Shown here: piece by piece, positions 1 to 64,000 of the stretch | How the letters are laid out: every line of letters starts with the position of its first letter | Numbering within the stretch: position 1 is the stretch's first letter | Assembly (NCBI RefSeq): GCF_017313225.1 | Contig: NZ_JAFLNE010000002.1 | Location: 496,001-560,000, forward strand | Length of the DNA: 64,000 nucleotides | From: Allomuricauda sp. CAU 1633 | Lineage (GTDB): Bacteria; Bacteroidota; Bacteroidia; Flavobacteriales; Flavobacteriaceae | Direction of reading: 5' to 3' | Notes under the pieces: generated by a model | What the model was told of the DNA's origin: nothing | Databases searched by the model: none | Seen by the model: only the letters and a program-made list of their open reading frames with translations | Program-made: the position numbers and the translations under genes

Positions 1-512
1 TTGTATAGGGAGGAGTAATCACTGTCATCAAACTCAACGCAACGCATAAAGCTGCGTTTGGCCTTTTCATAATCATCCATAAAAAGGTATTCCATGCCCA
101 ATAGCGAATGGATGTCAAAGCTGTCATCACTGATATGCAAGGCTTCCAAAAGTAGATTTACAGCTTCTTGGTGGTTGTCCTTTTTGGATTGAATATTGGC
201 CCGTTGGATATAAATCTCCTCATTATGGGCATCTATAATCTGAATTTCATCCAATAAGCGTTCTGCATCTTCATACTTGTCCTCGAAAGTTAAAACCTCT
301 ACACGCAACAGTTTTAATTCCAAGGAATTGGGGTGCTGTTCCAAACCAATTTGAATGGCTTTTTTGCCCAAGGAGATTTTGCCGTTGTTCAGGTAATGGT
401 GTATGATTTCCTCAAAGTCCTCTGCATCAAAGAAATAGACGTCATCCGTCTTCAGCATGGACTCAAATTTGCTAATGGATTTATCAGGATACTCGTTAGA
501 ATCTAACGCCAT
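1..512 (-). CDS. Tetratricopeptide-repeat protein, 3' end missing
   Basis: The gene begins at an ATG whose first base is 512 and is still open at the window edge, so only the first 170 or so residues are visible. It starts MALDSNEYPDKS and has no signal peptide, so it is probably cytoplasmic. Helix pairs with TPR-like spacing are visible (for example NKxxxEAVNLLLEALHIS and MDDYEKAKRSFMRCVEFD), pointing to a protein-protein interaction scaffold. Acidic residues are frequent. Its partner cannot be read from the sequence. The next gene on the same strand starts 86 bp upstream and may be co-transcribed. Confidence 0.75.
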   Translation of the reverse strand, partial: MALDSNEYPDKSISKFESMLKTDDVYFFDAEDFEEIIHHYLNNGKISLGKKAIQIGLEQHPNSLELKLLRVEVLTFEDKYEDAERLLDEIQIIDAHNEEIYIQRANIQSKKDNHQEAVNLLLEALHISDDSFDIHSLLGMEYLFMDDYEKAKRSFMRCVEFDDSDYSSLY

Positions 513-598
513 AGGAACGTGTTTGGTTTTACTATGGACTTAAAATTAACCCTTTGCTTAGGTGTTTTAGTCCAATTTTTGGGTATGTTATCAACAAA

Positions 599-1795
599 TT
601 AGTTAACAGTAGCAGGTTTGTAGCGATTTAAAATAGCAATGATTTGGTCGCAACCTTTCTCAATTTCTTTCATGGAAAGGGTCAATGGTGGTGAAATTCG
701 AACAGCTTTTGGCTCAAAAAGCAACCAAAAAAGAATAAGCCCTTCCTTGGCAGCTGTAAGTATTAAAAAATCTGCAATTTCTTTGCTCTTTACCATTAAT
801 GCCAACATTAATCCCTTGCCACGTATCTCTTCAATCAAAGGATGTACCAAAAGCTTGCGGAACAGTTTTTCTTTCTCCAGTGTTTCTGTAATCAACTTAG
901 ATTCAGTTATTTCCTGAAGTGTTGCCAGACTGGCAGCGGCTATGACCGGATTTCCGCCAAAAGTGGTAATATGACCTAATTTTGGGCTATCCTGCAGGGT
1001 CGCCATCATTTCCTGAGAGGCCACAAATGCGCCTACGGGCAATCCAGAGGCCATGCCTTTTCCTATAACCAAAATATCGGGGATACAATTGAAATGTTCA
1101 AAGGCAAAAAGCTTTCCAGTGCGGCCAAATCCGGGCTGGATTTCGTCCAGGATAAGAAGTGCACCGACCTCGTCACAGCGTTTCCGCACTTTCTCTAAAT
1201 AGCCATCCTTGGGAAGGATAAAACCAGCTCCACCCTGAATGGTTTCAAGCACCACTGCCGCGGTTTTCTCTGTAATCTTGGTCAAATCCGTTTCAACATT
1301 AAAGGAAATAAACCGAACATCTGGAATTAAAGGCCGAAATGCACTTTTTCGCTCTTCAAAACCCATGATACTCAAACTGCCCATGGTATTTCCGTGGTAG
1401 GCTTTTTCAGCTGCAATAATTTCTGAGCGACCCGTGTACCGTCTGGCCAATTTTAGCGCACCTTCCATAGCTTCCGTACCCGAATTGACCAGATATGTGG
1501 TCTCCAATTTTTCAGGGAGGTGGGAAGCCAGTAATTTGGTAAATTCCACGGCAGGTTGTTGCACGTATTCACCATACACCATCACGTGCATATATTTGTC
1601 CACCTGCTCTTTAATGGCATTGATGACCCTGGGATGGCCATGTCCCAACCCGCATGCAGAAACTCCTGCCACAAAATCCAAATGGGCATTGCCCTCCACA
1701 TCAAAAATGTAGCTTCCTTTGGCGTGGGATATTTCCAAGCCTAGAGGGTGGGGAGTGGTCTGCGCTTGATATGTGAAAAAGTCGTTTTTGGACAT
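599..1795 (-). CDS. Class III PLP-dependent aminotransferase
   Basis: Fold-type I aminotransferase of the acetylornithine/4-aminobutyrate (class III) family, 398 aa, usual length. Visible marks are the cofactor loop VNSGTEAMEGALKLAR (near 104-119), the Asp in LILDEIQPGFGRTG that contacts the pyridine nitrogen, the PLP lysine in VIGKGMASGLPVGAF, and TTFGGNPV. It would move an amino group between an amino acid and a 2-oxo acid in the cytoplasm. The substrate cannot be fixed from these motifs, so ornithine, acetylornithine or another omega-amino donor are all possible. Its ATG directly abuts the stop codon of the upstream OstA-like gene (TAA then ATG), so the two are translationally linked. Confidence 0.88.
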   Translation of the reverse strand: MSKNDFFTYQAQTTPHPLGLEISHAKGSYIFDVEGNAHLDFVAGVSACGLGHGHPRVINAIKEQVDKYMHVMVYGEYVQQPAVEFTKLLASHLPEKLETTYLVNSGTEAMEGALKLARRYTGRSEIIAAEKAYHGNTMGSLSIMGFEERKSAFRPLIPDVRFISFNVETDLTKITEKTAAVVLETIQGGAGFILPKDGYLEKVRKRCDEVGALLILDEIQPGFGRTGKLFAFEHFNCIPDILVIGKGMASGLPVGAFVASQEMMATLQDSPKLGHITTFGGNPVIAAASLATLQEITESKLITETLEKEKLFRKLLVHPLIEEIRGKGLMLALMVKSKEIADFLILTAAKEGLILFWLLFEPKAVRISPPLTLSMKEIEKGCDQIIAILNRYKPATVN

Positions 1796-3490
1796 TTAGG
1801 GGCTCTGGGCTTTCTTAACTTGGGTCTTTTTGGGCTTTACAGCTTTAACATTTCTGGCATTTACCGGGTCATTTTCATTTTTTTGACGCTCTTCTTCCTC
1901 CGCATCAATATCGATGGGATTGTCAATCCCTCGAATTTTTACCAGTTCGATGTTGTTGTCGTCCTCATCAAAAATTTCGTCCTTACTCATGATACGTTCC
2001 TCCCCGCGCCACACAAAGCCTTTTAATTTTCTGCTCTCTGGTGGAAGCTCGGTTTCTGGAAAAATATCCCCATCGGGATTGACAAAAAAGGTAATGTCCT
2101 CAATATCGCTATCGGCCATGAGCAATCGTATTTTACTGCAAATGGTCTTGTCAATGCCAACCAACTCATCATCATCATTGTATACGTAGTATATTACCTC
2201 GGTGTTTTGGATCAAGTCTATGATTTTCAGTTCGTTTTCAATGAATTTTCCAAGCAAGTTTTTTCCTTTGGCTTGATTGTACCCCGTTTTACTGATGGTG
2301 TCCAATGAAATGATGAAGGCATTTTCAATGACTTTGAGGGAGTCCAATTTTTCGGTTTCCAAATCCGAAAGTAAATGGATGCTATCCCCGGTAATTTGAT
2401 TGTCCACATTCCAAAGAATAGGATCCGTGATCAGTTGGGTTATTCCGGTTTTTTCGTTAAAGTGGATTGAATCACATTTTCCACTCAAATCGGTTTTGTA
2501 AAATTTGGCATTTCGAAAAGCACGCAAAATCCGTTCCTCTTCCTTTCCGGTAATCATAAGGGTATCGCCATGCATATAGAGCGAATCTTGTTGCACCAAA
2601 CTTATGGAAACAGCACGTTTTGTAGCGAAAACAGAGTCTTTTGCTTTGAAAACCTCTGCATAATGGGCTTTAATGACCCCATTGTTGATGGTGTCTGTTA
2701 TTTTGATGTTGTTCGTGGCCGATGCAAATTCGGTGGCCTTGTCAAAGTAAAGACTGTCGCCCTCTATGATTTTGTTGTCATAATCGATACGGGTATTTTT
2801 TATGCCATAACCCTGTTCAATTTTAGTATCGTAAAATCCACGTTCACAGTAAATTTTGTATTCCTCTCCCGTAATGGTCGAAGGGCCATACATATACGCA
2901 TTTTTGGAAGTGGTATAGTAGTCCAACTGTTCTGAATCTATGATGTAGTCAGGATTGTCAATATGGACATCCTCTTGAAATTGATATTTTTTTGGAGTCA
3001 TGAAATACGTACCGACCTCACTGGTGAGCACGTTGGCGGAATCCACCACTTTTCCACCTGAATTATAGTAAGATTCCTGCTTTTCACGATCAAAATAGAG
3101 GGTATCCGTGGTGAGGTTCATCTGGCCGTTGGTCAAGTACACACTTTCCCATGCCTTGGCCAGCTTTGTGTTGCCATCATAATCCATCTTGCCACTGTTC
3201 ATCTCAATGGAATCTCCCTGTTGCAAGCGAATGTTACCTATGGCCTTGAGTCGGTTTTCTTTGGTATAAAAAATGGCGATATCGCACCAGAGGTCTGCCC
3301 CTTGATGCTCAAACTGAACCTGACGTTCATCATCCTTACTGAAAATGGACGCCCCTGGAAATTGTGCCTCATCCTTGGTGAAGTTGGCTCCATAAACAAT
3401 GTTTATTTGTCTACCCTGAGGTTCTTCCTGGGCAGTCGCCATAAAAAAGGTGAGGAACAGAATGAAAAAAGAAATCCTTTTCAAATCCAT
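1796..3490 (-). CDS. OstA/LptA-like envelope protein
   Basis: An exported protein with repeated beta-strand units of the OstA/LptA type (phrases such as GKMDYDGNTKLAKAWESVYL and ESLYFDKATEFASATNN type repeats), as in Bacteroidota OstA-like proteins. The likely role is lipopolysaccharide transport or assembly between inner and outer membrane. I place the start at the ATG with first base 3490, because MDLKRISFFILFLTFFMATA forms a clean signal peptide; a longer frame to 3535 adds 15 residues without signal character. The mature protein is about 545 aa, much longer than LptA (about 180 aa), so it probably holds several OstA repeats. The C-terminal tail is rich in Lys and Pro. It is coupled to the downstream aminotransferase by TAAATG. 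Confidence 0.82.
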   Translation of the reverse strand: MDLKRISFFILFLTFFMATAQEEPQGRQINIVYGANFTKDEAQFPGASIFSKDDERQVQFEHQGADLWCDIAIFYTKENRLKAIGNIRLQQGDSIEMNSGKMDYDGNTKLAKAWESVYLTNGQMNLTTDTLYFDREKQESYYNSGGKVVDSANVLTSEVGTYFMTPKKYQFQEDVHIDNPDYIIDSEQLDYYTTSKNAYMYGPSTITGEEYKIYCERGFYDTKIEQGYGIKNTRIDYDNKIIEGDSLYFDKATEFASATNNIKITDTINNGVIKAHYAEVFKAKDSVFATKRAVSISLVQQDSLYMHGDTLMITGKEEERILRAFRNAKFYKTDLSGKCDSIHFNEKTGITQLITDPILWNVDNQITGDSIHLLSDLETEKLDSLKVIENAFIISLDTISKTGYNQAKGKNLLGKFIENELKIIDLIQNTEVIYYVYNDDDELVGIDKTICSKIRLLMADSDIEDITFFVNPDGDIFPETELPPESRKLKGFVWRGEERIMSKDEIFDEDDNNIELVKIRGIDNPIDIDAEEEERQKNENDPVNARNVKAVKPKKTQVKKAQSP

Positions 3491-3580
3491 AGAATTTTGC
3501 CCAAAAGTAGGGTTTTTAACCAAAGTGGCATACACCCTTTAGAAAGGTTTGGGATTTGAAAAGGATTTGTTGCTGTATGT

Positions 3581-4057
3581 TCAGCCCAAATAGGCTGAGT
3601 ACATCCAAATCAGTTTTTCCTGCTCACGAATGTAATCGCTCATCAAAGCATTGGTTCCTTCATCATTGGAATCTCCAGACATTTCCAACAATTCCCTTTC
3701 CAAGGGCAAGAGCACCTCATATCCATTTAAAATCTCTTTGATGGCTTCATTGCCACTTGAAACATTTTTGGCCGCCTTGATTTTGGAAATTTTGGAATAG
3801 TCCGCGTAGGTGTGCAGGGGGGTAAAGCCGAGAGTCAAGATCCTTTCGGCTATTTCATCGATTTTCACCAGCGAATCGTTATAGAGTTCCTCAAACTTAA
3901 GGTGCAGTTCAAAAAACTTATCGCCTTTTATGTTCCAGTGAAAACCTCTGGCATTCATGTAGAATTGCTGATAGTTTGCCAAAAGTTCATTCAGTTTGTC
4001 CGATAGGGAACTGGAAGCCTTTTTGTCCAGCCCAATTTGATTTAAGTTACTTCCCAT
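3581..4057 (-). CDS. dps: Dps-family DNA-protection ferritin
   Basis: Dps mini-ferritin, 158 aa, typical length. Such proteins form 12-subunit shells that oxidise Fe(II) with peroxide and store the iron, protecting DNA in starvation and oxidative stress. The inter-subunit ferroxidase site is visible: the His in ARGFHWNIKG (about 39), the second His in FFELHLKFEELYND (about 51), and the Asp/Glu in SLVKIDEIAERI. The gene stands alone, with 45 bp to the OstA-like gene. A perfect dyad (GTGAC-N4-GTCAC) 62-75 bp upstream of the ATG may be a regulator site. Confidence 0.93.
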   Translation of the reverse strand: MGSNLNQIGLDKKASSSLSDKLNELLANYQQFYMNARGFHWNIKGDKFFELHLKFEELYNDSLVKIDEIAERILTLGFTPLHTYADYSKISKIKAAKNVSSGNEAIKEILNGYEVLLPLERELLEMSGDSNDEGTNALMSDYIREQEKLIWMYSAYLG

Positions 4058-4118
4058 GTTTATTTTTTTTATATCCTACTTTCCATTTTAAAGATATGGA
4101 ATATGCAATGCACCTGAA

Positions 4119-4132
4119 GTGACCAAAGTCAC
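4119..4132 (-). promoter_or_regulatory. Dyad upstream of dps, Crp/Fnr-like
   Basis: A perfect inverted repeat GTGAC-CAAA-GTCAC lies about 62 bp upstream of the dps start codon, in the only intergenic DNA available for its promoter. The half-site TGAC..GTCA resembles binding sites of Crp/Fnr-family regulators. Assignment to that family is inference; OxyR- or PerR-type boxes are not apparent. Confidence 0.4.
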
Positions 4133-4153
4133 ACAAGAATGGAGAAAAAGCCC

Positions 4154-6268
4154 TTATTTTTTCTGAATCAAACTAATGGCAAAACCACCTCCTTCCACCA
4201 AGGGTATATGAAGTGTTTCTCCTTTAGTGATTTCCGTGTTTTCAATGGTAATAGCGGTTGGATTGGTCATAAAATGGGCATCTTCGGCATCTTTGTAGAC
4301 AATGGCATCATATGTAGTTCCTTCGTCCAAAAAATTAAAATCGATACTGATTTCTCTTTTGTTTTCATCCGTTATTCCGCCCACGAACCAATTGCCCGTT
4401 TCCCGTTCTTTTCGCGCAATGGTGACAAAGTCGCCCACTTCTCCGTTCAATACCACCGTTTGGTCCCAATCCACACCGACATCCCTAATAAACTGAAACG
4501 CCGGTTGACCTTCATAATTTTCTGGAAGATCGCAGGCCATTTGAACAGGACTATAAACGACCACATACAAAGCCAATTGCTGCGCTAAGGTGGTGCTGAT
4601 ATGGTTATCTTCCTTAGTAGGAAGACCAATGTCAAAAACCCCTGGAGTGAAATCTATGGGACCTGCCAACATGCGGGTGAACGCCACAATAGGTAAATGT
4701 TCCGGAGGATTGCCTCCATCTGCAGACCAAGCATTAAATTCTTGGCCCCGCAAGCCTTCCCGGGCAATGGCGTTGGGATAGGTCCTTCGGATTCCGGTCG
4801 CCTTAATGGGTTCATGGGCATTAATAGCTACTTGGTATTTGGCACCGGTTTCCAATACTTTTCGGTAGTGGTTCACCATCCATTGTCCATGATGGTATTC
4901 GCCTTTGGGGATAATTTTGCCTACATACCCTGTTTTTACCGAATGAATGCCCAATTTTTTCATCAATTGATATGCGGTATCCAATTGTTGTTCATAGGTG
5001 CGTGGTGCCGCGGAAGTTTCGTGGTGCATAATAATTTCAACTCCTCTATCCTTGGCATATTGGTTGAGTTCCTCCAAATCGTAATCAGGGTAGGGGGTGA
5101 CAAAATCAAAGACCCCCTCCCGATCTTCAAAACCAATCCAATGTTCCCAACCGGTATTCCAGCCTTCAATCAAAACACCGGTTATCCCATTTTTGGCCGC
5201 AAAATCAATATACTTTTTAGTGTTTTCGGTAGTGGCCCCGTGTTTTCCGGTAGGCTTTAAATCTTTGCTGAAGGTGTTCATGTCTTGGGAACCGGCATAG
5301 TCCCAAGTTGACTTGCCAATGTGCATTTCCCACCAAATGCCGACATACTTCTTGGGCTTGAACCAACTTACATCCCCAATTTTATTGGGTTCGTTCAGGT
5401 TGACAATTAGTTTGGAATCTATCAACTCGGTGGCCTTTTCTGCTATTTGAATGGTGCGCCAAGGCGTCTTGAAGGGCAGTGCCCGTTTCACTTTATACCC
5501 CAATCTATCCGAACCGACCAATTCACTGGTCAACTTAAGCGACTCGTTGTCAACTTTTAAGGTCATCCCTGCATAATCGGTAAGATTGGCTTCATGAAAG
5601 CTTAGGTGAATACCATCATTGCCTCGCATGGTGACAGGCGTGTTCAAGGCATTTTCGGGAATATAGGTTTGGGCCAAATTGGGGTCGTTCCGTTTTGTGG
5701 TAGCATCAATCTCAGAGACTTTTGTGGTGCTGTACAAATGCTCATAGATATCCCAATCTCCTGGAAGCCACCAAGCCGTATAGTCTTCAGTGAGTTGAAA
5801 CTCGGTGTTCTCGTCCATGATAACCAAGCTGTCCACACCTGGTTGAGGCAGAAACTCATATCGGAAACCAATACCGTCATCATACGCTCTAAAATACAGA
5901 TTGATTTTGCGATGCGGTGCGGTGTCTTCTTCCAACTCAATCATCAATTCATTATAAGCGTTAACGACTTCTTTTTGTTCGCCCCAGGGCATTTCCCAAG
6001 TCTTATGTACCGCTTTTTTTTCTGAGTTAATCACTTTGAGATTATCCTTAAGGGATTTTTGATCTTTAAAATCAAAACCCATTGAGGAAGCATCAATGAT
6101 GACTTTTTCGTTATGGCTTACAAGATAAATAGGCTCTCCTGATGGCGAGAGTTGAAAATCAATGGAATTGATTTTGCCGGGCGATGTAACAGAAAGCGTT
6201 ACAGTTTCTTGTTGACTACAGGAAATGAGAAATCCTGCAATGCAAAAGAGTGCTAGTAGTTTGTTCAT
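4154..6268 (-). CDS. Glycoside hydrolase family 97 lipoprotein
   Basis: GH97 alpha-glucosidase/alpha-galactosidase family enzyme, about 704 aa, normal length. I choose the ATG with first base 6268 because MNKLLALFCIAGFLISCSQQ is a lipoprotein signal with lipobox LISC; a longer frame to 6319 adds 17 residues with no signal character. The order is N-terminal beta-sandwich, catalytic (beta/alpha)8 barrel (KYVGIWWEMHIGKSTW onward), then a C-terminal beta domain. The barrel has VKTGYVG rather than a catalytic Asp on that strand, and INAHEP ... EGLRGQEFNAW with Glu residues. This pattern fits the inverting, SusB-like subgroup acting on alpha-glucosides. No susC/susD genes are adjacent, so it is not part of a classical polysaccharide-utilisation locus here. 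Confidence 0.92.
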   Translation of the reverse strand: MNKLLALFCIAGFLISCSQQETVTLSVTSPGKINSIDFQLSPSGEPIYLVSHNEKVIIDASSMGFDFKDQKSLKDNLKVINSEKKAVHKTWEMPWGEQKEVVNAYNELMIELEEDTAPHRKINLYFRAYDDGIGFRYEFLPQPGVDSLVIMDENTEFQLTEDYTAWWLPGDWDIYEHLYSTTKVSEIDATTKRNDPNLAQTYIPENALNTPVTMRGNDGIHLSFHEANLTDYAGMTLKVDNESLKLTSELVGSDRLGYKVKRALPFKTPWRTIQIAEKATELIDSKLIVNLNEPNKIGDVSWFKPKKYVGIWWEMHIGKSTWDYAGSQDMNTFSKDLKPTGKHGATTENTKKYIDFAAKNGITGVLIEGWNTGWEHWIGFEDREGVFDFVTPYPDYDLEELNQYAKDRGVEIIMHHETSAAPRTYEQQLDTAYQLMKKLGIHSVKTGYVGKIIPKGEYHHGQWMVNHYRKVLETGAKYQVAINAHEPIKATGIRRTYPNAIAREGLRGQEFNAWSADGGNPPEHLPIVAFTRMLAGPIDFTPGVFDIGLPTKEDNHISTTLAQQLALYVVVYSPVQMACDLPENYEGQPAFQFIRDVGVDWDQTVVLNGEVGDFVTIARKERETGNWFVGGITDENKREISIDFNFLDEGTTYDAIVYKDAEDAHFMTNPTAITIENTEITKGETLHIPLVEGGGFAISLIQKK

Positions 6269-6375
6269 GATAGCATTGTTTGAATAGTTAGTTTGTGCAG
6301 AAAGAAGCATCACAAACAACGTTGAGAGGCTTCCATCCTCTTAAAAATACTAAAAAAGAAACAATGCCAAAGGGA

Positions 6376-7644
6376 TTACCGATGTATGGTCTGCAATCGG
6401 TCTGGCCCTACGGAAACAATTTTAACAGGAACATGTAATTGTTCTTCCAAGAAAGCAATATAGTCATTGAGCGCTGGAGGCAGTTCTTCGGCCTTGGTCA
6501 TTTGGGTGAGGTCTTTGGCCCAACCTTTCATTTCCGTATAGACCGGTGTTACATTCTTGCTCTCAATGTTATAGGGTAGATGTTGTATTTCTTGACCTTT
6601 GTATTTGTAAGCAGTACAAACTTTTATGGTTTTGAATCCGCTCAAAACGTCAGCTTTCATCATCATCAATTCGGTTACGCCGTTGATTTGTACCGCATAT
6701 TTTAATGCAACCAAATCTAACCAACCACAACGTCTTGGTCTTCCTGTTGTGGCGCCAAATTCATTGCCTACACGTCCCATGGTCTCCCCATCTGCATCAA
6801 AGAGTTCGGTAGGGAAGGGACCACTCCCCACACGGGTGGTATAGGCCTTAAAGATTCCCAACACCTTTTCAATTTTATTGGGAGCCACGCCCAATCCAGT
6901 ACAGGCACCTGCCGCAGTGGTATTCGAGGAGGTTACAAATGGATATGTTCCAAAGTCGATATCCAACAAAGAACCTTGAGCACCTTCAGCGAGTATCTTT
7001 TTTCCCTCGGCCTGTGCCTTAAAAATGTACTCCTCACTATCAATAAAGGTCAGTTTTTTAAGGGCTTCCACAGCTTCACAAAATTCGGCCTCCAATTCGG
7101 CAAGGTTGTATTCGATTTCAACATTGTAGAAGTCGATCATGGCTTCATGCTTGTCAGCAAGGGCTCGGTATTTTTTCTTCCAGTTGTCAAACTCCAAATC
7201 CCCTACACGCATTCCGTTACGCCCAGTTTTATCCATGTAGGTTGGCCCAATACCCTTTAGGGTAGAACCAATTTTCGCCTTTCCTTTGGAAGCTTCAGAT
7301 GCGGCATCCAACAAACGATGTGTTGGTAAAATAAGATGTGCTTTTCGGGAGATTAGCAGTTTGGAAACAAAATCGATATTGAATTTGTCCAGGTTATCCA
7401 ACTCCTTTTTAAAAATCACGGGATCAATGACCACGCCATTGCCAACCACATTCATGGCATTTTCATGGAAAATTCCGGAAGGGATGGTGTGAAGAACGTG
7501 TTTTATGCCATCAAATTCCAAGGTGTGCCCTGCATTGGGACCTCCTTGAAATCGGGCTATGATATCGTATTCCTTGGTTAATACATCAACAATTTTTCCT
7601 TTTCCTTCGTCTCCCCATTGGAGTCCAAGCAATAAATCTACCAT
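6376..7644 (-). CDS. purA: Adenylosuccinate synthase
   Basis: PurA makes adenylosuccinate from IMP, aspartate and GTP, the first committed step to AMP. Length is 422 aa, standard. The GTP-binding start LLGLQWGDEGKGKIVD, the IMP/Mg loop FQGGPNAGHTL, the signature region IGSTLKGIGPTYMDKTGR and GGTRVGSGPFPTE-like YTTRVGSGPFPTEL are all present. It lies 12 bp downstream of a Fur-family gene, which in turn follows a RelA/SpoT gene, so the three may be one transcript. PurA is a known ppGpp-inhibited enzyme, which makes this grouping functionally sensible. Confidence 0.97.
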   Translation of the reverse strand: MVDLLLGLQWGDEGKGKIVDVLTKEYDIIARFQGGPNAGHTLEFDGIKHVLHTIPSGIFHENAMNVVGNGVVIDPVIFKKELDNLDKFNIDFVSKLLISRKAHLILPTHRLLDAASEASKGKAKIGSTLKGIGPTYMDKTGRNGMRVGDLEFDNWKKKYRALADKHEAMIDFYNVEIEYNLAELEAEFCEAVEALKKLTFIDSEEYIFKAQAEGKKILAEGAQGSLLDIDFGTYPFVTSSNTTAAGACTGLGVAPNKIEKVLGIFKAYTTRVGSGPFPTELFDADGETMGRVGNEFGATTGRPRRCGWLDLVALKYAVQINGVTELMMMKADVLSGFKTIKVCTAYKYKGQEIQHLPYNIESKNVTPVYTEMKGWAKDLTQMTKAEELPPALNDYIAFLEEQLHVPVKIVSVGPDRLQTIHR

Positions 7645-7656
7645 GAAATGTTTCGG

Positions 7657-8112
7657 TTATTCAGTTAGGTTTTCTTCTTTGTTTCGGGTCCCGTAAAAAT
7701 ACAATGAGTGATTATTGATTTTAATATCAAAAACCTCCTCAATGGTTTTTTTGATGGATTGGATACGGGGATCGCAAAATTCAACAACTTCACCAGTGTC
7801 TGTTAAAATAACATGGTCGTGTTGGCGATCAAAATAAGATTTTTCGTATTGGGCCTGGTTTTTCCCAAATTGGTGCTTGCGAACCAGCTTGCACTCCAGT
7901 AAAAGCTCAATGGTATTGTACAACGTAGCGCGACTTACACGGTAGTTTTTGGTTTTCATTTTAATGTAGAGGGATTCCACATCAAAATGATCATCACTGT
8001 CATAAATTTCCTGTAAAATGGCGTAGCGTTCAGGGGTTTTACGGTGTCCTTTTTCCTCAAGGAAGGAAGTGAAGACGTTTTTTACAATTTCCTGATTTTT
8101 GTTGTTTCCCAT
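7657..8112 (-). CDS. Fur-family metal-responsive repressor
   Basis: Ferric-uptake-regulator family protein, 151 aa. The N-terminal winged helix includes [27 protein letters not shown] and [18 protein letters not shown]. The C-terminal metal-binding half has [18 protein letters not shown]. The structural-zinc CxxC seen in many Fur, Zur and PerR proteins is absent: the usual Cys positions read T-D-T-G, and only two Cys occur in the whole protein. The sensed metal is therefore open (iron, zinc, manganese or peroxide). It sits between RelA/SpoT (40 bp away) and purA (12 bp away) on the same strand. Confidence 0.88.
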
Positions 8113-8152
8113 GGCTTTTACCTATGCTAATGCACAAAGGTACAGCTAAAAA

Positions 8153-10357
8153 TTAAATTCTGGTCACTTTGTCGATACCCTCTACCTGCTTTAAGTTGTC
8201 CATCAATTTTTTAATGATGTTGTTGTTTTTTACCACAAGGGTGATTTTTCCTTTGAAGGTACCCCCATCAGCCGTAAAATTTAGGTTTCTCATGTTCACG
8301 TGCATGTTGTCTGAAATGATATTGGTGATATCATTGACCAATCCCAAATTGTCAATCCCGGTAAGTTGAATGTCCACTGAAAACTCCTCTTGGGTGGAAT
8401 CAATCCATTTGGCACTGATGATTCGGTAAGCATAATTGGATTGGAGCGAAATGGCATTGGGACAGTTCTTTTTGTGCACTTTTATCCCATCGTTCACACT
8501 AACAAAACCAAAAACATCATCCCCGGGAATGGGATTGCAACACTGTGAAAGCTTGTAGTTCAGCTTTTCTTCCTCTTTCCCAAACACGAGCATGTCATAC
8601 TTGGTAGTGATCTCATCCTTATCCACATCCTTGGGAGTAGGTGTCCTTCGGATTCGGTTTTTAAAGAAATTAAGGAAGGCGTTATGGTATGAGGAAGCAA
8701 AATCCTTCAGCTTGTCATTGTCGATAACCCCAATGCCTACCCTATAAAAGAGGTCCAAACTAGTTTTCAGTTTGAAATACGTCACCAACTTGTTGACCGT
8801 ATCCTCGTTGAGGTTGATTTTTTGGGATTTGAGTTTACGGCGCAGGATTTCCTTGCCTTCTTCTGCAACGCTCTTTTTTTCTTCTTTTAAAGAAGATTTA
8901 ATTTTTGATCGTGCTCGTGCGGTCTGTGCATAATCCAACCAGCTTTGCGTGGGTTTAGCCGTTTCTGAAGTAATGATTTCTACCTGATCACCACTTTGTA
9001 GTTCAGAACCTAAGGGCACCAGTTTTCCGTTGACCTTGGCGCCTCGTGTTTTCATACCGATTTCAGTGTGGATATGAAAAGCAAAATCCAGGGCTGTTGC
9101 CCCTTTGGGCATGGATTTGAGCTCACCTTTGGGGGTAAATACAAAAATTTCCTTGGAATAAAGATTGAGTTTAAACTCTTCTACAAAGTCCACCGCGTTG
9201 CCATTGGCACCTTCCAAAGCCTCTTGGAGTCGGTTCAACCATTCCTCAATACCCTGTTCTTTCTGGTCACCATGTTTGTATTTGAAGTGGGCCGCGTAGC
9301 CTTTTTCGGCAATTTCGTGCATTCGCTCACTTCGGATTTGCACTTCCACCCATTTTCCCTTGGGTCCCATTACCGTAATGTGTAGGGCTTCATATCCAGT
9401 GGATTTTGGAGAGGTGATCCAATCCCTCAGGCGGATAGGGTTAGGAGTGAAGTGGTCCGTTACAATGGAATAAATCTTCCAAGCGAGGAACTTTTCGTTC
9501 TTTCTATCCGATTTGTAGATAATCCGGATAGCAAATTTATCGTATACCTCATCAAAAGGAATGTTTTGCGCCTTCATTTTCCTTCGAATGGAGAAAATGG
9601 ACTTCATTCGACCTTTGATCGCATAATTGAGACCTTCTTTATCCAAGGAATTCCTTATAACATCAGAAAAAGCTTCAATATAGGCGAGGTTTTCCTCTTC
9701 GGTATCTTCAATTTTACCCTGAATGTCGTAGTAGACATCGGGTTCGGTATATTTTAAGGCAAGGTCCTCTAAATGCGTTTTTATGTTGTAGAGGCCAATC
9801 CTATGGGCTAGGGGCGCGTAGATGTAAAGTGTTTCCGAAGCGATTTTTACCTGCTTGTGCTCTGGCATGGAATCCATGGTGAGCATGTTGTGGTAACGAT
9901 CCGCAATCTTAATGATGATTACCCGGACATCATCGTGCAGTGTCAACAACATTTTCCGGAAATTTTCCGCCTGCTGACTAATGTCTTTGTCCTTTTTTAA
10001 GTGGGCTATTTTGGTAAGACCATCCACAATCCGGGCAACGGTCTCCCCAAACATGCGCTCGATGTCATCCAGCGTGTAGGGTGTGTCCTCAACCACATCA
10101 TGAAGTAGGGCAGAGGCTATGGAAACTGCATCCAAACCAATTTTGGAAGCCACGATCTTGGCCACGGCAATGGGATGGAAGATATAAGCCTCCCCAGACT
10201 TCCGCCTTTGATCCTTGTGCGCATCTACGGCCACGTCAAAAGCAGAGCGTATCAACTTCTTGTCCTCATCGGTCAAGGTTTGATAGCTGATGCGAAGCAA
10301 TTCCTTGTACTGCTTTGCAATCTCCTTGTTCTCTTTTTCAATAGCAGCCTCCGTCAT
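8153..10357 (-). CDS. RelA/SpoT bifunctional (p)ppGpp synthetase/hydrolase
   Basis: Long RSH enzyme, 734 aa, that makes and degrades the stringent-response alarmone (p)ppGpp. Domains in order: HD hydrolase with LLHDVVED (84-91) and KIADRYHNM; synthetase (about 240-360; FDEVYDKFAIRIIYKS and TGYEALHITVMGPKGKWVEVQIR); TGS (about 400-465; IFVFTPKGELKSMPKGATALDFAFHIHTEIG in overlapping parts); a Cys/His conserved region (LSQCCNPIPGDDVFGFVS); C-terminal ACT domain. Intact HD residues suggest that hydrolase is active. It heads the run RSH-Fur-PurA. Confidence 0.95.
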   Translation of the reverse strand: MTEAAIEKENKEIAKQYKELLRISYQTLTDEDKKLIRSAFDVAVDAHKDQRRKSGEAYIFHPIAVAKIVASKIGLDAVSIASALLHDVVEDTPYTLDDIERMFGETVARIVDGLTKIAHLKKDKDISQQAENFRKMLLTLHDDVRVIIIKIADRYHNMLTMDSMPEHKQVKIASETLYIYAPLAHRIGLYNIKTHLEDLALKYTEPDVYYDIQGKIEDTEEENLAYIEAFSDVIRNSLDKEGLNYAIKGRMKSIFSIRRKMKAQNIPFDEVYDKFAIRIIYKSDRKNEKFLAWKIYSIVTDHFTPNPIRLRDWITSPKSTGYEALHITVMGPKGKWVEVQIRSERMHEIAEKGYAAHFKYKHGDQKEQGIEEWLNRLQEALEGANGNAVDFVEEFKLNLYSKEIFVFTPKGELKSMPKGATALDFAFHIHTEIGMKTRGAKVNGKLVPLGSELQSGDQVEIITSETAKPTQSWLDYAQTARARSKIKSSLKEEKKSVAEEGKEILRRKLKSQKINLNEDTVNKLVTYFKLKTSLDLFYRVGIGVIDNDKLKDFASSYHNAFLNFFKNRIRRTPTPKDVDKDEITTKYDMLVFGKEEEKLNYKLSQCCNPIPGDDVFGFVSVNDGIKVHKKNCPNAISLQSNYAYRIISAKWIDSTQEEFSVDIQLTGIDNLGLVNDITNIISDNMHVNMRNLNFTADGGTFKGKITLVVKNNNIIKKLMDNLKQVEGIDKVTRI

Positions 10358-10401
10358 AGTATATTAAAATTACCACAATCTTTACTGGTAAACAACAAAA
10401 A

Positions 10402-11634
10402 TTATGCCTTAAGGTTTCTTATGCGCTCTATTAGTGGCGGGTGGGAGTAATGCACAAACACATACGCAGGGTGTGGGGTAAGGTTGCTTAAATTGTTCTT
10501 TGACAATTTTTTTAGTGAGGTCACCAAAGGTGTGGCGGCAAAGGTAGTTTTGGCATAATCATCCGCTTGAAACTCAAATTTCCGGGAAAGATAGTTCATG
10601 GCGAGCCCTGTGATTTCCGAAATGGGGCTGTACAAAAGGGCAAAACCTACCAGGCCAGCATGAAAACTGGGTGTGGAAACCCCAATGGCCAACGAAATCT
10701 CTGGATTGTTGATGAAGAGGGACAAAATATAAAGTGTGAAACCGGTCAAGGCAAGGGAGACGGTAAGGTTAAAAATAATGTGTTTTCGTTTGTAATGCCC
10801 AACCTCATGGGCCAAAACGGCCACAATTTCCTCTTCGCTTAGATCGTTAATCAGGGTATCATACAGCGTAATCCGTTTTTCTTTTCCAAAACCTGAAAAA
10901 TAGGCATTGGCCTTGGTGGAACGTTTGGATCCATCAATGACAAAAATATTCTTCAACTCAAAGCCCACTTTTTGGGCGTAATTTTCAATGGCATTTTTTA
11001 AACTACCATCATCCAATGGAGTTTGTTTGTTAAATAAGGGAACAATAAGTCGACTGTAAAACAGATTGGTGAAAAGGATGACGACAGCCACCAAAATCCA
11101 GGTGTACACCCAAAAATGAGGTCCTGTCCATTGGTAAAAAAGAATAAACAAGGACAAAACACCTCCTGCAAGGATAGCTGTCAATAGCCCAGATTTAATT
11201 TTATCGAAAAAGAACAGCCTCATTGTGGTTTTGTTGAACCCGTATCGCTCTTCTATAACAAACGTTTTGTAGTAGGAGAAGGGAATGCCCAGTACTCCAC
11301 TTCCTAAGGTAATGAAGCCAAAGAATAACAGTGCCATGGGAATGGTATCCGTAGTGATGGAACGGACGATTTTATCCACCCACTCAAATCCACCGAACCA
11401 CAAGAAGCAGATGGTGAGAACCAGTGAAAAACCATCGGAAAAAAGGCCAAATCGATAGTTGGTCAGCTTGTATTCCTGGGATTTCTGATATTCTGTATCA
11501 TCAAAAACATCGGTAAGTTCATCGGGAACCGTGGACTTAAATTTTTGGGCATTCAGGTATTCCAATACTTGGTGGATGATGTACTGCACCACTAAAATGA
11601 TTAGAATAATATAGAACAAGTAGTTTTTTTCCAT
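10402..11634 (-). CDS. M48 (Ste24/CAAX-type) membrane metalloprotease
   Basis: Integral-membrane zinc protease of family M48, 410 aa, with about six or seven hydrophobic segments. The zinc motif is VAVLAHEVGHYKRKH and the third ligand lies in SRKFEFQADDYA, so the active site is intact. The N-terminal half matches the Ste24/CAAX-protease arrangement, including GIPFSYYKTFVIEERYGFNKTT. Since bacteria lack prenylated CAAX proteins, the likely role is membrane-protein quality control. It sits 3 bp downstream of the rRNA methylase gene, and 44 bp before the RelA/SpoT gene. Confidence 0.92.
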   Translation of the reverse strand: MEKNYLFYIILIILVVQYIIHQVLEYLNAQKFKSTVPDELTDVFDDTEYQKSQEYKLTNYRFGLFSDGFSLVLTICFLWFGGFEWVDKIVRSITTDTIPMALLFFGFITLGSGVLGIPFSYYKTFVIEERYGFNKTTMRLFFFDKIKSGLLTAILAGGVLSLFILFYQWTGPHFWVYTWILVAVVILFTNLFYSRLIVPLFNKQTPLDDGSLKNAIENYAQKVGFELKNIFVIDGSKRSTKANAYFSGFGKEKRITLYDTLINDLSEEEIVAVLAHEVGHYKRKHIIFNLTVSLALTGFTLYILSLFINNPEISLAIGVSTPSFHAGLVGFALLYSPISEITGLAMNYLSRKFEFQADDYAKTTFAATPLVTSLKKLSKNNLSNLTPHPAYVFVHYSHPPLIERIRNLKA

Positions 11635-11637
11635 AGC

Positions 11638-12438
11638 TTAAAATCCGCGTTGCCGCTTCGCCTCAAATATAAGTATTGCGGCCGATACGGAGACGTTCAT
11701 TGAGTCGATTTCACCCTGCATGGGTATGATGATGTTCTGGTCTGAATTTTGGAGCCATTCGTCTGTTAATCCAGTGGCCTCAGTGCCCACCACGATAGCA
11801 GTGCCCTGCGTAAAATCACATTCCACATAGTTTTTTGAAGCCGTTAGTGCTGCGCAATTGATTTTGATGTTACGTTGTTTCAGAAAATCGATGATTTCTC
11901 CAGTACTTCCCATTCCAATCTGGTTGGTAAACACGCAGCCCACACTGGACCGGATGATATTGGGGTTATAAAGGTCCGATTTCGGATTGGCAATCAATAC
12001 CGCGTCCACAGCTGCGGCATCAGCAGTTCTCAGCAATGCCCCTACATTTCCAGGTTTTTCAGGGGCTTCAGCCACCAATACTAATGGGCTTTTAGTTGAA
12101 AACTGAATGTCTTCCAAGCTGTGCTTTTTTGCTTTCGCGATGGCCAAGACACCTTCCGTGGTTTCCCGATAGGCCACTTTTTCGTAAACCTGTTTGGAAA
12201 TCTGCACGATTTCAGCATTCGGATTTTTTGAAATTAGGTTTAAATCCAGTTGCGGTAAAATCTCAGGGCAATATAGCAGGGTTTCGAAATGGTATCCTCC
12301 TTTTTGGGCCAGTTCCAGCTCACGCTGTCCTTCCACAACAAAAAGTCCAGCCTTCTTCCGTTCCCTTGATTTTTCCTTGAGGTGAAGTATTTTCTTGACC
12401 AACGGATTCTGGATACTGCTGATGATTTTGGCTTCCAT
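11638..12438 (-). CDS. TrmH/SpoU-family RNA 2'-O-methyltransferase
   Basis: SPOUT methyltransferase. I take the ATG with first base 12438 (MEAKIISSIQNPLVKKI), giving 266 aa; the open frame reaches 12489, but the family begins at this point. The N-terminal substrate-binding domain (KERKKAGLFVVEGQRELELA) is followed by the SpoU knot: NVGALLRTADAAAVDAV (motif 1), IVVGTEATGLTDEW (motif 2) and IPMQGEIDSMNVSVSAAI (motif 3). It should use S-adenosylmethionine to methylate a ribose, probably in 23S rRNA. A TATTTTTG element 7-14 bp upstream of this ATG (12445-12452, minus strand) resembles a -7 box but has no good -33 partner. Confidence 0.92.
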   Translation of the reverse strand: MEAKIISSIQNPLVKKILHLKEKSRERKKAGLFVVEGQRELELAQKGGYHFETLLYCPEILPQLDLNLISKNPNAEIVQISKQVYEKVAYRETTEGVLAIAKAKKHSLEDIQFSTKSPLVLVAEAPEKPGNVGALLRTADAAAVDAVLIANPKSDLYNPNIIRSSVGCVFTNQIGMGSTGEIIDFLKQRNIKINCAALTASKNYVECDFTQGTAIVVGTEATGLTDEWLQNSDQNIIIPMQGEIDSMNVSVSAAILIFEAKRQRGF

Positions 12439-12506
12439 ACAAATCAAAAATAGAGATTCCTGTAATTTAAAAAAGACCTTTTCGACCAATCGACAAAATT
12501 ATATCC

Positions 12507-13310
12507 GTGAAAAAAATAGCCATCCTATTGGTTGCAATGGCCTATGTGGCCTGTAAACCTACTCCTAAAAAAGAAGAAACCCCACAAGCTGTCCAAACGA
12601 AAACTGTTGAAACTAAACCACAATATCCAGAGGCATTGTCCAAAGTTTTTGGAGCCCATGGAGGACTTAAAAAATGGAAACAGCAACGCACTTTAACCTA
12701 TGTACTGCCTAAACCTGAGAACCCAGAAACACACACAGTTGACCTTTGGTCAAGAATGGACCGAATAGACTCTGAAAAATTTACCATGGGGTTTGATGGT
12801 ACCGAAATATGGCTTTTGGATGTTGATGATAGCTACGAAGGCGATGCGGCTTTTTATCATAATCTGATGTTCTATTTTTATGGAATGCCCTTTTTACTTG
12901 CCGATGATGGCATTGTGTACAGTGAAACAGAAGACTTGGTTTTTGAAGGGAAAAGCTACCCTGGAATCCATATTGGCTATAAATCCGGAGTTGGTATTTC
13001 CTCAAAGGATGAATATGTGCTCCATTATGATCCTGAAACCCACCAAATGGCTTGGTTGGGCTATACGGTAACCTACCGAACAGGTGAAAAATCGGATAAT
13101 GTAAAGTGGATTCGTTATGATGACTGGCAAAATTTGAATGGGGTTGTACTGCCCAAATCCATTACCTGGTATAATTATGAGGGACGAAATATTTTAGAGC
13201 CAAAAAGCACGGTTTCTTTTGAGGAAGCTACCGTAAGTACCACCCCAAAATCGAATGATTTTTATGCCAAACCTGAGGGGGCCGAATTGGTTACTGCAAA
13301 AAAGAGTTGA
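12507..13310 (+). CDS. DUF6503-like lipoprotein
   Basis: Exported lipoprotein of 267 aa starting at a GTG codon; MKKIAILLVAMAYVACKP has a lipobox (YVAC). A Pro/Lys/Glu-rich linker follows, then a beta-rich domain with repeated Trp and Tyr (VDLWSRMDRIDSEKFTMGFDG, KWIRYDDWQNLNGVVLPKSITWYN in parts) that resembles LolA-like or DUF6503 lipoproteins of Flavobacteriia. No catalytic motif is evident. It is transcribed divergently from the rRNA methylase (68 bp between starts) and ends 12 bp from the oppositely directed next gene. Assignment to DUF6503 is from memory of the family pattern, and the function is unknown. Confidence 0.75.
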   Translation: MKKIAILLVAMAYVACKPTPKKEETPQAVQTKTVETKPQYPEALSKVFGAHGGLKKWKQQRTLTYVLPKPENPETHTVDLWSRMDRIDSEKFTMGFDGTEIWLLDVDDSYEGDAAFYHNLMFYFYGMPFLLADDGIVYSETEDLVFEGKSYPGIHIGYKSGVGISSKDEYVLHYDPETHQMAWLGYTVTYRTGEKSDNVKWIRYDDWQNLNGVVLPKSITWYNYEGRNILEPKSTVSFEEATVSTTPKSNDFYAKPEGAELVTAKKS

Positions 13311-13322
13311 AGTGTAAATTGA

Positions 13323-13820
13323 CTATTGGGGTGCGTACCAACTTATATCGTATCCAAAAGGTTCCGACTCTTGGCTGGTGACTATACTGTCTCCCTGCTT
13401 AATGTTCATGGATTGCCGAGTGCCATTGGTTCCTAGAATCCATGATAGTTTTGTTGGAATCAGGGTAAAGGTTATGGTATCGCTGGTTAAATCAGGTCGC
13501 TGGCCATAAAACGGTTTCAATTGCGCAAAGACTTCGGTTTTATTGGCAATAGTGAGAAAATCGGCATCTATAGTGTGTTCTACTCCTTTTGTAGGGTCAT
13601 TTTTTCTGAACGATGACCAACCCACCCTAATAGGACTTCCATTTCTTACAAGTTCCAGAAGGGCTTCCTTATCACCAAAAAGGGGTTTGCCATAGGTGTC
13701 GTTCTTGTAGACCAATTTCCATTGCGGGGTTGGGGTGGCTTTAGTTGTGGTATGTGGCTGAACACAGGCCATTAGAATAGTGCAAACAAATATTGCAGTT
13801 GAAGTTTTAAGGTGGTTCAT
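13323..13820 (-). CDS. Hypothetical lipoprotein
   Basis: A 165-aa exported protein with a signal and lipobox (MNHLKTSTAIFVCTILMACVQ; ILMAC). The mature part is short and beta-rich, and ends PFGYDISWYAPQ. The stretch NGSPIRVGWSSFRKND recalls small secreted domains of unknown function, but I do not recognise the family. It converges with the DUF6503-like gene (12 bp apart, no clear terminator between them). Its upstream side is a 302-bp intergenic region shared with the AraC-type regulator. Confidence 0.7.
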   Translation of the reverse strand: MNHLKTSTAIFVCTILMACVQPHTTTKATPTPQWKLVYKNDTYGKPLFGDKEALLELVRNGSPIRVGWSSFRKNDPTKGVEHTIDADFLTIANKTEVFAQLKPFYGQRPDLTSDTITFTLIPTKLSWILGTNGTRQSMNIKQGDSIVTSQESEPFGYDISWYAPQ

Positions 13821-14122
13821 CTAGTTTTCGTCTTTTTGTTTTAATAGAAATATAAGGCCAGTTTTAACGAGAGATGGTACTTGTTTTTTAGAAATACTAT
13901 GGTTTCCCTAAGTACACCAACTTTCATAGAAGGTATTTATTTCTAACTAAAATCAAAAATTTTATTTGTCTTTGGAGCATTATCATATTCAGGTATACCT
14001 CTTTGCTGAATATATGAATCTTGGTTTTGCCACAGAAAAAATGGACTAAATTGGTAACAAAATGAACCGTTTATACAAATGAACCTCTTAAAGAATAGGT
14101 ATTTTCACCATATATTGAGATT
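13821..14122. other. 302-bp AT-rich divergent intergenic region
   Basis: This spacer separates the lipoprotein gene (minus strand) from the AraC-type regulator (plus strand). It holds no ORF or RNA gene I can recognise. A perfect 10-bp palindrome AGGTATACCT (13991-14000) is flanked by ATATTC (13985-13990) and GAATAT (14008-14013), giving a nested dyad that could be a regulator site. No complete TAnnTTTG promoter with a correctly spaced TTG was found next to the regulator start. Confidence 0.4.
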
Positions 14123-14980
14123 GTGTGTACAACCCATAAAACATTTGAACTATTTGGCAGAATACTTTTTGAGCGGACCATATTAAAACCTCCCTTCAAA
14201 AAATCGAATCTGCTGCATAACGAAGCCTGCTTTTTGTATATCATTGCAGGTGAATACGATTCCGTTTCCGAAGTGGATAAGTTGCGCATTGAGGCGAACG
14301 AATCTATTTTGATGCGATGTGGTAACTATATTGGTATGGTGCCTAAATCCAAGTCATCAAATATATATCATGCCGTTGCGGTACATTTTTATCCTGAAGT
14401 GCTTCTTAGAATTTACGATGACCGACCTCCCAAGTTTTTAAAAGCCCATGGAAAAGCTGAGGTGGGAATGTACAAATTGAACAGCGATGTCCTCATTAAA
14501 AAATATATTGACAGCATGTTGTTCTATTTTGACAATCCTAGCTTGGTCAATGAAGAAATCCTAGCTCTAAAACTAAAAGAGATTGTATTGTTGTTATATC
14601 AGACTAAAAATGCTCCGGCCATTCAGGTAATTTTGTCCAATCTTTTTAATCCAGCTTCGTATTCCTTTAGGGAAATTGTGGAATCGCATTACTACTCCAA
14701 TATTACCTTGGAGGAATTAGCGCAGTTAACCAATATGAGCTTATCGACCTTTAAAAGAGAGTTTAAGAAAATTTATGGCGCTCCACCTGCAAGCCATATT
14801 AGAAAGACAAAATTGCAGAAGGCTATAGATTTAATGGGTTCCACAGATTTAAGGGCCACAGATATTGCTTACGAATGTGGATTCAATAACATTTCACATT
14901 TTTCCAAAACCTTCAAGCAAGTTTTTGGAGCTTCTCCCACCTCCTACAAGATGACCCATTTTGGCAAATCTTTGGGCTGA
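14123..14980 (+). CDS. AraC-family transcriptional regulator
   Basis: AraC/XylS-type regulator, 285 aa. The start is a GTG (14123); no ATG lies upstream in frame before the spacer. The N-terminal part (about 1-175) has cupin-like character (YIIAGEYDSVSEVDKL, ESILMRCGNYIGMV) and may bind an effector. The C-terminal 100 residues carry two helix-turn-helix units: ITLEELAQLTNMSLSTFKREFKK and RATDIAYECGFNNISHFSKTFKQ with FGASPTSYK. It lies 68 bp upstream of a co-directional short-chain dehydrogenase, its most likely target. Confidence 0.92.
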   Translation: MCTTHKTFELFGRILFERTILKPPFKKSNLLHNEACFLYIIAGEYDSVSEVDKLRIEANESILMRCGNYIGMVPKSKSSNIYHAVAVHFYPEVLLRIYDDRPPKFLKAHGKAEVGMYKLNSDVLIKKYIDSMLFYFDNPSLVNEEILALKLKEIVLLLYQTKNAPAIQVILSNLFNPASYSFREIVESHYYSNITLEELAQLTNMSLSTFKREFKKIYGAPPASHIRKTKLQKAIDLMGSTDLRATDIAYECGFNNISHFSKTFKQVFGASPTSYKMTHFGKSLG

Positions 14981-15048
14981 TTGTAAAACTTTTCCTGTTC
15001 ACTTCCTCTCATCTTTGTATCAACGTTAAACCTAAAAATGATTTAAAG

Positions 15049-15918
15049 TTGAAAAATGTACTTATAACAGGTGCCAGTAGCGGTTTTGGATATCTTACTG
15101 CGATTACTTTGGCAAGAAGGGGCTTTAAGGTTTGGGCGACCATGAGAAATCCTGATGGAAAGAACAAGCTTAAAGGAGATGAATTGAAAAATATAGCCAA
15201 TACAGAAAATCTACATATCAGGGTTGCCGAATTGGATGTAACAAAAGATTTTTCAGTAAAAGAGCTGAAGAGATCAATAATAGGAGAGGATGGACAACTA
15301 GATATTTTGATCAATAATGCTGGTATTATGTTAATGGGTATTACTGAAGCATATAGTTTAGATCAGGTAAAAGACCAGTTTGATACTAATTTTTATGGAG
15401 TTATAAGAACCACTAAAGCCTTTCTTCCATTATTAAAGGAATCCAAGGATGGGCTCATTATAAATATTTCCTCGCTGGCCGGCAGACTTATCTTTCCTTA
15501 TATGGGTTTTTATTGTGCAAGCAAATTTGCCTTGGAAGCCTATTCGGAAACAATGCGTTATGAACTTAAACCATTGGGGGTCGATGTAAGCATAATTGAG
15601 CCCGGGCCTTATCCCACAGGACCTGTGAACAGGGGGCCACAGGAAGAAGATACAGAAGCTCTGGAGACTTACGGGGAAATGCGCCAAGTACCCAAAAAAT
15701 TGTTAGAAGGCTTCGAAGGCTTTTTTAAAAGTAGTGATGCTCCAAATCCCCAGGAAATACCAGATGCAATTTATCAACTAATAACCATGCAGCACGGTAC
15801 AAGGCCAATTAGGAAAGTTGTGGGGATAGATTATGGAACAGATGAACTGAATACAAAGGTAGGTCCAATACAAGAGATGCATCTTAGAAATAACCTACAA
15901 ATGGGAGAACTGATTTAG
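15049..15918 (+). CDS. Short-chain dehydrogenase/reductase
   Basis: Classical SDR oxidoreductase, 289 aa, beginning at a TTG codon (15049). A nearby ATG at 15038 is out of frame and stops after two codons, so TTG is the best start; it gives MKNVLITGASSGFG. The cofactor motif TGASSGFG, the structural DILINNAG, the catalytic Ser in ISSLAGR and the YxxxK of FYCASKFALEAYSE are all present, so the enzyme should be active with NAD(P)H on an unknown carbonyl or alcohol. It follows the AraC-type regulator in the same direction. A near-consensus CATCTTTG element sits about 35 bp upstream of the start. Confidence 0.92.
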   Translation: MKNVLITGASSGFGYLTAITLARRGFKVWATMRNPDGKNKLKGDELKNIANTENLHIRVAELDVTKDFSVKELKRSIIGEDGQLDILINNAGIMLMGITEAYSLDQVKDQFDTNFYGVIRTTKAFLPLLKESKDGLIINISSLAGRLIFPYMGFYCASKFALEAYSETMRYELKPLGVDVSIIEPGPYPTGPVNRGPQEEDTEALETYGEMRQVPKKLLEGFEGFFKSSDAPNPQEIPDAIYQLITMQHGTRPIRKVVGIDYGTDELNTKVGPIQEMHLRNNLQMGELI

Positions 15919-16148
15919 AAGGGTAATTCAAACTGAATTTTAATGAAGATAACCAATCGCATTGTATCCTATGGAGATAGGTTTCAATTTTCGTCAAAAA
16001 AAAGAAATACAAATCAAAAGGGAAATATAATGAATGAACTTTCCAACAAGGGTATAGTAAATCTTTTTAGGCCTCTAACAAAAGCTTAGCAATGGTTTGA
16101 AAGCAAACCTGTTCAATAATTTCATAATTAATCAATAAAAATAAAACA

Positions 16149-16520
16149 ATGAGAAAAGTAATAGTTATGGTAGTAATCGCTTTTTCAGCAACAATGGGAA
16201 ATTCTTTAAGTGCCCAAGAACCTAAGACAATCAAATTGGAGCAGTATCCCGGTGAGTTTACGGTAAAAGGGATGATATTGAATGAGGGTGTTTATATCTT
16301 CGAGATTACCAATAAAGGAGTAGACCACCCTGTTGGTTTTGGGCTCGCCACTGCAAATCAACCAGATGTGGAGCATGCTTTGGCGGTTGTAACCAATGGT
16401 GGAAGAGGATTGGATGATGGTGAAACGGATAGTACTGAGGCAATCACATTAAAAAAAGGAAAATACGTTTATTGGTGCCCGGCTAACCCCACAGCACAAT
16501 ACGATATTGTGGTTAAGTAG
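16149..16520 (+). CDS. Secreted cupredoxin-like protein without copper ligands
   Basis: A 123-aa exported protein: MRKVIVMVVIAFSATMGNSLSA is a signal peptide ending before QEPKTIKL. The rest has a cupredoxin/plastocyanin-like beta sandwich pattern, with FEITNKGVDHPVGF and LKKGKYVYWCPANPTAQYDIVVK. A His (60) and the Cys (110) stand where type 1 copper ligands lie, but the second His and the Met that should follow the Cys are missing (CPANPTAQY). It may not bind copper in the usual way. A 230-bp AT-rich spacer without recognised features precedes it. Confidence 0.75.
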   Translation: MRKVIVMVVIAFSATMGNSLSAQEPKTIKLEQYPGEFTVKGMILNEGVYIFEITNKGVDHPVGFGLATANQPDVEHALAVVTNGGRGLDDGETDSTEAITLKKGKYVYWCPANPTAQYDIVVK

Positions 16521-16577
16521 AAATTGTCCGATAATGGATTAAAAAGTTACCATTTACTAAGATGGTAGTTTAAGGTA

Positions 16578-16607
16578 AGAGGGGATGTTACACGGAGCAT
16601 CCCCTCT
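16578..16607. terminator. Bidirectional hairpin terminator
   Basis: A perfect 10-bp stem (AGAGGGGATG / CATCCCCTCT) with a 10-base loop lies between the convergent cupredoxin-like and amidohydrolase genes. A T-rich stretch (ACTGTTTTTATT) follows on the plus side. It fits a terminator for the cupredoxin-like gene and may serve both strands. Confidence 0.75.
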
Positions 16608-16614
16608 ACTGTTT

Positions 16615-17967
16615 TTATTCGCCTTCGTATTTGCCCATATACCGTTTCCACAGTTCGGTCTGATGGGTTTCCAAGGAAACATCTCGACCATCAATAAAAG
16701 CTTTGGAGAGTTGATTGGTACGCATATCCAGTGCATCTCCCTCTGAAATAATGAGCGTGGCACTTTTGCCAACTTCCAAGGTGCCATAATCGGCATCAAT
16801 TCCCAAGATTTTTGCCGTATTGCCGGTTAGCATTTTAAGGGCTGTTTCTTTATCCATGCCCTGACCAACCACCTGACCGGCATAAAAAGCAAGGTTTCGG
16901 GTTTGGAAATTGGCCATGGATTCGTTTTGCAAGCCAACTAAGAGTCCAGCATCAACCAATAGTTTGGGCAACTTATACGGAAAATCGTAATCATCGTCAT
17001 CAAATTTGGGCAGAGCATGGGTTTCACTGACCAAGACAGGAATGTCATGCTCCTTGAGAAAATCCGAAATCTTATGTGCCCTATATCCACCCACAATTAC
17101 AATATGTTGTATTCCTGCTTTTTTAGCAAGGGTAACGGCATCAACCATTTCTTTTTCTCCATTGGAATGGATGTACAAGCGTTGGGAGCCGTCAAATAAA
17201 CCTTGCATGGCAGCAAACGGTAGATTGATTTCTTTGGAAGCAGTTTTTCCGTAGGCTTTGGCATTTTCCACAAAGGTTTTGACTTCACCTACCTGTTCCT
17301 CATACTTTTTATTTGGAATGAAAGCATTGGGTTCACCCAGCCAAGTACTTCCTTTTCGGTAGAGCGCTGGCCAATTCAAATGGATGCCATCATCGGTTTT
17401 AACAGCAGCATCTTCCCAATTCCAAGCATCAAATTGAACAATGGTTGACGTTCCCGAGATTCTTCCACCTTGTGGTGTGGCCTGACCCAATAAAACTCCA
17501 TTTGGACGCATGCTCTCCACTACTTTGGATTCTGAATTATATGCAATAATACTGCGTACATGCGGAATAAAATCTCCAATTTCATCTTCGTCCTTACTTG
17601 CACGAACGGCATCAACCTCTACCAGCCCCAATGATTTTGCTGGAGCTATAAAACCTGGATAGACGTGTTTTCCTTCGGCGTTGATCATAACTCCAATGGT
17701 GGGAGCCATAAGGTCTGTACCGATAGCGGTAATCTTACCATCCACAAAAATGATGGTGCAATTTTCTATGACCTCTCCGTTGCCAATGTGTGCCGTTGCC
17801 CCAAAAATGGCAACTTGTTCCGATTGGGGTGGAGCAGGGGTTTGCTGTGCGAAAGTTGTAAAACTCAACACAAGTGAGACCACAAAGGTGAGATGCCTCA
17901 ACAACACCCCTAAAGTCCCCTCAAGGGGACAATGATTGCTTGAATTTATATCTGAAAATTTCATCAT
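16615..17967 (-). CDS. Amidohydrolase-family protein lacking the metal HxH
   Basis: Exported amidohydrolase-fold protein, 450 aa. It has the beta-sandwich start (AIFGATAHIGNGEVIENCTIIFVDGKI in parts) and end (GTLEVGKSATLIISEGDAL). At the end of the first barrel strand, where active enzymes have HxH, it reads YPGFIAPAKSLG, so the metal site is absent and it is probably a non-catalytic partner. It is 6 bp downstream of a larger amidohydrolase gene and probably works with it. The N-terminus is odd: about 20 residues precede the hydrophobic signal segment (LTFVVSLVLSFTTFA), and part of them is encoded by a palindromic repeat. Confidence 0.85.
   Translation of the reverse strand: MMKFSDINSSNHCPLEGTLGVLLRHLTFVVSLVLSFTTFAQQTPAPPQSEQVAIFGATAHIGNGEVIENCTIIFVDGKITAIGTDLMAPTIGVMINAEGKHVYPGFIAPAKSLGLVEVDAVRASKDEDEIGDFIPHVRSIIAYNSESKVVESMRPNGVLLGQATPQGGRISGTSTIVQFDAWNWEDAAVKTDDGIHLNWPALYRKGSTWLGEPNAFIPNKKYEEQVGEVKTFVENAKAYGKTASKEINLPFAAMQGLFDGSQRLYIHSNGEKEMVDAVTLAKKAGIQHIVIVGGYRAHKISDFLKEHDIPVLVSETHALPKFDDDDYDFPYKLPKLLVDAGLLVGLQNESMANFQTRNLAFYAGQVVGQGMDKETALKMLTGNTAKILGIDADYGTLEVGKSATLIISEGDALDMRTNQLSKAFIDGRDVSLETHQTELWKRYMGKYEGE
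17903..17932. repeat. Palindromic repeat in amidohydrolase 5' end
   Basis: The core is GTCCCCT-CA-AGGGGAC (17915-17930), preceded by ACACCCCTAAA. From memory it resembles a short repeat often seen between genes of Flavobacteriia. Here it is read as codons of the amidohydrolase N-terminus (NHCPLEGTLGVLL) ahead of the signal peptide. Confidence 0.55.
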
Positions 17968-17973
17968 CTTACA

Positions 17974-20913
17974 TTAAAGGGTTTCACATTCAAATCGTTC
18001 TTTTTTATTCTGGACAGGAGTTTGGGTTTTTGCCCCATTTTCCTTTTCGTTCAGCATCATGTTGATGAGTTGATTTCGCTCTTGCTGAACCGATTCGCGA
18101 AGCATTTTGTCTTTTTCCAAATCGAAATAAACCGCTCCTTCAATCAGTGTTTTTTCGGCTTTGGCATAAACAGAAAGTGGATGGTCGGTCCAAAGGACCA
18201 AATCCGCATCCTTACCTTCTTCCACGGTTCCCACGCGGTCATCAATATGCAATAGCTTGGCCGGATTTAGCGTAACGGTTTTCCAAGCCTCCAATTCGGA
18301 CATGCCTCCGTATTTTACGGTTTTTCCCGCTTCCTGATTCAATCTGCGGGACATTTCAGCATCATCGCTATTAATGGCCACGGTAACCCCTTGACTGGCC
18401 ATGATGGCAGCATTGTAGGGAATCGCATCGTTTACTTCAAACTTATAGGCCCACCAATCACTGAAGGTGGAACCGCCCACGCCGTGCTCAGCCATCTTAT
18501 CAGCCACTTTGTAGCCTTCCAAAATGTGGGTGAAGGTGTTTACGGTAAAATCGAATTTTTCCGCCACTTTCATCATCATATTGATTTCACTCTGTACATA
18601 CGAATGGCAGCTAATGAAGCGTTCGCCATTCAAGATTTCGGCCAAAACTTCCATTTCTTCATCATATCTATAGGGTTGACCGCTTTTCTTTTTGGCATCG
18701 TACTCCTTGGCACGTTGAAAATAATCAGTGTATACCTGCTCTACACCCATCCGCGTCTGCGGGAAACGGGAAACACTGCCCCAATTGGACTGTTTTACGT
18801 TTTCACCCAAGGCAAATTTGATGAACTTGGGCGCATTTGGGAAGATCAGACCATCCGAATTTTCACCCCATTTCAATCGCAGAATGGCAGAACGACCACC
18901 AATGGGGTTGGCCGAACCGTGCAAGAGCTGAATCATGGTAACTCCTCCGGCCAAGTTTCTGTAGATGTCCATATCCTCTGGGTCAATGGCATCCTTCATC
19001 CGAACTTCAGCAGAGGAATTATGGCCAGCTTCGTTAATGGTGACCGCCCCAATATGAGAATGTTCATCTATGATACCTGCGGTAAGATGCTTTCCTGTGG
19101 CATCGACCGTAGTGGCACCGCCAGCATTGAGCCCTTTACCAACCTTGGAAATTTTTCCGTTTTTCACTAAAACATCGGTGTTTTCCAAAATGCTGGTGCC
19201 CGTCCAAACAGTGGCATTTTTAAAGAGGATATTTTCTTGCTTGGGTTTGGTTTTATAGCCATACCCCACATTCGGATAGGAGACCGCCATCAATTTTGGT
19301 TTCTCTGAAGCGCTTTGTTTTGATTTTTCTTCAAATGGAGCGGTTTTGGTCAAGTTTGCATTAGTTTCCTGCCCATTTGAGAGTACGGCTTTGGCCGCGA
19401 TGTTATCCGAAGTAGGAAGAACTTGGGCAATCAGTCGATAAGACGTGGTCTCATTTTCTGAAAAGGCCAAATTCAGCCAATCTGCACTGTAATCGATTTT
19501 GGATTCCAGTTTTTCCGTTCCTTTTTTGACCTCAACCTTTGGTTTGTTTGCTTCACCAGTTATGGAAACTGAAAAGGTTTGACCATTAACTGATAGGTTA
19601 TAATCACCACGGATATCTTTTTGGTCTTTGGACTGAATTACATTTTTGGAGCCTTGCACCCAGTTTTCGTAAAGTGTGGTTCCTTTATCAAAGATGTCAC
19701 CAGATGCAACTAAAAAGTTGGCCTGACTGCCCGCTTTTAAGGAACCGATTTCATCTGATTTGCCCAAAATGGATGCTGGGGCGGTGGTAAGCGCCTCCAA
19801 AGCCTTGGTCTTGGAAAGTCCATAGGTGATGGCCTTTTGTAATTTTGATTTAAGGTCCGAGGGAGATTTTAGGTCATGCAATGTAAACGAAAACTGAACG
19901 CCGTTGTCCTCCAATGCTTTTGGGTTGGAAGGGGCCAAATTCCAATGTCTCATATCCTTTAGGGAGACGTATTGGGCCTCGTATGGATTGGAAACATCAT
20001 ACGCATCCGGAAAGTTTACGGGAATAATCAATTTGGCATTGGTAGCTTTAATATCCTGAATGCGTTCGTATTCATCACCTCCACCTAAAATGGCATATTG
20101 TATTCCAAATTGGTCACCTATTTTATCGGCACGGAGTACATTTCCATTTTCACCAGCAGCATAAATCTGGACAAGCCCTTTGTTTTCAATCAAGGCCTCC
20201 AAGGAAAGGTCTTTGGTTTCCACATTGCCCTTACTATACCAATCCAAATCATAATACAATTGACGCATTAAGGCGGTGGCGCCCATAGTGGAGGTTGGAT
20301 AGGATTGGGTTTTTGCGATGCTTTTGTCAAATGAAAAGTACTGGGCAGATTTATCCTCAAGGATACGTTGGGCCTCACTACCTTGATCGTTCAAGGCAAC
20401 CAAAATACCTGTTCCACGGGCAATCCCGTCTTGAATGTGTGCATTCATTACCCCAAAACCAGCTTTTCTCAGCTCTTCGGCTTTCTTGGTATCATAGGAA
20501 AAGTTCGCTAGGGCATTATTTTCCGGCATAATGTGATCGTTCCAGTAATAGCCTTCCCGAGTGGGTTCATATTGGGAAGATCTACCTTGAGCATCAGCTT
20601 TTTCGGGTTTCTTTACCCCAAAATCGGAAAATACATCAATAAAAGAAGGATAGATAAATTTCCCCTGCAGGTCTTCAACAATAGCATTTTTGGGAATATT
20701 GACCGATTTTCCAACTTGAACCACTTTTCCATTCTGAATAAGAAGGGTTCCATTCTGGATGACCTCTGAAGGGGTCACGTAAATTTTGGCATTGGTAAAT
20801 GCCTGGTAATTGTTGTTTTTTGCTTTTACCCCATCGTTTTTTGGAAAATACTCCTGTGCGAACAGGGAAGTACCTCCTAAAAATAGGATTAGAGCTGTTA
20901 GTTTGAGTTTCAT
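17974..20913 (-). CDS. Fused double amidohydrolase, secreted
   Basis: Exported protein of 979 aa with signal peptide MKLKLTALILFLGGTSLFAQ. It contains two amidohydrolase modules. The first (about 35-430) has FIYPSFIDVFSDFGV in place of an HxH strand and looks inactive. The second (about 575-960) keeps the metal residues: IIDEHSHIGAV (HxH), SCHSYVQSE, NTFTHILEGYK and AINSDDAEM (the Asp). It would hydrolyse an amide bond, possibly in peptides or cyclic amides, in the periplasm; substrate unknown. It is the first gene of a pair with the 450-aa relative. A good promoter lies 26 bp upstream. Confidence 0.9.
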   Translation of the reverse strand: MKLKLTALILFLGGTSLFAQEYFPKNDGVKAKNNNYQAFTNAKIYVTPSEVIQNGTLLIQNGKVVQVGKSVNIPKNAIVEDLQGKFIYPSFIDVFSDFGVKKPEKADAQGRSSQYEPTREGYYWNDHIMPENNALANFSYDTKKAEELRKAGFGVMNAHIQDGIARGTGILVALNDQGSEAQRILEDKSAQYFSFDKSIAKTQSYPTSTMGATALMRQLYYDLDWYSKGNVETKDLSLEALIENKGLVQIYAAGENGNVLRADKIGDQFGIQYAILGGGDEYERIQDIKATNAKLIIPVNFPDAYDVSNPYEAQYVSLKDMRHWNLAPSNPKALEDNGVQFSFTLHDLKSPSDLKSKLQKAITYGLSKTKALEALTTAPASILGKSDEIGSLKAGSQANFLVASGDIFDKGTTLYENWVQGSKNVIQSKDQKDIRGDYNLSVNGQTFSVSITGEANKPKVEVKKGTEKLESKIDYSADWLNLAFSENETTSYRLIAQVLPTSDNIAAKAVLSNGQETNANLTKTAPFEEKSKQSASEKPKLMAVSYPNVGYGYKTKPKQENILFKNATVWTGTSILENTDVLVKNGKISKVGKGLNAGGATTVDATGKHLTAGIIDEHSHIGAVTINEAGHNSSAEVRMKDAIDPEDMDIYRNLAGGVTMIQLLHGSANPIGGRSAILRLKWGENSDGLIFPNAPKFIKFALGENVKQSNWGSVSRFPQTRMGVEQVYTDYFQRAKEYDAKKKSGQPYRYDEEMEVLAEILNGERFISCHSYVQSEINMMMKVAEKFDFTVNTFTHILEGYKVADKMAEHGVGGSTFSDWWAYKFEVNDAIPYNAAIMASQGVTVAINSDDAEMSRRLNQEAGKTVKYGGMSELEAWKTVTLNPAKLLHIDDRVGTVEEGKDADLVLWTDHPLSVYAKAEKTLIEGAVYFDLEKDKMLRESVQQERNQLINMMLNEKENGAKTQTPVQNKKERFECETL

Positions 20914-20938
20914 ATATCCAGTATTGAATTAGTCGGAC

Positions 20939-20969
20939 TAAAGGTAACGGAAGTGTGTGTTTTGCACAA
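20939..20969 (-). promoter_or_regulatory. Candidate promoter of the amidohydrolase pair
   Basis: On the minus strand a TTG (20967-20969) is followed after 20 bp by TACCTTTA (20939-20946). This differs at one position from the Bacteroidota -7 box TAnnTTTG. The -7 box ends 26 bp before the ATG. Confidence 0.5.
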
Positions 20970-20976
20970 GTTGCAA

Positions 20977-22041
20977 TTACCCCCTTTTTTTATGGTGGTT
21001 GATCATGAGCCCAACCACGGAGTGGTAGCTAAGAATTCCCTCTTTTTGATTGTTCACCTTTAAAAAAGTATTGAAAATGGCTTTAAACATTGGCTCCAAA
21101 GGATTTTGGTAACTCTCCCAAAAACTTCGCAACTCCTGATAGTTCTTTTTCACTCCGGGATGCAATTGGGCAATGATTTCCTTGGATTTTGCTTCATTTT
21201 TTCTAGCAAGATCAGACAGGCAATACCCCAAAGCATGATTGTAAGCAGAATATTTAAAATAGATATCGTCACTATTGGAAGTGACTAAAAAACCGATAAA
21301 ATTGGTGGCATCTTCAGCTGAATACCCCAATTGATGCCCAACTTCATGTCCACTTACGGCAGGTAATCTGAAGAACGGCATAATCCCATTTACTTGGGCT
21401 TCATTAGTAAAGGGATTCAAATAACCGCCGTAACCCATATAGGTAAGGGGAATGCTGTAAATTGATGATTTTAAACTGTGATTTTGGTATTCAAAATCGG
21501 GGTAGTATTTCTGTAGTTTGATGTACCCTTCTTCTGTTTTCTGGAAAATTTCCCTTCGGGAATAAGGAACTTCAACCGCTGCCAAACTATCGCCTGTGAT
21601 GTCCATTTGGTAAGTATTGGTTCGCTCAGCAAGGTATTGGGTGAAATCAATCAGTTCGGATAGGGTATATTCTTTTTCGATGCCCATTTTCCAGGTTATG
21701 GGCTGGCGGTAATAGTTCATGCCCCATAAGAAGTGAAACGCAAAATAGGTGATGGACAATACCACAACAATATCCTTCAGAAAAAGCAAGGGTTTTGTTC
21801 TGATGGTTTTCCAATGTTTATAGACATATCGAATGCCAAGAATGACCAAGGCGGTATAGAGCAAATCTCCAAATGAAAAGGGAATCCAACCCAAAAAAAA
21901 TCGCAATGTCTTTGAAATAAGCGGGTACAGGCCATTACTGTAGTAGTTCTCCACAAAATTGGGATAGCTCCCTATCCATTTCACCAACAAAATTTGGATG
22001 GGTAGGGCTAGGGCAATGCTAGTTTTGGTTTTCTGTCCCAT
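20977..22041 (-). CDS. DUF3810 membrane protein with HExxH motif
   Basis: A 354-aa protein of the DUF3810 family. About three hydrophobic segments occupy the first 120 residues (SIALALPIQILLVKWIGSY, LGWIPFSFGDLLYTALVILGI, LFLKDIVVVLSITYFAFHFLW). A hydrophilic domain follows with VSGHEVGHQLGYSAEDATNFIGFLV, a HExxH with a downstream Glu that looks like a gluzincin-type zinc protease site. Function is untested as far as I know; a membrane-tethered peptidase is the natural guess. It lies alone, 70 bp downstream of the cyclophilin-FKBP gene and behind its terminator. Confidence 0.88.
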   Translation of the reverse strand: MGQKTKTSIALALPIQILLVKWIGSYPNFVENYYSNGLYPLISKTLRFFLGWIPFSFGDLLYTALVILGIRYVYKHWKTIRTKPLLFLKDIVVVLSITYFAFHFLWGMNYYRQPITWKMGIEKEYTLSELIDFTQYLAERTNTYQMDITGDSLAAVEVPYSRREIFQKTEEGYIKLQKYYPDFEYQNHSLKSSIYSIPLTYMGYGGYLNPFTNEAQVNGIMPFFRLPAVSGHEVGHQLGYSAEDATNFIGFLVTSNSDDIYFKYSAYNHALGYCLSDLARKNEAKSKEIIAQLHPGVKKNYQELRSFWESYQNPLEPMFKAIFNTFLKVNNQKEGILSYHSVVGLMINHHKKRG

Positions 22042-22061
22042 AAATCAGCGGTTGAGAAATT

Positions 22062-22091
22062 AAAAAGCCGCACGGAAAAGTACGGCTTTTT
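22062..22091 (-). terminator. Rho-independent terminator after the PPIase gene
   Basis: A 12-bp hairpin with one C-A mismatch (AAAAAGCCGCAC / GTACGGCTTTTT) and a 6-base loop lies 21 bp past the stop codon of the cyclophilin-FKBP gene. On the minus strand the stem ends in a T run. Confidence 0.85.
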
Positions 22092-22111
22092 CTATGGTTT
22101 CTCAATTTGAT

Positions 22112-23218
22112 TTACTCTTGGATTCCGGTGATTTCCAAATCAAAAGTTAGATTGGCATTAGGAGGAATTGGTCCACTACCTTGGGCTCCGTAGCCCAAAT
22201 GTGGAGGAATGAACAAACGTACTTTGTCGCCCACTTTCATAGTTTGGAGCCCTTCCTTAAACCCTGGGATCAAACGGGCCTGTGGGCCATATTCCATGGG
22301 GGCTGGGACATAGCCTCCTTGATCTCTTTGTCCAGGATTTAATTTGTTGAACTTTTCAGCTATCTCTTGAACGTTGCTTTCAAGCAGATCACCATTTGGT
22401 AAATAAACGGCATAATTTACCATTACCTGTTGTCCTTCCACAGGTTGTTCTCCTTCGCCTTTTATTAAGGAATAGATTCGCAATCCGGTTGGGGTTTCTT
22501 CGGCCTCCTCTTTTTGTTGGGCCAATTCAGCCACAAAATCTTCCTTCATTTTTTGGAAAGCAGCTTCTACCAACTTAGCCTCCTCAAAATAATCGCTCAT
22601 CACCTGAATGGCATCAAATTTTTTGGCATCCTTCCCATTGCGCACAATTTCTACCTTGTTCATGACCACTGGAACTTTTGGTTTATCGCCTTGTGCTGTT
22701 TCCACATTGGCTATAGTATCTACCACATCCATTCCTTGAACCACTTCTCCAAAAACAGTATGTTTTCCGTTTAGCCAAGGTGTGGCCTTATGGGTAATAA
22801 AAAATTGGCTGGTATTGGTCTTTGGACCACGGTTGGCCATAGAAAGGATTCCTTTTTTGGAATGCAACAAAGAATCATTGAACTCATCCTTAAAAGTGTA
22901 CCCAATATTTCCGCTGCCAGTTCCCGATGGGTCTCCGCCTTGAATCATAAAATCTTTAATGACCCGGTGAAAGACAACGCCATCATAAAACTTTTTCTCT
23001 TTGTATTCATCGCTCACAAAAGGACTGTTGCCTTCGGCAAGGGATACAAAATTGGCCACTGTCACGGGAGTTTTTTCATATTCCAATTTCACAATAATGT
23101 CTCCTTTGGTCGTTTGGATATCAGCAAAGATACCGTCGCCCAATTCTGCATACTTGCTGGATTTACATCCAAAAAGTACCATGGAAAACAAGGTGATCAG
23201 CAATAGGGATTGTTTCAT
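22112..23218 (-). CDS. Cyclophilin-FKBP fused peptidyl-prolyl isomerase lipoprotein
   Basis: Lipoprotein of 368 aa (MKQSLLLITLFSMVLFGCKS; lipobox LFGC) carrying two unrelated prolyl-isomerase domains. The cyclophilin domain covers about 30-200 (FYDGVVFHRVIKDFMIQGGDP, SQFFITHKATPWLNGKHTVFGEV in parts). The FKBP domain covers about 260-368 (VMVNYAVYLPNGDLLESN, LIPGFKEGLQTMKVGDKVRL, IPPHLGYGAQGSGPIPPN). Both active regions look intact, so it should help exported proteins fold at the membrane. It follows gldI, another FKBP-type isomerase, by 13 bp, so two periplasmic foldases are co-expressed. Confidence 0.95.
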   Translation of the reverse strand: MKQSLLLITLFSMVLFGCKSSKYAELGDGIFADIQTTKGDIIVKLEYEKTPVTVANFVSLAEGNSPFVSDEYKEKKFYDGVVFHRVIKDFMIQGGDPSGTGSGNIGYTFKDEFNDSLLHSKKGILSMANRGPKTNTSQFFITHKATPWLNGKHTVFGEVVQGMDVVDTIANVETAQGDKPKVPVVMNKVEIVRNGKDAKKFDAIQVMSDYFEEAKLVEAAFQKMKEDFVAELAQQKEEAEETPTGLRIYSLIKGEGEQPVEGQQVMVNYAVYLPNGDLLESNVQEIAEKFNKLNPGQRDQGGYVPAPMEYGPQARLIPGFKEGLQTMKVGDKVRLFIPPHLGYGAQGSGPIPPNANLTFDLEITGIQE

Positions 23219-23231
23219 TTTTCTATACGTT

Positions 23232-23780
23232 TTAATTTATACTGTCTTTATTTATGATAATTGTGTGGAGTTCCACAGATGATTTTATTGGCGTCTGAGG
23301 CGCTACGGCATTGTTGTCTCCTTGATAGCCATATGCTTGTAAAGATGGGAACACAAAGGTGGCCTTTTCACTTATTTTAAGCAGTTTTACCGCATTCTGG
23401 AGCCCCGGGAACAACTGCTCTTTATCCACCACATACGATGTTGGACCAATCTCCTCCGCACTATAAATGGTATCGTTGTTCAATGACATGACATTGTATG
23501 AGAACAATATTTGGTCATTGGGTTGTGGGATATAGGTAGCCGTGTCGTTTTTGGTTTCAAAATAGTACCAAAACCCATTGGAGCTGGTCAAATAGTCATG
23601 AAGGGTGTCCTTGGCAATCAATTCCTGAATCACTTTTTCTTCTTTGGCCAGCAACGCTTTGTTCCGTTCCACAGATTCCTTAAAAAAATTTCCGGATTTT
23701 ACTTCCACGGGCCTACGAGGTTCCGGGCCTCCACAGCTCAGATAAAGTAATGCAACTAAAAGAATCAAAACAGGTCTCAT
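23232..23780 (-). CDS. gldI: Gliding-motility prolyl isomerase GldI
   Basis: A 182-aa lipoprotein (MRPVLILLVALLYLSCGG; lipobox YLSC) with one FKBP-type domain in the C-terminal half (QILFSYNVMSLNNDTIYSAEE, LFPGLQNAVKLLKISEKATFVFPS, AYGYQGDN). Length and layout fit GldI, required for gliding in Flavobacterium johnsoniae and found in gliding or type IX secretion Bacteroidota. Its start overlaps the end of the DHH phosphoesterase gene by 4 bp (ATGA type). Confidence 0.9.
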   Translation of the reverse strand: MRPVLILLVALLYLSCGGPEPRRPVEVKSGNFFKESVERNKALLAKEEKVIQELIAKDTLHDYLTSSNGFWYYFETKNDTATYIPQPNDQILFSYNVMSLNNDTIYSAEEIGPTSYVVDKEQLFPGLQNAVKLLKISEKATFVFPSLQAYGYQGDNNAVAPQTPIKSSVELHTIIINKDSIN

Positions 23781-24793
23781 GGATTCAATTCACTTTTATG
23801 GGTTTTCAGGATTTCATTAAACCGCGCAACGGTTTCCTGCATGGATAAATCACTTTTTCCACCTGCGGCGTTATCATGGCCACCACCATCAAAATGCTCT
23901 CGAGCAAATTGATTCACAGAGAAATCCCCAACAGAACGCAACGAAATTTTGATGATGCCTTCGTCTTTGTTCTCAATAAAAATCAGGGCAAAAATAATCC
24001 CTTCCAACGTTAAACCATAGTTTACAAACCCCTCGGTGTCTCCTTTTTTAAAATCGTGCTGGTCTAATTCCTCTTGAGTCAATGTAATATAGGCTGTACT
24101 ATATTCTGGTAAAATAACCATGTTGCTGAGGGCAACTCCTAGCAAATGCAAGCGCGAAGGAGAATTGGTATCAAACACCTGACGATGGATTTCCATATTA
24201 TCTGCCCCTTTGTCAATGAGGTCCGCAACCACGCGATGGGTATTGCTAGAGGTAGATTTATATTTAAACGAACCTGTATCCGTCATGATACCGGCGTATA
24301 AGTTGGTTGCAATATCGGCCGTAATGCTATCGGTCTGCCCCAAATATGCAATGAAATTGTAGATCATCTCGCAGGTGGAGCTCATGCTTACATCAGAATA
24401 GGTGATTTTGGCGTAATCACCGGGCTGTTGGTGGTGATCGATCATGATGAAATCAGCATCTCTTCCCTTTAAAGCAGCTTCCATGGGTCCAATTCTGGAT
24501 AAATCATTGAAATCCAAAGTGAAAATTACCGTTGCTTCATCCAAAAGTGCGTAGGCTTCTTGGGGTTGCCATTCAAAATTGACCACCTCGTCATTGCCGG
24601 GCATCCATTTTAAGAATTTTGGATAATCGTTGGGGGAGACTACATGGGCTGTTTGCCCCATTCCCTTCAGAAAACCGCACAATCCCAAGCAAGCGCCCAT
24701 GGCATCACCATCGGGGTTTTTATGGGGTACAATTACGATTTTTTGAGGCTGGGAAAGAATCGACTTAATTGTCGTGATATCCGCTAAATTCAT
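23777..24793 (-). CDS. DHH-family phosphoesterase, NrnA-like
   Basis: A 338-aa cytoplasmic DHH/DHHA1 phosphoesterase. Visible motifs are HKNPDGDAMGACLGL (metal motif I), FTLDFNDLSRIG (motif II), MIDHHQQPGDYA (the DHH), MTDTGSF (motif IV) and the C-terminal substrate motif GGGHDNAAGG. These match NrnA-type enzymes, which degrade very short RNAs or pAp and sometimes linear dinucleotides from second-messenger turnover. It heads a three-gene run with gldI and the double isomerase. A TATATTTG sequence lies just ahead of the ATG (24799-24806, minus strand), very close for a -7 box. Confidence 0.92.
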   Translation of the reverse strand: MNLADITTIKSILSQPQKIVIVPHKNPDGDAMGACLGLCGFLKGMGQTAHVVSPNDYPKFLKWMPGNDEVVNFEWQPQEAYALLDEATVIFTLDFNDLSRIGPMEAALKGRDADFIMIDHHQQPGDYAKITYSDVSMSSTCEMIYNFIAYLGQTDSITADIATNLYAGIMTDTGSFKYKSTSSNTHRVVADLIDKGADNMEIHRQVFDTNSPSRLHLLGVALSNMVILPEYSTAYITLTQEELDQHDFKKGDTEGFVNYGLTLEGIIFALIFIENKDEGIIKISLRSVGDFSVNQFAREHFDGGGHDNAAGGKSDLSMQETVARFNEILKTHKSELNP

Positions 24794-24859
24794 GCGGCCA
24801 AATATACAATAATATAATGTAGAGGTAACTTGTCATGCCCTATTTTTGTGATTTGCGAA

Positions 24860-25879
24860 ATGAATGTAATGAGACTTTTTCCTTTTTTGTTGTGTGTTGT
24901 TTTCGTTTTGGGATGTAAACAAAGAGAGAATCCAAAGGATTCCACTTTTGTGGTGGCTTTTGGTTCGTGTAATATGTCCCAAGAGCCCAATCCGTTTTGG
25001 GATGATATTTTGGACGAAGACCCCGATGTTTGGATTTGGGGTGGGGATATTGTCTACGCAGATACGGATGATATCGATAGGTTACGGGCCATTTATGCCC
25101 AACAGGATACAGTTAAGGGCTATGCAGCGTTGAAAGCTGAGGTTCCTATAATCGGTACATGGGATGACCACGATTTTGGCGTGAATGATGGTGGAGCAGA
25201 GTTTGCCGTGAAAAAGGAAAGCCAACAGGTGTTTTTGGAATTTATGGGGGTTCCCAAAGACAGCGAGCGATGGAACCAGGAGGGCGTTTACACTTCCCAT
25301 GACTATGAAACCCCAGAAGGGAAGGTGAAAGTCTTGGTCTTGGATACCCGCTATTTTAGAAGTGAATTGATAAATGACGAAGACCCCGACCGACGATATA
25401 AACCCAATCTGGACGATGAGGCTACGGTTCTCGGCGAGGCGCAGTGGAAATGGCTTCAAAACGAATTGAATACTTCAGATGCTGAGTTCAATTTGATTAT
25501 GTCCAGTATTCAGTTTTTATCGGGAGAGCATGGGTTTGAAACCTGGGGCAATTTTCCCAAGGAAGTGGAAAAACTAGAAAACACGATTGTGGATTCCAAG
25601 GCAAAGGGAGTGATTATCTTGTCTGGAGACCGACATATTTCGGAGTTCTCCAAAAAGACGCTTTCTGGTTTGAGTTATCCACTCATCGACTTTACGAGCA
25701 GTGGACTTACCCATTCGTATTTCAGTTTCAGTGGAGAACCGAATCGGTATCGAGTAGGAGAGGTGGTTTCCAGTAAAAGTTATGGAACCTTGACTATAAA
25801 TTTCAAAAACAAAGAAGTCGATTTTAAGATAATGGGTGATAATGGAGCGGTTCTGCAAGAATTAAAACAGGCCTATTAA
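24860..25879 (+). CDS. PhoD-like phosphatase lipoprotein
   Basis: Metallophosphatase of the PhoD/alkaline phosphatase D type. I start at the ATG at 24860 (MNVMRLFPFLLCVVFVLGCKQ; lipobox VLGC), giving 339 aa; an upstream ATG at 24830 adds ten unlikely residues. Metal-binding motifs are VAFGSCN, WGGDIVYAD, GTWDDHDFGVNDGG and ILSGDRHISEF. It should hydrolyse phosphate mono- or diesters outside the inner membrane. It is divergent from the DHH gene; TATTTTTG (24841-24848) may be its -7 box although no TTG is well placed. Confidence 0.9.
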   Translation: MNVMRLFPFLLCVVFVLGCKQRENPKDSTFVVAFGSCNMSQEPNPFWDDILDEDPDVWIWGGDIVYADTDDIDRLRAIYAQQDTVKGYAALKAEVPIIGTWDDHDFGVNDGGAEFAVKKESQQVFLEFMGVPKDSERWNQEGVYTSHDYETPEGKVKVLVLDTRYFRSELINDEDPDRRYKPNLDDEATVLGEAQWKWLQNELNTSDAEFNLIMSSIQFLSGEHGFETWGNFPKEVEKLENTIVDSKAKGVIILSGDRHISEFSKKTLSGLSYPLIDFTSSGLTHSYFSFSGEPNRYRVGEVVSSKSYGTLTINFKNKEVDFKIMGDNGAVLQELKQAY

Positions 25880-25882
25880 ACC

Positions 25883-25912
25883 TTGCCCGTTGGTTGAAAA
25901 AATGTACTTTTG
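25883..25912 (+). promoter_or_regulatory. Promoter of ndk
   Basis: TTG at 25883-25885 and TACTTTTG at 25905-25912 are separated by 19 bp, an exact match to the Bacteroidota housekeeping promoter. It lies 17 bp before the ndk ATG and just past the end of the phosphatase gene. Confidence 0.75.
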
Positions 25913-25929
25913 CGCAAAATTTAAAGTAA

Positions 25930-26349
25930 ATGACTGGAAATAGAACGTTTACCATGATCAAGCCCGATGCTGTTGAGAATGGATACATTGGTGCGATTTT
26001 GGAAAAAATAACGGCCGCAGGATTCAAGATTGTGGCCATGAAGTATACACAGTTGAGCAAAAGGGATGCTGAGGAATTCTATGGTATCCACAAAGAGCGT
26101 CCATTTTTTGGGGAGTTGGTTGAATTCATGACCCGCGGCCCCATTGTTGCCGCCATTTTGGAAAAAGACAACGCCGTTGATGATTTTCGCGCATTGATTG
26201 GTGCAACCAATCCAGCTGAGGCTGCCGAAGGTACCATCCGTAAATTATACGCAAATGACATCGCAGAGAATGCTGTTCACGGTTCAGACAGCGATGACAA
26301 TGCAGCCATAGAAGGTGCTTTCCATTTTTCAGGTAGGGAAGTATTTTAA
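25930..26349 (+). CDS. ndk: Nucleoside diphosphate kinase
   Basis: Ndk, 139 aa, standard bacterial length. It balances nucleoside triphosphate pools by passing phosphate from ATP through a His intermediate. The start [18 protein letters not shown], the middle [16 protein letters not shown], and the active-site [16 protein letters not shown] (phospho-His, with the Ser-Asp that follows) are all intact. It has its own promoter and terminator, so it is a single-gene transcript. Confidence 0.97.
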
Positions 26350-26371
26350 TTGAAAATGAAAATTATTGAAG

Positions 26372-26400
26372 AAAGCCACTCAAAATGAGTGGCTTTTTTT
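26372..26400 (+). terminator. Rho-independent terminator after ndk
   Basis: An 11-bp perfect stem (AAAGCCACTCA / TGAGTGGCTTT) with a 3-base loop, ending in a run of seven T, lies 22 bp past the ndk stop codon. Confidence 0.92.
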
Positions 26401-26466
26401 GTTCTCAAGAAAAGCAACGAATGGATTAAGCTATTTCGTTGCTCTAACTATCCTAATAGTTTACGT

Positions 26467-28080
26467 TTAGTTACATTCAGAATCTCCAATAATACTCCAT
26501 CCATGATTATTGATAAGTGTCTCTCTAGCAGATACTCCTTCATCACAAAAAATCATACCAGAAGCTCCAAGAGTCATATCTTGAGGAATATTTTGTTGTT
26601 CAGACCAGCCAACTAGGGTATTACTGTAGTTGTTTTGTGAGATCCCAGAATTATCGAACATATTGTTCATGTCCTCCACGGTACCAATATTCCATTCACC
26701 TAAATCAAGATTAAATGAGGTGGCTCTGGAAAACATCTCTGCCATAGACTCCACATTGCCGACGTTCCAGCCGCTGATATCTACATTGAACATTTCAGCT
26801 CCTCTAAACATTCCTCCCATGATAGTTACATTATTTACATTCCATCCACTAATATCTTCACTGAATGAGCTGGCTTCAGAGAACATCTGGTTCATGCTGG
26901 TCACATTACTGACATCCCAGCTTGCAAGTCCATTTCCTTGAAAGGAGGTAGCCTCATGGAACATACCTTCCATAGTTATAACATTTATCAGGCTCCAATT
27001 GCTTAAATCTCTATTGAAAGATGAAGCATGTGCAAACATATGATCTGTTGTAGTCACATTGGCCATATCCCAATTACTAATGTCACCATTGAACAACGTG
27101 GCACTTCTGAACGTACTAAACATATTGGTTACATTTTCTACATTCCAATTTTCAAGCCCCGTTCCTAAAAAAGAAAAGGTATTATAAAATGTATATTCCA
27201 TATTTTCCACATTTTCTACATTCCATCCACTTAGATCACCATTAAATTGATAAGCCTCAAGGAACATCCATTTTAAACTGGTTATTTGTGATAAATCCGG
27301 AACATCCGTTGCATTATATTGCATATTCTGACATCCACTAAAAGCAAATTCTAAACTTTGCCATTGGATGGTACCCCATTGTTCTATACTCCTTAGATTT
27401 AGTTTGGATTGAGAGTTAAACATAGTAATGGAGGGAAATTGCCCCTCGATTATCACGGTATAAGTTCCCAAAGATTCATACATATGTGAAGGAGATCCCT
27501 CTGTAAGTTGTTCAACGGCACCATCTCCCCAATTAATAGTATAGTCATATACCAAATTGATATCAGCACTAGTTCCAATGGTAATAACCTCACCATCTTC
27601 TGTGGTATCCCAAATGGTAATAAAAGATGAGAAATCCTCTCGTTCAGCTTCAACAATGTCTGTAACATTAATCATTACAGGGACTGTAACTGGTGCATTT
27701 ATGCTATCATTCACAGCCACTGTGATTTCATGGAACTGTGCAGCTTCGAAATCCAACACCTGTCCATCGGCCAAACTTAGTTCTCCTGCTTCTGTGATTT
27801 CAAACAAGTCATTGTCGTTCACGGTAATTGAAAATGTAAGTTGGTCGTTCTCTGGATCGCTAGCTACTACGGTTCCTATCACATCGGCATCCGTAATGTT
27901 CTCTGGTACTTCAAATTCGAGTCCGGTGACAAATTCTGGAGGGGTATTGACATCCCGTTCCTCTCTGTTTGTCATGGAGTTATGACTAGTGTTCTCATTC
28001 AGTTCTGTAGTTTCCTCCTTTTCACAAGCTAGAATTGCTAGCGAAAGAAAAATCAAATAAAGTAGGTTTTTCATTTTCAT
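26467..28080 (-). CDS. BspA-type leucine-rich-repeat surface lipoprotein
   Basis: A 537-aa lipoprotein (MKMKNLLYLIFLSLAILACEK; lipobox ILAC). After a polar linker, about 50-145 is a cadherin-like domain (FEVPENITDADVIGTVVASDPENDQLTFSI in parts). About 155-235 is a short beta domain with YDYTINWGDGAVEQ. From about 240 to 515 there are repeated units of the BspA/DUF285 type, each close to W-(N/D)-V-x-N-V-x-x-M-x-x-M-F-x-x-A-x-x-F-N. It probably sits on the cell surface and binds other cells or polymers. Its promoter region has two adjacent palindromes. It stands alone, facing the ndk terminator. Confidence 0.92.
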   Translation of the reverse strand: MKMKNLLYLIFLSLAILACEKEETTELNENTSHNSMTNREERDVNTPPEFVTGLEFEVPENITDADVIGTVVASDPENDQLTFSITVNDNDLFEITEAGELSLADGQVLDFEAAQFHEITVAVNDSINAPVTVPVMINVTDIVEAEREDFSSFITIWDTTEDGEVITIGTSADINLVYDYTINWGDGAVEQLTEGSPSHMYESLGTYTVIIEGQFPSITMFNSQSKLNLRSIEQWGTIQWQSLEFAFSGCQNMQYNATDVPDLSQITSLKWMFLEAYQFNGDLSGWNVENVENMEYTFYNTFSFLGTGLENWNVENVTNMFSTFRSATLFNGDISNWDMANVTTTDHMFAHASSFNRDLSNWSLINVITMEGMFHEATSFQGNGLASWDVSNVTSMNQMFSEASSFSEDISGWNVNNVTIMGGMFRGAEMFNVDISGWNVGNVESMAEMFSRATSFNLDLGEWNIGTVEDMNNMFDNSGISQNNYSNTLVGWSEQQNIPQDMTLGASGMIFCDEGVSARETLINNHGWSIIGDSECN

Positions 28081-28096
28081 CCTTTTTTGGTTTTTA

Positions 28097-28129
28097 ATTA
28101 CACGATTGTAATAAACATCTATTTAGATG
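28097..28129 (-). promoter_or_regulatory. Two adjacent palindromes upstream of the BspA-type gene
   Basis: ATTACA-CGAT-TGTAAT (28097-28112) and CATCTA-TT-TAGATG (28116-28129) are both perfect dyads, 3 bp apart. They lie 17-49 bp upstream of the ATG, where a repressor would block the promoter. The cognate regulator is unknown. Confidence 0.45.
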
Positions 28130-28234
28130 AGGTTTTAAGGAAGGATTGACGGATGGTCTATATGAATTGATGGATTTTTGTAAGGTGATTACAAAGCAGG
28201 AACTACGATTGGGATTGATAGATACAGATACCCG

Positions 28235-28765
28235 TTATGATTTGGTAGATGGATTTTTTTTGTTGGAAAACAAGAGCAGTTCCTGGCCTCCTGTGTTTTG
28301 CTTTATCGTCCCAATTTCTTGCAGTCCAATTTTTTCCAGAAGTCTGCATGATTTTCCATTGGTCGGTAACACAATGGCGGAAACGCATTCGAGTTTTAGT
28401 GCAGACTCAGCATGGTTCATTAGGGCATGGCATGCTTCAAACATGAATCCTTGCCCTTCAAATTCCGGAAGTAGTGCAAAACCAATGTCAGGATGGTCCA
28501 AATAGTCGCGTTGCAAAAACCCACAGAGCCCAATTGGAATCAAAGATGATTGTAAACAAAGTTTATAGAGTCCAAAGCCATTCTTTTTATAGGAACCGAC
28601 CAAGCTCTCATCGATATAACTCAGTGCTTGCTTCTTGGTTTTCACACCTTTATCTCCAATAAATTTCAGCCAAGTTTGGCTGTTCAGCAACTGAACGATA
28701 AAGTCAGCATCGTTGTGGTCAGCTTCCGCAATCAAAAGTCGCTCGGTCTTCAGGATGGTTTTCAC
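28235..28765 (-). CDS. GNAT-family N-acetyltransferase
   Basis: RimJ/RimL-type acetyltransferase, 176 aa. It begins LKTERLLIAEADHNDADFIVQLLNS, has the acetyl-CoA-binding region IGFALLPEFEGQGFMFEACHALMNHA, and ends with AIVLPTNGKSCRLLEKIGLQEIG. It would transfer an acetyl group to an amine, such as a protein N-terminus or a small molecule; the substrate is unknown. The gene lies 21 bp downstream of the DciA-like gene on the same strand, and a 154-bp spacer with nothing else recognised separates it from the BspA-type gene. Confidence 0.9.
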   Translation of the reverse strand: MKTILKTERLLIAEADHNDADFIVQLLNSQTWLKFIGDKGVKTKKQALSYIDESLVGSYKKNGFGLYKLCLQSSLIPIGLCGFLQRDYLDHPDIGFALLPEFEGQGFMFEACHALMNHAESALKLECVSAIVLPTNGKSCRLLEKIGLQEIGTIKQNTGGQELLLFSNKKNPSTKS

Positions 28766-28786
28766 AGTATTTGGGAATACAGAGAT

Positions 28787-29083
28787 TTAACGGAGTACCA
28801 ATTTCTTCACCAATTCCCGGCCCAATTCCTCATTGATCATGGAAATAATCTTGGTCTTGCCCAAACTCAATTCTTCGCGAAGTACAGAAGAAGATAATGA
28901 AACAAAAAGTGTCTCATTTTTAAGCTCAACACCTGTGGTGTAGTTGTTCACCCCATTCCCCATCAAATTGGCCCACGCTTCCCGCGCATCCACCTTGTCC
29001 ATGCCTTTTTGGAGCTTGTTTTCTTTGATGAATTCGTTCAACGCTTCGCTTAAAGGTAAGTTTGAATTTTGTCGCTTTGCCAT
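28787..29083 (-). CDS. DUF721/DciA-like protein
   Basis: A 98-aa protein of the DUF721 family. It has the usual ending with an amphipathic, nucleic-acid-binding-type core (GVELKNETLFVSLSSSVLREELSLGKTKIISMINEELG in parts). The family includes DciA, which helps load the replicative helicase in bacteria without DnaC. Its place just after recF and a lipoprotein fits a replication role. Its ATG overlaps the preceding stop by one base (TAATG). Confidence 0.85.
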   Translation of the reverse strand: MAKRQNSNLPLSEALNEFIKENKLQKGMDKVDAREAWANLMGNGVNNYTTGVELKNETLFVSLSSSVLREELSLGKTKIISMINEELGRELVKKLVLR

Positions 29084-29505
29084 TATTTTGGGATTTTAAT
29101 GGGTTCAAATCGCTTGTAGAAATAGGTGATCCCATCTTGGTTGACCACTGCGAACGAAGTGGAATCCAATTGCACCAAGGTTTCCTCCCAATCGCTGAAA
29201 TCATTTTCATAAAGAAAGGCAAAACCACTGTTCACATGGGCAATGGAGAATTTTTCTGTATCGTTGGAAGTGGTGTAGCTGCCATCGAACTTGGGTTGCA
29301 TTTTTTTTCGATAGCCCTCGTTTTCCTCCAATTGGATAAAATCGATGCTGGGGTTCATGCCATATTCCTTTACGCTACCATCCGGGAATACTACTTCGTC
29401 AATTTCCCAGTAGCCATTCAAATAATGTAGGTCTGCTTCGGCTACAGAGGTTTTCTTGCAGCCCATAATCAGTAAAAACAGGAAAAAGGGAAGAATTCGA
29501 GACAT
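29083..29505 (-). CDS. Small lipoprotein, lipocalin-like
   Basis: I start at the ATG with first base 29505, giving 140 aa: MSRILPFFLFLLIMGCKKTS is a lipoprotein signal (lipobox IMGC). The longer open frame to 29607 would overlap recF heavily and adds unrelated residues. The mature part (YLNGYWEIDEVVFPDGSVKEYG, ... DGSYTTSND) resembles small lipocalin-like domains of Bacteroidota lipoproteins. No catalytic motif is visible. It sits one base after recF and shares TAATG with the DUF721 gene, so all three are one transcription unit. Confidence 0.8.
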   Translation of the reverse strand: MSRILPFFLFLLIMGCKKTSVAEADLHYLNGYWEIDEVVFPDGSVKEYGMNPSIDFIQLEENEGYRKKMQPKFDGSYTTSNDTEKFSIAHVNSGFAFLYENDFSDWEETLVQLDSTSFAVVNQDGITYFYKRFEPIKIPK

Positions 29506-29506
29506 A

Positions 29507-30586
29507 CTACAAGGTAAAGATTTTATAACTCTGGTGAATGGTTTTAACAACATTTTCCGTGCGTTCTGCGTGGGTGTCGCTGATAAAAATCTGTCCGAAA
29601 TTCTCATTTTTCACCAATCCAACGATGTGGGATACCCGACTCTCGTCAAGCTTATCAAAAATATCATCCAGCAGTAAAATAGGTGTGGTGCTGGCCAGCT
29701 CTTTTATAAAATGGAACTGGGCCAGTTTCAATGCAATCAAAAACGATTTTTGCTGACCTTGACTCCCAAATTTTTTAATGGGATGTCCCGCAATGGTAAA
29801 GTTTAAATCATCTTTATGGATTCCTACAGAGGTATATTGCAGAGCCCTGTCCTTATCAATGTTGCTTTCCAATAGTTTCAACAGGTTTCCTTCGGAAAGT
29901 TGACTGTCGTATGACAGCATGATTTCCTCGTTTTTGTCCGAAATATGGGCGTACTGCTCTCGAAAAATCGGGACAAAAGCGGCGATGAAGGCTGTTCTTT
30001 TTTTATGGATTTCCGTTCCTAGAAGATGTAATTGCTCGTTGTAAATCGCCAAGGTATTCGGGTCGAAGGTATGGTTGGCCACAAAATACTTCAACAACGA
30101 ATTACGCTGTACCAATACCTTATTGTATTTGATAAGGGTCTGTAAATAGGCTTTGTCTGACTGCGAAATCACCCCATCCATGAATTTTCGGCGGGTATCG
30201 CTTCCTTCAAGGATAAGATCACGGTCCGAAGGCGAGATGATGACCAACGGTAAAAATCCGATGTGCTCTGAAAACTTTTCGTAGGCTTTCCCGTTACGCT
30301 TGATGATTTTTTTAGTACCCTTTTTAAAGGAGCAGAGTATTTTTTCGGTGCGTTCTTCCTTCTCAAATTCACCTTCTACTACAAAAAAATCGGTGTCGTG
30401 TTTTATGTTTTGGGTAGAGACGGGATTAAAATAACTCTTGCCAAAACAAAGGTGGTAAATGGCGTCCAAAATGTTGGTCTTTCCCACGCCATTATCGCCC
30501 ACAAGACAGTTGATCACAGGGTCGAAATCCAGTGTCTTGGAATCAAAATTTTTGTAATTGACTAAAGATAAATGTCTTAAAAACAT
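29507..30586 (-). CDS. recF: DNA recombination/replication protein RecF
   Basis: RecF, 359 aa, the ATP-driven mediator that loads RecA at gaps in the RecFOR pathway. Walker A is GDNGVGKT (30-37), the ABC signature region is [17 protein letters not shown], and Walker B with the D-loop is [15 protein letters not shown]. It is first in a unit with a small lipoprotein and the DciA-like gene, and is transcribed divergently from the TPR membrane protein. No dnaA or dnaN is adjacent. Confidence 0.97.
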
Positions 30587-30664
30587 AGAGAGTTAGTGGA
30601 ACAATGTGATTTTTGGGGTTTGGCAACCGATTAAAGATTCCAAAAATAACGAATAAATTGCCTT

Positions 30665-30692
30665 TTGGTTTTGGATAAAAACTTTATTTTTG
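30665..30692 (+). promoter_or_regulatory. Promoter of the TPR membrane protein/ribH unit
   Basis: TTG at 30665-30667 and TATTTTTG at 30685-30692 are 17 bp apart, a good Bacteroidota promoter. The ATG follows 20 bp after the -7 box. Confidence 0.7.
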
Positions 30693-30712
30693 CGCGACCA
30701 ATTAAATGACGC

Positions 30713-31474
30713 ATGGCAACATACAAGAAGAGAGGCTTTAAGCCAAAAAATAAGGCTGAAGAAGCTCAAATTGAAGAACATGACAGTACAACGGCTGAGG
30801 TTTTCAATACCCTTGATGAAAGTGCTTCCAAGACCGAAGCATGGGTTCAGAAGAACCAAAACTATATTCTAGGGGTAATTGGAGCGGTAGCTATTGGAGT
30901 TTTGGCTTTTTTGGCCTACCATCAATTTATACAGAAGCCTAAAGAGGCCTCAGCGGCGAACGAGCTGTATTATCCACAACAATATTTTGACCAAGCTTTG
31001 GCCAGCGAAACCGCCAAAGATTCTTTGTTCACTTTGGCTTTGAACGGCGCCGAAGGAAAATATGGTTTTTTGGATATCATTGAAGAATATAGTGGCACCA
31101 AAGCAGCCAATTTGGCTGAATATTCTGCTGGTATGACCTATTTGAACCTTCAGCAATATGGTGAGGCTGTTTCACATTTGGAGAACTTTTCTTCGGATGA
31201 TGCCATTATGGGGGCCATGGCTAAAGGAGGTATCGGTGATGCATTCTCACAGTTGAATCAACCTGAAGATGCTTTGGACTACTACGAAAAAGCGATTGCC
31301 CATAGTGATAATGAATTCACAACGCCTAGGTTTTTGTACAAAGCCGGAGTTGCAGCCATGGAGCTAGGTCAAAATGAAAAAGCTTTGGGGTATTTTGAAC
31401 GTATCAAGGAAGAATATCCAAAATCCCCTGAGGGCATTGGCATTGATGCGCTGATTGGATTGGCCCAAAATTAA
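30713..31474 (+). CDS. TPR membrane protein, YfgM-like
   Basis: A 253-aa protein with a positively charged cytoplasmic start (KKRGFKPKNKAEEAQ), one membrane helix at about 49-70 (YILGVIGAVAIGVLAFLAYHQF) and a periplasmic C-terminal part with TPR-type helices (AEYSAGMTYLNLQQYGEAVSHLE, FLYKAGVAAMELGQNEKALGYFERI in parts). This layout matches the YfgM-like family, which in E. coli joins the SecYEG translocon to chaperones. That role here is inference. It is followed 3 bp later by ribH. Confidence 0.88.
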   Translation: MATYKKRGFKPKNKAEEAQIEEHDSTTAEVFNTLDESASKTEAWVQKNQNYILGVIGAVAIGVLAFLAYHQFIQKPKEASAANELYYPQQYFDQALASETAKDSLFTLALNGAEGKYGFLDIIEEYSGTKAANLAEYSAGMTYLNLQQYGEAVSHLENFSSDDAIMGAMAKGGIGDAFSQLNQPEDALDYYEKAIAHSDNEFTTPRFLYKAGVAAMELGQNEKALGYFERIKEEYPKSPEGIGIDALIGLAQN

Positions 31475-31477
31475 ACT

Positions 31478-31960
31478 ATGGCCACCGAGAACAAGAATTT
31501 ATCCACTTACGATAAAAGCAAAATCCCAAACGCGAAGGACCTTCGGTTTGGGATTGTTGTTTCTGAATGGAACAACGAAATCACCTCGGCACTTGCTCAA
31601 GGTGCCTTTGATGCTTTACTCGATTGTGGGGCCAAGACCGAAAATATCCTAAAATGGGATGTGCCTGGAAGCTTTGAACTCACCTTCGGAAGCAAAAAAA
31701 TGATCACGACCCAAAAAGTGGATGCAGTCATAGCCATTGGAAGTGTTATTCGCGGGGAAACCAGTCATTTCGATTTTGTCTGTAGTGCCACGGCTCAGGG
31801 CATTAAAGATTTGAATGTTGCCTATGATATCCCGGTAATTTTCTGTGTCCTGACGGATGACACCATGCAACAAGCCAAAGATCGTAGTGGCGGTAAGCAT
31901 GGCAATAAGGGAACGGAAGCGGCTATCGCGGCAATCCAAATGGCGGTGTTGGGCAAATAA
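31478..31960 (+). CDS. ribH: 6,7-dimethyl-8-ribityllumazine synthase
   Basis: RibH, 160 aa, joins a ribityl-aminopyrimidine with dihydroxybutanone phosphate in the second-last step of riboflavin synthesis. The substrate-site motifs are visible: WNNEITSALAQGAFDAL, WDVPGSFELTFGSKKM, AIGSVIRGETSHFDFVCSA (with the conserved His) and CVLTDDTMQQAKDRSG. It follows the TPR membrane gene by 3 bp. A 224-bp repeat-rich spacer separates it from the next gene. Confidence 0.97.
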   Translation: MATENKNLSTYDKSKIPNAKDLRFGIVVSEWNNEITSALAQGAFDALLDCGAKTENILKWDVPGSFELTFGSKKMITTQKVDAVIAIGSVIRGETSHFDFVCSATAQGIKDLNVAYDIPVIFCVLTDDTMQQAKDRSGGKHGNKGTEAAIAAIQMAVLGK

Positions 31961-31962
31961 TC

Positions 31963-32100
31963 TTAAGTTCAAGTACAGGTTTCAAGCTCAAGCTCAAAAA
32001 ATCCAATATTCCAGTAATCCAACTGTTCAAAAGTTCAATTTCATAAAATTAGGGAACCCCTATGTTCATTCTTGATTCTTGAACTTGCACTTGAACCTGT
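31963..32100. repeat. Degenerate CAAG/TTGAAC-type inverted repeats
   Basis: Just after the ribH stop the DNA has AAGTTCAAG and CAGGTTTCAAG units (31963-31995), and the reverse-complement kind CTTGAACTTG and CTTGAACCTG at 32069-32100, enclosing an AT-rich stretch. The arms are imperfect copies of one another. It has no ORF and may act as an RNA hairpin, or be a decayed repeat. Confidence 0.5.
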
Positions 32101-32154
32101 CCCCCTGTTAACATTTTTTGGGAGCAGTCCCCAATGCCTTTTTTCTATTTTGAG

Positions 32155-32162
32155 TACCTTTG
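32155..32162 (+). promoter_or_regulatory. Possible -7 box before the small membrane protein/mutL unit
   Basis: TACCTTTG fits TAnnTTTG and lies 22 bp upstream of the ATG at 32185. I see no well-spaced TTG at -33, so support is weak. Confidence 0.35.
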
Positions 32163-32184
32163 AAGTTACACGGAAAAGGATACC

Positions 32185-32469
32185 ATGCGAAACCCGCTAA
32201 AGCTCAGAAAAAATAAGGAGTTCAATTATTCGCCACGCTATTACAAGGGCGAGGGCAATCCTTTTAAAATAGAACACAAACTAGATAAATTCCGAAGTAC
32301 AGCAAATACAAAAAGAGGACTCAAAAATAAGGTCAATTCTGCCATGGATGATCTAAAGGTAGAAGGGGACAAAAACCTAAAACTCCGTTTTGTCATCATT
32401 GTGGCCATTTTGGTACTGCTCTTCCTTTTTGTGATCGACTTTGATTTATCGATATTCCTGAATCCCTAA
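32185..32469 (+). CDS. Small single-helix membrane protein
   Basis: A 94-aa protein: a basic, hydrophilic N-terminal 65 residues (KLRKNKEFNYSPRYYKGEGNPF) followed by one membrane helix near the C-terminus (LRFVIIVAILVLLFLFVIDF). Homologues in Flavobacteriia are sometimes labelled riboflavin synthase subunit beta, but nothing here resembles lumazine or riboflavin synthase; the label probably came from the ribH neighbour. Function is unknown. Its stop overlaps the mutL ATG by one base (TAATG), so it is coupled to mutL. Confidence 0.8.
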   Translation: MRNPLKLRKNKEFNYSPRYYKGEGNPFKIEHKLDKFRSTANTKRGLKNKVNSAMDDLKVEGDKNLKLRFVIIVAILVLLFLFVIDFDLSIFLNP

Positions 32470-34316
32470 TGGCCGACATCATTAAACTTTTACCGGACCA
32501 TGTTGCCAATCAAATTGCAGCAGGGGAGGTGGTTCAACGGCCAGCTTCTGTAGTGAAGGAGTTGCTGGAGAATGCTATTGATGCGGGGTCCACTACCATT
32601 AAATTGATTGTAAAGGATGGAGGTAAGGCTTTGATTCAAGTGGTGGACAATGGCATAGGCATGAGTGAAACCGATGCCCGTTTATCTTTTGAGCGCCACG
32701 CCACTTCCAAAATATCCTCCGCACAGGATTTGTTCAACTTGCAGACCAAAGGGTTTCGGGGTGAGGCTTTGGCTTCCATTGCAGCCATTGCGCATGTGGA
32801 TATGCAAACTCGGACCGAATCCAAGGAAGTCGGTACGCAATTAAAAATTGAAGGAAGCAAGATTGTTTTCCAGGATGTGGTGGCCACGCCAATTGGCACT
32901 TCCATATCTGTAAAAAACCTCTTTTTCAATATTCCGGCACGTCGTAATTTTTTGAAATCCAATCAGGTGGAATTGAGGCATATTACGGATGAATTTCATC
33001 GAGTGGCCTTGGTACATCCCAATATTGAGTTTCATTTTTATAACAATGGCTCTGAAATTTTTAATCTACCCAAGAGCAAGCACCGTCAACGTATTGCCCA
33101 TATTTTTGGAAGTAAGATGGAAAGTCGCTTGGTGCCTGTGAATGAGGAAACGGAAGTGGTGAAGATTTCAGGATTCATTTGCAAGCCCGAGTTTGCCAAA
33201 AAGAGCAGGGGAGAGCAGTTTTTCTTTGCCAATAACCGATTTATCAAGAGTCCATATTTGCATCATGCAGTAGTGGCCGCTTTTGAAGGACTCATCAAAC
33301 AAGACATGTACCCAGGCTATTTCTTGTATTTGGATGTGGACCCGGCCTCCATCGATATCAATATCCATCCCACAAAAACCGAAGTGAAGTTTGATGATGA
33401 AAATACACTGTATGCCATTCTTCGGTCGACCATAAAGCACAGTTTGGGTCAGTTTAATGTGGCCCCGGTCTTGGATTTTGACCATGACCCCAATCTGGAT
33501 ACACCGTATGCCTACAAAGAAAAAGGGGCAACACTGCCCAAAGTCACGGTAGACCCAACCTTTAATCCATTTCAAAATACTTCAACGGGACGGAGTAGCG
33601 GGGGCAGTTTTCAAAAAAAGAGCAGCAAAGGTTGGGAAGGCCTATATGAAGGGCTTGAAAGTGATGTGGATATTGAAGCGTTCAGCAGTGTGGCCATTGA
33701 ATCTGAGGGGGAAGTGCAGGGGACCTTCTATTCGGATACGGATTTGGAAGAACACTTGGCCACTACGTTTCAACTGCGGCGTAAATATGTGGTGAGCACG
33801 GTAAAATCGGGAATGTTGGTCATCCATCAAAATAGGGCGCATGAGCGCATTCTTTTTGAAAAATTTTTAGGTGAAATCACCGTAAAGGAAGGAGTGAGTC
33901 AGCAACTTTTGTTTCCTTTGGAATTGAATTTCAGTAAACAAGAGTTGGTCATATTAAAAGAAATTAAGGATAGTCTAACAAATATTGGTTTTGCCTTTGA
34001 AAGTTTGGAGGAAGAAACTGTAAAAGTGACAGGTGTGCCGTTGGTGGTCCCCGAAAGTGGGATTGGCACGGTGTTGGATCGCTTGATAGCGGATTATCAA
34101 GATGGGTTCACCGATGGTTCCCTTTCGCAGGCCGAAGTGCTGGCAAAAGTACTGTCCAAAAACTTGGCGGTGCGAACTGGGGAATCTTTAGATCAGGAAT
34201 CACAACAGGCCTTGGTGAACAATTTGTTCGCTTGTAAGGAACCTAACTTGAGTCCGTTTCAAAAATTGACGTATACCATTATCTCCGAAGGAGATATCGA
34301 TAAAAAATTCAGTTAG
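32469..34316 (+). CDS. mutL: DNA mismatch repair protein MutL
   Basis: MutL, 615 aa. The GHKL ATPase half is intact: VVKELLENAIDAGS (about 28-41), VDNGIGM (59-65), TKGFRGEALASI (93-104) and FFNIPARRNFLKS. A linker rich in Ser, Gly and Thr spans about 340-430, and the C-terminal dimerisation domain follows. There the endonuclease motif, normally DQHA-x2-E-x4-E, reads HQNR-AH-E-RILF-E (453-464), so the Asp and His metal ligands are replaced while both Glu remain. It is coupled to a small membrane protein gene upstream and abuts a rhomboid gene downstream. Confidence 0.96.
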   Translation: MADIIKLLPDHVANQIAAGEVVQRPASVVKELLENAIDAGSTTIKLIVKDGGKALIQVVDNGIGMSETDARLSFERHATSKISSAQDLFNLQTKGFRGEALASIAAIAHVDMQTRTESKEVGTQLKIEGSKIVFQDVVATPIGTSISVKNLFFNIPARRNFLKSNQVELRHITDEFHRVALVHPNIEFHFYNNGSEIFNLPKSKHRQRIAHIFGSKMESRLVPVNEETEVVKISGFICKPEFAKKSRGEQFFFANNRFIKSPYLHHAVVAAFEGLIKQDMYPGYFLYLDVDPASIDINIHPTKTEVKFDDENTLYAILRSTIKHSLGQFNVAPVLDFDHDPNLDTPYAYKEKGATLPKVTVDPTFNPFQNTSTGRSSGGSFQKKSSKGWEGLYEGLESDVDIEAFSSVAIESEGEVQGTFYSDTDLEEHLATTFQLRRKYVVSTVKSGMLVIHQNRAHERILFEKFLGEITVKEGVSQQLLFPLELNFSKQELVILKEIKDSLTNIGFAFESLEEETVKVTGVPLVVPESGIGTVLDRLIADYQDGFTDGSLSQAEVLAKVLSKNLAVRTGESLDQESQQALVNNLFACKEPNLSPFQKLTYTIISEGDIDKKFS

Positions 34317-35072
34317 ATGGGTAGAATGACCGAAACCGTAAAGCACCTATTGATCATTAATGTGATCCTATTTTTTGCCACGCAGATATATGGAGCCCAA
34401 ATGGAGCAATGGCTTGCCCTTTGGTTTCCAAAAAATGAAAATTTTCATGTGTGGCAAATAGTTTCCCATATGTTTATGCATGGAGGTCTTATGCATATAG
34501 CGTTTAATATGTTTGCTCTTTGGATGTTTGGAACTCCCGTTGAACGGGTTTTGGGCAGGAATAGATTCTTATTTGTCTATTTTTCTGCTGGATTGGGAGC
34601 CGTATTGTTTCAATTGGGGTATTATTATTTTAATTTCTTACCGGCTCAATCTGAAATGCTCAGTACCGGACTCTCAAATGAGCAAATCATGCAAATGTTG
34701 TCTACTAACCAACTTCAGGATGGTTTGACTGAATTGCAGGTTAACACGTTGAGGTCGGTTATGCCGGAATACGCTTCAATATATTATGCAAGAATGGTGG
34801 GTGCTTCTGGATGTATTATGGGAATATTGGCTGCCTTTGGAATGATGAATCCCGAGGCAAGACTTATGCTGATTTTCTTGCCTATTCCAATTAAGGCCAA
34901 ATACTTCATCCCTGGAATTATTCTGCTGGATGTTATTTCGGCGATTACAGGACAATCATTTTTTAGCCCAAGTAACACCGCTTACATGGCCCATGTTGGG
35001 GGTGCTATAACAGGTTTTATTATAATGTGGTACTGGAAAAAGAACCAGTTTAACCAAAATCGTTGGGATTGA
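34317..35072 (+). CDS. Rhomboid intramembrane serine protease (first of two)
   Basis: Rhomboid family protein, 251 aa, with about six membrane helices. The catalytic Ser is in MVGASGCIMGILAAF (GxSG), the catalytic His in YMAHVGGAITGF, and the conserved HxxxN of MHGGLMHIAFNMFALW is present. It should cleave membrane helices of unknown proteins. The ATG follows the mutL stop with no gap. A loop of about 50 residues (EMLSTGLSNEQIMQMLSTNQ and following) is inserted between helices 2 and 3 compared with the second rhomboid. Confidence 0.93.
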   Translation: MGRMTETVKHLLIINVILFFATQIYGAQMEQWLALWFPKNENFHVWQIVSHMFMHGGLMHIAFNMFALWMFGTPVERVLGRNRFLFVYFSAGLGAVLFQLGYYYFNFLPAQSEMLSTGLSNEQIMQMLSTNQLQDGLTELQVNTLRSVMPEYASIYYARMVGASGCIMGILAAFGMMNPEARLMLIFLPIPIKAKYFIPGIILLDVISAITGQSFFSPSNTAYMAHVGGAITGFIIMWYWKKNQFNQNRWD

Positions 35073-35075
35073 TTT

Positions 35076-35939
35076 ATGGCGAGCGGAGGAATACAATATT
35101 ATATAACGCGGATGAATATCGCTGAAAAGCTGATAGTCATCAATGTGTTGATTTTTATTTTGGATGGTTTGTCCACGGCACTTTTGGGGTATTCAGTCTC
35201 CCAATGGTTCCATTTGCCAAAAGGTTTTATGGACTTTTTTGGTCAACCTTGGTCTTTGGTGACGTATTCTTTTTTTCATGGGGGGCTTGGACATATCTTT
35301 TGGAATATGCTGATGCTGTATTTTACCGGACGGATTTTCCTCAATCTTTTTGATGCGCAACGATTCATCAATGTGTATTTTTTGGGAGTGATCATCGGTG
35401 GATTGGTATTTCTACTGAGCTACAACGTATTTCCAACTCTTTTAAATACCAATACGGCTTTGATAGGGGCCTCTGCTGGGGTCACCGCTGTACTGATTTT
35501 TATTTGTGCCTATATTCCCGATCAGGAAGTACGAGTCATTTTCTTTAATGTGAAATTGTGGTACATAGGGGTGTTTTTTGTTTTGATAGACTTGGTACAG
35601 ATTCCTATCGGTGGAAATATTGGGGGCAGATTGGCCCACTTGGGAGGTGCTTTTTTGGGCTATGTATATGCGAGACAATTATTAAAAGGAAAAGATATTG
35701 GTTCAGGATTTGCCAAAGTTTGGGAAGCCATCGCCCAACTCTTTAAACCTAAAGAGAAAAAGGCGCCTATGAAAACGGTTTATAGGAAGAATGCCTCAAA
35801 AAAGAGCGCAGCGGAATATGACAAGGAAGCCCGTCAACGAAAAATAGATACCATTCTGGATAAGATCAGTAAATCGGGATATGAAAGTCTGTCCAAGGAA
35901 GAAAAGGATTTTTTATTCAAAGCAGGTAAGGAGGATTGA
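35076..35939 (+). CDS. Rhomboid intramembrane serine protease (second of two)
   Basis: Second rhomboid, 287 aa, 3 bp after the first. The helices carry FFHGGLGHIFWNMLMLYF, the Ser motif ALIGASAGVTAVLIF (GxSA rather than GxSG) and the His in RLAHLGGAFLGYVYA. A soluble basic C-terminal tail of about 80 residues (KEKKAPMKTVYRKNASKKS ... LSKEEKDFLFKAGKED) is absent from the first copy. Both have the catalytic dyad, so this is not one broken gene; they are diverged relatives with probably different substrates. Confidence 0.93.
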   Translation: MASGGIQYYITRMNIAEKLIVINVLIFILDGLSTALLGYSVSQWFHLPKGFMDFFGQPWSLVTYSFFHGGLGHIFWNMLMLYFTGRIFLNLFDAQRFINVYFLGVIIGGLVFLLSYNVFPTLLNTNTALIGASAGVTAVLIFICAYIPDQEVRVIFFNVKLWYIGVFFVLIDLVQIPIGGNIGGRLAHLGGAFLGYVYARQLLKGKDIGSGFAKVWEAIAQLFKPKEKKAPMKTVYRKNASKKSAAEYDKEARQRKIDTILDKISKSGYESLSKEEKDFLFKAGKED

Positions 35940-35942
35940 GCT

Positions 35943-36983
35943 GTGAAAAAAACAACTTCAATAGCTGACAGGATTATTTTTGCAATCAATGTATTGATTG
36001 CTTTTTTCTTGCTTATAACTTCCCTGTCTTCGTATCTGACTTTTCAGGTGATTCCTATGTTTTCTGTACTGAGCCTGTTTGTTCCACTGCTCTTTGCTCT
36101 TAATCTTTTGTTTGCGGGATACTGGATCTATAAAAGAAAAAAGAAATTCTTATTGTCCTTGATTACTTTGATGATTGGATATGTTGTTTTTGGTTCATTT
36201 TATGGGATGGGAAATGAAGCAGGCAAAGCAGAGTCATCAGATTTAAAAATTATGACCTACAATGTACGGGGATTCAACAAGAATGAATGGAGTAAGGATT
36301 CTACCATAGGAAATAGGATTATACGCTTTATAAAGGATAGAGACCCTGACATTCTGTGTATTCAAGAGCATGATAGCAGGAGTATGCGTTACAAACAACT
36401 GAACCAATATCCGTATGGTAGGGAGATTCGATATTCTCCTGCCGGTAAATCTGCCCAGACCATACTCTCAAAATATGAAATAGTTGGGCACGGTTCGTTG
36501 GATCTTCCAGATACCGCCAATAATATTGTTTACGCAGATATTCTATATGGAAAAGACACAGTACGGATCTATAACCTGCATCTACAATCCTTTAAGATCA
36601 TCCCTTCGGCGGAAACTTTCTCTGAGGGTCAATCCGAAAAAAACTACCGGCGATTGGTCAGTACATTTGACAAACAGTTGGAACAAGCCAAGATTTTTGA
36701 TGCCCACCGGAAACAAAGTCCATATGCCACCATTTTATGCGGTGATTTTAACAATACCCAGTTTTCCAACGTGTATAAAATTGTTAAAGGGAATTTGACC
36801 GATACTTTTTTGGAAAAAGGAGAAGGTTTTGGAAGAACATACAATTTGTGGAAAATCCCATTGCGTATTGACTACATTTTAACCGAGCCGAATTATCAAG
36901 TGATTTCCCATACAAATTTCAACGAAAAATTATCCGACCACTATCCCGTTATGGCCACTTTGCGAATAGCATCATTGCAATAG
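35943..36983 (+). CDS. Membrane-anchored endonuclease/exonuclease/phosphatase protein
   Basis: A 346-aa protein beginning at GTG (35943), 3 bp after the second rhomboid. Three hydrophobic segments fill the first 95 residues. The rest is an EEP-fold domain with MTYNVRGFN, CIQEHDSRSM (catalytic Glu), ADILYGKDTVRIYNLHLQS, CGDFNNTQFSN, RIDYILTEPNY and SDHYPVMATL, so the active site is complete. It may cleave phosphodiesters of nucleic acid or lipid head groups outside the membrane. It overlaps the oppositely directed DUF6122 gene by 12 bp at the 3' ends. Confidence 0.92.
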   Translation: MKKTTSIADRIIFAINVLIAFFLLITSLSSYLTFQVIPMFSVLSLFVPLLFALNLLFAGYWIYKRKKKFLLSLITLMIGYVVFGSFYGMGNEAGKAESSDLKIMTYNVRGFNKNEWSKDSTIGNRIIRFIKDRDPDILCIQEHDSRSMRYKQLNQYPYGREIRYSPAGKSAQTILSKYEIVGHGSLDLPDTANNIVYADILYGKDTVRIYNLHLQSFKIIPSAETFSEGQSEKNYRRLVSTFDKQLEQAKIFDAHRKQSPYATILCGDFNNTQFSNVYKIVKGNLTDTFLEKGEGFGRTYNLWKIPLRIDYILTEPNYQVISHTNFNEKLSDHYPVMATLRIASLQ

Positions 36984-37280
36984 GCAATCCACCAAATCGG
37001 CAATGATATGGAGAATGAGTGCCAAGCCAATGATTCGGGTGGTTTTAAAAAAGGGTAAAATGCAGTACACCAAAATAGCCCAATATGAGTGTAGGGGGTG
37101 AAAACCTATACTACAGCGATTGGGGTCGAATAAAGGGTTGGCCCAAAGATGATCCACATCAATTACAATTCCGGCCAAAAGAATAAGTGCAACCTTGATT
37201 CTGTTTTCCTTAAAAAAGAAAAAAGCAATAAGAATGGGAACCAAAAAATGAATGCCGTAATGTAGGATATGCCTATACAT
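36972..37280 (-). CDS. DUF6122-type small membrane protein
   Basis: A 102-aa membrane protein with three or four helices. It has MYRHILHYGIHFLVPILIAFFF in overlapping parts, IVIDVDHLWANPLFDPNRCSIGFHPLHSYWA and LHIIADLVDCLL. The conserved D, H and FHPLH residues recall metal-dependent membrane hydrolases of the YdjM type, which is only a suggestion. Its start overlaps the WbqC gene end by 8 bp, so they are translated together. The name DUF6122 is from family pattern recall. Confidence 0.82.
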   Translation of the reverse strand: MYRHILHYGIHFLVPILIAFFFFKENRIKVALILLAGIVIDVDHLWANPLFDPNRCSIGFHPLHSYWAILVYCILPFFKTTRIIGLALILHIIADLVDCLLQ

Positions 37281-37836
37281 TTAAAAAGTCTATAGACTGA
37301 TTTTTTAAATAGGAAAGCGTATTGGTGCCTTCGTTGAACAAAAGATCTAAGATACTTAGATTGGGGATAAAGCCATGGCGTTCACCAAAAACTTGGGTGT
37401 AAGGTTCCATTTTTACCGGAAGTTTCTTTTTGGCCTCAACCAAAAACCGAGCATCAAAGGAGTCTTTTGGCTGAAGTTCATAAGATGAAGTTGTATGCTT
37501 GGAAAATTCCAGCCCCAAACAATCGGATATAGCTTGTATGGTTGCAAGGTTGAATTCGTACAAAGATGATTGATCTCCTTCGTACAAAGGTTTTATATCA
37601 TCTTCATAAAATTCAAAAAATGGAGAAGTCCTATAGGCAGTTTCCAAAGTTCGCCAATGTACCTTTTTCCAATCGTAGGTGTTGTCCAGTTCAACATCGG
37701 TATATTTTTGACGCCCTTCATGTCCCCCAACATGTTTTATGGGGATGTTGAGCATATGTTTTCCCTTATCGGTACAGATATAGCAACGATTCCGATAGGT
37801 TTGTTTCTGAAAATTGTCATGGGCTTCCCAAACCAT
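37273..37836 (-). CDS. WbqC-family protein with a lost start codon
   Basis: WbqC-like protein, associated with surface-polysaccharide loci. The first ATG (first base 37836) gives 187 aa, MVWEAHDNFQKQTYRNR onward. But the frame stays open upstream, and the codons to about 37899 read ILIHPTYFPSIATFAVLKQKE, the typical family N-terminus. No ATG, GTG or TTG exists between there and an in-frame TAG at 37939-37941, which is also the stop codon of the upstream four-helix-bundle gene. The native start seems to have been removed by insertion of that unit. Translation may use a rare codon, stop readthrough, or this internal ATG, which would trim about 20 conserved residues. Confidence 0.85.
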   Translation of the reverse strand: MVWEAHDNFQKQTYRNRCYICTDKGKHMLNIPIKHVGGHEGRQKYTDVELDNTYDWKKVHWRTLETAYRTSPFFEFYEDDIKPLYEGDQSSLYEFNLATIQAISDCLGLEFSKHTTSSYELQPKDSFDARFLVEAKKKLPVKMEPYTQVFGERHGFIPNLSILDLLFNEGTNTLSYLKNQSIDFLNV

Positions 37837-37897
37837 TTCTTTTTGCTTCAGTACGGCAAACGTGGCGATACTTGGAAAATAAGTGGGGTGGATTAGT

Positions 37898-38332
37898 ATT
37901 TGTTGATTTGTTGATTTGATAGTTTGAAGTTTGACTCGCTATTTGGTTTGGTGGTTCCGCAAAGCGTTGAGTTTATTTGTTATACTTTCCAATTTCAACC
38001 TCAGCTCTTTGTAGCTTTCCTGAGTTAGTAGCCCAAGTTCAACCGTTAAAATTAATTGATTTAAGATTTCTACCGCAGAACCAAAGGAAATTGTGGTAAA
38101 ACGCGCTTTGTCCTTATTGGTTCTTCGCGTAGATCCTTCAGCAATATTGGAACAGATTGAAACAGCCGCTCTCCTCATTTGTGATGTTAACCCGAATTTT
38201 TCATCATTTGGAAAGGTAGATGTTACATTGTAGATTTCTTTGGTAAAATCTTTGGATTCTTTCCATACTTCAAGTTTTTCAAAAGAATAGGTGTACATAG
38301 GTTAAGTTGTTCAGATAAACAAATAAACAAAT
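37898..38332 (-). mobile_element. Possible small inserted unit with imperfect inverted ends
   Basis: The ends are ATTTGTTGATTTGTTG-ATTTGA (37898-37919) and, on the other strand, ATTTGTTTATTTGTTT-ATCTGA (38311-38332), an inverted repeat of 22 bp with three mismatches. Between them lies only the four-helix-bundle gene. The left end is at the position where conserved WbqC coding starts, and the right end is close to the lepB stop codon (38356-38358). No transposase is encoded, so any movement would be by an outside enzyme. The right flank has more of the same TTAATTTGTT-like repeat (38333-38355). Confidence 0.5.
37939..38298 (-). CDS. Four-helix-bundle protein (S23/IVS-encoded family)
   Basis: A 119-aa helical protein with YSFEKLEVWKESKDFTKEIYNV, FGLTSQMRRAAVSICSNIAEG and KDKARFTTISFGSAVEILNQL. 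These are hallmarks of the four-helix-bundle family first known from intervening sequences in 23S rRNA genes and scattered singly through Bacteroidota genomes. The biochemical role is unknown; the fold forms pentamers that may bind nucleic acid. It lies between lepB and wbqC, framed by imperfect inverted repeats, and its TAG stop is in frame with the WbqC open frame. Confidence 0.92.
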   Translation of the reverse strand: MYTYSFEKLEVWKESKDFTKEIYNVTSTFPNDEKFGLTSQMRRAAVSICSNIAEGSTRRTNKDKARFTTISFGSAVEILNQLILTVELGLLTQESYKELRLKLESITNKLNALRNHQTK

Positions 38333-38355
38333 TCGCGGATGAACAAATTAACGAA

Positions 38356-40104
38356 TTAACCATTTTCTTTTTTCTTTTTGCGTTTTCTAAAGAAGTCAAA
38401 CACAAACCAACCCACGATCAAAGCAACAAAGTACCAACGGTACGATACGGGTTCCCCACTTCCACCTACGGTGGTGAAAACTCTCTCCCAACGTGGTCTC
38501 CAATTGGCAATCCCTTCTGTGAAATTGTCAAAACTCATCCAAAGGAAAACGGGCTTGCCCACAATATGGTCCGCGGGTACGTAGCCCCAGGTTCTACTAT
38601 CTTCTGAGTGATCTCTATTATCGCCCATCATCCAATAATAATCCTGTTTAAAGGTATAGGAAGTGGCTTCTTCTCCATTGATGAAAACCTTTTGTCCAGT
38701 CACCTTTACATCATTGTGCTCATAATCCCGGATGATTTTCTTGTATAGGGGAATTGTTTTGGCGTTGATGTCAACCGTGGCACCGGCTTCTGGAATATAA
38801 ATAGGACCAAAATTATCGTTGTTCCAAGGGTACAGATTGGGTTTTTGTGGGAATATATTCCCACCGTAACTGCCTTTGGGGTCAATGATTTTTACCACAG
38901 AATCAATGGCAGGGTCTTTTCTTAGTGCAGTGACCATTTCATTGGTCATATTGGCATTTCGTTCCCTTCCTGTGATTTCTTTTAAGGATAATCGTACGGC
39001 TCGAATGGTTTCGGGTTGGATTCCTTTACTATCCGTAATGATAACATCAGGAGAGTTTTGGGAAAATACACCATACCCCATGTTTCTTAAAACTTGTATT
39101 TGTGATGTTGTCAAAGGGCTGTTTGAAACATAAGTTCTACTGAACTCATCAATATTTAGGCTTAGAAGAAGTCGTGTTGAAACCCCTTTCTGAGCATAAA
39201 TGTTATACTCATACATGGGTTTGGCACGATCTGATAGCGTTAATTGCTCTCCATTAATGTGAACATAACCATCAATCACCGCAAGGGAATCTCCGGGAGT
39301 ACCCACACAACGTTTTACATAATTTGATTTCTTATCAATGGGCTTTATCACCGCTTTTTGTGCCTTAAAAAACTGATACAGGGTATCGGAAGGAAGACTG
39401 AACACCACAATGTCGTTTTTCTTTACCTTTTCAAAGCCCGGTAAGCGCATATAGGGTAATTGCAATTTGTTGATCCAAGAAGTTTTATGAGTTTCTGGGT
39501 CTACATCCGCCAAATAGGACCTGGTTTTAAAAACGGGAAGTGTATCATGCACCATGGGCGCGGCCAAAGTGGTCATGGGAACACGTGCCCCATAATGGAA
39601 TTTACTCACAAAGAGAAAATCCCCAACCCTTAGGGTACGTTCCAACGAACCTGTGGGAATCACATAGGGTTGAATAAAATAGGTGTGTACAAGCGTGGCT
39701 GCGACTATGGCAAAGACAATAGAACTTACCCATTCCCCCAATCCGGTACGAGGTTTTAGGCTCCGGTCCTCGATATAGGTGACATCCTCAGCATAATTTA
39801 TATAGTAGATATAAAGGCCAAGGGTAAGAATCACCAACCAAGTATCCAAAAGTGTGTTTTTTCCAAAACTTCGGATGGTCTCCACCCATACCACGGGAAT
39901 CATCAATAAATTGATGATGGGAATGAATAGCAATATCACCCACCACCAAGGACGGTTGATGATTTTCATTAAGACAATGCCATTGTAAACTGGAATGGCG
40001 GCCTCCCAAGCCTTACGTCCCGCTTTTATATATAGCTTCCAAGTTCCCAAAAAATGGATGACTTGGATGATCAAGATAAAAATGATCCATTGTGTGCCGT
40101 TCAT
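38356..40104 (-). CDS. lepB: Signal peptidase I, long Bacteroidota form
   Basis: LepB, 582 aa, about twice the usual length, as often in Bacteroidota. It cleaves signal peptides of exported proteins. The N-terminal part has four hydrophobic segments. The catalytic Ser is in PTGSLERTLRVGDFLFVSK (Ser153), and the general-base Lys in NYVKRCVGTPGDSL (Lys264). A large insertion of about 200 residues precedes the C-terminal GDNRDHSEDSRTWGYVP box, and one C-terminal helix (YFVALIVGWFVFDFF) with a KRKKKKE tail ends it. It is the last gene of the ParA-ParB-DUF5683-DapB run, 48 bp after dapB. Confidence 0.96.
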   Translation of the reverse strand: MNGTQWIIFILIIQVIHFLGTWKLYIKAGRKAWEAAIPVYNGIVLMKIINRPWWWVILLFIPIINLLMIPVVWVETIRSFGKNTLLDTWLVILTLGLYIYYINYAEDVTYIEDRSLKPRTGLGEWVSSIVFAIVAATLVHTYFIQPYVIPTGSLERTLRVGDFLFVSKFHYGARVPMTTLAAPMVHDTLPVFKTRSYLADVDPETHKTSWINKLQLPYMRLPGFEKVKKNDIVVFSLPSDTLYQFFKAQKAVIKPIDKKSNYVKRCVGTPGDSLAVIDGYVHINGEQLTLSDRAKPMYEYNIYAQKGVSTRLLLSLNIDEFSRTYVSNSPLTTSQIQVLRNMGYGVFSQNSPDVIITDSKGIQPETIRAVRLSLKEITGRERNANMTNEMVTALRKDPAIDSVVKIIDPKGSYGGNIFPQKPNLYPWNNDNFGPIYIPEAGATVDINAKTIPLYKKIIRDYEHNDVKVTGQKVFINGEEATSYTFKQDYYWMMGDNRDHSEDSRTWGYVPADHIVGKPVFLWMSFDNFTEGIANWRPRWERVFTTVGGSGEPVSYRWYFVALIVGWFVFDFFRKRKKKKENG

Positions 40105-40152
40105 GTGAAAGTTTCTTTGTTAGACTTTTTGTCTATGTTGTTGTTACGTTTT

Positions 40153-40854
40153 TTAGCTTAGGTTTAACACATCCTTCATGGAGAAAACCCCTGTTTTTCC
40201 TTGAATCCATTCTGCGGCAATGACCGCGCCCAAGGCAAATCCCTCCCTGTTATGGGCCTCATGTTTTATATGAATGCTGTCCACATTACTTTCATAGAAA
40301 ATACTGTGTGTTCCCGGAACCATGCCTTCCCGTTTTGATACAATGGGAATGATTTTATCACCGGACTTTTCCAGTTGCCATTCGGTATACCCCGTGTTTT
40401 TGATGATGCCTTCTGCCAAGGTAATGGCAGTTCCACTGGGGGCATCCAATTTTTGAGTGTGATGGATTTCTTCCATGGACACTTTATACTGCTCCAAATT
40501 GGACATCATTTTGGCCAAATGTGCGTTCAGTTCAAAAAAGATGTTCACCCCCAAACTAAAGTTTGAGGCATAGATAAAGGCACTTTTATTTTTTTGGCAT
40601 AGGTCCACGGCTTCATTGTATTGGGACAACCAACCTGTTGTGCCACAAATCACAGGAACCCCATTTTCAAAACAGCCTGTAATATTATCAAAAGCGGAAT
40701 CAGGTGTACTAAAATCTATGGCAACATCCATGGAAGCATAATCTATATCCGTAGTATCCACATCCACCTTTGCAACAATCTCATGCCCCCTGCTTTGGGC
40801 AATTTCGGCAATCATCCTACCCATTTTGCCATAACCGAACAAACCTATCCTCAT
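40153..40854 (-). CDS. dapB: 4-hydroxy-tetrahydrodipicolinate reductase
   Basis: DapB, 233 aa, on the short side but complete. It reduces the cyclic intermediate of the diaminopimelate/lysine pathway, feeding peptidoglycan and lysine synthesis. Motifs: cofactor loop GLFGYGKMGRMI, AIDFSTPDSA, VICGTTGW, and the substrate region EIHHTQKLDAPSGTA with the catalytic His and Lys. It is 3 bp after the DUF5683 gene and followed 48 bp later by lepB. Confidence 0.96.
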   Translation of the reverse strand: MRIGLFGYGKMGRMIAEIAQSRGHEIVAKVDVDTTDIDYASMDVAIDFSTPDSAFDNITGCFENGVPVICGTTGWLSQYNEAVDLCQKNKSAFIYASNFSLGVNIFFELNAHLAKMMSNLEQYKVSMEEIHHTQKLDAPSGTAITLAEGIIKNTGYTEWQLEKSGDKIIPIVSKREGMVPGTHSIFYESNVDSIHIKHEAHNREGFALGAVIAAEWIQGKTGVFSMKDVLNLS

Positions 40855-40857
40855 ATG

Positions 40858-41514
40858 CTAAAATTTTACGACCAGGGCCATCCCATAATTGGGTTGGTTG
40901 GTCATTGGGTTCAAATCCAAGTACGGTTTAAAATCAACCGACAGATTATCATCCACATTATATTGTTTAAGATGCGCATCTACGTTGGCATCAATAATGT
41001 TCAAAGCGTACATGGCTATGGTGATTACCAAGGCCAAATCCCTGTCTCGTTGCCGCGCCTCTTGGGCATCTTGCAAGGCTTCATCCGATACATCTGGGCC
41101 ACTTCCATCCCCGTTGATATCAAAAAACTCATCGTCTTCAAAGCCAGCCAATCTTCTTTTAAAGGCATCCCTTGTCCTTCTGTATTCTGTATTGTTGAAG
41201 GAATAGACATAGATCCCGGTTCCTATGGCGCCGTATACTAGGGGCACTTTCCAATAACGTTTGTTATAGATTTGACCTAATCCGGGGAGTATTGCGGAAT
41301 AAAAAGCGGCCTTACTGGGGGCCAATGGATTGATTTGTTTTTTTTCATAGGTGACCTCCTGAATGGTGATGCCTTCGCCCTCCAAATTCTGGGCCAGAGA
41401 ATCCACGGCAGTGGGTTGCGGTTGCGCCTCTTCTTCTTTTTTCTCATCCTCTTGGGAAAGGCCAACGTGAAGAAACAGCAAAAAAAAGAACAACAAAAAG
41501 AGGTTTTTATTCAC
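40858..41514 (-). CDS. DUF5683-family exported protein
   Basis: A 218-aa exported protein: signal LFLLFFFLLFLHVGLSQ, then an acidic, Pro-rich linker, then the DUF5683 core (PLAPSKAAFYSAILPGLGQIYNKRYWKVPLVYGAI in parts, YRRTRDAFKRRL, AMYALNIIDANVDAHLKQYN). The two hydrophobic parts suggest membrane association. Function is unknown; it stands beside ParB in many Flavobacteriia. Its start overlaps the end of parB by 8 bp. Confidence 0.86.
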   Translation of the reverse strand: MNKNLFLLFFFLLFLHVGLSQEDEKKEEEAQPQPTAVDSLAQNLEGEGITIQEVTYEKKQINPLAPSKAAFYSAILPGLGQIYNKRYWKVPLVYGAIGTGIYVYSFNNTEYRRTRDAFKRRLAGFEDDEFFDINGDGSGPDVSDEALQDAQEARQRDRDLALVITIAMYALNIIDANVDAHLKQYNVDDNLSVDFKPYLDLNPMTNQPNYGMALVVKF

Positions 41515-42412
41515 CTGTCAATAGTTTTTTAATACGCTGAAACTCCTCCTCGGAGTGGAACGGAATCACAATTTTACCTTTTCCGTTTGCAGAAGCGGTA
41601 ATGTCCACTTTAGTGGAAAGATGTTCTTTAAGGACATCAGCTCCCTTGGTCACAAAACTCGGTACCTTTTTGGCTTCTTTTTTTCCTGAACCGGATTCGC
41701 TTTTGGGTTCTCTCAGGGATTTAACCAATTGCTCGGTTTCACGAACAGAAAGACCATCGGAAACCACTTTTTCATAAACGGCAATCTGCTCTTTTTTCTT
41801 GTCGATGTTGATAAGGGCCCGTCCATGTCCCATACTGATGAAACCATCCCGCATTCCAGTTTGGATGATGGGGTGCAATTTCAAAAGACGAAGGTAATTG
41901 GTGATGGTGGAACGCTTTTTGCCCACCCGGTCACTCAATTTTTCTTGAGTGATTTGAATCTCATCAATGAGTCTTTGGTAGGAAAGTGCAATTTCGATGG
42001 GATCGAGATCTTGGCGTTGAATATTCTCCACCAAGGCCATTTCCAAAGACTCTTGGTCGTTGGCGATTCGGATGTATGCAGGAATGGTCTCCAAGCCCAC
42101 CAATTTGGAGGCACGGTACCTTCGTTCTCCAGAAACCAGTTGAAACTTGTTGAAATCGAGTTTGCGAACGGTTATGGGTTGAATGATGCCCAATTCCCGG
42201 ATGGAACTGGCCAATTCTTCCAAGGCTTCATCATTAAAATTGGAGCGGGGCTGAAAGGGGTTCGTCTCAATGGAATCAATATCCAGTTCCACCACATTTC
42301 CTATGACCTGGTCCGCATTTTTGTCCGAAACGGATTGAATATCGTTGTCGGGGTCTTTCAATAGAGCAGACAGGCCTCTTCCCAAAGCCTGTTTTTTGGT
42401 TGCTTTCGCCAT
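41507..42412 (-). CDS. parB: ParB/Spo0J chromosome-partition protein
   Basis: ParB, 301 aa, binds parS sites near the replication origin, spreads as a CTP-driven clamp and works with ParA to separate chromosomes. Motifs: IETNPFQPRSNFNDEALEEL (box I), VSGERRYRASKLVGL (the GERR CTP motif), ALVENIQRQDLDPIE, helix-turn-helix VGKKRSTITNYLRLL, and GHGRALI. A linker and dimerising C-terminus follow. It directly follows parA with no gap. I saw no parS-like site within the window. Confidence 0.96.
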   Translation of the reverse strand: MAKATKKQALGRGLSALLKDPDNDIQSVSDKNADQVIGNVVELDIDSIETNPFQPRSNFNDEALEELASSIRELGIIQPITVRKLDFNKFQLVSGERRYRASKLVGLETIPAYIRIANDQESLEMALVENIQRQDLDPIEIALSYQRLIDEIQITQEKLSDRVGKKRSTITNYLRLLKLHPIIQTGMRDGFISMGHGRALINIDKKKEQIAVYEKVVSDGLSVRETEQLVKSLREPKSESGSGKKEAKKVPSFVTKGADVLKEHLSTKVDITASANGKGKIVIPFHSEEEFQRIKKLLTGE

Positions 42413-43186
42413 CTAAACTTTCTCCTTGTTTTTCTTTAAAATTTCATTGGCCAAGTTAAGGTAATTGGAGGCTCCTTTACTGCTGGCATCGTATTTTATG
42501 ATGCTTTCCCCATAACTTGGTGCTTCACTCAGCCTAACATTTCTTTGGATGATGGTATCGAAAACCATATCGGCAAAGTGCTTTTTTACTTCTTCAACAA
42601 CTTGATTGGATAAACGCAATCTGGAATCGTACATCGTCAGCAACATGCCTTCAATGTCCAAATCGTTGTTGTGTATTTTTTGTACGCTTTTTACGGTGTT
42701 CAACAATTTACCAAGACCTTCAAGCGCAAAGTATTCACATTGAATGGGAATCATCACTGAATCTGCTGCGGTAAGCGCGTTCAAGGTGAGCAATCCCAAC
42801 GATGGGGCACAATCGATGAGGACATAATCGTAGCGATCCCCCAAATTTTTGAGCGCTTCCTTTAGCATGTACTCCCGGTTGTCTTTGTCCACCAATTCAA
42901 TCTCAATGGCCACAAGGTCGATGTGAGCTGGAATCAAATCTACATTGGGAGAATCGGTTGGAATGATGACATCTTCCACACGCATGGTGTGCTCCAAAAG
43001 CTGATAAGTTCCTTGTTCCACAGAATCCACATCGATACCTAAGCCGGATGTGGCGTTTGCCTGGGGGTCGGCGTCAATCAGCAACACTTTCTTTTCCAAA
43101 ACGCCAAGGGAGGCAGCCAAGTTTACCGTAGTGGTTGTTTTACCAACACCGCCCTTTTGGTTTGCAATAGCAATAATCTTGCCCAT
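42413..43186 (-). CDS. parA: ParA/Soj partition ATPase
   Basis: ParA, 257 aa, a deviant Walker ATPase that binds DNA as an ATP dimer and is driven off it by ParB. The deviant P-loop is NQKGGVGKTTTTVNLA near residue 8, with LLIDADPQANATSGLG and LIDCAPSLGLLTLNAL following. It is the first gene of the parAB-DUF5683-dapB-lepB run, and a 135-bp spacer with no recognised operator or parS separates it from scpA. Confidence 0.97.
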   Translation of the reverse strand: MGKIIAIANQKGGVGKTTTTVNLAASLGVLEKKVLLIDADPQANATSGLGIDVDSVEQGTYQLLEHTMRVEDVIIPTDSPNVDLIPAHIDLVAIEIELVDKDNREYMLKEALKNLGDRYDYVLIDCAPSLGLLTLNALTAADSVMIPIQCEYFALEGLGKLLNTVKSVQKIHNNDLDIEGMLLTMYDSRLRLSNQVVEEVKKHFADMVFDTIIQRNVRLSEAPSYGESIIKYDASSKGASNYLNLANEILKKNKEKV

Positions 43187-43321
43187 TTCATAGTAAGTTA
43201 GGTGCTAAAAATACGATTATTTAGGATGCCAAAAAATGTATTTTGTTAACAGGGAGTGAATAACTGGGGCAATCTGCGTTAAAGAAAGTTAAAGTTATAT
43301 TTATGAGATTGTTATGGGCTG

Positions 43322-45430
43322 TTAATCCATCAAAATATTTAAGATTTCTATAGCAGCATTACTGATTTTGGTTCCTGGCCCAAAAACGGCCACTGCGCCT
43401 TTGTCCAATAAGTGTTTATAATCCTGTTTTGGAATGACGCCACCCACAATGACCATGATGTCTTCCCTGCCTTGCTTTTTTAATTCTTGAACCACCTCGG
43501 GAACCAAGGTTTTATGTCCTCCCGCCAAGGATGAAATTCCTAGAATGTGAACATCGTTTTCTACGGCTTGTTTGGCCACTTCGGAAGGGGTTTGGAACAA
43601 TGGACCGATATCCACATCGAAACCAAGGTCGGCATAGCCTGTAGCGACCACTTTGGCACCACGGTCATGCCCGTCTTGGCCCATTTTGGCCACCATGATG
43701 CGTGGTCTTCTGCCTTCTTGAGCGGCAAATTCATCGGCCATTTTTCGGGCCCTTTCAAAACTTTCGTCGTCTTTGATTTCTTTGGAATACACTCCAGTAA
43801 AGGATTGAATTTTAGCTTTGTAGCGTCCAAAAGCGCTTTCCATGGCATCGCTGATTTCACCCAGGGTAGCACGTGCTTTGGCCGCTTGTACCGCTAAAGC
43901 TAACAAATTTCCACGGTCGGTTTGGTTTTGGGTAGTTTTTTTGGAGGCAATTCGGATGGCATCCAAGGCTTTTTCAACTTCGGATGCATTCCGTGTGGAT
44001 TTAATTTTCTCTAGTCGAGCCATTTGTTGTTGGCGAACTTTTGCATTGTCCACCTCCAAAATTTGAAGCTCATCCTCATTCTCCAATCGATATTTGTTCA
44101 CCCCCACAATCAGATCTTGAGCACTATCAATTCTGGCTTGTTTTTTGGCGGCGGCTTCTTCAATCCGCATTTTGGGAATGCCCTCCTCAATGGCCTTGGT
44201 CATCCCTCCTAATTTTTCAACTTCTTGTATCAATTTCCAAGCCTCTTCTGCGATTTCCTGGGTGAGTTTTTCAACTACGTGGCTTCCGGCCCAAGGGTCA
44301 ACTGTACGAGTGATATGCGTTTCTTGCTGTAAGTAAATTTGGGTATTCCGTGCAATTCGAGCGGAGAAATCTGTAGGCAATGCAATGGCCTCATCCAACG
44401 CATTGGTATGGAGGCTCTGCGTACCGCCAAACGCCGCTGCCATGGCTTCAATAGTAGTTCGGGCCACATTGTTGAAGGGGTCTTGCTCCGTTAAGCTCCA
44501 GCCACTGGTCTGACTATGGGTACGGAGCATGAGCGATTTTTCATTTTTCGGATTGAACTGCTTAACGAGTTTTGCCCAAAGCATCCGACCGGCCCGCATT
44601 TTGGCAATTTCGGTAAAGTGGTTCATTCCAATGCCCCAGAAAAAGGATAGCCGAGGTGCAAATTCATCAATTTTCAGTCCTGCTTTAATTCCGGTTCGGA
44701 TATATTCAATCCCGTCAGCCAAGGTATAGGCCAATTCCATGGCCGCCGGAGCACCTGCTTCGTGCATGTGGTAACCGGATATACTGATACTATTGAATCG
44801 GGGCATATTTTGACTGGTAAACTCAAAAATATCAGCTACGATTTGCATGGAAGGAGTAGGTGGGTAGATGTAGGTGTTTCGCACCATAAACTCCTTTAAA
44901 ATGTCATTTTGAATGGTCCCTGAGAGTTGTTCCATGGATACGCCCTGTTCTTCAGCGGCCACAATGTAAAAAGCCATAATAGGAATCACCGCCCCGTTCA
45001 TGGTCATAGAGACGGACATGTGGTCTAAAGGAATGCCATCGAACAGAATTTTCATATCCTCAACCGAATCAATGGCTACTCCAGCTTTGCCTACATCACC
45101 AACAACACGTTCATTGTCAGAATCATAGCCACGATGCGTAGGAAGGTCAAACGCTACGGAAAGGCCCTTTTGGCCTGCCTCCAAATTTCTTCGGTAGAAG
45201 GCATTGCTTTCCTCGGCCGTGGAAAATCCTGCATATTGTCGGATGGTCCAAGGTCTTCGAACATACATGGTGGAGTAGGGGCCGCGTAGGAAAGGTGGAA
45301 TGCCCGCAGCAAAATCTGAATGAGGAAAGTTATGAGTTATGAGTTTTGAGTTATGAGTACTATCCGACTCTGAACCCTGAACTCTGAACTCTGAACTCAA
45401 CTTCAACTGTTGAAGGTCTTTTCTACTCAT
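43322..45430 (-). CDS. scpA: Methylmalonyl-CoA mutase, large (B12-binding) subunit
   Basis: B12-dependent mutase that interconverts (R)-methylmalonyl-CoA and succinyl-CoA, 702 aa. The N-terminal barrel begins [27 protein letters not shown] in parts. The cobalamin domain (about 575-700) has the DxHxxG motif in [21 protein letters not shown] and SSLAGGH. The first 35 residues are unusual: [23 protein letters not shown] is encoded by tandem repeats, while conserved sequence resumes at [12 protein letters not shown]. It overlaps the small-subunit gene by 8 bp. The carboxylase that makes its substrate is encoded nearby. Confidence 0.96.
45329..45407. repeat. Tandem repeats inside scpA 5' end
   Basis: Two short tandem arrays lie within the coding sequence: copies of GTTATGAG/GTTTTGAG (45329-45358) and of the 7-mer TGAACTC with variants (45371-45399), as read on the plus strand. 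They are translated as residues 12-34 of the mutase. They have the look of intergenic simple repeats common in Flavobacteriia. Confidence 0.7.
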
Positions 45431-46820
45431 CGTTCAATCTTTTTTGTTCCACGGTTTCCGCCAATCGTTTTTCAATCATGGGTTCTATCAGGGTTTTTCT
45501 GGGCTGGGTCTTTACGAAAGGGTACAGCTCCAGATTTTCCTTCATGCAATCCTGTTTGTTTTGGAATTTGTTGGTCCCGACCAAAACCAATTGGGCTTCA
45601 TCAAACAACTGTTGTTCCTTGGCAGCACTTTCCTTTATTTTTTGCAGGATGGTTCCTTTTTTCAAAGCATCCAAAAAACCACCTGATTTCTCAATTTGTT
45701 TGAAAAGCACGAGTGCTTTTTCAGCCAATTGCTGTGTTAACGATTCAATATAATAGGCTCCTTCGGAAATTTGGGAAGCTTCTTCAAAATAGCTTTCCTC
45801 CTTCAAAAGCAACAATTGATTTCGTGCAATACGCTCCCCGAATTCATTGTCCTTGTGATAGATGGCATCGTAGGGAAGATTGCAAACGGTATCGGCCCCG
45901 CCTAAAACGGCAGACATACTTTCTGAAGTGGTACGTAGTAGATTTACATTATAATCGTACACCGTTTTATTTCGTTTGGAAGGCATGGCAATGATATGGC
46001 AATCATTGTTAATTCCATATTCAGAAGCCAGACTCTTCCACAGCCAACGCAGCGCCCGCAGTTTTGCTATTTCAAAGAAATAGTTTCCGCCAACGGCTAC
46101 TTTAAAGGTGATTGGAAAGTGTCCCTCGACTGCGCTCGGGATGACATTGCTGAAATGATTCAAATATTCATTGGTATGGGCCAATCCATAGGCCAATTGC
46201 TGGATATTATTGGCTCCCGCATTCTGGTAGAGTGAAGTATCGATACCAATGGAACTGACCCTCTCCTTCTTTGAAGTGACGGCATAGATTTCTTCTAAAA
46301 TAGCGTGGTCTTTCCCCATGTTTTGGCACCAATTTCCACTTCGGGCAAGATTTCCAATAAGATCTATATTCAGGTGAACTTGGGTTTTTTTGTCCCCAAG
46401 ATATGCCATGAGTTTTTTGACAGGCTCTACACCCAAAAACTGAAAATTGAAATGAAGCGGTGTGGTTTCCAAATCAATTCCATTCAGTAAGGTAACAAAG
46501 TCAATGTTCTCATTTGGGATAGTGAAAACCAAACTCTCCACTCCTTTTTTTAGAATATCCAAGGCTTTTGCGTTAGCTTTCCCTACATCACCGGAATAAA
46601 TGGTCTGCGCAATCCTCCAGCCATGGCCTTTAGGAAGATTGAAGGTTTTTAGACCTCCCAAATCCTCAGCATGGTAAAACGGTTTAACATTGATGCCCTC
46701 CAAGGATTCCCAAACCAAGGTGTCATTGTAATCTGCACCTTTTAGGTCAAATTGAATCTTTTGTTTCCACTGTTTGGCGGAAACTGGTGGGAACTCATCA
46801 AACAAACCGACATTACTCAT
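45423..46820 (-). CDS. mutA: Methylmalonyl-CoA mutase, small subunit
   Basis: Small subunit of the heterodimeric mutase, 465 aa. It shares the barrel part with the large subunit ([29 protein letters not shown] in parts, [42 protein letters not shown]) but lacks the DxHxxG cobalamin domain, as expected. Near residue 230 it reads [18 protein letters not shown], where a 28-bp palindromic repeat has been absorbed in frame. It overlaps the scpA start and the DivIC-like gene end by 8 bp each. Confidence 0.95.
46120..46147. repeat. Intergenic-type repeat inside mutA
   Basis: TGTCCCTCGACTGCGCTCGG plus GATGACAT lies within the coding sequence and is translated on the minus strand as VIPSAVEGH. From memory, the sequence matches a widespread Bacteroidota repeat normally found between genes. 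Confidence 0.6.
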
Positions 46821-47145
46821 CTTCCTTGTTTTTTAAGCTGTCTTCGTATTCAATCAGGAAAATTTCTTCACCTTCTTTTTTCATGTAGTATTTTTCCCGG
46901 GCGAACTTTTCAAGCTCTTCTTTATCCGATAAGGTTTCCAGTACCTTCTTGTCCTTTTCAATCTCGCCCTTCAAAAATTCTTTCTGTTCCTCCAGTTTTT
47001 TGATTTCCCTGCGGAGCTCCAAATGGATGAGCATGGAATTCGTATCAAAAAAAGCCATCCAAATCACAAAAATGGTCAATACCAAAATGTACATATTGGT
47101 CATGATTTTGAACCATTTTTTCTTTCGCAATTCCTTCAGCCCCAT
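46813..47145 (-). CDS. DivIC/FtsB-like septum protein
   Basis: A 110-aa bitopic membrane protein of the septum-formation initiator family. A basic start (LKELRKKKWFKI), one membrane helix (NMYILVLTIFVIWMAFF), then a coiled coil (LELRREIKKLEEQKEFLKGEIEKD) and the family box EKFAREKYYMKKEGEEIFLI. It should act in the cell-division complex with FtsL and FtsQ-type proteins. It is 2 bp after uridine kinase and overlaps mutA by 8 bp, so it lies within the metabolic run. Confidence 0.9.
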   Translation of the reverse strand: MGLKELRKKKWFKIMTNMYILVLTIFVIWMAFFDTNSMLIHLELRREIKKLEEQKEFLKGEIEKDKKVLETLSDKEELEKFAREKYYMKKEGEEIFLIEYEDSLKNKEDE

Positions 47146-47147
47146 CC

Positions 47148-47756
47148 CTACACCAATTTATTGTTGATAATGGTCCTAACCATATCCACTGCAACCGTGT
47201 TATAGTGGTTATTGGGGATGATGATGTCTGCAAATTCCTTGGACGGTTCAATGAACTGCTGATGCATGGGTTTTACCGCGGTCTGGTAGCGCGTCAATAC
47301 TTTTTCAAGGTCATGGCCCCGTTCGCGAATATCCCGTTGCAACCTCCGTATCAATCGTTCATCCGAATCCGCATGCACGTATATTTTAATATCGAACATA
47401 TCCCGTAACTGTGGATTGCTCAACACCAAAATGCCCTCCACGATCATTACCTTTCTGGGAGGCGTGGAAAGGGTTTCGTCCAAGCGGGTTTCTTCCACAA
47501 AGGAGTAGACGGGAATGTCCACCGTTTTCCCCTGCCGTAATTCTTCCAAATGCGAAATCATAAGGTCAAAATCTATGGAATTGGGATGGTCAAAATTGAT
47601 TTTTCCCCGTTCCTCCCTGGTCAAATGTGAAAGATCATTGTAATAGGAATCTTGGGAGATCACGCCTACTTCGTTCTCCGGCAATTGGTCCACAATTTGG
47701 TTGACAACCGTGGTTTTTCCACATCCTGTGCCCCCCGCTATCCCTAGGATCAGCAT
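47148..47756 (-). CDS. udk: Uridine kinase
   Basis: Udk, 202 aa from the ATG with first base 47756; the open frame to 47810 adds 18 residues that the family lacks. It phosphorylates uridine and cytidine in pyrimidine salvage. P-loop LGIAGGTGCGKTTVVNQI begins at residue 3, with HPNSIDFDLMISHLEELRQG and IVEGILVLSNPQLRDMFDIKI in parts, and YVHADSDERLIRRLQRDIRERG. It is first in a run with the DivIC-like gene and both mutase subunits. Confidence 0.95.
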   Translation of the reverse strand: MLILGIAGGTGCGKTTVVNQIVDQLPENEVGVISQDSYYNDLSHLTREERGKINFDHPNSIDFDLMISHLEELRQGKTVDIPVYSFVEETRLDETLSTPPRKVMIVEGILVLSNPQLRDMFDIKIYVHADSDERLIRRLQRDIRERGHDLEKVLTRYQTAVKPMHQQFIEPSKEFADIIIPNNHYNTVAVDMVRTIINNKLV

Positions 47757-47889
47757 AGATATTATTTTAATCCCAAAAGTAAGCATTTGATAAGATTTGC
47801 AAGCAACCAATGCTTTTGCATAGGTAGCACTGATTTTCGGTAAAATGAATGACAGTTATCATAAACCTTGAAAGTTAATGGCAGTAGCT

Positions 47890-47920
47890 TTGTGTGGGTT
47901 TGATCTTAATCTTATATTTA
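47890..47920 (+). promoter_or_regulatory. Candidate promoter of the carboxylase unit
   Basis: TTG (47890-47892) and TATATTTA (47913-47920) are 20 bp apart. The -7 box differs from TAnnTTTG at its last base. The ATG follows 12 bp later. Confidence 0.5.
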
Positions 47921-47931
47921 TCTAGTAACCC

Positions 47932-48432
47932 ATGGCAACTTTTTTTATGGATAATTCATATACGGTCAAGGTTGATGGCAATTTTGACTTTCCGCTGTCT
48001 AAGGATGCTATTTCCAAATTGGATATCATCAAATCGAGCAAAGACAGCTTTCATGTGTTAAATGAGAACAACTCCTATCATATTGAGATTCTTTCAAAAG
48101 ACTTCAACAAGGGATTGTATACCATCAGAATCAATGGAAACGAACATGAAGTTTCCATTCAAACACCTTTGGATGACCTTATCCAAAAAATGGGTTTTGC
48201 TACCAATGGTGCCAAGAACGTCGACTCCATTTCAGCTCCCATGCCCGGATTGATTTTGGATATTTCTGTGGAAGAAGGCCAAGAAGTGAAAGAGGATGAG
48301 CAACTCTTGGTGTTGGAAGCCATGAAAATGGAAAATAGTATTACCTCCCCCCGAAATGGTGTCATCAAGAAAATTGCCGTAAATCAGGGTGACGCCGTGG
48401 ACAAAAAACAGCTTTTGATTGAATTTCAATAA
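47932..48432 (+). CDS. Biotin carboxyl carrier protein
   Basis: A 166-aa carrier whose C-terminal biotinyl domain (about 95-166) has the biotinylation motif LEAMKMENS, with Lys132 as the attachment site. The first 90 residues form a separate domain (SYTVKVDGNFDFPLSKDAIS) seen in carrier subunits of propionyl/acyl-CoA carboxylases. It moves carboxybiotin between the biotin carboxylase and carboxyltransferase encoded next. An alternative start at the ATG of 47947 (MDNSYTVK) is possible. Confidence 0.92.
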   Translation: MATFFMDNSYTVKVDGNFDFPLSKDAISKLDIIKSSKDSFHVLNENNSYHIEILSKDFNKGLYTIRINGNEHEVSIQTPLDDLIQKMGFATNGAKNVDSISAPMPGLILDISVEEGQEVKEDEQLLVLEAMKMENSITSPRNGVIKKIAVNQGDAVDKKQLLIEFQ

Positions 48433-48438
48433 AATACC

Positions 48439-49881
48439 ATGAAGAAAATATTGATTGCCAACCGGGGAGAAATAGCGATCCGTGTCATGAGAACCGCAAA
48501 AAAAATGGGTATTCGTACCGTTGCGGTTTTTTCTGAAGTGGACAGAAACGCACCCCACGTACTTTTTGCCGATGAGGCTGTATGCATTGGACCGGCACCT
48601 TCCAACCAATCCTATTTAAAGGGAGACAAAATTATTGAGGTGGCCAAGAAGCTCCATGTGGACGGAATTCATCCTGGCTATGGTTTCCTGAGTGAAAATG
48701 CGGATTTTGCGGAAGCTGTGGAAAAAAATGGACTGACGTTCATCGGACCAAAATCCAAGGCCATACGCATTATGGGAAGCAAATTGGCAGCTAAGGAAGC
48801 CGTGAAAAAATACAAGATTCCCATGGTCCCTGGTATTGACGAAGCCATTACCGATGTGGCCAAAGCCCATGAGATTGCCAACGAGATCGGATATCCTGTG
48901 TTGATCAAAGCTTCGGCAGGCGGCGGTGGAAAGGGTATGCGGATTGTGGAAAAAGAACAGGATCTCGAATCTGGAATGAAACGCGCCATCAGTGAGGCTA
49001 CTTCCGCCTTTGGCGACGGTTCTGTTTTTGTGGAAAAATATGTGACCTCTCCACGGCACATTGAGGTACAGGTGATGGCGGACACTCACGGCAATGTGCT
49101 CCATTTTTTTGAACGGGAATGTAGTATCCAAAGGCGGCATCAAAAAGTAGTGGAGGAGGCACCTTCATCGATTTTAACCCAAGAACTTAGGGACGAAATG
49201 GGCATTGCGGCCACCAAAGTGGCTAAAGCTTGTGATTATGTAGGGGCCGGTACGGTGGAGTTTTTAATGGACGCCGACCATAATTTCTATTTTCTGGAAA
49301 TGAATACACGCTTGCAGGTGGAACACCCCGTTACCGAACTTATAACAGCTGTTGATTTGGTGGAATTGCAGATAAAGGTGGCCCGTGGTGAAGAACTTCC
49401 CATAAAACAAGAAGACTTAAAAATTAATGGACATGCATTGGAGCTACGGGTGTATGCCGAGGATCCCTTGAATGATTTTCTGCCCAGCGTGGGTACTTTG
49501 GAGACTTATCAATTGCCCATTGGAGAGGGCGTTCGGGTGGATAATGGGTTTAGGGAAGGCATGGATATTCCTATTTACTACGATCCCATGTTATCCAAAT
49601 TGATTACCTACGGTAAAACGCGTGAGGAGGCTATGGAGCTGATGTTGGAAGCCATTCAGAATTATAAGGTGAAGGGCGTACAGACTACCTTGTCTTTTGG
49701 AAGCTTTGTTTTTGCGCACGAAGCCTTTCGTTCAGGGAATTTTGACACCCATTTTGTAAAAGACTATTATTCTCCTGAAAAAATACATGAAAAGAATGCC
49801 AAAGAAGCTGAAGTAGCTGCCTTGGTTGCTATGTACCAATATCTTGAGGACAAAAAAAAGATACAAATCCCTATAAATTAA
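48439..49881 (+). CDS. accC: Biotin carboxylase subunit of acyl-CoA carboxylase
   Basis: AccC-type biotin carboxylase, 480 aa. It carboxylates biotin with ATP and bicarbonate. Motifs: [33 protein letters not shown], the ATP-grasp loop [45 protein letters not shown] and ELRVYAED. It is 6 bp after the carrier gene and 5 bp before the carboxyltransferase gene. Given the mutase nearby, it most likely serves propionyl-CoA carboxylation rather than fatty-acid synthesis. Confidence 0.95.
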
Positions 49882-49886
49882 ATTCA

Positions 49887-51428
49887 ATGGACCCCAAAAT
49901 AAAAGCACTGGAAGAAAAAATAGCCCAGGCCCGTTTGGGTGGTGGGGAAAAGCGGATAGAAAAACAGCATCAAAAGAAAAAGCTTACCGCAAGAGAACGC
50001 ATTCATTATCTGTTGGACGAAGGTTCTTTTGAGGAAATGGGGATTTTGGTGACCCACCGTACCACCGATTTTGGCATGGATAAAGAAATCTATTACGGAG
50101 ATGGAGTAGTTACTGGATATGGCACCATCAATGGTAGATTGGTCTATGTGTACGCTCAGGATTTTACGGTTTTTGGGGGGGCTTTATCGGAAACCCATGC
50201 CGAAAAAATCTGCAAAGTGATGGATTTGGCCGTGAAAGTAGGAGCACCCATCATTGGATTGAATGATTCTGGTGGTGCTCGGATTCAGGAAGGGGTGAAA
50301 TCCCTTGGCGGTTATGCTGATATTTTTTACCGAAACGTTCAGGCTTCGGGGGTAATCCCACAAATATCCGCAGTGATGGGGCCTTGTGCAGGTGGAGCCG
50401 TATACTCCCCAGCCATGACGGATTTTATCATCATGGTCGAGGAGACCAGCTATATGTTTGTTACTGGGCCCAATGTGGTGAAAACTGTAACCAATGAGGA
50501 GGTGACTTCGGAAGAATTGGGAGGAGCCAGTGCGCATGCCGTTAAATCTGGGGTGGCCCATAAAACGTCTTCCAATGATGCAGCCTGTTTGGATGACATC
50601 AAAAAACTGATGGAGTACTTGCCCCAAAACAACACAGAACTTCCTCCACTTCAGGAATATCAGTTGGGCGAAGAACTTCGAGAAGAATTGTCGAGCATCG
50701 TTCCTGAAAATCCCAACAAACCCTATGACATGCACGATGTTATCAATGGGATAATCGATTCCGAATCGTTCTACGAAATTCATAAAGATTATGCTGAAAA
50801 TATCATTGTAGGTTTTGCTCGATTGGGGGGTAGAAGTATCGGAATAATTGCCAACCAGCCCATGTTTTTGGCAGGAGTTTTGGGGGTGAAAAGCTCCCGA
50901 AAAGCAGCCCGGTTTACTCGTTTTTGTGACGCATTTAATATTCCATTGTTGGTTTTGGTGGATGTACCCGGCTTCTTACCCGGCACCGACCAAGAATGGA
51001 GTGGTATCATCATGCACGGGGCAAAATTATTGTATGCACTGAGCGAAGCCACTGTGCCACGGGTCACTGTCATTACCCGAAAAGCCTACGGCGGTGCTTA
51101 TGATGTGATGAACTCCAAACACATTGGGGCCGATTTTAACTTCGCATGGCCCACAGCGGAAATTGCGGTGATGGGGGCCAAAGGTGCCAGTGAAATTATT
51201 TTCAGACGCGAAATTGCTGCTGCGGATGATTCAGAGGCCAAATTGAAGGAGAAGGAAGCCGAATATGCGGAAAAATTTGCTAATCCTTATCGTGCTGCAC
51301 AACGTGGGTTTATCGATGAGGTGATTTTACCAAAAGAGACCAGACGTAAATTACTCAAGGCTTTTGCCATGTTGGAGAAAAAGCATGTGGAGCCGCCGAA
51401 GCGTAAGCATGGGAATATTCCGTTGTAA
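49887..51428 (+). CDS. Acyl-CoA (propionyl-CoA) carboxylase beta subunit
   Basis: Carboxyltransferase subunit, 513 aa. It has both crotonase-like halves: [70 protein letters not shown], then [33 protein letters not shown] and [16 protein letters not shown]. These match PccB-type enzymes making methylmalonyl-CoA. It ends a three-gene unit, and its product is the substrate (after epimerisation) of the adjacent mutase. Confidence 0.94.
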
Positions 51429-51736
51429 GCTTTCTGTAGCTTCGATTAAAAATGTCATTCTGAACGGAGTGAAGAATCTACTACCTGGGTTAAAGGTGAA
51501 GGGTTTGACACTAATTACACCAATTTCCACTAATATAGCTGCAGATTCTCGCCAAATGCAGAAATGCTTCGCATTATGAATATAATCCTGACCAAGATTG
51601 AGGTCTCGATTGCCTGCCCGTCCGGCAGGCGGGCGCTCGACCTGACATCTGAACTGCTATGTAAGGTATCAAAAACATAACATTAATACTTTCTTAAAAG
51701 CTTCACCATTCCATGGGGTATGTCTAATTTTGCGCC
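51429..51736. repeat. 308-bp intergenic region with several repeats
   Basis: No gene is seen. The DNA holds a repeat TGTCATTCTG-AACGGAGTG-AAGAATCT (51453-51479), a GC-rich hairpin around GCCTGCC-CGTCC-GGCAGGC (51612-51630) within a larger imperfect dyad AGGTC...GACCT (51601-51643), and an AT-rich 3' part. Both repeats look like repeat families found between Bacteroidota genes. A TAATTTTG at 51725-51732 fits a -7 box, but lies only 4 bp ahead of the MFS start codon and has no good TTG partner. Confidence 0.6.
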
Positions 51737-52945
51737 ATGCAAAAAGAAAATCAGAAGCCCAATTTCGAATTTATCGCTTTAATGGCCGCTTTAATGTCTA
51801 TAGTGGCGTTGGCCATTGATGCCATTTTACCCGCAATTTCCAATATCGGTATTGCCATTAACAGCTTGGATTCCACTGATAATCAAATGCTGGTGACCAT
51901 GATTTTCTTGGGGCTCGGTCTGGGTCAGTTGTTCTTTGGCCCACTCTCTGATTGCTATGGAAGAAAGCCCATTGTTTACACAGGTTTTGTGCTGTTCTTG
52001 ATAGGAAGCATTATCTGTTTGTTTGCTCCATCATTAGTGATAATGATTGTTGGAAGAATCCTGCAAGGTATAGGACTTTCTGCCCCAAGAACGATGGCCA
52101 TTTCCATTATTCGGGATACGTATGTTGGGGATTACATGGCCAAGATCATGTCTTTTGTGGTGGCCTTCTTTATTTTGGTGCCGGTAGTGGCACCCGCCAT
52201 TGGAAAAGTCATTATGGATGGATTTGGATGGAAAGCCATTTTTTATGCCCAACTTATCTTTTCACTTATTGTAGCCATCTGGTTTTGGAAAAGACAACCT
52301 GAAACCTTGCATCCCGAGTATAAGATTCCATTTTCAAGCCATGTCTTTGTTGATGGGTTCAAGGAATTTATCAAATATCGGGAGGCGGTCGCCTTCACTA
52401 TCATATCAGGTTTGGTAACGGGGGCTTTTTTGGTCTATCTGAGTTCGGCCCAACACATTTTTGAGGATATCTACAGGATGAAAGACATCTTTCCATACAT
52501 TTTTGCAGGATTGGCCGTTTCCATTGGTCTCTCCACATTTTTAAACGGGACATTGGTAATGCGATTTGGTATGCGGAAATTATCGTGGATGGCCACTATG
52601 GCATTTACCATTATCGGTTTAATGTATACCATTTTCTTCCTGAATGCCCCAAACCCCAGTATTTATGTATTGGTTCCCTTTCTATCAGCACAGTTCTTTT
52701 GTTTGGGCTTTATGTGGGGAAATTTCCGTTCCATTGCCATGGAGCCCATTGGTCATATTGCGGGAATAGGTGCAGCCATCAATGGTTGTGTTTCTACCAT
52801 AGTTGCCATCCCCATAGCCACATTTATCGGCGAGTTTGTGGAACATAGTGTTTGGCCTCTTTTTGTTGGGTTGGGTATTTGTGGCCTGCTATCCCTTGTC
52901 ATTTTTATGATGGTGAAACGGCCTAAACGGTTGGTGACAGCTTAG
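51737..52945 (+). CDS. Bcr/CflA-type multidrug MFS exporter
   Basis: A 402-aa major-facilitator protein with twelve hydrophobic segments, of the 12-helix drug-proton antiporter group. Motifs: LGLGQLFFGPLSDCYGRKPIVYTGF (motif A, in parts), RILQGIGLSAPRTMAISIIRDTY, and PVVAPAIGKVIMDGFGWKAIF. It should export drugs or metabolites. The stop overlaps the end of the convergent anmK gene by 4 bp. It is separated from the carboxylase unit by a repeat-rich spacer, so it is likely an independent transcript. Confidence 0.9.
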   Translation: MQKENQKPNFEFIALMAALMSIVALAIDAILPAISNIGIAINSLDSTDNQMLVTMIFLGLGLGQLFFGPLSDCYGRKPIVYTGFVLFLIGSIICLFAPSLVIMIVGRILQGIGLSAPRTMAISIIRDTYVGDYMAKIMSFVVAFFILVPVVAPAIGKVIMDGFGWKAIFYAQLIFSLIVAIWFWKRQPETLHPEYKIPFSSHVFVDGFKEFIKYREAVAFTIISGLVTGAFLVYLSSAQHIFEDIYRMKDIFPYIFAGLAVSIGLSTFLNGTLVMRFGMRKLSWMATMAFTIIGLMYTIFFLNAPNPSIYVLVPFLSAQFFCLGFMWGNFRSIAMEPIGHIAGIGAAINGCVSTIVAIPIATFIGEFVEHSVWPLFVGLGICGLLSLVIFMMVKRPKRLVTA

Positions 52946-54027
52946 GAGTTTTCTGGAAAATAAACTTCACCACTACAAGAGTCTTTACGCGCCCCAGTAA
53001 CAGAGCGTAGCACATTGGTCATCCCTTTCAGCCGCAGCACACCCATGAAGGCAAAAACCAGGGCTTCTTTATAAGAAACCAAGGTGGTATTGGGAATGAT
53101 TACCTCGACTTTTGCCCCAAGTTTTTCTTGAAGTGTATCCATGAAGAACAGGTTAAGGGCTCCACCACCCGTGACCAGTAACTTGCTTTTGGGTGGGTTG
53201 GTGTATTTGTATACTTGTGCGGCTATTTGCTCACAATTATGATGGATAAAAGTGTGTAAAAGGTCAGCTTCGGGACTTTCAGAAGCTTCAATCAAAGGGA
53301 CGACCTTACCCGTAAACCATTCATAACCTGTGGATTTAGGGTAGGGTAGGCGGTAGTAGTCCAGATTGTTTAGTTTTTTGAGCAAGGTTTCATCCAATTT
53401 TCCACTTCTGGCCAAGGTTCCATTTTCATCATAATCCATTCCCATTTTGTGTGTGATGTAATTCAGGGGCATGTTGGCCATTCCAATGTCATAGGCAATT
53501 CTTTTACCCTTTTTTTCAAAGGAAATATTGCTGATGCCTCCCAAATTCAGGCAGAAATCATATTCATGGAACAAAAGTCGGTCCCCGATAGGAACCAAAG
53601 GGGCACCTTGTCCGCCCAGACTGACATCTTTCGTCCTAAAATCACACACCACCTGCTTACCACTGAAATTGGCCAAAAGCTGTCCATCACCCAATTGAAA
53701 AGTGACGCCATCTTCAGGTCTATGGTGTGAAGTATGTCCATGACTGGCGATAAAATCGACTTCAATTCCACTTTCTTCAATAAAAGTTTTGGACTGTTCC
53801 CCTAACCACTTGCCAAAATCCTTGTGGAGTTGGGCATGGTCCTTTTCAGACAAATGAATTGCATTTTTGAGGTATTCCCGAAGATTATCGGAATAGGGGA
53901 GTTCTTTGGTCTGGTCAATAGTAAATTTCCAACCATTTGTCTCATCCCAAATACGACAATAGGCCATGTCCAGACCATCCAAGGAAGTGCCCGACATCAA
54001 TCCCAAGACTTTATAAACAGTATTCAT
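52942..54027 (-). CDS. anmK: Anhydro-N-acetylmuramic acid kinase
   Basis: AnmK, 361 aa. It opens and phosphorylates 1,6-anhydroMurNAc to MurNAc-6-phosphate in peptidoglycan recycling. Motifs: LGLMSGTSLDGLDMAYCRIW, IASHGHTSHHRP, FQLGDGQLLAN, VCDFRTKDVSLGGQGAPLVPIGD, FCLNLGGISNISF and LVTGGGALNLFF. Its product is the substrate for MurQ encoded at the far end of the locus. It overlaps the end of the GH3 gene by 4 bp and is last in a run that begins at the GHL10-type gene. Confidence 0.95.
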   Translation of the reverse strand: MNTVYKVLGLMSGTSLDGLDMAYCRIWDETNGWKFTIDQTKELPYSDNLREYLKNAIHLSEKDHAQLHKDFGKWLGEQSKTFIEESGIEVDFIASHGHTSHHRPEDGVTFQLGDGQLLANFSGKQVVCDFRTKDVSLGGQGAPLVPIGDRLLFHEYDFCLNLGGISNISFEKKGKRIAYDIGMANMPLNYITHKMGMDYDENGTLARSGKLDETLLKKLNNLDYYRLPYPKSTGYEWFTGKVVPLIEASESPEADLLHTFIHHNCEQIAAQVYKYTNPPKSKLLVTGGGALNLFFMDTLQEKLGAKVEVIIPNTTLVSYKEALVFAFMGVLRLKGMTNVLRSVTGARKDSCSGEVYFPENS

Positions 54028-55634
54028 GCTTGGAGGGTTTTTAGTTGAATGGGCAACTTACCCAAAGCAGGTATTTCTCCATTAAAATGACGAACCGCCT
54101 CTTCCTGAAATTCGTCAAAATCTTGATAGACCAAAACCACATTGGAATTGGATTGCAATTCCAAAATATCCAAAACATAGGGATTACCAAAAAGATAGAC
54201 CAAAACAGTTTTCTTCCCTATTGCTGTTCGAATGAAATCCAATAGTTCAGAATCAAAACCAAACTGATTCTTGGGTTTCACGGCTGGTGGAAAAATTGAT
54301 AGTACCACATTTTGATACTTTTCCAGTTCGACTTTTATTTCAGGCAATTCGGACGACAGTTCCCATGCTTTTTGCTGGAAATCCTCCTCCAGCTTGTTGG
54401 AAAAAATATTGATTTTATTTGGGGCAAATGAAAGATTCAAAAAAGGGGAATTCTTGATTTCCACTGCTTTTTTAGGATTACCATAAAGCTCGGTCAGCAC
54501 ATTTTTCGCAATGGTTTTGTTCAACTCGATAGGGCTTTTAACTTCAGCAACATTCTCCCCTTGTTTTAAAAACGCCTTTTCTTTAAGCTGCCATATTCTT
54601 TTAAAACTCTCTTCAATACGAAGCTCCGTTGCATCGTTCAGTATGTTTTTGATGCCTTCCACAGGGTTTTCACTAAAACAAAGCACATCCATTCCTGCTG
54701 CAAAAGCAGTGGCTTCCAATTCGCCTTCTACTGAATGTTTTTTGGAAACAGCATGCATGTTCAATGCATCGGAAACGATGATACCTTCAAATCCCATTTC
54801 ATTTCGAAATAAGCCCGTAATAATTTTTGACGAGGTTGTCGAAGGTTCCTTTGCATCCAGCTGGGGGAGCGATAAATGTCCCACCATCACAGAATCAACT
54901 CCTTTTTCAATCAACTTTTGAAATGGATAGAGTTCATTATCCTTTAATTCTTCCAGCGATTTATCAATAATAGGAAGCCCTAAATGAGAATCGGTTGCCG
55001 TATCGCCATGCCCGGGAAAATGCTTAATGGAATTTAAGGTCCCCGTATTTTCCAAACCTTTTACATAAGCTTCTGCCTTGGTACAAACCTGTTCTTTGTC
55101 ATCGCCAAATGAGCGATAACCAATCACAGGATTTTCAGGATTACTGTTGATGTCCACCACAGGGGCAAGATTCCAATGAATGCCGACTTCCCTGCAATCC
55201 AAGCCAATTTGCTGGCCCACCTCAAAAATGAGTTTATTGTTATTTTGAATGGCTCCCAAAGTAATGGCATACGGATATTGGGGCGTGTTCTCAATACGCA
55301 TGGCAAGACCCCATTCGGCATCCATGGCTATTAGCAAAGGGTGTTTTGCAGCGTTTTGATAACGTGTTATGAGTTCTTTTAACCTATCATAGCTGTTTTC
55401 ATTGTGAACAACTGCTTTCTTTCCTTCAAAATTTGTAGCGGCACTGGCTCTACTATGAAAAAAGCAAAGTGCCCCAATACGATAGTCATGAATCAATCGC
55501 TCCATTTCTTGAACTTCCTCTTCAGTGTCATTGATGAAAGCAGCCAGCATGAACAATTGCCCCACTTTTTCTTTTAGACTCAGTTGGTTTTGTGCAATTG
55601 AATATGAAACAATTTCTTTAGGCATTGGATTCAT
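54024..55634 (-). CDS. nagZ: GH3 beta-N-acetylhexosaminidase, NagZ type
   Basis: GH3 enzyme, 536 aa, with NagZ signatures: KHFPGHGDTATDSHLGLP (catalytic His with Asp-Ser loop) and the nucleophile in GIIVSDALNMHAV. It should cut GlcNAc from anhydroMurNAc-peptides. A C-terminal domain of about 180 residues follows the barrel, as in two-domain NagZ proteins. No signal peptide is visible at either ATG, so it is cytoplasmic, in line with import by the neighbouring AmpG-like permease. It overlaps that gene by 17 bp and anmK by 4 bp. Confidence 0.92.
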   Translation of the reverse strand: MNPMPKEIVSYSIAQNQLSLKEKVGQLFMLAAFINDTEEEVQEMERLIHDYRIGALCFFHSRASAATNFEGKKAVVHNENSYDRLKELITRYQNAAKHPLLIAMDAEWGLAMRIENTPQYPYAITLGAIQNNNKLIFEVGQQIGLDCREVGIHWNLAPVVDINSNPENPVIGYRSFGDDKEQVCTKAEAYVKGLENTGTLNSIKHFPGHGDTATDSHLGLPIIDKSLEELKDNELYPFQKLIEKGVDSVMVGHLSLPQLDAKEPSTTSSKIITGLFRNEMGFEGIIVSDALNMHAVSKKHSVEGELEATAFAAGMDVLCFSENPVEGIKNILNDATELRIEESFKRIWQLKEKAFLKQGENVAEVKSPIELNKTIAKNVLTELYGNPKKAVEIKNSPFLNLSFAPNKINIFSNKLEEDFQQKAWELSSELPEIKVELEKYQNVVLSIFPPAVKPKNQFGFDSELLDFIRTAIGKKTVLVYLFGNPYVLDILELQSNSNVVLVYQDFDEFQEEAVRHFNGEIPALGKLPIQLKTLQA

Positions 55635-56898
55635 TCGTTTTTTTGCCGTAATCGGCGGGATACTTTAAGAATTTGAGGACCAAAAAAGCCGGGATGGCGG
55701 CTATCACCACCCAAATGAAGAAGCCATCATACCCCAACCATTCCTGAATGTACCCACTGACCATTCCTGGGAGCATCATGCCGAGGGCCATAAACCCGGT
55801 GGCTATGGCATAGTGAGAGGTTTTTGAGACGCCTTCGGCCACAAAAATGAGATACATCATAAAAGCGGTAAAGCCAAATCCATACCCAAATTGTTCCAAT
55901 ACTACGGTTCCTACCACGGCATAGATGCTAGTGGTTTGGGTTACCGCTAGAATCGCATAGAGGGCATTGGGCAGATTAAGTGCTAGGAGCATGGGCAGCA
56001 TCCACTTTTTTAAGCCATCTCTGGAAATCAAGATACCGCCAAGTATTCCGCCAAGGGATAGCATGATTATGCCCACGGTTCCGTATATGGTTCCCACAGC
56101 TTCGGTGGAATATTCCAAGCCGCCCACTTCCAATTTGTCCAACAGAAATGGAGAGGTCATTTTAACCAATTGCGATTCGCCCAATCGATAGGTGAGGATG
56201 AACAGGAGAGCAATTCCTATTTGATTTTTTTGAAAGAATGAGGCAAAAACTTGTAAAAAACCTTCAGGTTTCTCGGCAGGTTCAATTTTAGCATTTTCAA
56301 ATTTAGGAGCACTAAAAAAGTTGGCAATGGTCAATATCAGCATAAGAGCTGCCGCGCTGACCATCGTTAGGGACCATGCTTTGGTATTGTCCCCATATTT
56401 GTTTTCCAAGAACCCGGCAAAAATGACCAAAAGGCCTTGCCCGGTCACCATGGCCAATCGGTAAAAGGTACTTCGCACTCCTATAAAAAAGGACTGTTTC
56501 TTTTGGGTGAGGCCCAACATGTAGTAGCCATCCGAAGCAATATCGTTGGTTGCCGATGCAAAAGCGGCAATCCAGAAAAAGGCCAAGGTGATGATAAAAA
56601 ATGAGTTGGAGGGGACAAAAAGACCAATGCCCAGAAACGCCATGGAAATAACCAATTGCATGAGCAAGAACCAATTTCTTTTGGTGCCGTTCAAATCCAC
56701 GATAGGACTCCAAAGGGGTTTTAGTACCCAGGGAAGGTAAAGCCAGCTAGTATATAGTCCGATTTCAGCATTTCCAATACCAAGCCGTTTGTACATGATC
56801 ACGGAAACGGTCACTACCAAAATATAAGGAATCCCTTGGGTGAAATAGAGGAAAGGAATCCATAGCCAAGCATTTTTGTCTTTTGGTGCGACACTCAT
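55618..56898 (-). CDS. AmpG-like muropeptide permease (MFS)
   Basis: A 426-aa MFS permease with twelve hydrophobic segments. It begins WLWIPFLYFTQGIPYILVVTVSVIMYKRLG (in parts) and has YTSWLYLPWVLKPLWSPIVD and NDIASDGYYMLGL, both typical of the AmpG group. Location between a NagZ-type glycosidase and a secreted glycosidase supports import of anhydromuropeptides or disaccharides. It begins 10 bp after the GHL10-type gene and overlaps the GH3 gene by 17 bp. Confidence 0.9.
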   Translation of the reverse strand: MSVAPKDKNAWLWIPFLYFTQGIPYILVVTVSVIMYKRLGIGNAEIGLYTSWLYLPWVLKPLWSPIVDLNGTKRNWFLLMQLVISMAFLGIGLFVPSNSFFIITLAFFWIAAFASATNDIASDGYYMLGLTQKKQSFFIGVRSTFYRLAMVTGQGLLVIFAGFLENKYGDNTKAWSLTMVSAAALMLILTIANFFSAPKFENAKIEPAEKPEGFLQVFASFFQKNQIGIALLFILTYRLGESQLVKMTSPFLLDKLEVGGLEYSTEAVGTIYGTVGIIMLSLGGILGGILISRDGLKKWMLPMLLALNLPNALYAILAVTQTTSIYAVVGTVVLEQFGYGFGFTAFMMYLIFVAEGVSKTSHYAIATGFMALGMMLPGMVSGYIQEWLGYDGFFIWVVIAAIPAFLVLKFLKYPADYGKKTNESNA

Positions 56899-56908
56899 TT
56901 GTTTGATT

Positions 56909-58393
56909 TTAAAAATTCAACGGCAGTACGGCACTTTCATTCCCGTATGCATCGGATATAGAAATGCCCACCTTGTTTCTTTGTTGTTTATTGGTCAATT
57001 TGAGCTGAAAACAGCCTGAATTTTGACTTTCGGAAAGATACTTCTTTCCTATGAGTTGTTTTTTGTTGTGATTCAGTTGATAGTAATTCAGGAATCTAGG
57101 GACGGAATCTATATGCGATATACAGATATCCAGCGTTTCATTTTGTTTTTGAACCGATTCGATTCCGAGAAGCTGAATTTTCCTTGAAATCCTGTTCAAT
57201 GTCGCAGGGTTTTTCGCAGGAAGTGGATAAAATTTCCGTTTCAGGGTTTTGACCACTTTTTCATGCTGGCCAATCAGCGATTTTGCACTGAAAAAGATAT
57301 TGCCATCAATGTTTTTTTGGTCTCTGGCAAACATTAGCTGTTTGGGGATTTCTTTCTTTTTGTCCCAAGCTTTGTCACTGTTGTTTTTGATTTTGTAGGC
57401 TCCGTTTCCAAGGTACAAATTGGTGTTGGGTGTGGTATTAGACCACCAAGAACCCACGGCTCTATGCGAGGCAGGGGGGTAGTCCATGCTCCAATAGGCT
57501 TGGGGTGCCAAATAGTCCAGCCAGCCTTCTTTGACCCAAAGAACGGGGTCTGCGTACAAATCTTCAAAGGTGGTTTGTCCCGCACGGGTATCTGAACCTG
57601 CAGGGTCTGTGCTTTTGTTTTTCCATACCCCAAATGGACTGATACCAAATTGTACCCACGGTTTATTTTTCTTGATGGTGTGGTAGACATTTTTCACCAA
57701 AGAATCCACGTTACTGCGTCGCCAATCTTCCAAGGACTGATTGGGCAAACCGTAGGTTTGAAATGCAAGTGAGTCATTGAAGACTTCACCTTCTATTTTA
57801 TAGGGATAGAAATAATCATCAAAATGGATGGCATCCAACTCGTACTTCACAACCAATTCCTCTACGACTTTTGCAAATTTCTTTTGGACCTCGGGCAATC
57901 CGGGATTGTAGTAGTATTTTTTGCCGTATTTCACCATCCAATCGGGATGCTGGTAAAAGTCATGATTTTTGGAAAGGGCCAAGGTATCCAGGTCAAAGGT
58001 GGCGCGATAGGGGTTGAGCCAAGCATGAAATTCCATGCCTCGTTTATGGGTTTCCTGAATCATCCAGTCCAAAGGATCATCAAAACCTTGGGGAGCTTCC
58101 CCTTCTTTTCCAGAAAGATATTTGGACCAAGGCGCCAAATCCGTTTGGTAAAAGGCATCACCCGCGGTTCGCACCTGAACAATGGCCGCGTTGAAGTTCA
58201 ACTCTTGATAAAAATCCAGAATGGTGATAAAGTCTTTCTTTTTCTTTTCAGGTGAATCGTTGGGGTTTTTGGGCCAGTCAATATTGGCCACTGTGGCGAT
58301 CCATACCCCTCTAAATTCTTGTTGTGGGGCTTTGATAACCGCACAGGAAGCTAAAAAAATGAAGAGAATCGAAAAGAATAAAATGGTACGCAT
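56909..58393 (-). CDS. GHL10-type glycosidase lipoprotein
   Basis: A 494-aa lipoprotein (MRTILFFSILFIFLASCAV; lipobox LASC) of the GH10-like/DUF187 family. It contains FRGVWIATVANIDWPKNPND, ELNFNAAIVQVRTAGDAFYQTDLAPW (in parts), EFHAWLNPYRATF, DAIHFDDYFYPY, FGISPFGVWKNKS and YLAPQAYWSMDYPPA. The family is related to YngK and is thought to act on peptidoglycan or other glycans in the envelope. It is first in the run with ampG-like, nagZ and anmK, so it may release the sugars they recycle. A C-terminal domain of about 140 residues is less conserved. Confidence 0.9.
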   Translation of the reverse strand: MRTILFFSILFIFLASCAVIKAPQQEFRGVWIATVANIDWPKNPNDSPEKKKKDFITILDFYQELNFNAAIVQVRTAGDAFYQTDLAPWSKYLSGKEGEAPQGFDDPLDWMIQETHKRGMEFHAWLNPYRATFDLDTLALSKNHDFYQHPDWMVKYGKKYYYNPGLPEVQKKFAKVVEELVVKYELDAIHFDDYFYPYKIEGEVFNDSLAFQTYGLPNQSLEDWRRSNVDSLVKNVYHTIKKNKPWVQFGISPFGVWKNKSTDPAGSDTRAGQTTFEDLYADPVLWVKEGWLDYLAPQAYWSMDYPPASHRAVGSWWSNTTPNTNLYLGNGAYKIKNNSDKAWDKKKEIPKQLMFARDQKNIDGNIFFSAKSLIGQHEKVVKTLKRKFYPLPAKNPATLNRISRKIQLLGIESVQKQNETLDICISHIDSVPRFLNYYQLNHNKKQLIGKKYLSESQNSGCFQLKLTNKQQRNKVGISISDAYGNESAVLPLNF

Positions 58394-58402
58394 AAAAGCT
58401 GA

Positions 58403-58438
58403 AAAGGCCTACTTTAAAAATAAATGTAGGCCTTTTTG
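58403..58438 (-). terminator. Terminator after nagB
   Basis: An 11-bp perfect stem (AAAAGGCCTAC / GTAGGCCTTTT) with a 13-base loop, ending in T on the minus strand. It lies 50 bp past the nagB stop and only 10 bp before the next gene's ATG. Confidence 0.85.
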
Positions 58439-58487
58439 ATTGAATTAAACAATTAAAACTACTTAATGGAAATCTTCAATGGTACTA

Positions 58488-60434
58488 TTATTTGGAGTCA
58501 AACCGATAGCGAACAAAACCTTCCATAGCCTCATATTCTGCCATACCTAGTGCATTGTATCGGTTGGCGGTATCCTTGTTTCGTTGCTCGGCGCGTTGCC
58601 AGAACTCCCTTTCATCGTTTCCAGGGAACATGGCACTGTCTTTTTGGGATTGGTGTTTAAAGATGGCGTTGATTTTTCGGGCCATATCCTTGGGCCCGAT
58701 GGGTACGGCCATTTCCATATCTGCAATTTCCCATTCTTGCCAAGCGCCGCGATACAACCATACGTAGCAATTGCGTATCCAATCTGAACCCTCATCCAGC
58801 AAGCGTTGGATGGCCCTAAAAATGACATCCAAACAAACCCTGTGCGTGCCATGTGGGTCAGAAAGGTCACCAGCAGCAAAGATTTGGTGTGGCTTGACTT
58901 CGTTAAGCAGTTTATACGTGATTTCTACATCTTCTTCTGAGATTGGTTTTTTACGTACTGCTCCGGTCTCGTAAAAGGGGAGGTTTTGAAAGTGCGCATT
59001 TTCTTCTGGAACACCACAATAACGGCAAGCTGATAGTGCCTCACCTTTACGTATCAATCCTTTAAAGTTTTGTACTTCAGCACTGTCAATTTCCCCCGGT
59101 TTTTTTGAAGCAAGGAACTCCCGAACCTGCTTAAACTGTTTTTTGAGCTCTTTGTTTTCTTTTTGTACATCAGTGGCGAAGTCCAGGAAACGGATGACCT
59201 CATCGTCAAAAACAGCAATGTTTCCTGAAGTTTGATACGCTACATGGACATTGTGCCCCTGATCTACCAATCGCAATAAGGTGCCACCCATCGAAATAAC
59301 ATCATCATCTGGGTGCGGACTGAAAATCAAAGATGTTTTAGGATGGGGCTGGGCTCTTTCAGGACGTTGGCTGTCATCTGCATTGGGCTTTCCGCCTGGC
59401 CATCCGGTGATGGTGCGTTGCAACTGATTGAAAACCGAAAGGTTAATTTGCTCTGCAGAGCCAACCTCGGCAATCAGATTCCCCATTCCATATTCGTTGT
59501 AGTCCTCATTGGTTAGCTTTAAAATGGCTTTTCCTAATTTCTCGGACAACCAAATGGCTGCTGTTTTGATGAGTTTTTCATCCCATTCGCATTCAGTGAC
59601 CAACCATGGCGTCTTAACGCGGGTCAAGAACGAAGAGGCGGCATCGTCCAAAACAAAGTCACAATTGTTATGGTGTTGTAAGAAGGTGGCTGGAACGGAT
59701 TCTTTAATTTCCCCTTCCACAGCTTGCTGTACAATGGGGGCCTTACCTTCACCCCAAGCCATAAGAATAATCCTTCTAGCGTTCATGATGGTGCCAACTC
59801 CCATAGTAATGGCTCTTCGGGGAACATTTTCCTCTCCAAAAAAGTCGCTGGCTGCATCCAATCGTGTAACTCTATCCAAACGAACCAAACGGGTCTTACT
59901 GTTCAATGAGGAACCGGGTTCGTTGAATCCGATGTGTCCGGTCCTACCAATTCCAAGAACCTGTATATCGATGCCCCCAACATTTTGGATTTTTTCCTCA
60001 TAATCCAAACAGTATTTTTTGATGTCTTCCTTGGAAAGACTTCCATCAGGGATATGAACGTTGTAGGGCTCAATATCGATGTGGTCAAAAAGGTGTTCGT
60101 TCATGAAACGCACATAGCTGTGGATGGAATCGGGTTCCATGGGAAAGTACTCGTCCAAATTAAAGGTGACCACGTTTTTGAAGCTCAACCTTCCTTCTTT
60201 ATGGAATTGGACCAAGTAATCATAAACTTTGGTAGGGGTGGAGCCAGTGGCCAAACCAAGAACCGCTTTTTCGCCCTGTTCTTCTTTTTGCTTGATAAGA
60301 CTTGCAATCTCGTTGGCAACATACCAAGAAGCACTATCTGAATCTTGGTAGATGTGCGTGTTGATTTTTTCAAACTTCACGGTTTCCATATCCAAGGTTT
60401 CTGGTTTTGACGGATTTTTGACCAATTCTTGCAT
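58488..60434 (-). CDS. nagB: Glucosamine-6-phosphate deaminase fused to PIG-L deacetylase
   Basis: A 648-aa fusion. Residues about 15-290 are NagB: LGLATGSTPTKVYDYL, VTFNLDEYFPM (Asp94), IGRTGHIGFNEPGSS (His167, Glu172). Residues about 365-600 form a PIG-L/LmbE domain with metal residues intact: SPHPDDDVISMG (373-378) and LSDPHGTHRVCL (526-531). NagB turns glucosamine-6-P into fructose-6-P and ammonia. The PIG-L domain could remove an acetyl group from GlcNAc-6-P first; that is a hypothesis. It has a good promoter and a terminator, and the DeoR-type regulator lies divergent. Confidence 0.95.
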   Translation of the reverse strand: MQELVKNPSKPETLDMETVKFEKINTHIYQDSDSASWYVANEIASLIKQKEEQGEKAVLGLATGSTPTKVYDYLVQFHKEGRLSFKNVVTFNLDEYFPMEPDSIHSYVRFMNEHLFDHIDIEPYNVHIPDGSLSKEDIKKYCLDYEEKIQNVGGIDIQVLGIGRTGHIGFNEPGSSLNSKTRLVRLDRVTRLDAASDFFGEENVPRRAITMGVGTIMNARRIILMAWGEGKAPIVQQAVEGEIKESVPATFLQHHNNCDFVLDDAASSFLTRVKTPWLVTECEWDEKLIKTAAIWLSEKLGKAILKLTNEDYNEYGMGNLIAEVGSAEQINLSVFNQLQRTITGWPGGKPNADDSQRPERAQPHPKTSLIFSPHPDDDVISMGGTLLRLVDQGHNVHVAYQTSGNIAVFDDEVIRFLDFATDVQKENKELKKQFKQVREFLASKKPGEIDSAEVQNFKGLIRKGEALSACRYCGVPEENAHFQNLPFYETGAVRKKPISEEDVEITYKLLNEVKPHQIFAAGDLSDPHGTHRVCLDVIFRAIQRLLDEGSDWIRNCYVWLYRGAWQEWEIADMEMAVPIGPKDMARKINAIFKHQSQKDSAMFPGNDEREFWQRAEQRNKDTANRYNALGMAEYEAMEGFVRYRFDSK

Positions 60435-60464
60435 GATTTGTCAGGATTAAGAGTTTAAACAGGA

Positions 60465-60496
60465 CAAATATACTTTATATTTGCAGTATTTTGCAA
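60465..60496 (-). promoter_or_regulatory. nagB promoter
   Basis: On the minus strand, TTG (60494-60496) and TATATTTG (60465-60472) are 21 bp apart, a full Bacteroidota promoter. The ATG is 31 bp past the -7 box. The -33 element lies inside a cluster of TTTGCA repeats. Confidence 0.7.
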
Positions 60497-60506
60497 TATA
60501 TTTGCA
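60480..60506. promoter_or_regulatory. Three TTTGCA boxes at helical spacing
   Basis: TTTGCA occurs at 60480, 60490 and 60501, that is 10 and 11 bp apart, so all three face the same side of the DNA. On the minus strand an 11-bp unit CTGCAAATATA is exactly repeated with a 21-bp period. The cluster covers the nagB -33 region and lies upstream of the divergent DeoR-type gene, which is the likely binder. Confidence 0.55.
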
Positions 60507-60574
60507 GCTTTATGCTTTTTTATCGACAGACAACATTGCTCTGTATACGAACAGCATAATCTGGAATAGTTTTC

Positions 60575-60582
60575 TACTTTTG
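60575..60582 (+). promoter_or_regulatory. Candidate -7 box of the regulator/murQ unit
   Basis: TACTTTTG matches TAnnTTTG and ends 13 bp before the ATG of the DeoR-type gene. No TTG lies at the expected -33 distance, so the promoter may need help from a bound regulator. Confidence 0.45.
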
Positions 60583-60595
60583 AAATTGAATTATA

Positions 60596-61357
60596 ATGGC
60601 GGCTTTAATGCTGAAAGAAGAACGACAACATGCCATCCTTAATGAGGTTGAGCTCCATAATCGGGTTTTATTGACTGATTTGGCAGAGAAACTGGATGTT
60701 TCCATTGACACTGTCCGGCGCGATGTCAAGGAACTGGATGCGGAAAGTCTCTTGATTAAGGTGCACGGTGGTGCCGTTTCCCTTGGTTTTGCCAATCACA
60801 GTCCAACACGCAGCAATGTATACGCACTGGACAAAAAAATTGCCATTGCCAAAAAAGCAATAGGTTTAATTCGGGAGAACAGTGTTGTTCTCATAGATGG
60901 AGGAACGACCTGCTTGGAACTTGCCCGTTTGCTTCCGGCCAATCTAAAGCTTACCTGTTTCACTTTAAGTCTTCCGGTAGCCATGGAATTATTGAACAAA
61001 CCCAACATTGAGACCATATTTATTGGAGGTACGCTTTCCCCAGACTCTCAAATAGCCATGGGTTCCAGCGCCATTCATGCCTTGTCTGAAATAAAAGTGG
61101 ACTATAGTTTTATTGGAACCGGTTATGTGGATGCCCAATACGGATTGACAGAATTTGATTGGGATGTGGTCCAGACCAAAAAGGCGGTAATCAATGCTTC
61201 CAAGAAAACGGTGCTGTTGTGTATTTCGGAGAAGTTGAATTCCCAACACCGATTTAAAACCTGCGATTTAAATGTGATCAACACCATGGTGACCGAATTG
61301 GAACCTTGGGACGAAAAACTCGCCGCATTCAAAAATATGAACCTACAATTATTGTAA
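60596..61357 (+). CDS. DeoR/GlpR-family sugar-phosphate regulator
   Basis: DeoR-type repressor, 253 aa. The N-terminal winged helix has KEERQHAILNEVELHNRVLLTDLAEKLDVS and DTVRRDVKELDAESLLIKVHGGAVS in parts. The C-terminal sensor (DeoRC) domain has SVVLIDGGTTCLELARLL, FIGGTLSPDSQIAMGSSA and SFIGTGYVDAQYGLTEFD, typical for binding a sugar phosphate. It faces nagB across a shared 161-bp promoter region and is followed by murQ, so it probably controls amino-sugar use and senses an intermediate such as GlcN-6-P or MurNAc-6-P. Confidence 0.92.
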   Translation: MAALMLKEERQHAILNEVELHNRVLLTDLAEKLDVSIDTVRRDVKELDAESLLIKVHGGAVSLGFANHSPTRSNVYALDKKIAIAKKAIGLIRENSVVLIDGGTTCLELARLLPANLKLTCFTLSLPVAMELLNKPNIETIFIGGTLSPDSQIAMGSSAIHALSEIKVDYSFIGTGYVDAQYGLTEFDWDVVQTKKAVINASKKTVLLCISEKLNSQHRFKTCDLNVINTMVTELEPWDEKLAAFKNMNLQLL

Positions 61358-61362
61358 CCCCT

Positions 61363-62175
61363 GTGAAAAAACACATCAAAATAACAGAAGAAGCTTCCCT
61401 GTACGACCAGTTGGAAGAAATGTCGAGCTTGGATATTGTAAGCAATATCAACAATGAAGACAAGAAAGTTGCAAATGCCGTTGAAGAAGTATTGCCCCAA
61501 GTGGCAAGATTGGTAGATGAGACCGCTAAACGATTTGAAAAAGGAGGTCGATTGTTTTATATCGGTGCTGGTACAAGTGGACGTTTAGGCATTTTGGATG
61601 CTTCTGAAATCCCGCCAACCTTTGGAATGCCCTATGATAGGGTCATTGGGTTGATTGCAGGAGGTGATACGGCCATTCGAAAAGCGGTGGAATTTGCTGA
61701 GGATGATTTAGACCAAGCATGGAAGGATTTGCAGGAGTTTGACATCAACTCCAACGATGTGTTGGTCGGTATTGCAGCCTCTGGAACTACACCCTATGTT
61801 TTGGGGGGAATCGCAAAGGCTAAAGATCATGGTATTTTAACAGCTGGGATAACCAATAATCCAGGGTCGCCCTTGGCTACAGGGTCTGATATCGCTATAG
61901 AAGTGAATGTTGGTCCCGAGTTTTTAACCGGAAGCACCCGTATGAAAAGTGGAACGAGTCAAAAAATGGTGCTCAACATGATAACCACTGCCCTAATGAT
62001 ACGTATTGGTCGCGTAAAAGGCAACAAAATGGTGAACATGCAACTGAGCAATACCAAATTGGTGGACCGTGGTACCCGCTATATTATGGAAGAACTCGGC
62101 CTGAATTACGAAGAGGCCGAAAAAGCTCTGAAGCAATATGGTTCGGTAAAAAATGCAGTCGATGCTTTAAAATAG
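61363..62175 (+). CDS. murQ: N-acetylmuramic acid 6-phosphate etherase
   Basis: MurQ, 270 aa from the GTG start at 61363; the open frame from 61306 overlaps the regulator gene and adds unrelated residues. It removes lactate from MurNAc-6-P to give GlcNAc-6-P. The SIS domain shows RLFYIGAGTSGRLGILDASEIPPTFG (in parts) with the catalytic Glu in DASEIPP, the second catalytic Glu in AIRKAVEFAEDD, and IAASGTTPYVLGG. The start is slightly shorter than in E. coli. It follows the regulator by 5 bp and converges with the sugar dehydrogenase gene (3 bp gap). Confidence 0.94.
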   Translation: MKKHIKITEEASLYDQLEEMSSLDIVSNINNEDKKVANAVEEVLPQVARLVDETAKRFEKGGRLFYIGAGTSGRLGILDASEIPPTFGMPYDRVIGLIAGGDTAIRKAVEFAEDDLDQAWKDLQEFDINSNDVLVGIAASGTTPYVLGGIAKAKDHGILTAGITNNPGSPLATGSDIAIEVNVGPEFLTGSTRMKSGTSQKMVLNMITTALMIRIGRVKGNKMVNMQLSNTKLVDRGTRYIMEELGLNYEEAEKALKQYGSVKNAVDALK

Positions 62176-62178
62176 TGG

Positions 62179-63297
62179 TTATTTGGGAACTAATCTTACA
62201 ATTCCTTTCCCCTCTATACCTACATATATATAACCATCCGGTCCTTGGCGCACATTCCGTACCCGGCCCATACCATCCAGTAGTTTTTCACGGTAGGTGA
62301 CTTTGTCATTTTTTAGTTCGAGACGTTCCAGATATTGAAAGGATAGGGAACCCACCAACAAATTCCCTTTCCATTTGGGATATTTGGCCGAAGTGACAAA
62401 GGTCATTCCAGAAGGCGCAATAGAAGGTGTCCATTGATATAGCGGTTGTTCCATTCCGGGTCTGGAAGTCTCATCCGTGATTTTGGTGCCGCTGTAATTA
62501 ATGCCATAAGTAATGACGGGCCAGCCGTAGTTTTTTCCTTTTTGGATGATATTGATTTCATCCCCACCCCTTGGGCCATGTTCATGCTCCCAAATTTTTC
62601 CAGTTTCGGGATGTTTGGTCAACCCTTGTGGGTTTCGGTGCCCATAACTAAAAATGGCCGTCTTTGCTCCGGATTTTCCAACAAACGGATTGTCGTTGGG
62701 AATACGTCCATCATCATGGATTCGGTATATTTTGCCTCCATCCCGGGTAATGTCCTGAGGGTTAACGTCCCTGTTGCCACGTTCCCCTACTGAAAAATAG
62801 AGGTGTCCTTCATTGTCAAATTCCAGTCGGGAGCCAAAATGCTGCCCTCGGGTGGAATTGGGTTCCGCCTTATAGAGTAATTGTTTTTGTGTTAGCCTAT
62901 TATTGGAGAGTTTGGCCCGCATAATGGCGGTGTTCCCACCCTTTCCATTACCCTCTGAGGAGGCGTAAGTGAGGTAAAGCCATCCATTTTCTCTGTAATT
63001 GGGGTGTAGTTCAATGTCCATCAAACCGCCCTGACCCCGCACATAAACTTCGGGTACATTACTGATTTTAGAAGTTTTTCCAAAGGAGTAATGTATCAAT
63101 TCCCCAGTTTTCTCCGTTATCAGCATACTGCCATCAGGAAGAAATGCCATGCCCCAAGGGTTCTGTAGGCTGGATACAACGGATTCCACAGTAAAATCAA
63201 GGGTTTCGGGAAGATTTATGCTTTTATCGGGAGTTTGGGCGCAGGATGTACTAAGCAGTACAACGAAAAAATACGGAAATACGATACTTTTTTTCAT
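62179..63297 (-). CDS. PQQ-type sugar dehydrogenase lipoprotein
   Basis: A 372-aa exported protein (MKKSIVFPYFFVVLLSTSCAQ; lipobox STSC) of the soluble aldose/sorbosone dehydrogenase family, a six-bladed propeller. Family motifs are LQNPWGMAFLPDGSMLITEKTG, GGLMDIELHPNYRENGWLYL, GQHFGSRLEFDNEGHLYFSVGERGNRD (in parts), YGHRNPQGL and IWEHEHGPRGGDEINII. These include the His and Arg/Asn residues that bind PQQ and calcium. It would oxidise sugars at the cell envelope; the sugar, and whether PQQ is made or taken up, cannot be told here. Confidence 0.9.
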   Translation of the reverse strand: MKKSIVFPYFFVVLLSTSCAQTPDKSINLPETLDFTVESVVSSLQNPWGMAFLPDGSMLITEKTGELIHYSFGKTSKISNVPEVYVRGQGGLMDIELHPNYRENGWLYLTYASSEGNGKGGNTAIMRAKLSNNRLTQKQLLYKAEPNSTRGQHFGSRLEFDNEGHLYFSVGERGNRDVNPQDITRDGGKIYRIHDDGRIPNDNPFVGKSGAKTAIFSYGHRNPQGLTKHPETGKIWEHEHGPRGGDEINIIQKGKNYGWPVITYGINYSGTKITDETSRPGMEQPLYQWTPSIAPSGMTFVTSAKYPKWKGNLLVGSLSFQYLERLELKNDKVTYREKLLDGMGRVRNVRQGPDGYIYVGIEGKGIVRLVPK

Positions 63298-63453
63298 AGT
63301 TTTACGTTGAAATAATAGATTTCATGGATAAACGGTTACTTTTTGGTAATCGAGTGAGTTGAAGATAAAGAGATTTTTATAAGTATAGAAAATTACGATG
63401 TAAGAATATTAAGGTCCCAAATCTGAATATTCTGCCCTAACAAGACTTAACCT

Positions 63454-64000
63454 ATGCTCCCTCAAAAAACAAGGCATTTGCTATATGCCGTGTTGATGGT
63501 GTTCATATCCATATTTTGTTCCACGGTATTAGCAAAGACAGAGGTCAACCGGATACTAGCCAGAATAGTGTCCACTGTTTCAGAACCACAAGCTGAAGAA
63601 AAAGCGGAGATTTCCTCCGAGAAAGTTTCAGTTACACGGCCAGAAGCATCTTTTGCTGCAAGCAGCAGCATGTTCATGACCATTATCCAAGGGGCCAATG
63701 AAGAAGTGGTTTGCCCCAACGACGGTAGTACACTTGCCAAATTCTTTCTCTGTGGTACAAGTGATATCCGAACCATTTCCCTGAGTCAATCCGGTAGTAG
63801 TTACCAGTGGCAAAAACTGGACCCCAATACCTGTGCACCCACAGTAGTGGATGATTGCCCTACCATAAACGGAGCCTGTACCTGGAATACGGTTGGTACC
63901 GGTTCTACTTATAATCTATCCACCGCAGGTGAATTTAGGGTTCGAGTAAATTCTGGACAGTATTTCTATTTCAAGTCTACCTTGAACCCGTTAAACCCAC
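63454..64000 (+). CDS. Large secreted protein, 5' end only
   Basis: Starts at the ATG of 63454 and runs off the window, so the length is unknown. It opens MLPQKTRHLLYAVLMVFISI with a signal peptide ending near VLA, followed by an acidic/Ser-rich linker and a beta-rich part with paired Cys (VVCPNDG, FFLCGTSD, NTCAPTVVDDCP, INGACTWN). This is what the start of a large type IX-secreted adhesin or gliding-associated (SprB-like) protein looks like, but the C-terminal sorting domain that would prove it lies beyond the window. A 156-bp spacer without a clear promoter precedes it. Confidence 0.7.
   Translation, partial: MLPQKTRHLLYAVLMVFISIFCSTVLAKTEVNRILARIVSTVSEPQAEEKAEISSEKVSVTRPEASFAASSSMFMTIIQGANEEVVCPNDGSTLAKFFLCGTSDIRTISLSQSGSSYQWQKLDPNTCAPTVVDDCPTINGACTWNTVGTGSTYNLSTAGEFRVRVNSGQYFYFKSTLNPLNP

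Follow-up and report, generated by a model that had tools for sequence, protein, structure and literature searches.

The closest described relatives of the locus reported here are the intervening sequences (IVSs) of 23S rRNA genes that carry an S23p open reading frame (ORF). As described in the passages of PMC4990558 that deal with them, these are units of ~430 nt in which the ORF lies between terminal inverted repeats; one such IVS has tandem heptamers (GACAGAT) beside the S23p start codon. The same passages attribute no known function to S23p proteins and characterize the biological role of IVSs as very little known. Three other systems invite comparison. The Avd/bAvd proteins of diversity-generating retroelements are related four-helix bundles (4HBs). 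The P6b stem of the cyanobacterial tRNA-Leu(UAA) intron is a stem-loop built on short repeat motifs (AATCTTC), and its 7-nt repeat class has been replaced several times between lineages, according to the sections of PMC4476775 that concern this stem. MITEs and insertion sequences have inverted ends, several copies per genome, and both empty and filled sites.

The window (the whole stretch of 64,000 nucleotides that was analysed, from contig NZ_JAFLNE010000002.1 of Allomuricauda sp. CAU 1633) contains a unit of comparable size in which a gene of the same protein family as S23p is enclosed by inverted repeats. Because it is located outside rRNA, this unit, though similar in layout, is not a 23S IVS: it stands between protein genes, both of its arms are arrays of short words that are private to the locus, the words of its lineage are octameric (period 8, not 7), and the start of the downstream gene is affected. 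The heptamers upstream of S23p, as that one IVS is depicted in PMC4990558, tie the rRNA and protein-gene settings together. The 4HB protein of the window scores under the curated cut-offs for Avd/bAvd (29.7 bits with PF22296, cut-off 40; 26.3 bits with NF033474, cut-off 80), and the immediate neighbours of the unit are lepB and wbqC, with no reverse transcriptase beside it. The P6b stem is one site inside an intron and its loop has no protein gene, making it an analogy only. Unlike those of MITEs and insertion sequences, the ends of window-type units vary by locus and flank a 4HB gene of their own; there is no fixed terminal repeat common to the copies, and a unit's own arms match best. Among the literature titles and abstract openings searched, we found no description of word arms around 4HB genes in Bacteroidota.

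The 4HB gene, its arms and wbqC

The 4HB gene lies between lepB and wbqC (Table 1). Its score with PF05635 compares with a cut-off of 33.8 bits, and XCC0516 (2gsc) is the only solved chain that matches the protein (E 2.5e-23). An Rfam search of window positions 37000-39000 gave no match.

Table 1. Positions of features at the lepB-wbqC junction, numbered along the window
Feature	Position	Strand	Evidence
lepB (signal peptidase I), upstream of the unit	38356..40104	-	PF10502 133.7 bits; TIGR02227 117.6 bits (cut-off 47)
Left (5') arm, array of degenerate octamers with the sense words TTTGTTTA/TTTGTTAA	38311..38360	-	TRF; inverted match to right arm
4HB gene, S23/23S_rRNA_IVP, 119 aa	37939..38298	-	PF05635 130.6 bits; TIGR02436 120.6 bits
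Stop codon (TAG) of the 4HB gene, in frame with wbqC in the window	37939..37941	-	
Right (3') arm, octamer array, sense ATCAAATCAACAAATCAACAAAT	37898..37920	-	TRF 37898-37918, period 8, 100%
AUC codon (-10), alternative wbqC start	37918..37920	-	
AUA codon (-3) abutting the arm, predicted wbqC start (favoured)	37897..37899	-	
wbqC, predicted 208 aa from AUA	37273..37899	-	PF08889

The original prediction held that imperfect inverted repeats of 22 bp, with three mismatches, bound the 4HB gene. Direct comparison confirms this: positions 37898-37919 differ from the reverse complement of 38311-38332 at 3 of 22 positions. Both repeats are embedded in octamer arrays, and the 22 bp are therefore the best-matching part of longer, degenerate arms rather than the exact ends of an element. 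TRF finds ATTTGTTG x2.6 at 37898-37918 on one side; on the other, it finds ATAAACAA x2.2 at 38315-38332 and AACAAATT x5.4 at 38318-38360, both with a period of 8. The far end of the left arm overlaps the lepB stop, and the right arm directly abuts codon Ile3 of wbqC. The unit's own left and right arms score 19 together; paired with the right arms of units from other locus groups, the left arm always scores lower (rank 0.0).

Counted from its first ATG (37836), WbqC has 187 residues. It had also been claimed that wbqC coding extends past this codon without a start codon and runs to a TAG that is the stop of the 4HB gene, and the claim is upheld by a reading of the frame and by Pfam. The frame upstream of 37836 is open up to the TAG, and no ATG, GTG or TTG is present in that open stretch. 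The PF08889 match begins at profile position 2 when the upstream codons are included and at position 24 when they are not; the missing N-terminus is thus genuine WbqC sequence.

Armed copies in the genome, the genus and the phylum

PF05635 matches seven genes in this genome. All seven copies lie between co-directional genes, and all seven have inverted ends, each with a short word of its own (by eye). The proposal that other copies would have inverted-repeat ends is supported, with a correction: the ends are there in 7/7, but they are copy-specific word arrays with no fixed terminal repeat. The family is present in 69 of 71 genomes of the genus; across the phylum, 232 of the 296 genomes sampled have it.

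For the genus, 133 HMM hits yielded 116 distinct units after duplicates, low scores and hits too near the end of a stretch were dropped, and the flanking genes define 14 loci among these units. The left 140 nt of a unit were compared with the reverse complement of the right 140 nt, and common 7-mers were counted. Summed over the 14 loci, inverted sharing between a unit's own arms was 77.4 versus 31.7 expected (p = 5e-5); for sharing in the direct orientation, p was 0.12. Per unit, the inverted sharing averaged 5.4, compared with 2.1 in 64 control ORFs, and own sharing was the highest in 8/14 loci and not the highest in 6/14. Inverted sharing was 9.9 versus 2.3 in 30 loci of the class (p = 5e-5), 6.2 versus 2.1 in 26 further loci from a search of the phylum (p = 5e-5), and 10.5 versus 3.0 in 78 of the 80 loci of a named-record scan (two loci were unused), where the values are means only, without permutation. 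Direct-orientation sharing was also raised in the class (4.9 versus 2.3) and phylum (4.3 versus 1.5) sets.

The copies are mostly co-oriented with both neighbours, as judged by the longest flanking ORF: this was the case for 113 of 116 units in the genus, 24 of the 28 scored in the class, 29 of 30 in the family and 63 of the 70 scored in the named records. The 4HB proteins form clades in 8 of the 11 multi-member locus groups (two with low support); the exceptions are groups 0 (merged loci), 7 and 9. Within a locus, a unit's own arms paired no better than arms swapped between species (p 0.26-0.60 in groups 1-9; only the merged group 0 was significant). Because the arms of other species pair equally well, arm co-evolution inside a locus is not supported, and we rejected it as an account of the arms.

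By eye, a motif of the ATATCGAACCCCCGATAT or ATCAACCTCGAAA type stands ~20-40 nt before the 4HB ATG in genus locus groups 1, 2 and 4. This type of motif is common to different loci (e.g. L058, L062, L118).

Word length and word follow the protein

Arms match themselves in excess at lags of 7, 14 and 21 in the class, family, genus and phylum sets; no lag excess of this type was found in 32 control ORFs. For proteins related to that of the window, the lags are 8 and 16 instead. Period 7 is also found in a small set of eight loci outside Bacteroidota, whose record titles name Lentisphaera, Cloacimonadota, Saccharibacteria, Acidobacteria (two), Terriglobia, Verrucomicrobiia and Omnitrophota; at the gathering score, an Rfam family was matched in 0/8 of them.

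The heritability of the period was assessed in 179 strongly periodic units out of 249. The nearest protein at a different locus had the same period in 150 of 177 cases, compared with a mean of 98 and a maximum of 121 in 500 shuffles. Across different loci, the 6-mer overlap of the arms rises from ~0.07 to 0.12 as protein identity increases, with pairs that are not independent; over all pairs, the rank correlation between arm overlap and protein identity is weak (0.08). As the word length and the word follow the protein across unrelated loci, we infer that gene and arms are inherited, and move, together: the 4HB gene and its arms are likely one mobile unit. The earlier suggestion that such units could spread the 4HB family fits this passage of word length and word with the protein between loci.

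Arms can also occur without the gene, as solo heptamer arrays at window positions 45328-45398 demonstrate. There, AGTTATG x4.4 and ACTCTGA x4.6 form an inverted pair, 8 bp apart, with no 4HB gene; the pair is in frame with a methylmalonyl-CoA mutase ORF (43322-45430, minus strand; PF01642), close to its N-terminus. Thirty genus loci were fetched for this ORF, and the N-terminus was parsed in 11. The solo array is present in three (G000, G081 and G030; period-7 self-match 0.50-0.55) and absent in eight (0.19-0.31).

A right arm that is apparently translated as the N-terminus of the downstream gene occurs in locus groups 2 and 9 (L055, L121 and others). The downstream genes (named by eye) are an RluA-type synthase with a GTG that overlaps the 4HB stop and a MetH-like gene, and their proteins would thereby gain word-built N-terminal tails. 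A missing start for the RluA-type gene after locus group 2 was considered and dismissed in view of that overlapping GTG (by eye, e.g. L055).

Possible roles of the arms

One conceivable role of the arms is at the level of mRNA: they would pair in the polycistronic transcript like those of a 23S IVS, and a cut by RNase III would uncouple lepB, the 4HB gene and wbqC. The layout is that of the 23S IVS, a stem with the S23p ORF in its loop, at least as outlined in the IVS passages of PMC4990558, and most units are co-oriented with both neighbours. In 30 class units, moreover, duplexes of a unit's own arms have a mean of -34.5 kcal/mol versus -20.3 kcal/mol for swapped arms, and the own arm was the best of its row in 14 of the 30. 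However, the antisense duplex is equally good (-34.8 kcal/mol), and G.U mismatches are outnumbered by A.C mismatches (58 versus 76 in 29 class units; 157 versus 243 in 109 genus units). The window unit itself folds like its shuffles (z -1.13), and the predicted structure leaves its right arm unpaired. Selection for RNA pairing would be expected to raise G.U above A.C; as neither the class nor the genus units show such an excess, we rejected selection on the stem at the RNA level. Given these negative pairing tests, a role at the DNA level or the binding of a 4HB oligomer is at least as likely as an mRNA stem, which we regard as unlikely. PMC4990558 describes a relative as a homopentamer. The arms may serve a 4HB oligomer as a binding site or form a hairpin, in DNA or in RNA.

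The lepB-wbqC junction across the genus

We found lepB in 71/71 genomes of the genus and read the junction in 68 of them (G014, G086 and G089 were left out). Sixty junctions are empty, seven are filled (G000, G027, G035, G073, G088, G090 and G093), and one is a scar. In the scar (G080; L151), the 4HB gene and the left arm have been lost; the right arm still abuts wbqC, for which no ATG, GTG or TTG start is present. Between the lepB stop and the sixth codon from HP, the empty junctions span ~27-157 nt. Each has a canonical wbqC start: a TTG at -5 before HP in 55 and an ATG at -6 in five. The relatives thus supply the empty site, with a canonical start codon, that had been sought for this junction.

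The eight filled or scar alleles all lack the wbqC start of the empty sites, and six of them have no ATG, GTG or TTG in the open stretch. That of G073 has an ATG at -3, and also a TTG at -1 and a GTG at -17; that of G093 has a TTG at -2. The original prediction, which had the insertion removing the start of wbqC, fits these eight alleles but does not apply to every insertion. A wbqC-like gene directly follows a 4HB gene in 32 named loci, 26 of them outside Allomuricauda, and a canonical wbqC start is present in 26/26 of the latter. Because the 4HB gene is followed by a wbqC with a normal start in other genera, start loss is a feature of the Allomuricauda alleles.

Two observations on individual records were made along this junction. 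At L150 (G077), lepB is 89% but wbqC only 72% identical to that of the window, compared with 87% for the wbqC of G027 and G080; this mosaic junction suggests recombination near the site. The record L282 (CALPPA020000035.1), titled as a Klebsiella pneumoniae MAG, has a Flavobacteriaceae-type 4HB-wbqC locus on its contig, and its organism label therefore looks wrong.

Gain or loss of the unit

The filled sites are scattered on the tree, near random: on a tree of lepB and wbqC, the filled state takes 6 Fitch changes for 8/68 tips, and shuffled tips give a mean of 7.7 and a minimum of 5. In all windows of the flanks, G035 is closest to its empty sister G008, and G093 to its empty sisters G007, G063 and G069, the resemblance reaching as far as the junction. 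G088 and G090 have flanks nearest to one another; next comes, at the wbqC start, the empty G011 (0.93-0.94), and the lepB windows give a mixed picture. In this flank comparison, lepB was not placed in G027 and the lepB windows were misplaced for G073. The match of filled flanks to those of empty sisters favours repeated replacement of the spacer. By eye, filled and empty junctions differ by a replacement that includes TTG AAA, with no duplication; neither a target-site duplication nor an adjacent transposase was seen at the unit.

These patterns must be weighed against long residence, in which the 4HB gene occupied the lepB-wbqC junction ancestrally in the family and was passed on by vertical descent, with loss from most lineages of Allomuricauda. 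The TTG of the empty sites would then be a deletion product (a left-arm TTTG joined to AAAATA) or would have spread by homologous recombination. The 4HB-wbqC association is old in the family, and the 26 loci of other genera with a 4HB gene before wbqC (lepB upstream unchecked in each) allow an old filled state with many losses. The 4HB proteins of the lepB-wbqC locus form a clade. Between filled lineages, the 4HB gene and wbqC are equally diverged (nucleotide identity of 0.71-0.77 and 0.69-0.77, respectively), and this similarity gives no sign of very recent exchange. Further, there is one deletion scar, in G080, and the sequence of some empty spacers, TTAATTTGTTCTTTG, resembles the left arm (by eye). 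However, that sole scar retains the right arm and has not restored the TTG, and the TTG of the empty sites stands at one fixed codon in 55/60. Filled sites are nested among empty sisters whose flanks match theirs, and vertical descent would thus require repeated, precise loss. We judge long residence to be possible, if somewhat improbable, and give repeated replacement of the spacer a tentative preference.

The start of wbqC in the filled alleles

AUA, AUC and AUU are able to start translation weakly in bacteria. In the start-less alleles, the codons from HP to the slot of the internal ATG or GTG have an identity of 0.87 at positions 1 and 2 and of 0.52 at position 3, and the HPxYFPxxxxF codons lie upstream of that slot, within the Pfam domain. 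Since the HP-side codons evolve as coding sequence, the true start should be upstream of the internal slot. A start on a rare codon is, by this reading of the alleles, likely for wbqC in the present one. Of the routes to WbqC that the original prediction had entertained, initiation at a rare codon is the one that is favoured.

Synthesis from the internal start at 37836, or as a fusion through readthrough of the TAG, fares worse. The internal codon is usable both as the ATG found here and as the GTG found in 6/7 compared alleles, but starting there would discard the conserved, coding-like N-terminus upstream, which is part of the Pfam domain. Readthrough draws on the 4HB stop sharing the frame of wbqC at five filled sites out of seven (G000, G035, G073, G088 and G090). 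At G027 and G093 it does not share that frame, and G080 has no 4HB gene; readthrough is thus not a shared mechanism. Together, we deem these two routes very improbable. We also discarded the idea that an ATG on the upstream side of the left arm supplies the start through a splicing-like repair, that ATG being absent in G088 and G035 (by eye).

Two rare codons come into consideration. The AUA at 37897-37899 sits in the slot that a canonical wbqC start occupies in other genera. An arm similar to the right arm precedes that start: it is much the same sequence (AAATCAACGAATAACCGA and variants) in several of the 26 other-genus loci, and some of the loci have almost no arm. In the filled and scar alleles, this slot (codon -3, Ile3) reads ATA in G000, G027, G080, G088, G090 and G093, ATT in G035 and ATG in G073.

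The AUC at 37918-37920 would instead place the start in the right arm and endow WbqC with an arm-encoded N-terminal extension. Codon -10 is ATC in 8/8 filled or scar alleles, its third base included, whereas the codon preceding it is unconserved, and synonymous changes (TCA/TCC/TCT and ACA/ACG) are found downstream of the ATC. This codon had been our first choice. It was demoted because nearly the same arm stretch (e.g. AAATCAACGAATAACCGA) is a leader before the ATG in other genera; with the arm recurring as a leader, the arm word accounts for the conservation of the codons from AUC to AUA. In addition, G073 keeps the ATC despite its ATG at -3. We consider a start at the AUC unlikely. The AUA is favoured over it on account of the canonical start at its slot and the arm as leader in other genera, and we tentatively predict, at close to an even chance, that translation of wbqC begins there.

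Proposed explanation and significance

Taken as a whole, we find it probable that an armed, mobile 4HB unit, related to the rRNA IVS, displaced the start of wbqC, with AUA as the predicted replacement. The unit would comprise the 4HB gene and its own inverted arms of a tandem short word, moving together. The filled allele would have replaced the TTG AAA of the empty junction and so joined the arm to Ile3. Initiation of wbqC would then use the AUA or AUU (AUG in one species) at the start slot of other genera, perhaps aided by a ribosome that has just finished on the upstream gene.

A wider proposal, rather unlikely in its entirety, is that S23-type 4HB genes are a class of mobile elements at co-directional gene junctions in Bacteroidota and beyond. 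Each would have a private inverted word of 7 or 8 bases that is co-inherited with, and read by, the 4HB oligomer, by which lineages would find their own ends and re-enter their own site; at lepB-wbqC, re-entry would have erased the start, leaving WbqC to be made from the AUA.

The lepB-wbqC junction amounts to a natural experiment on start codons: 60 alleles start canonically, six have no ATG, GTG or TTG, one has an ATG, and one has a TTG within what is left of the N-terminus. For the family, copies that lie mostly between co-directional genes, with arms that match themselves and follow the protein, bear on the purpose of S23p and the IVS.
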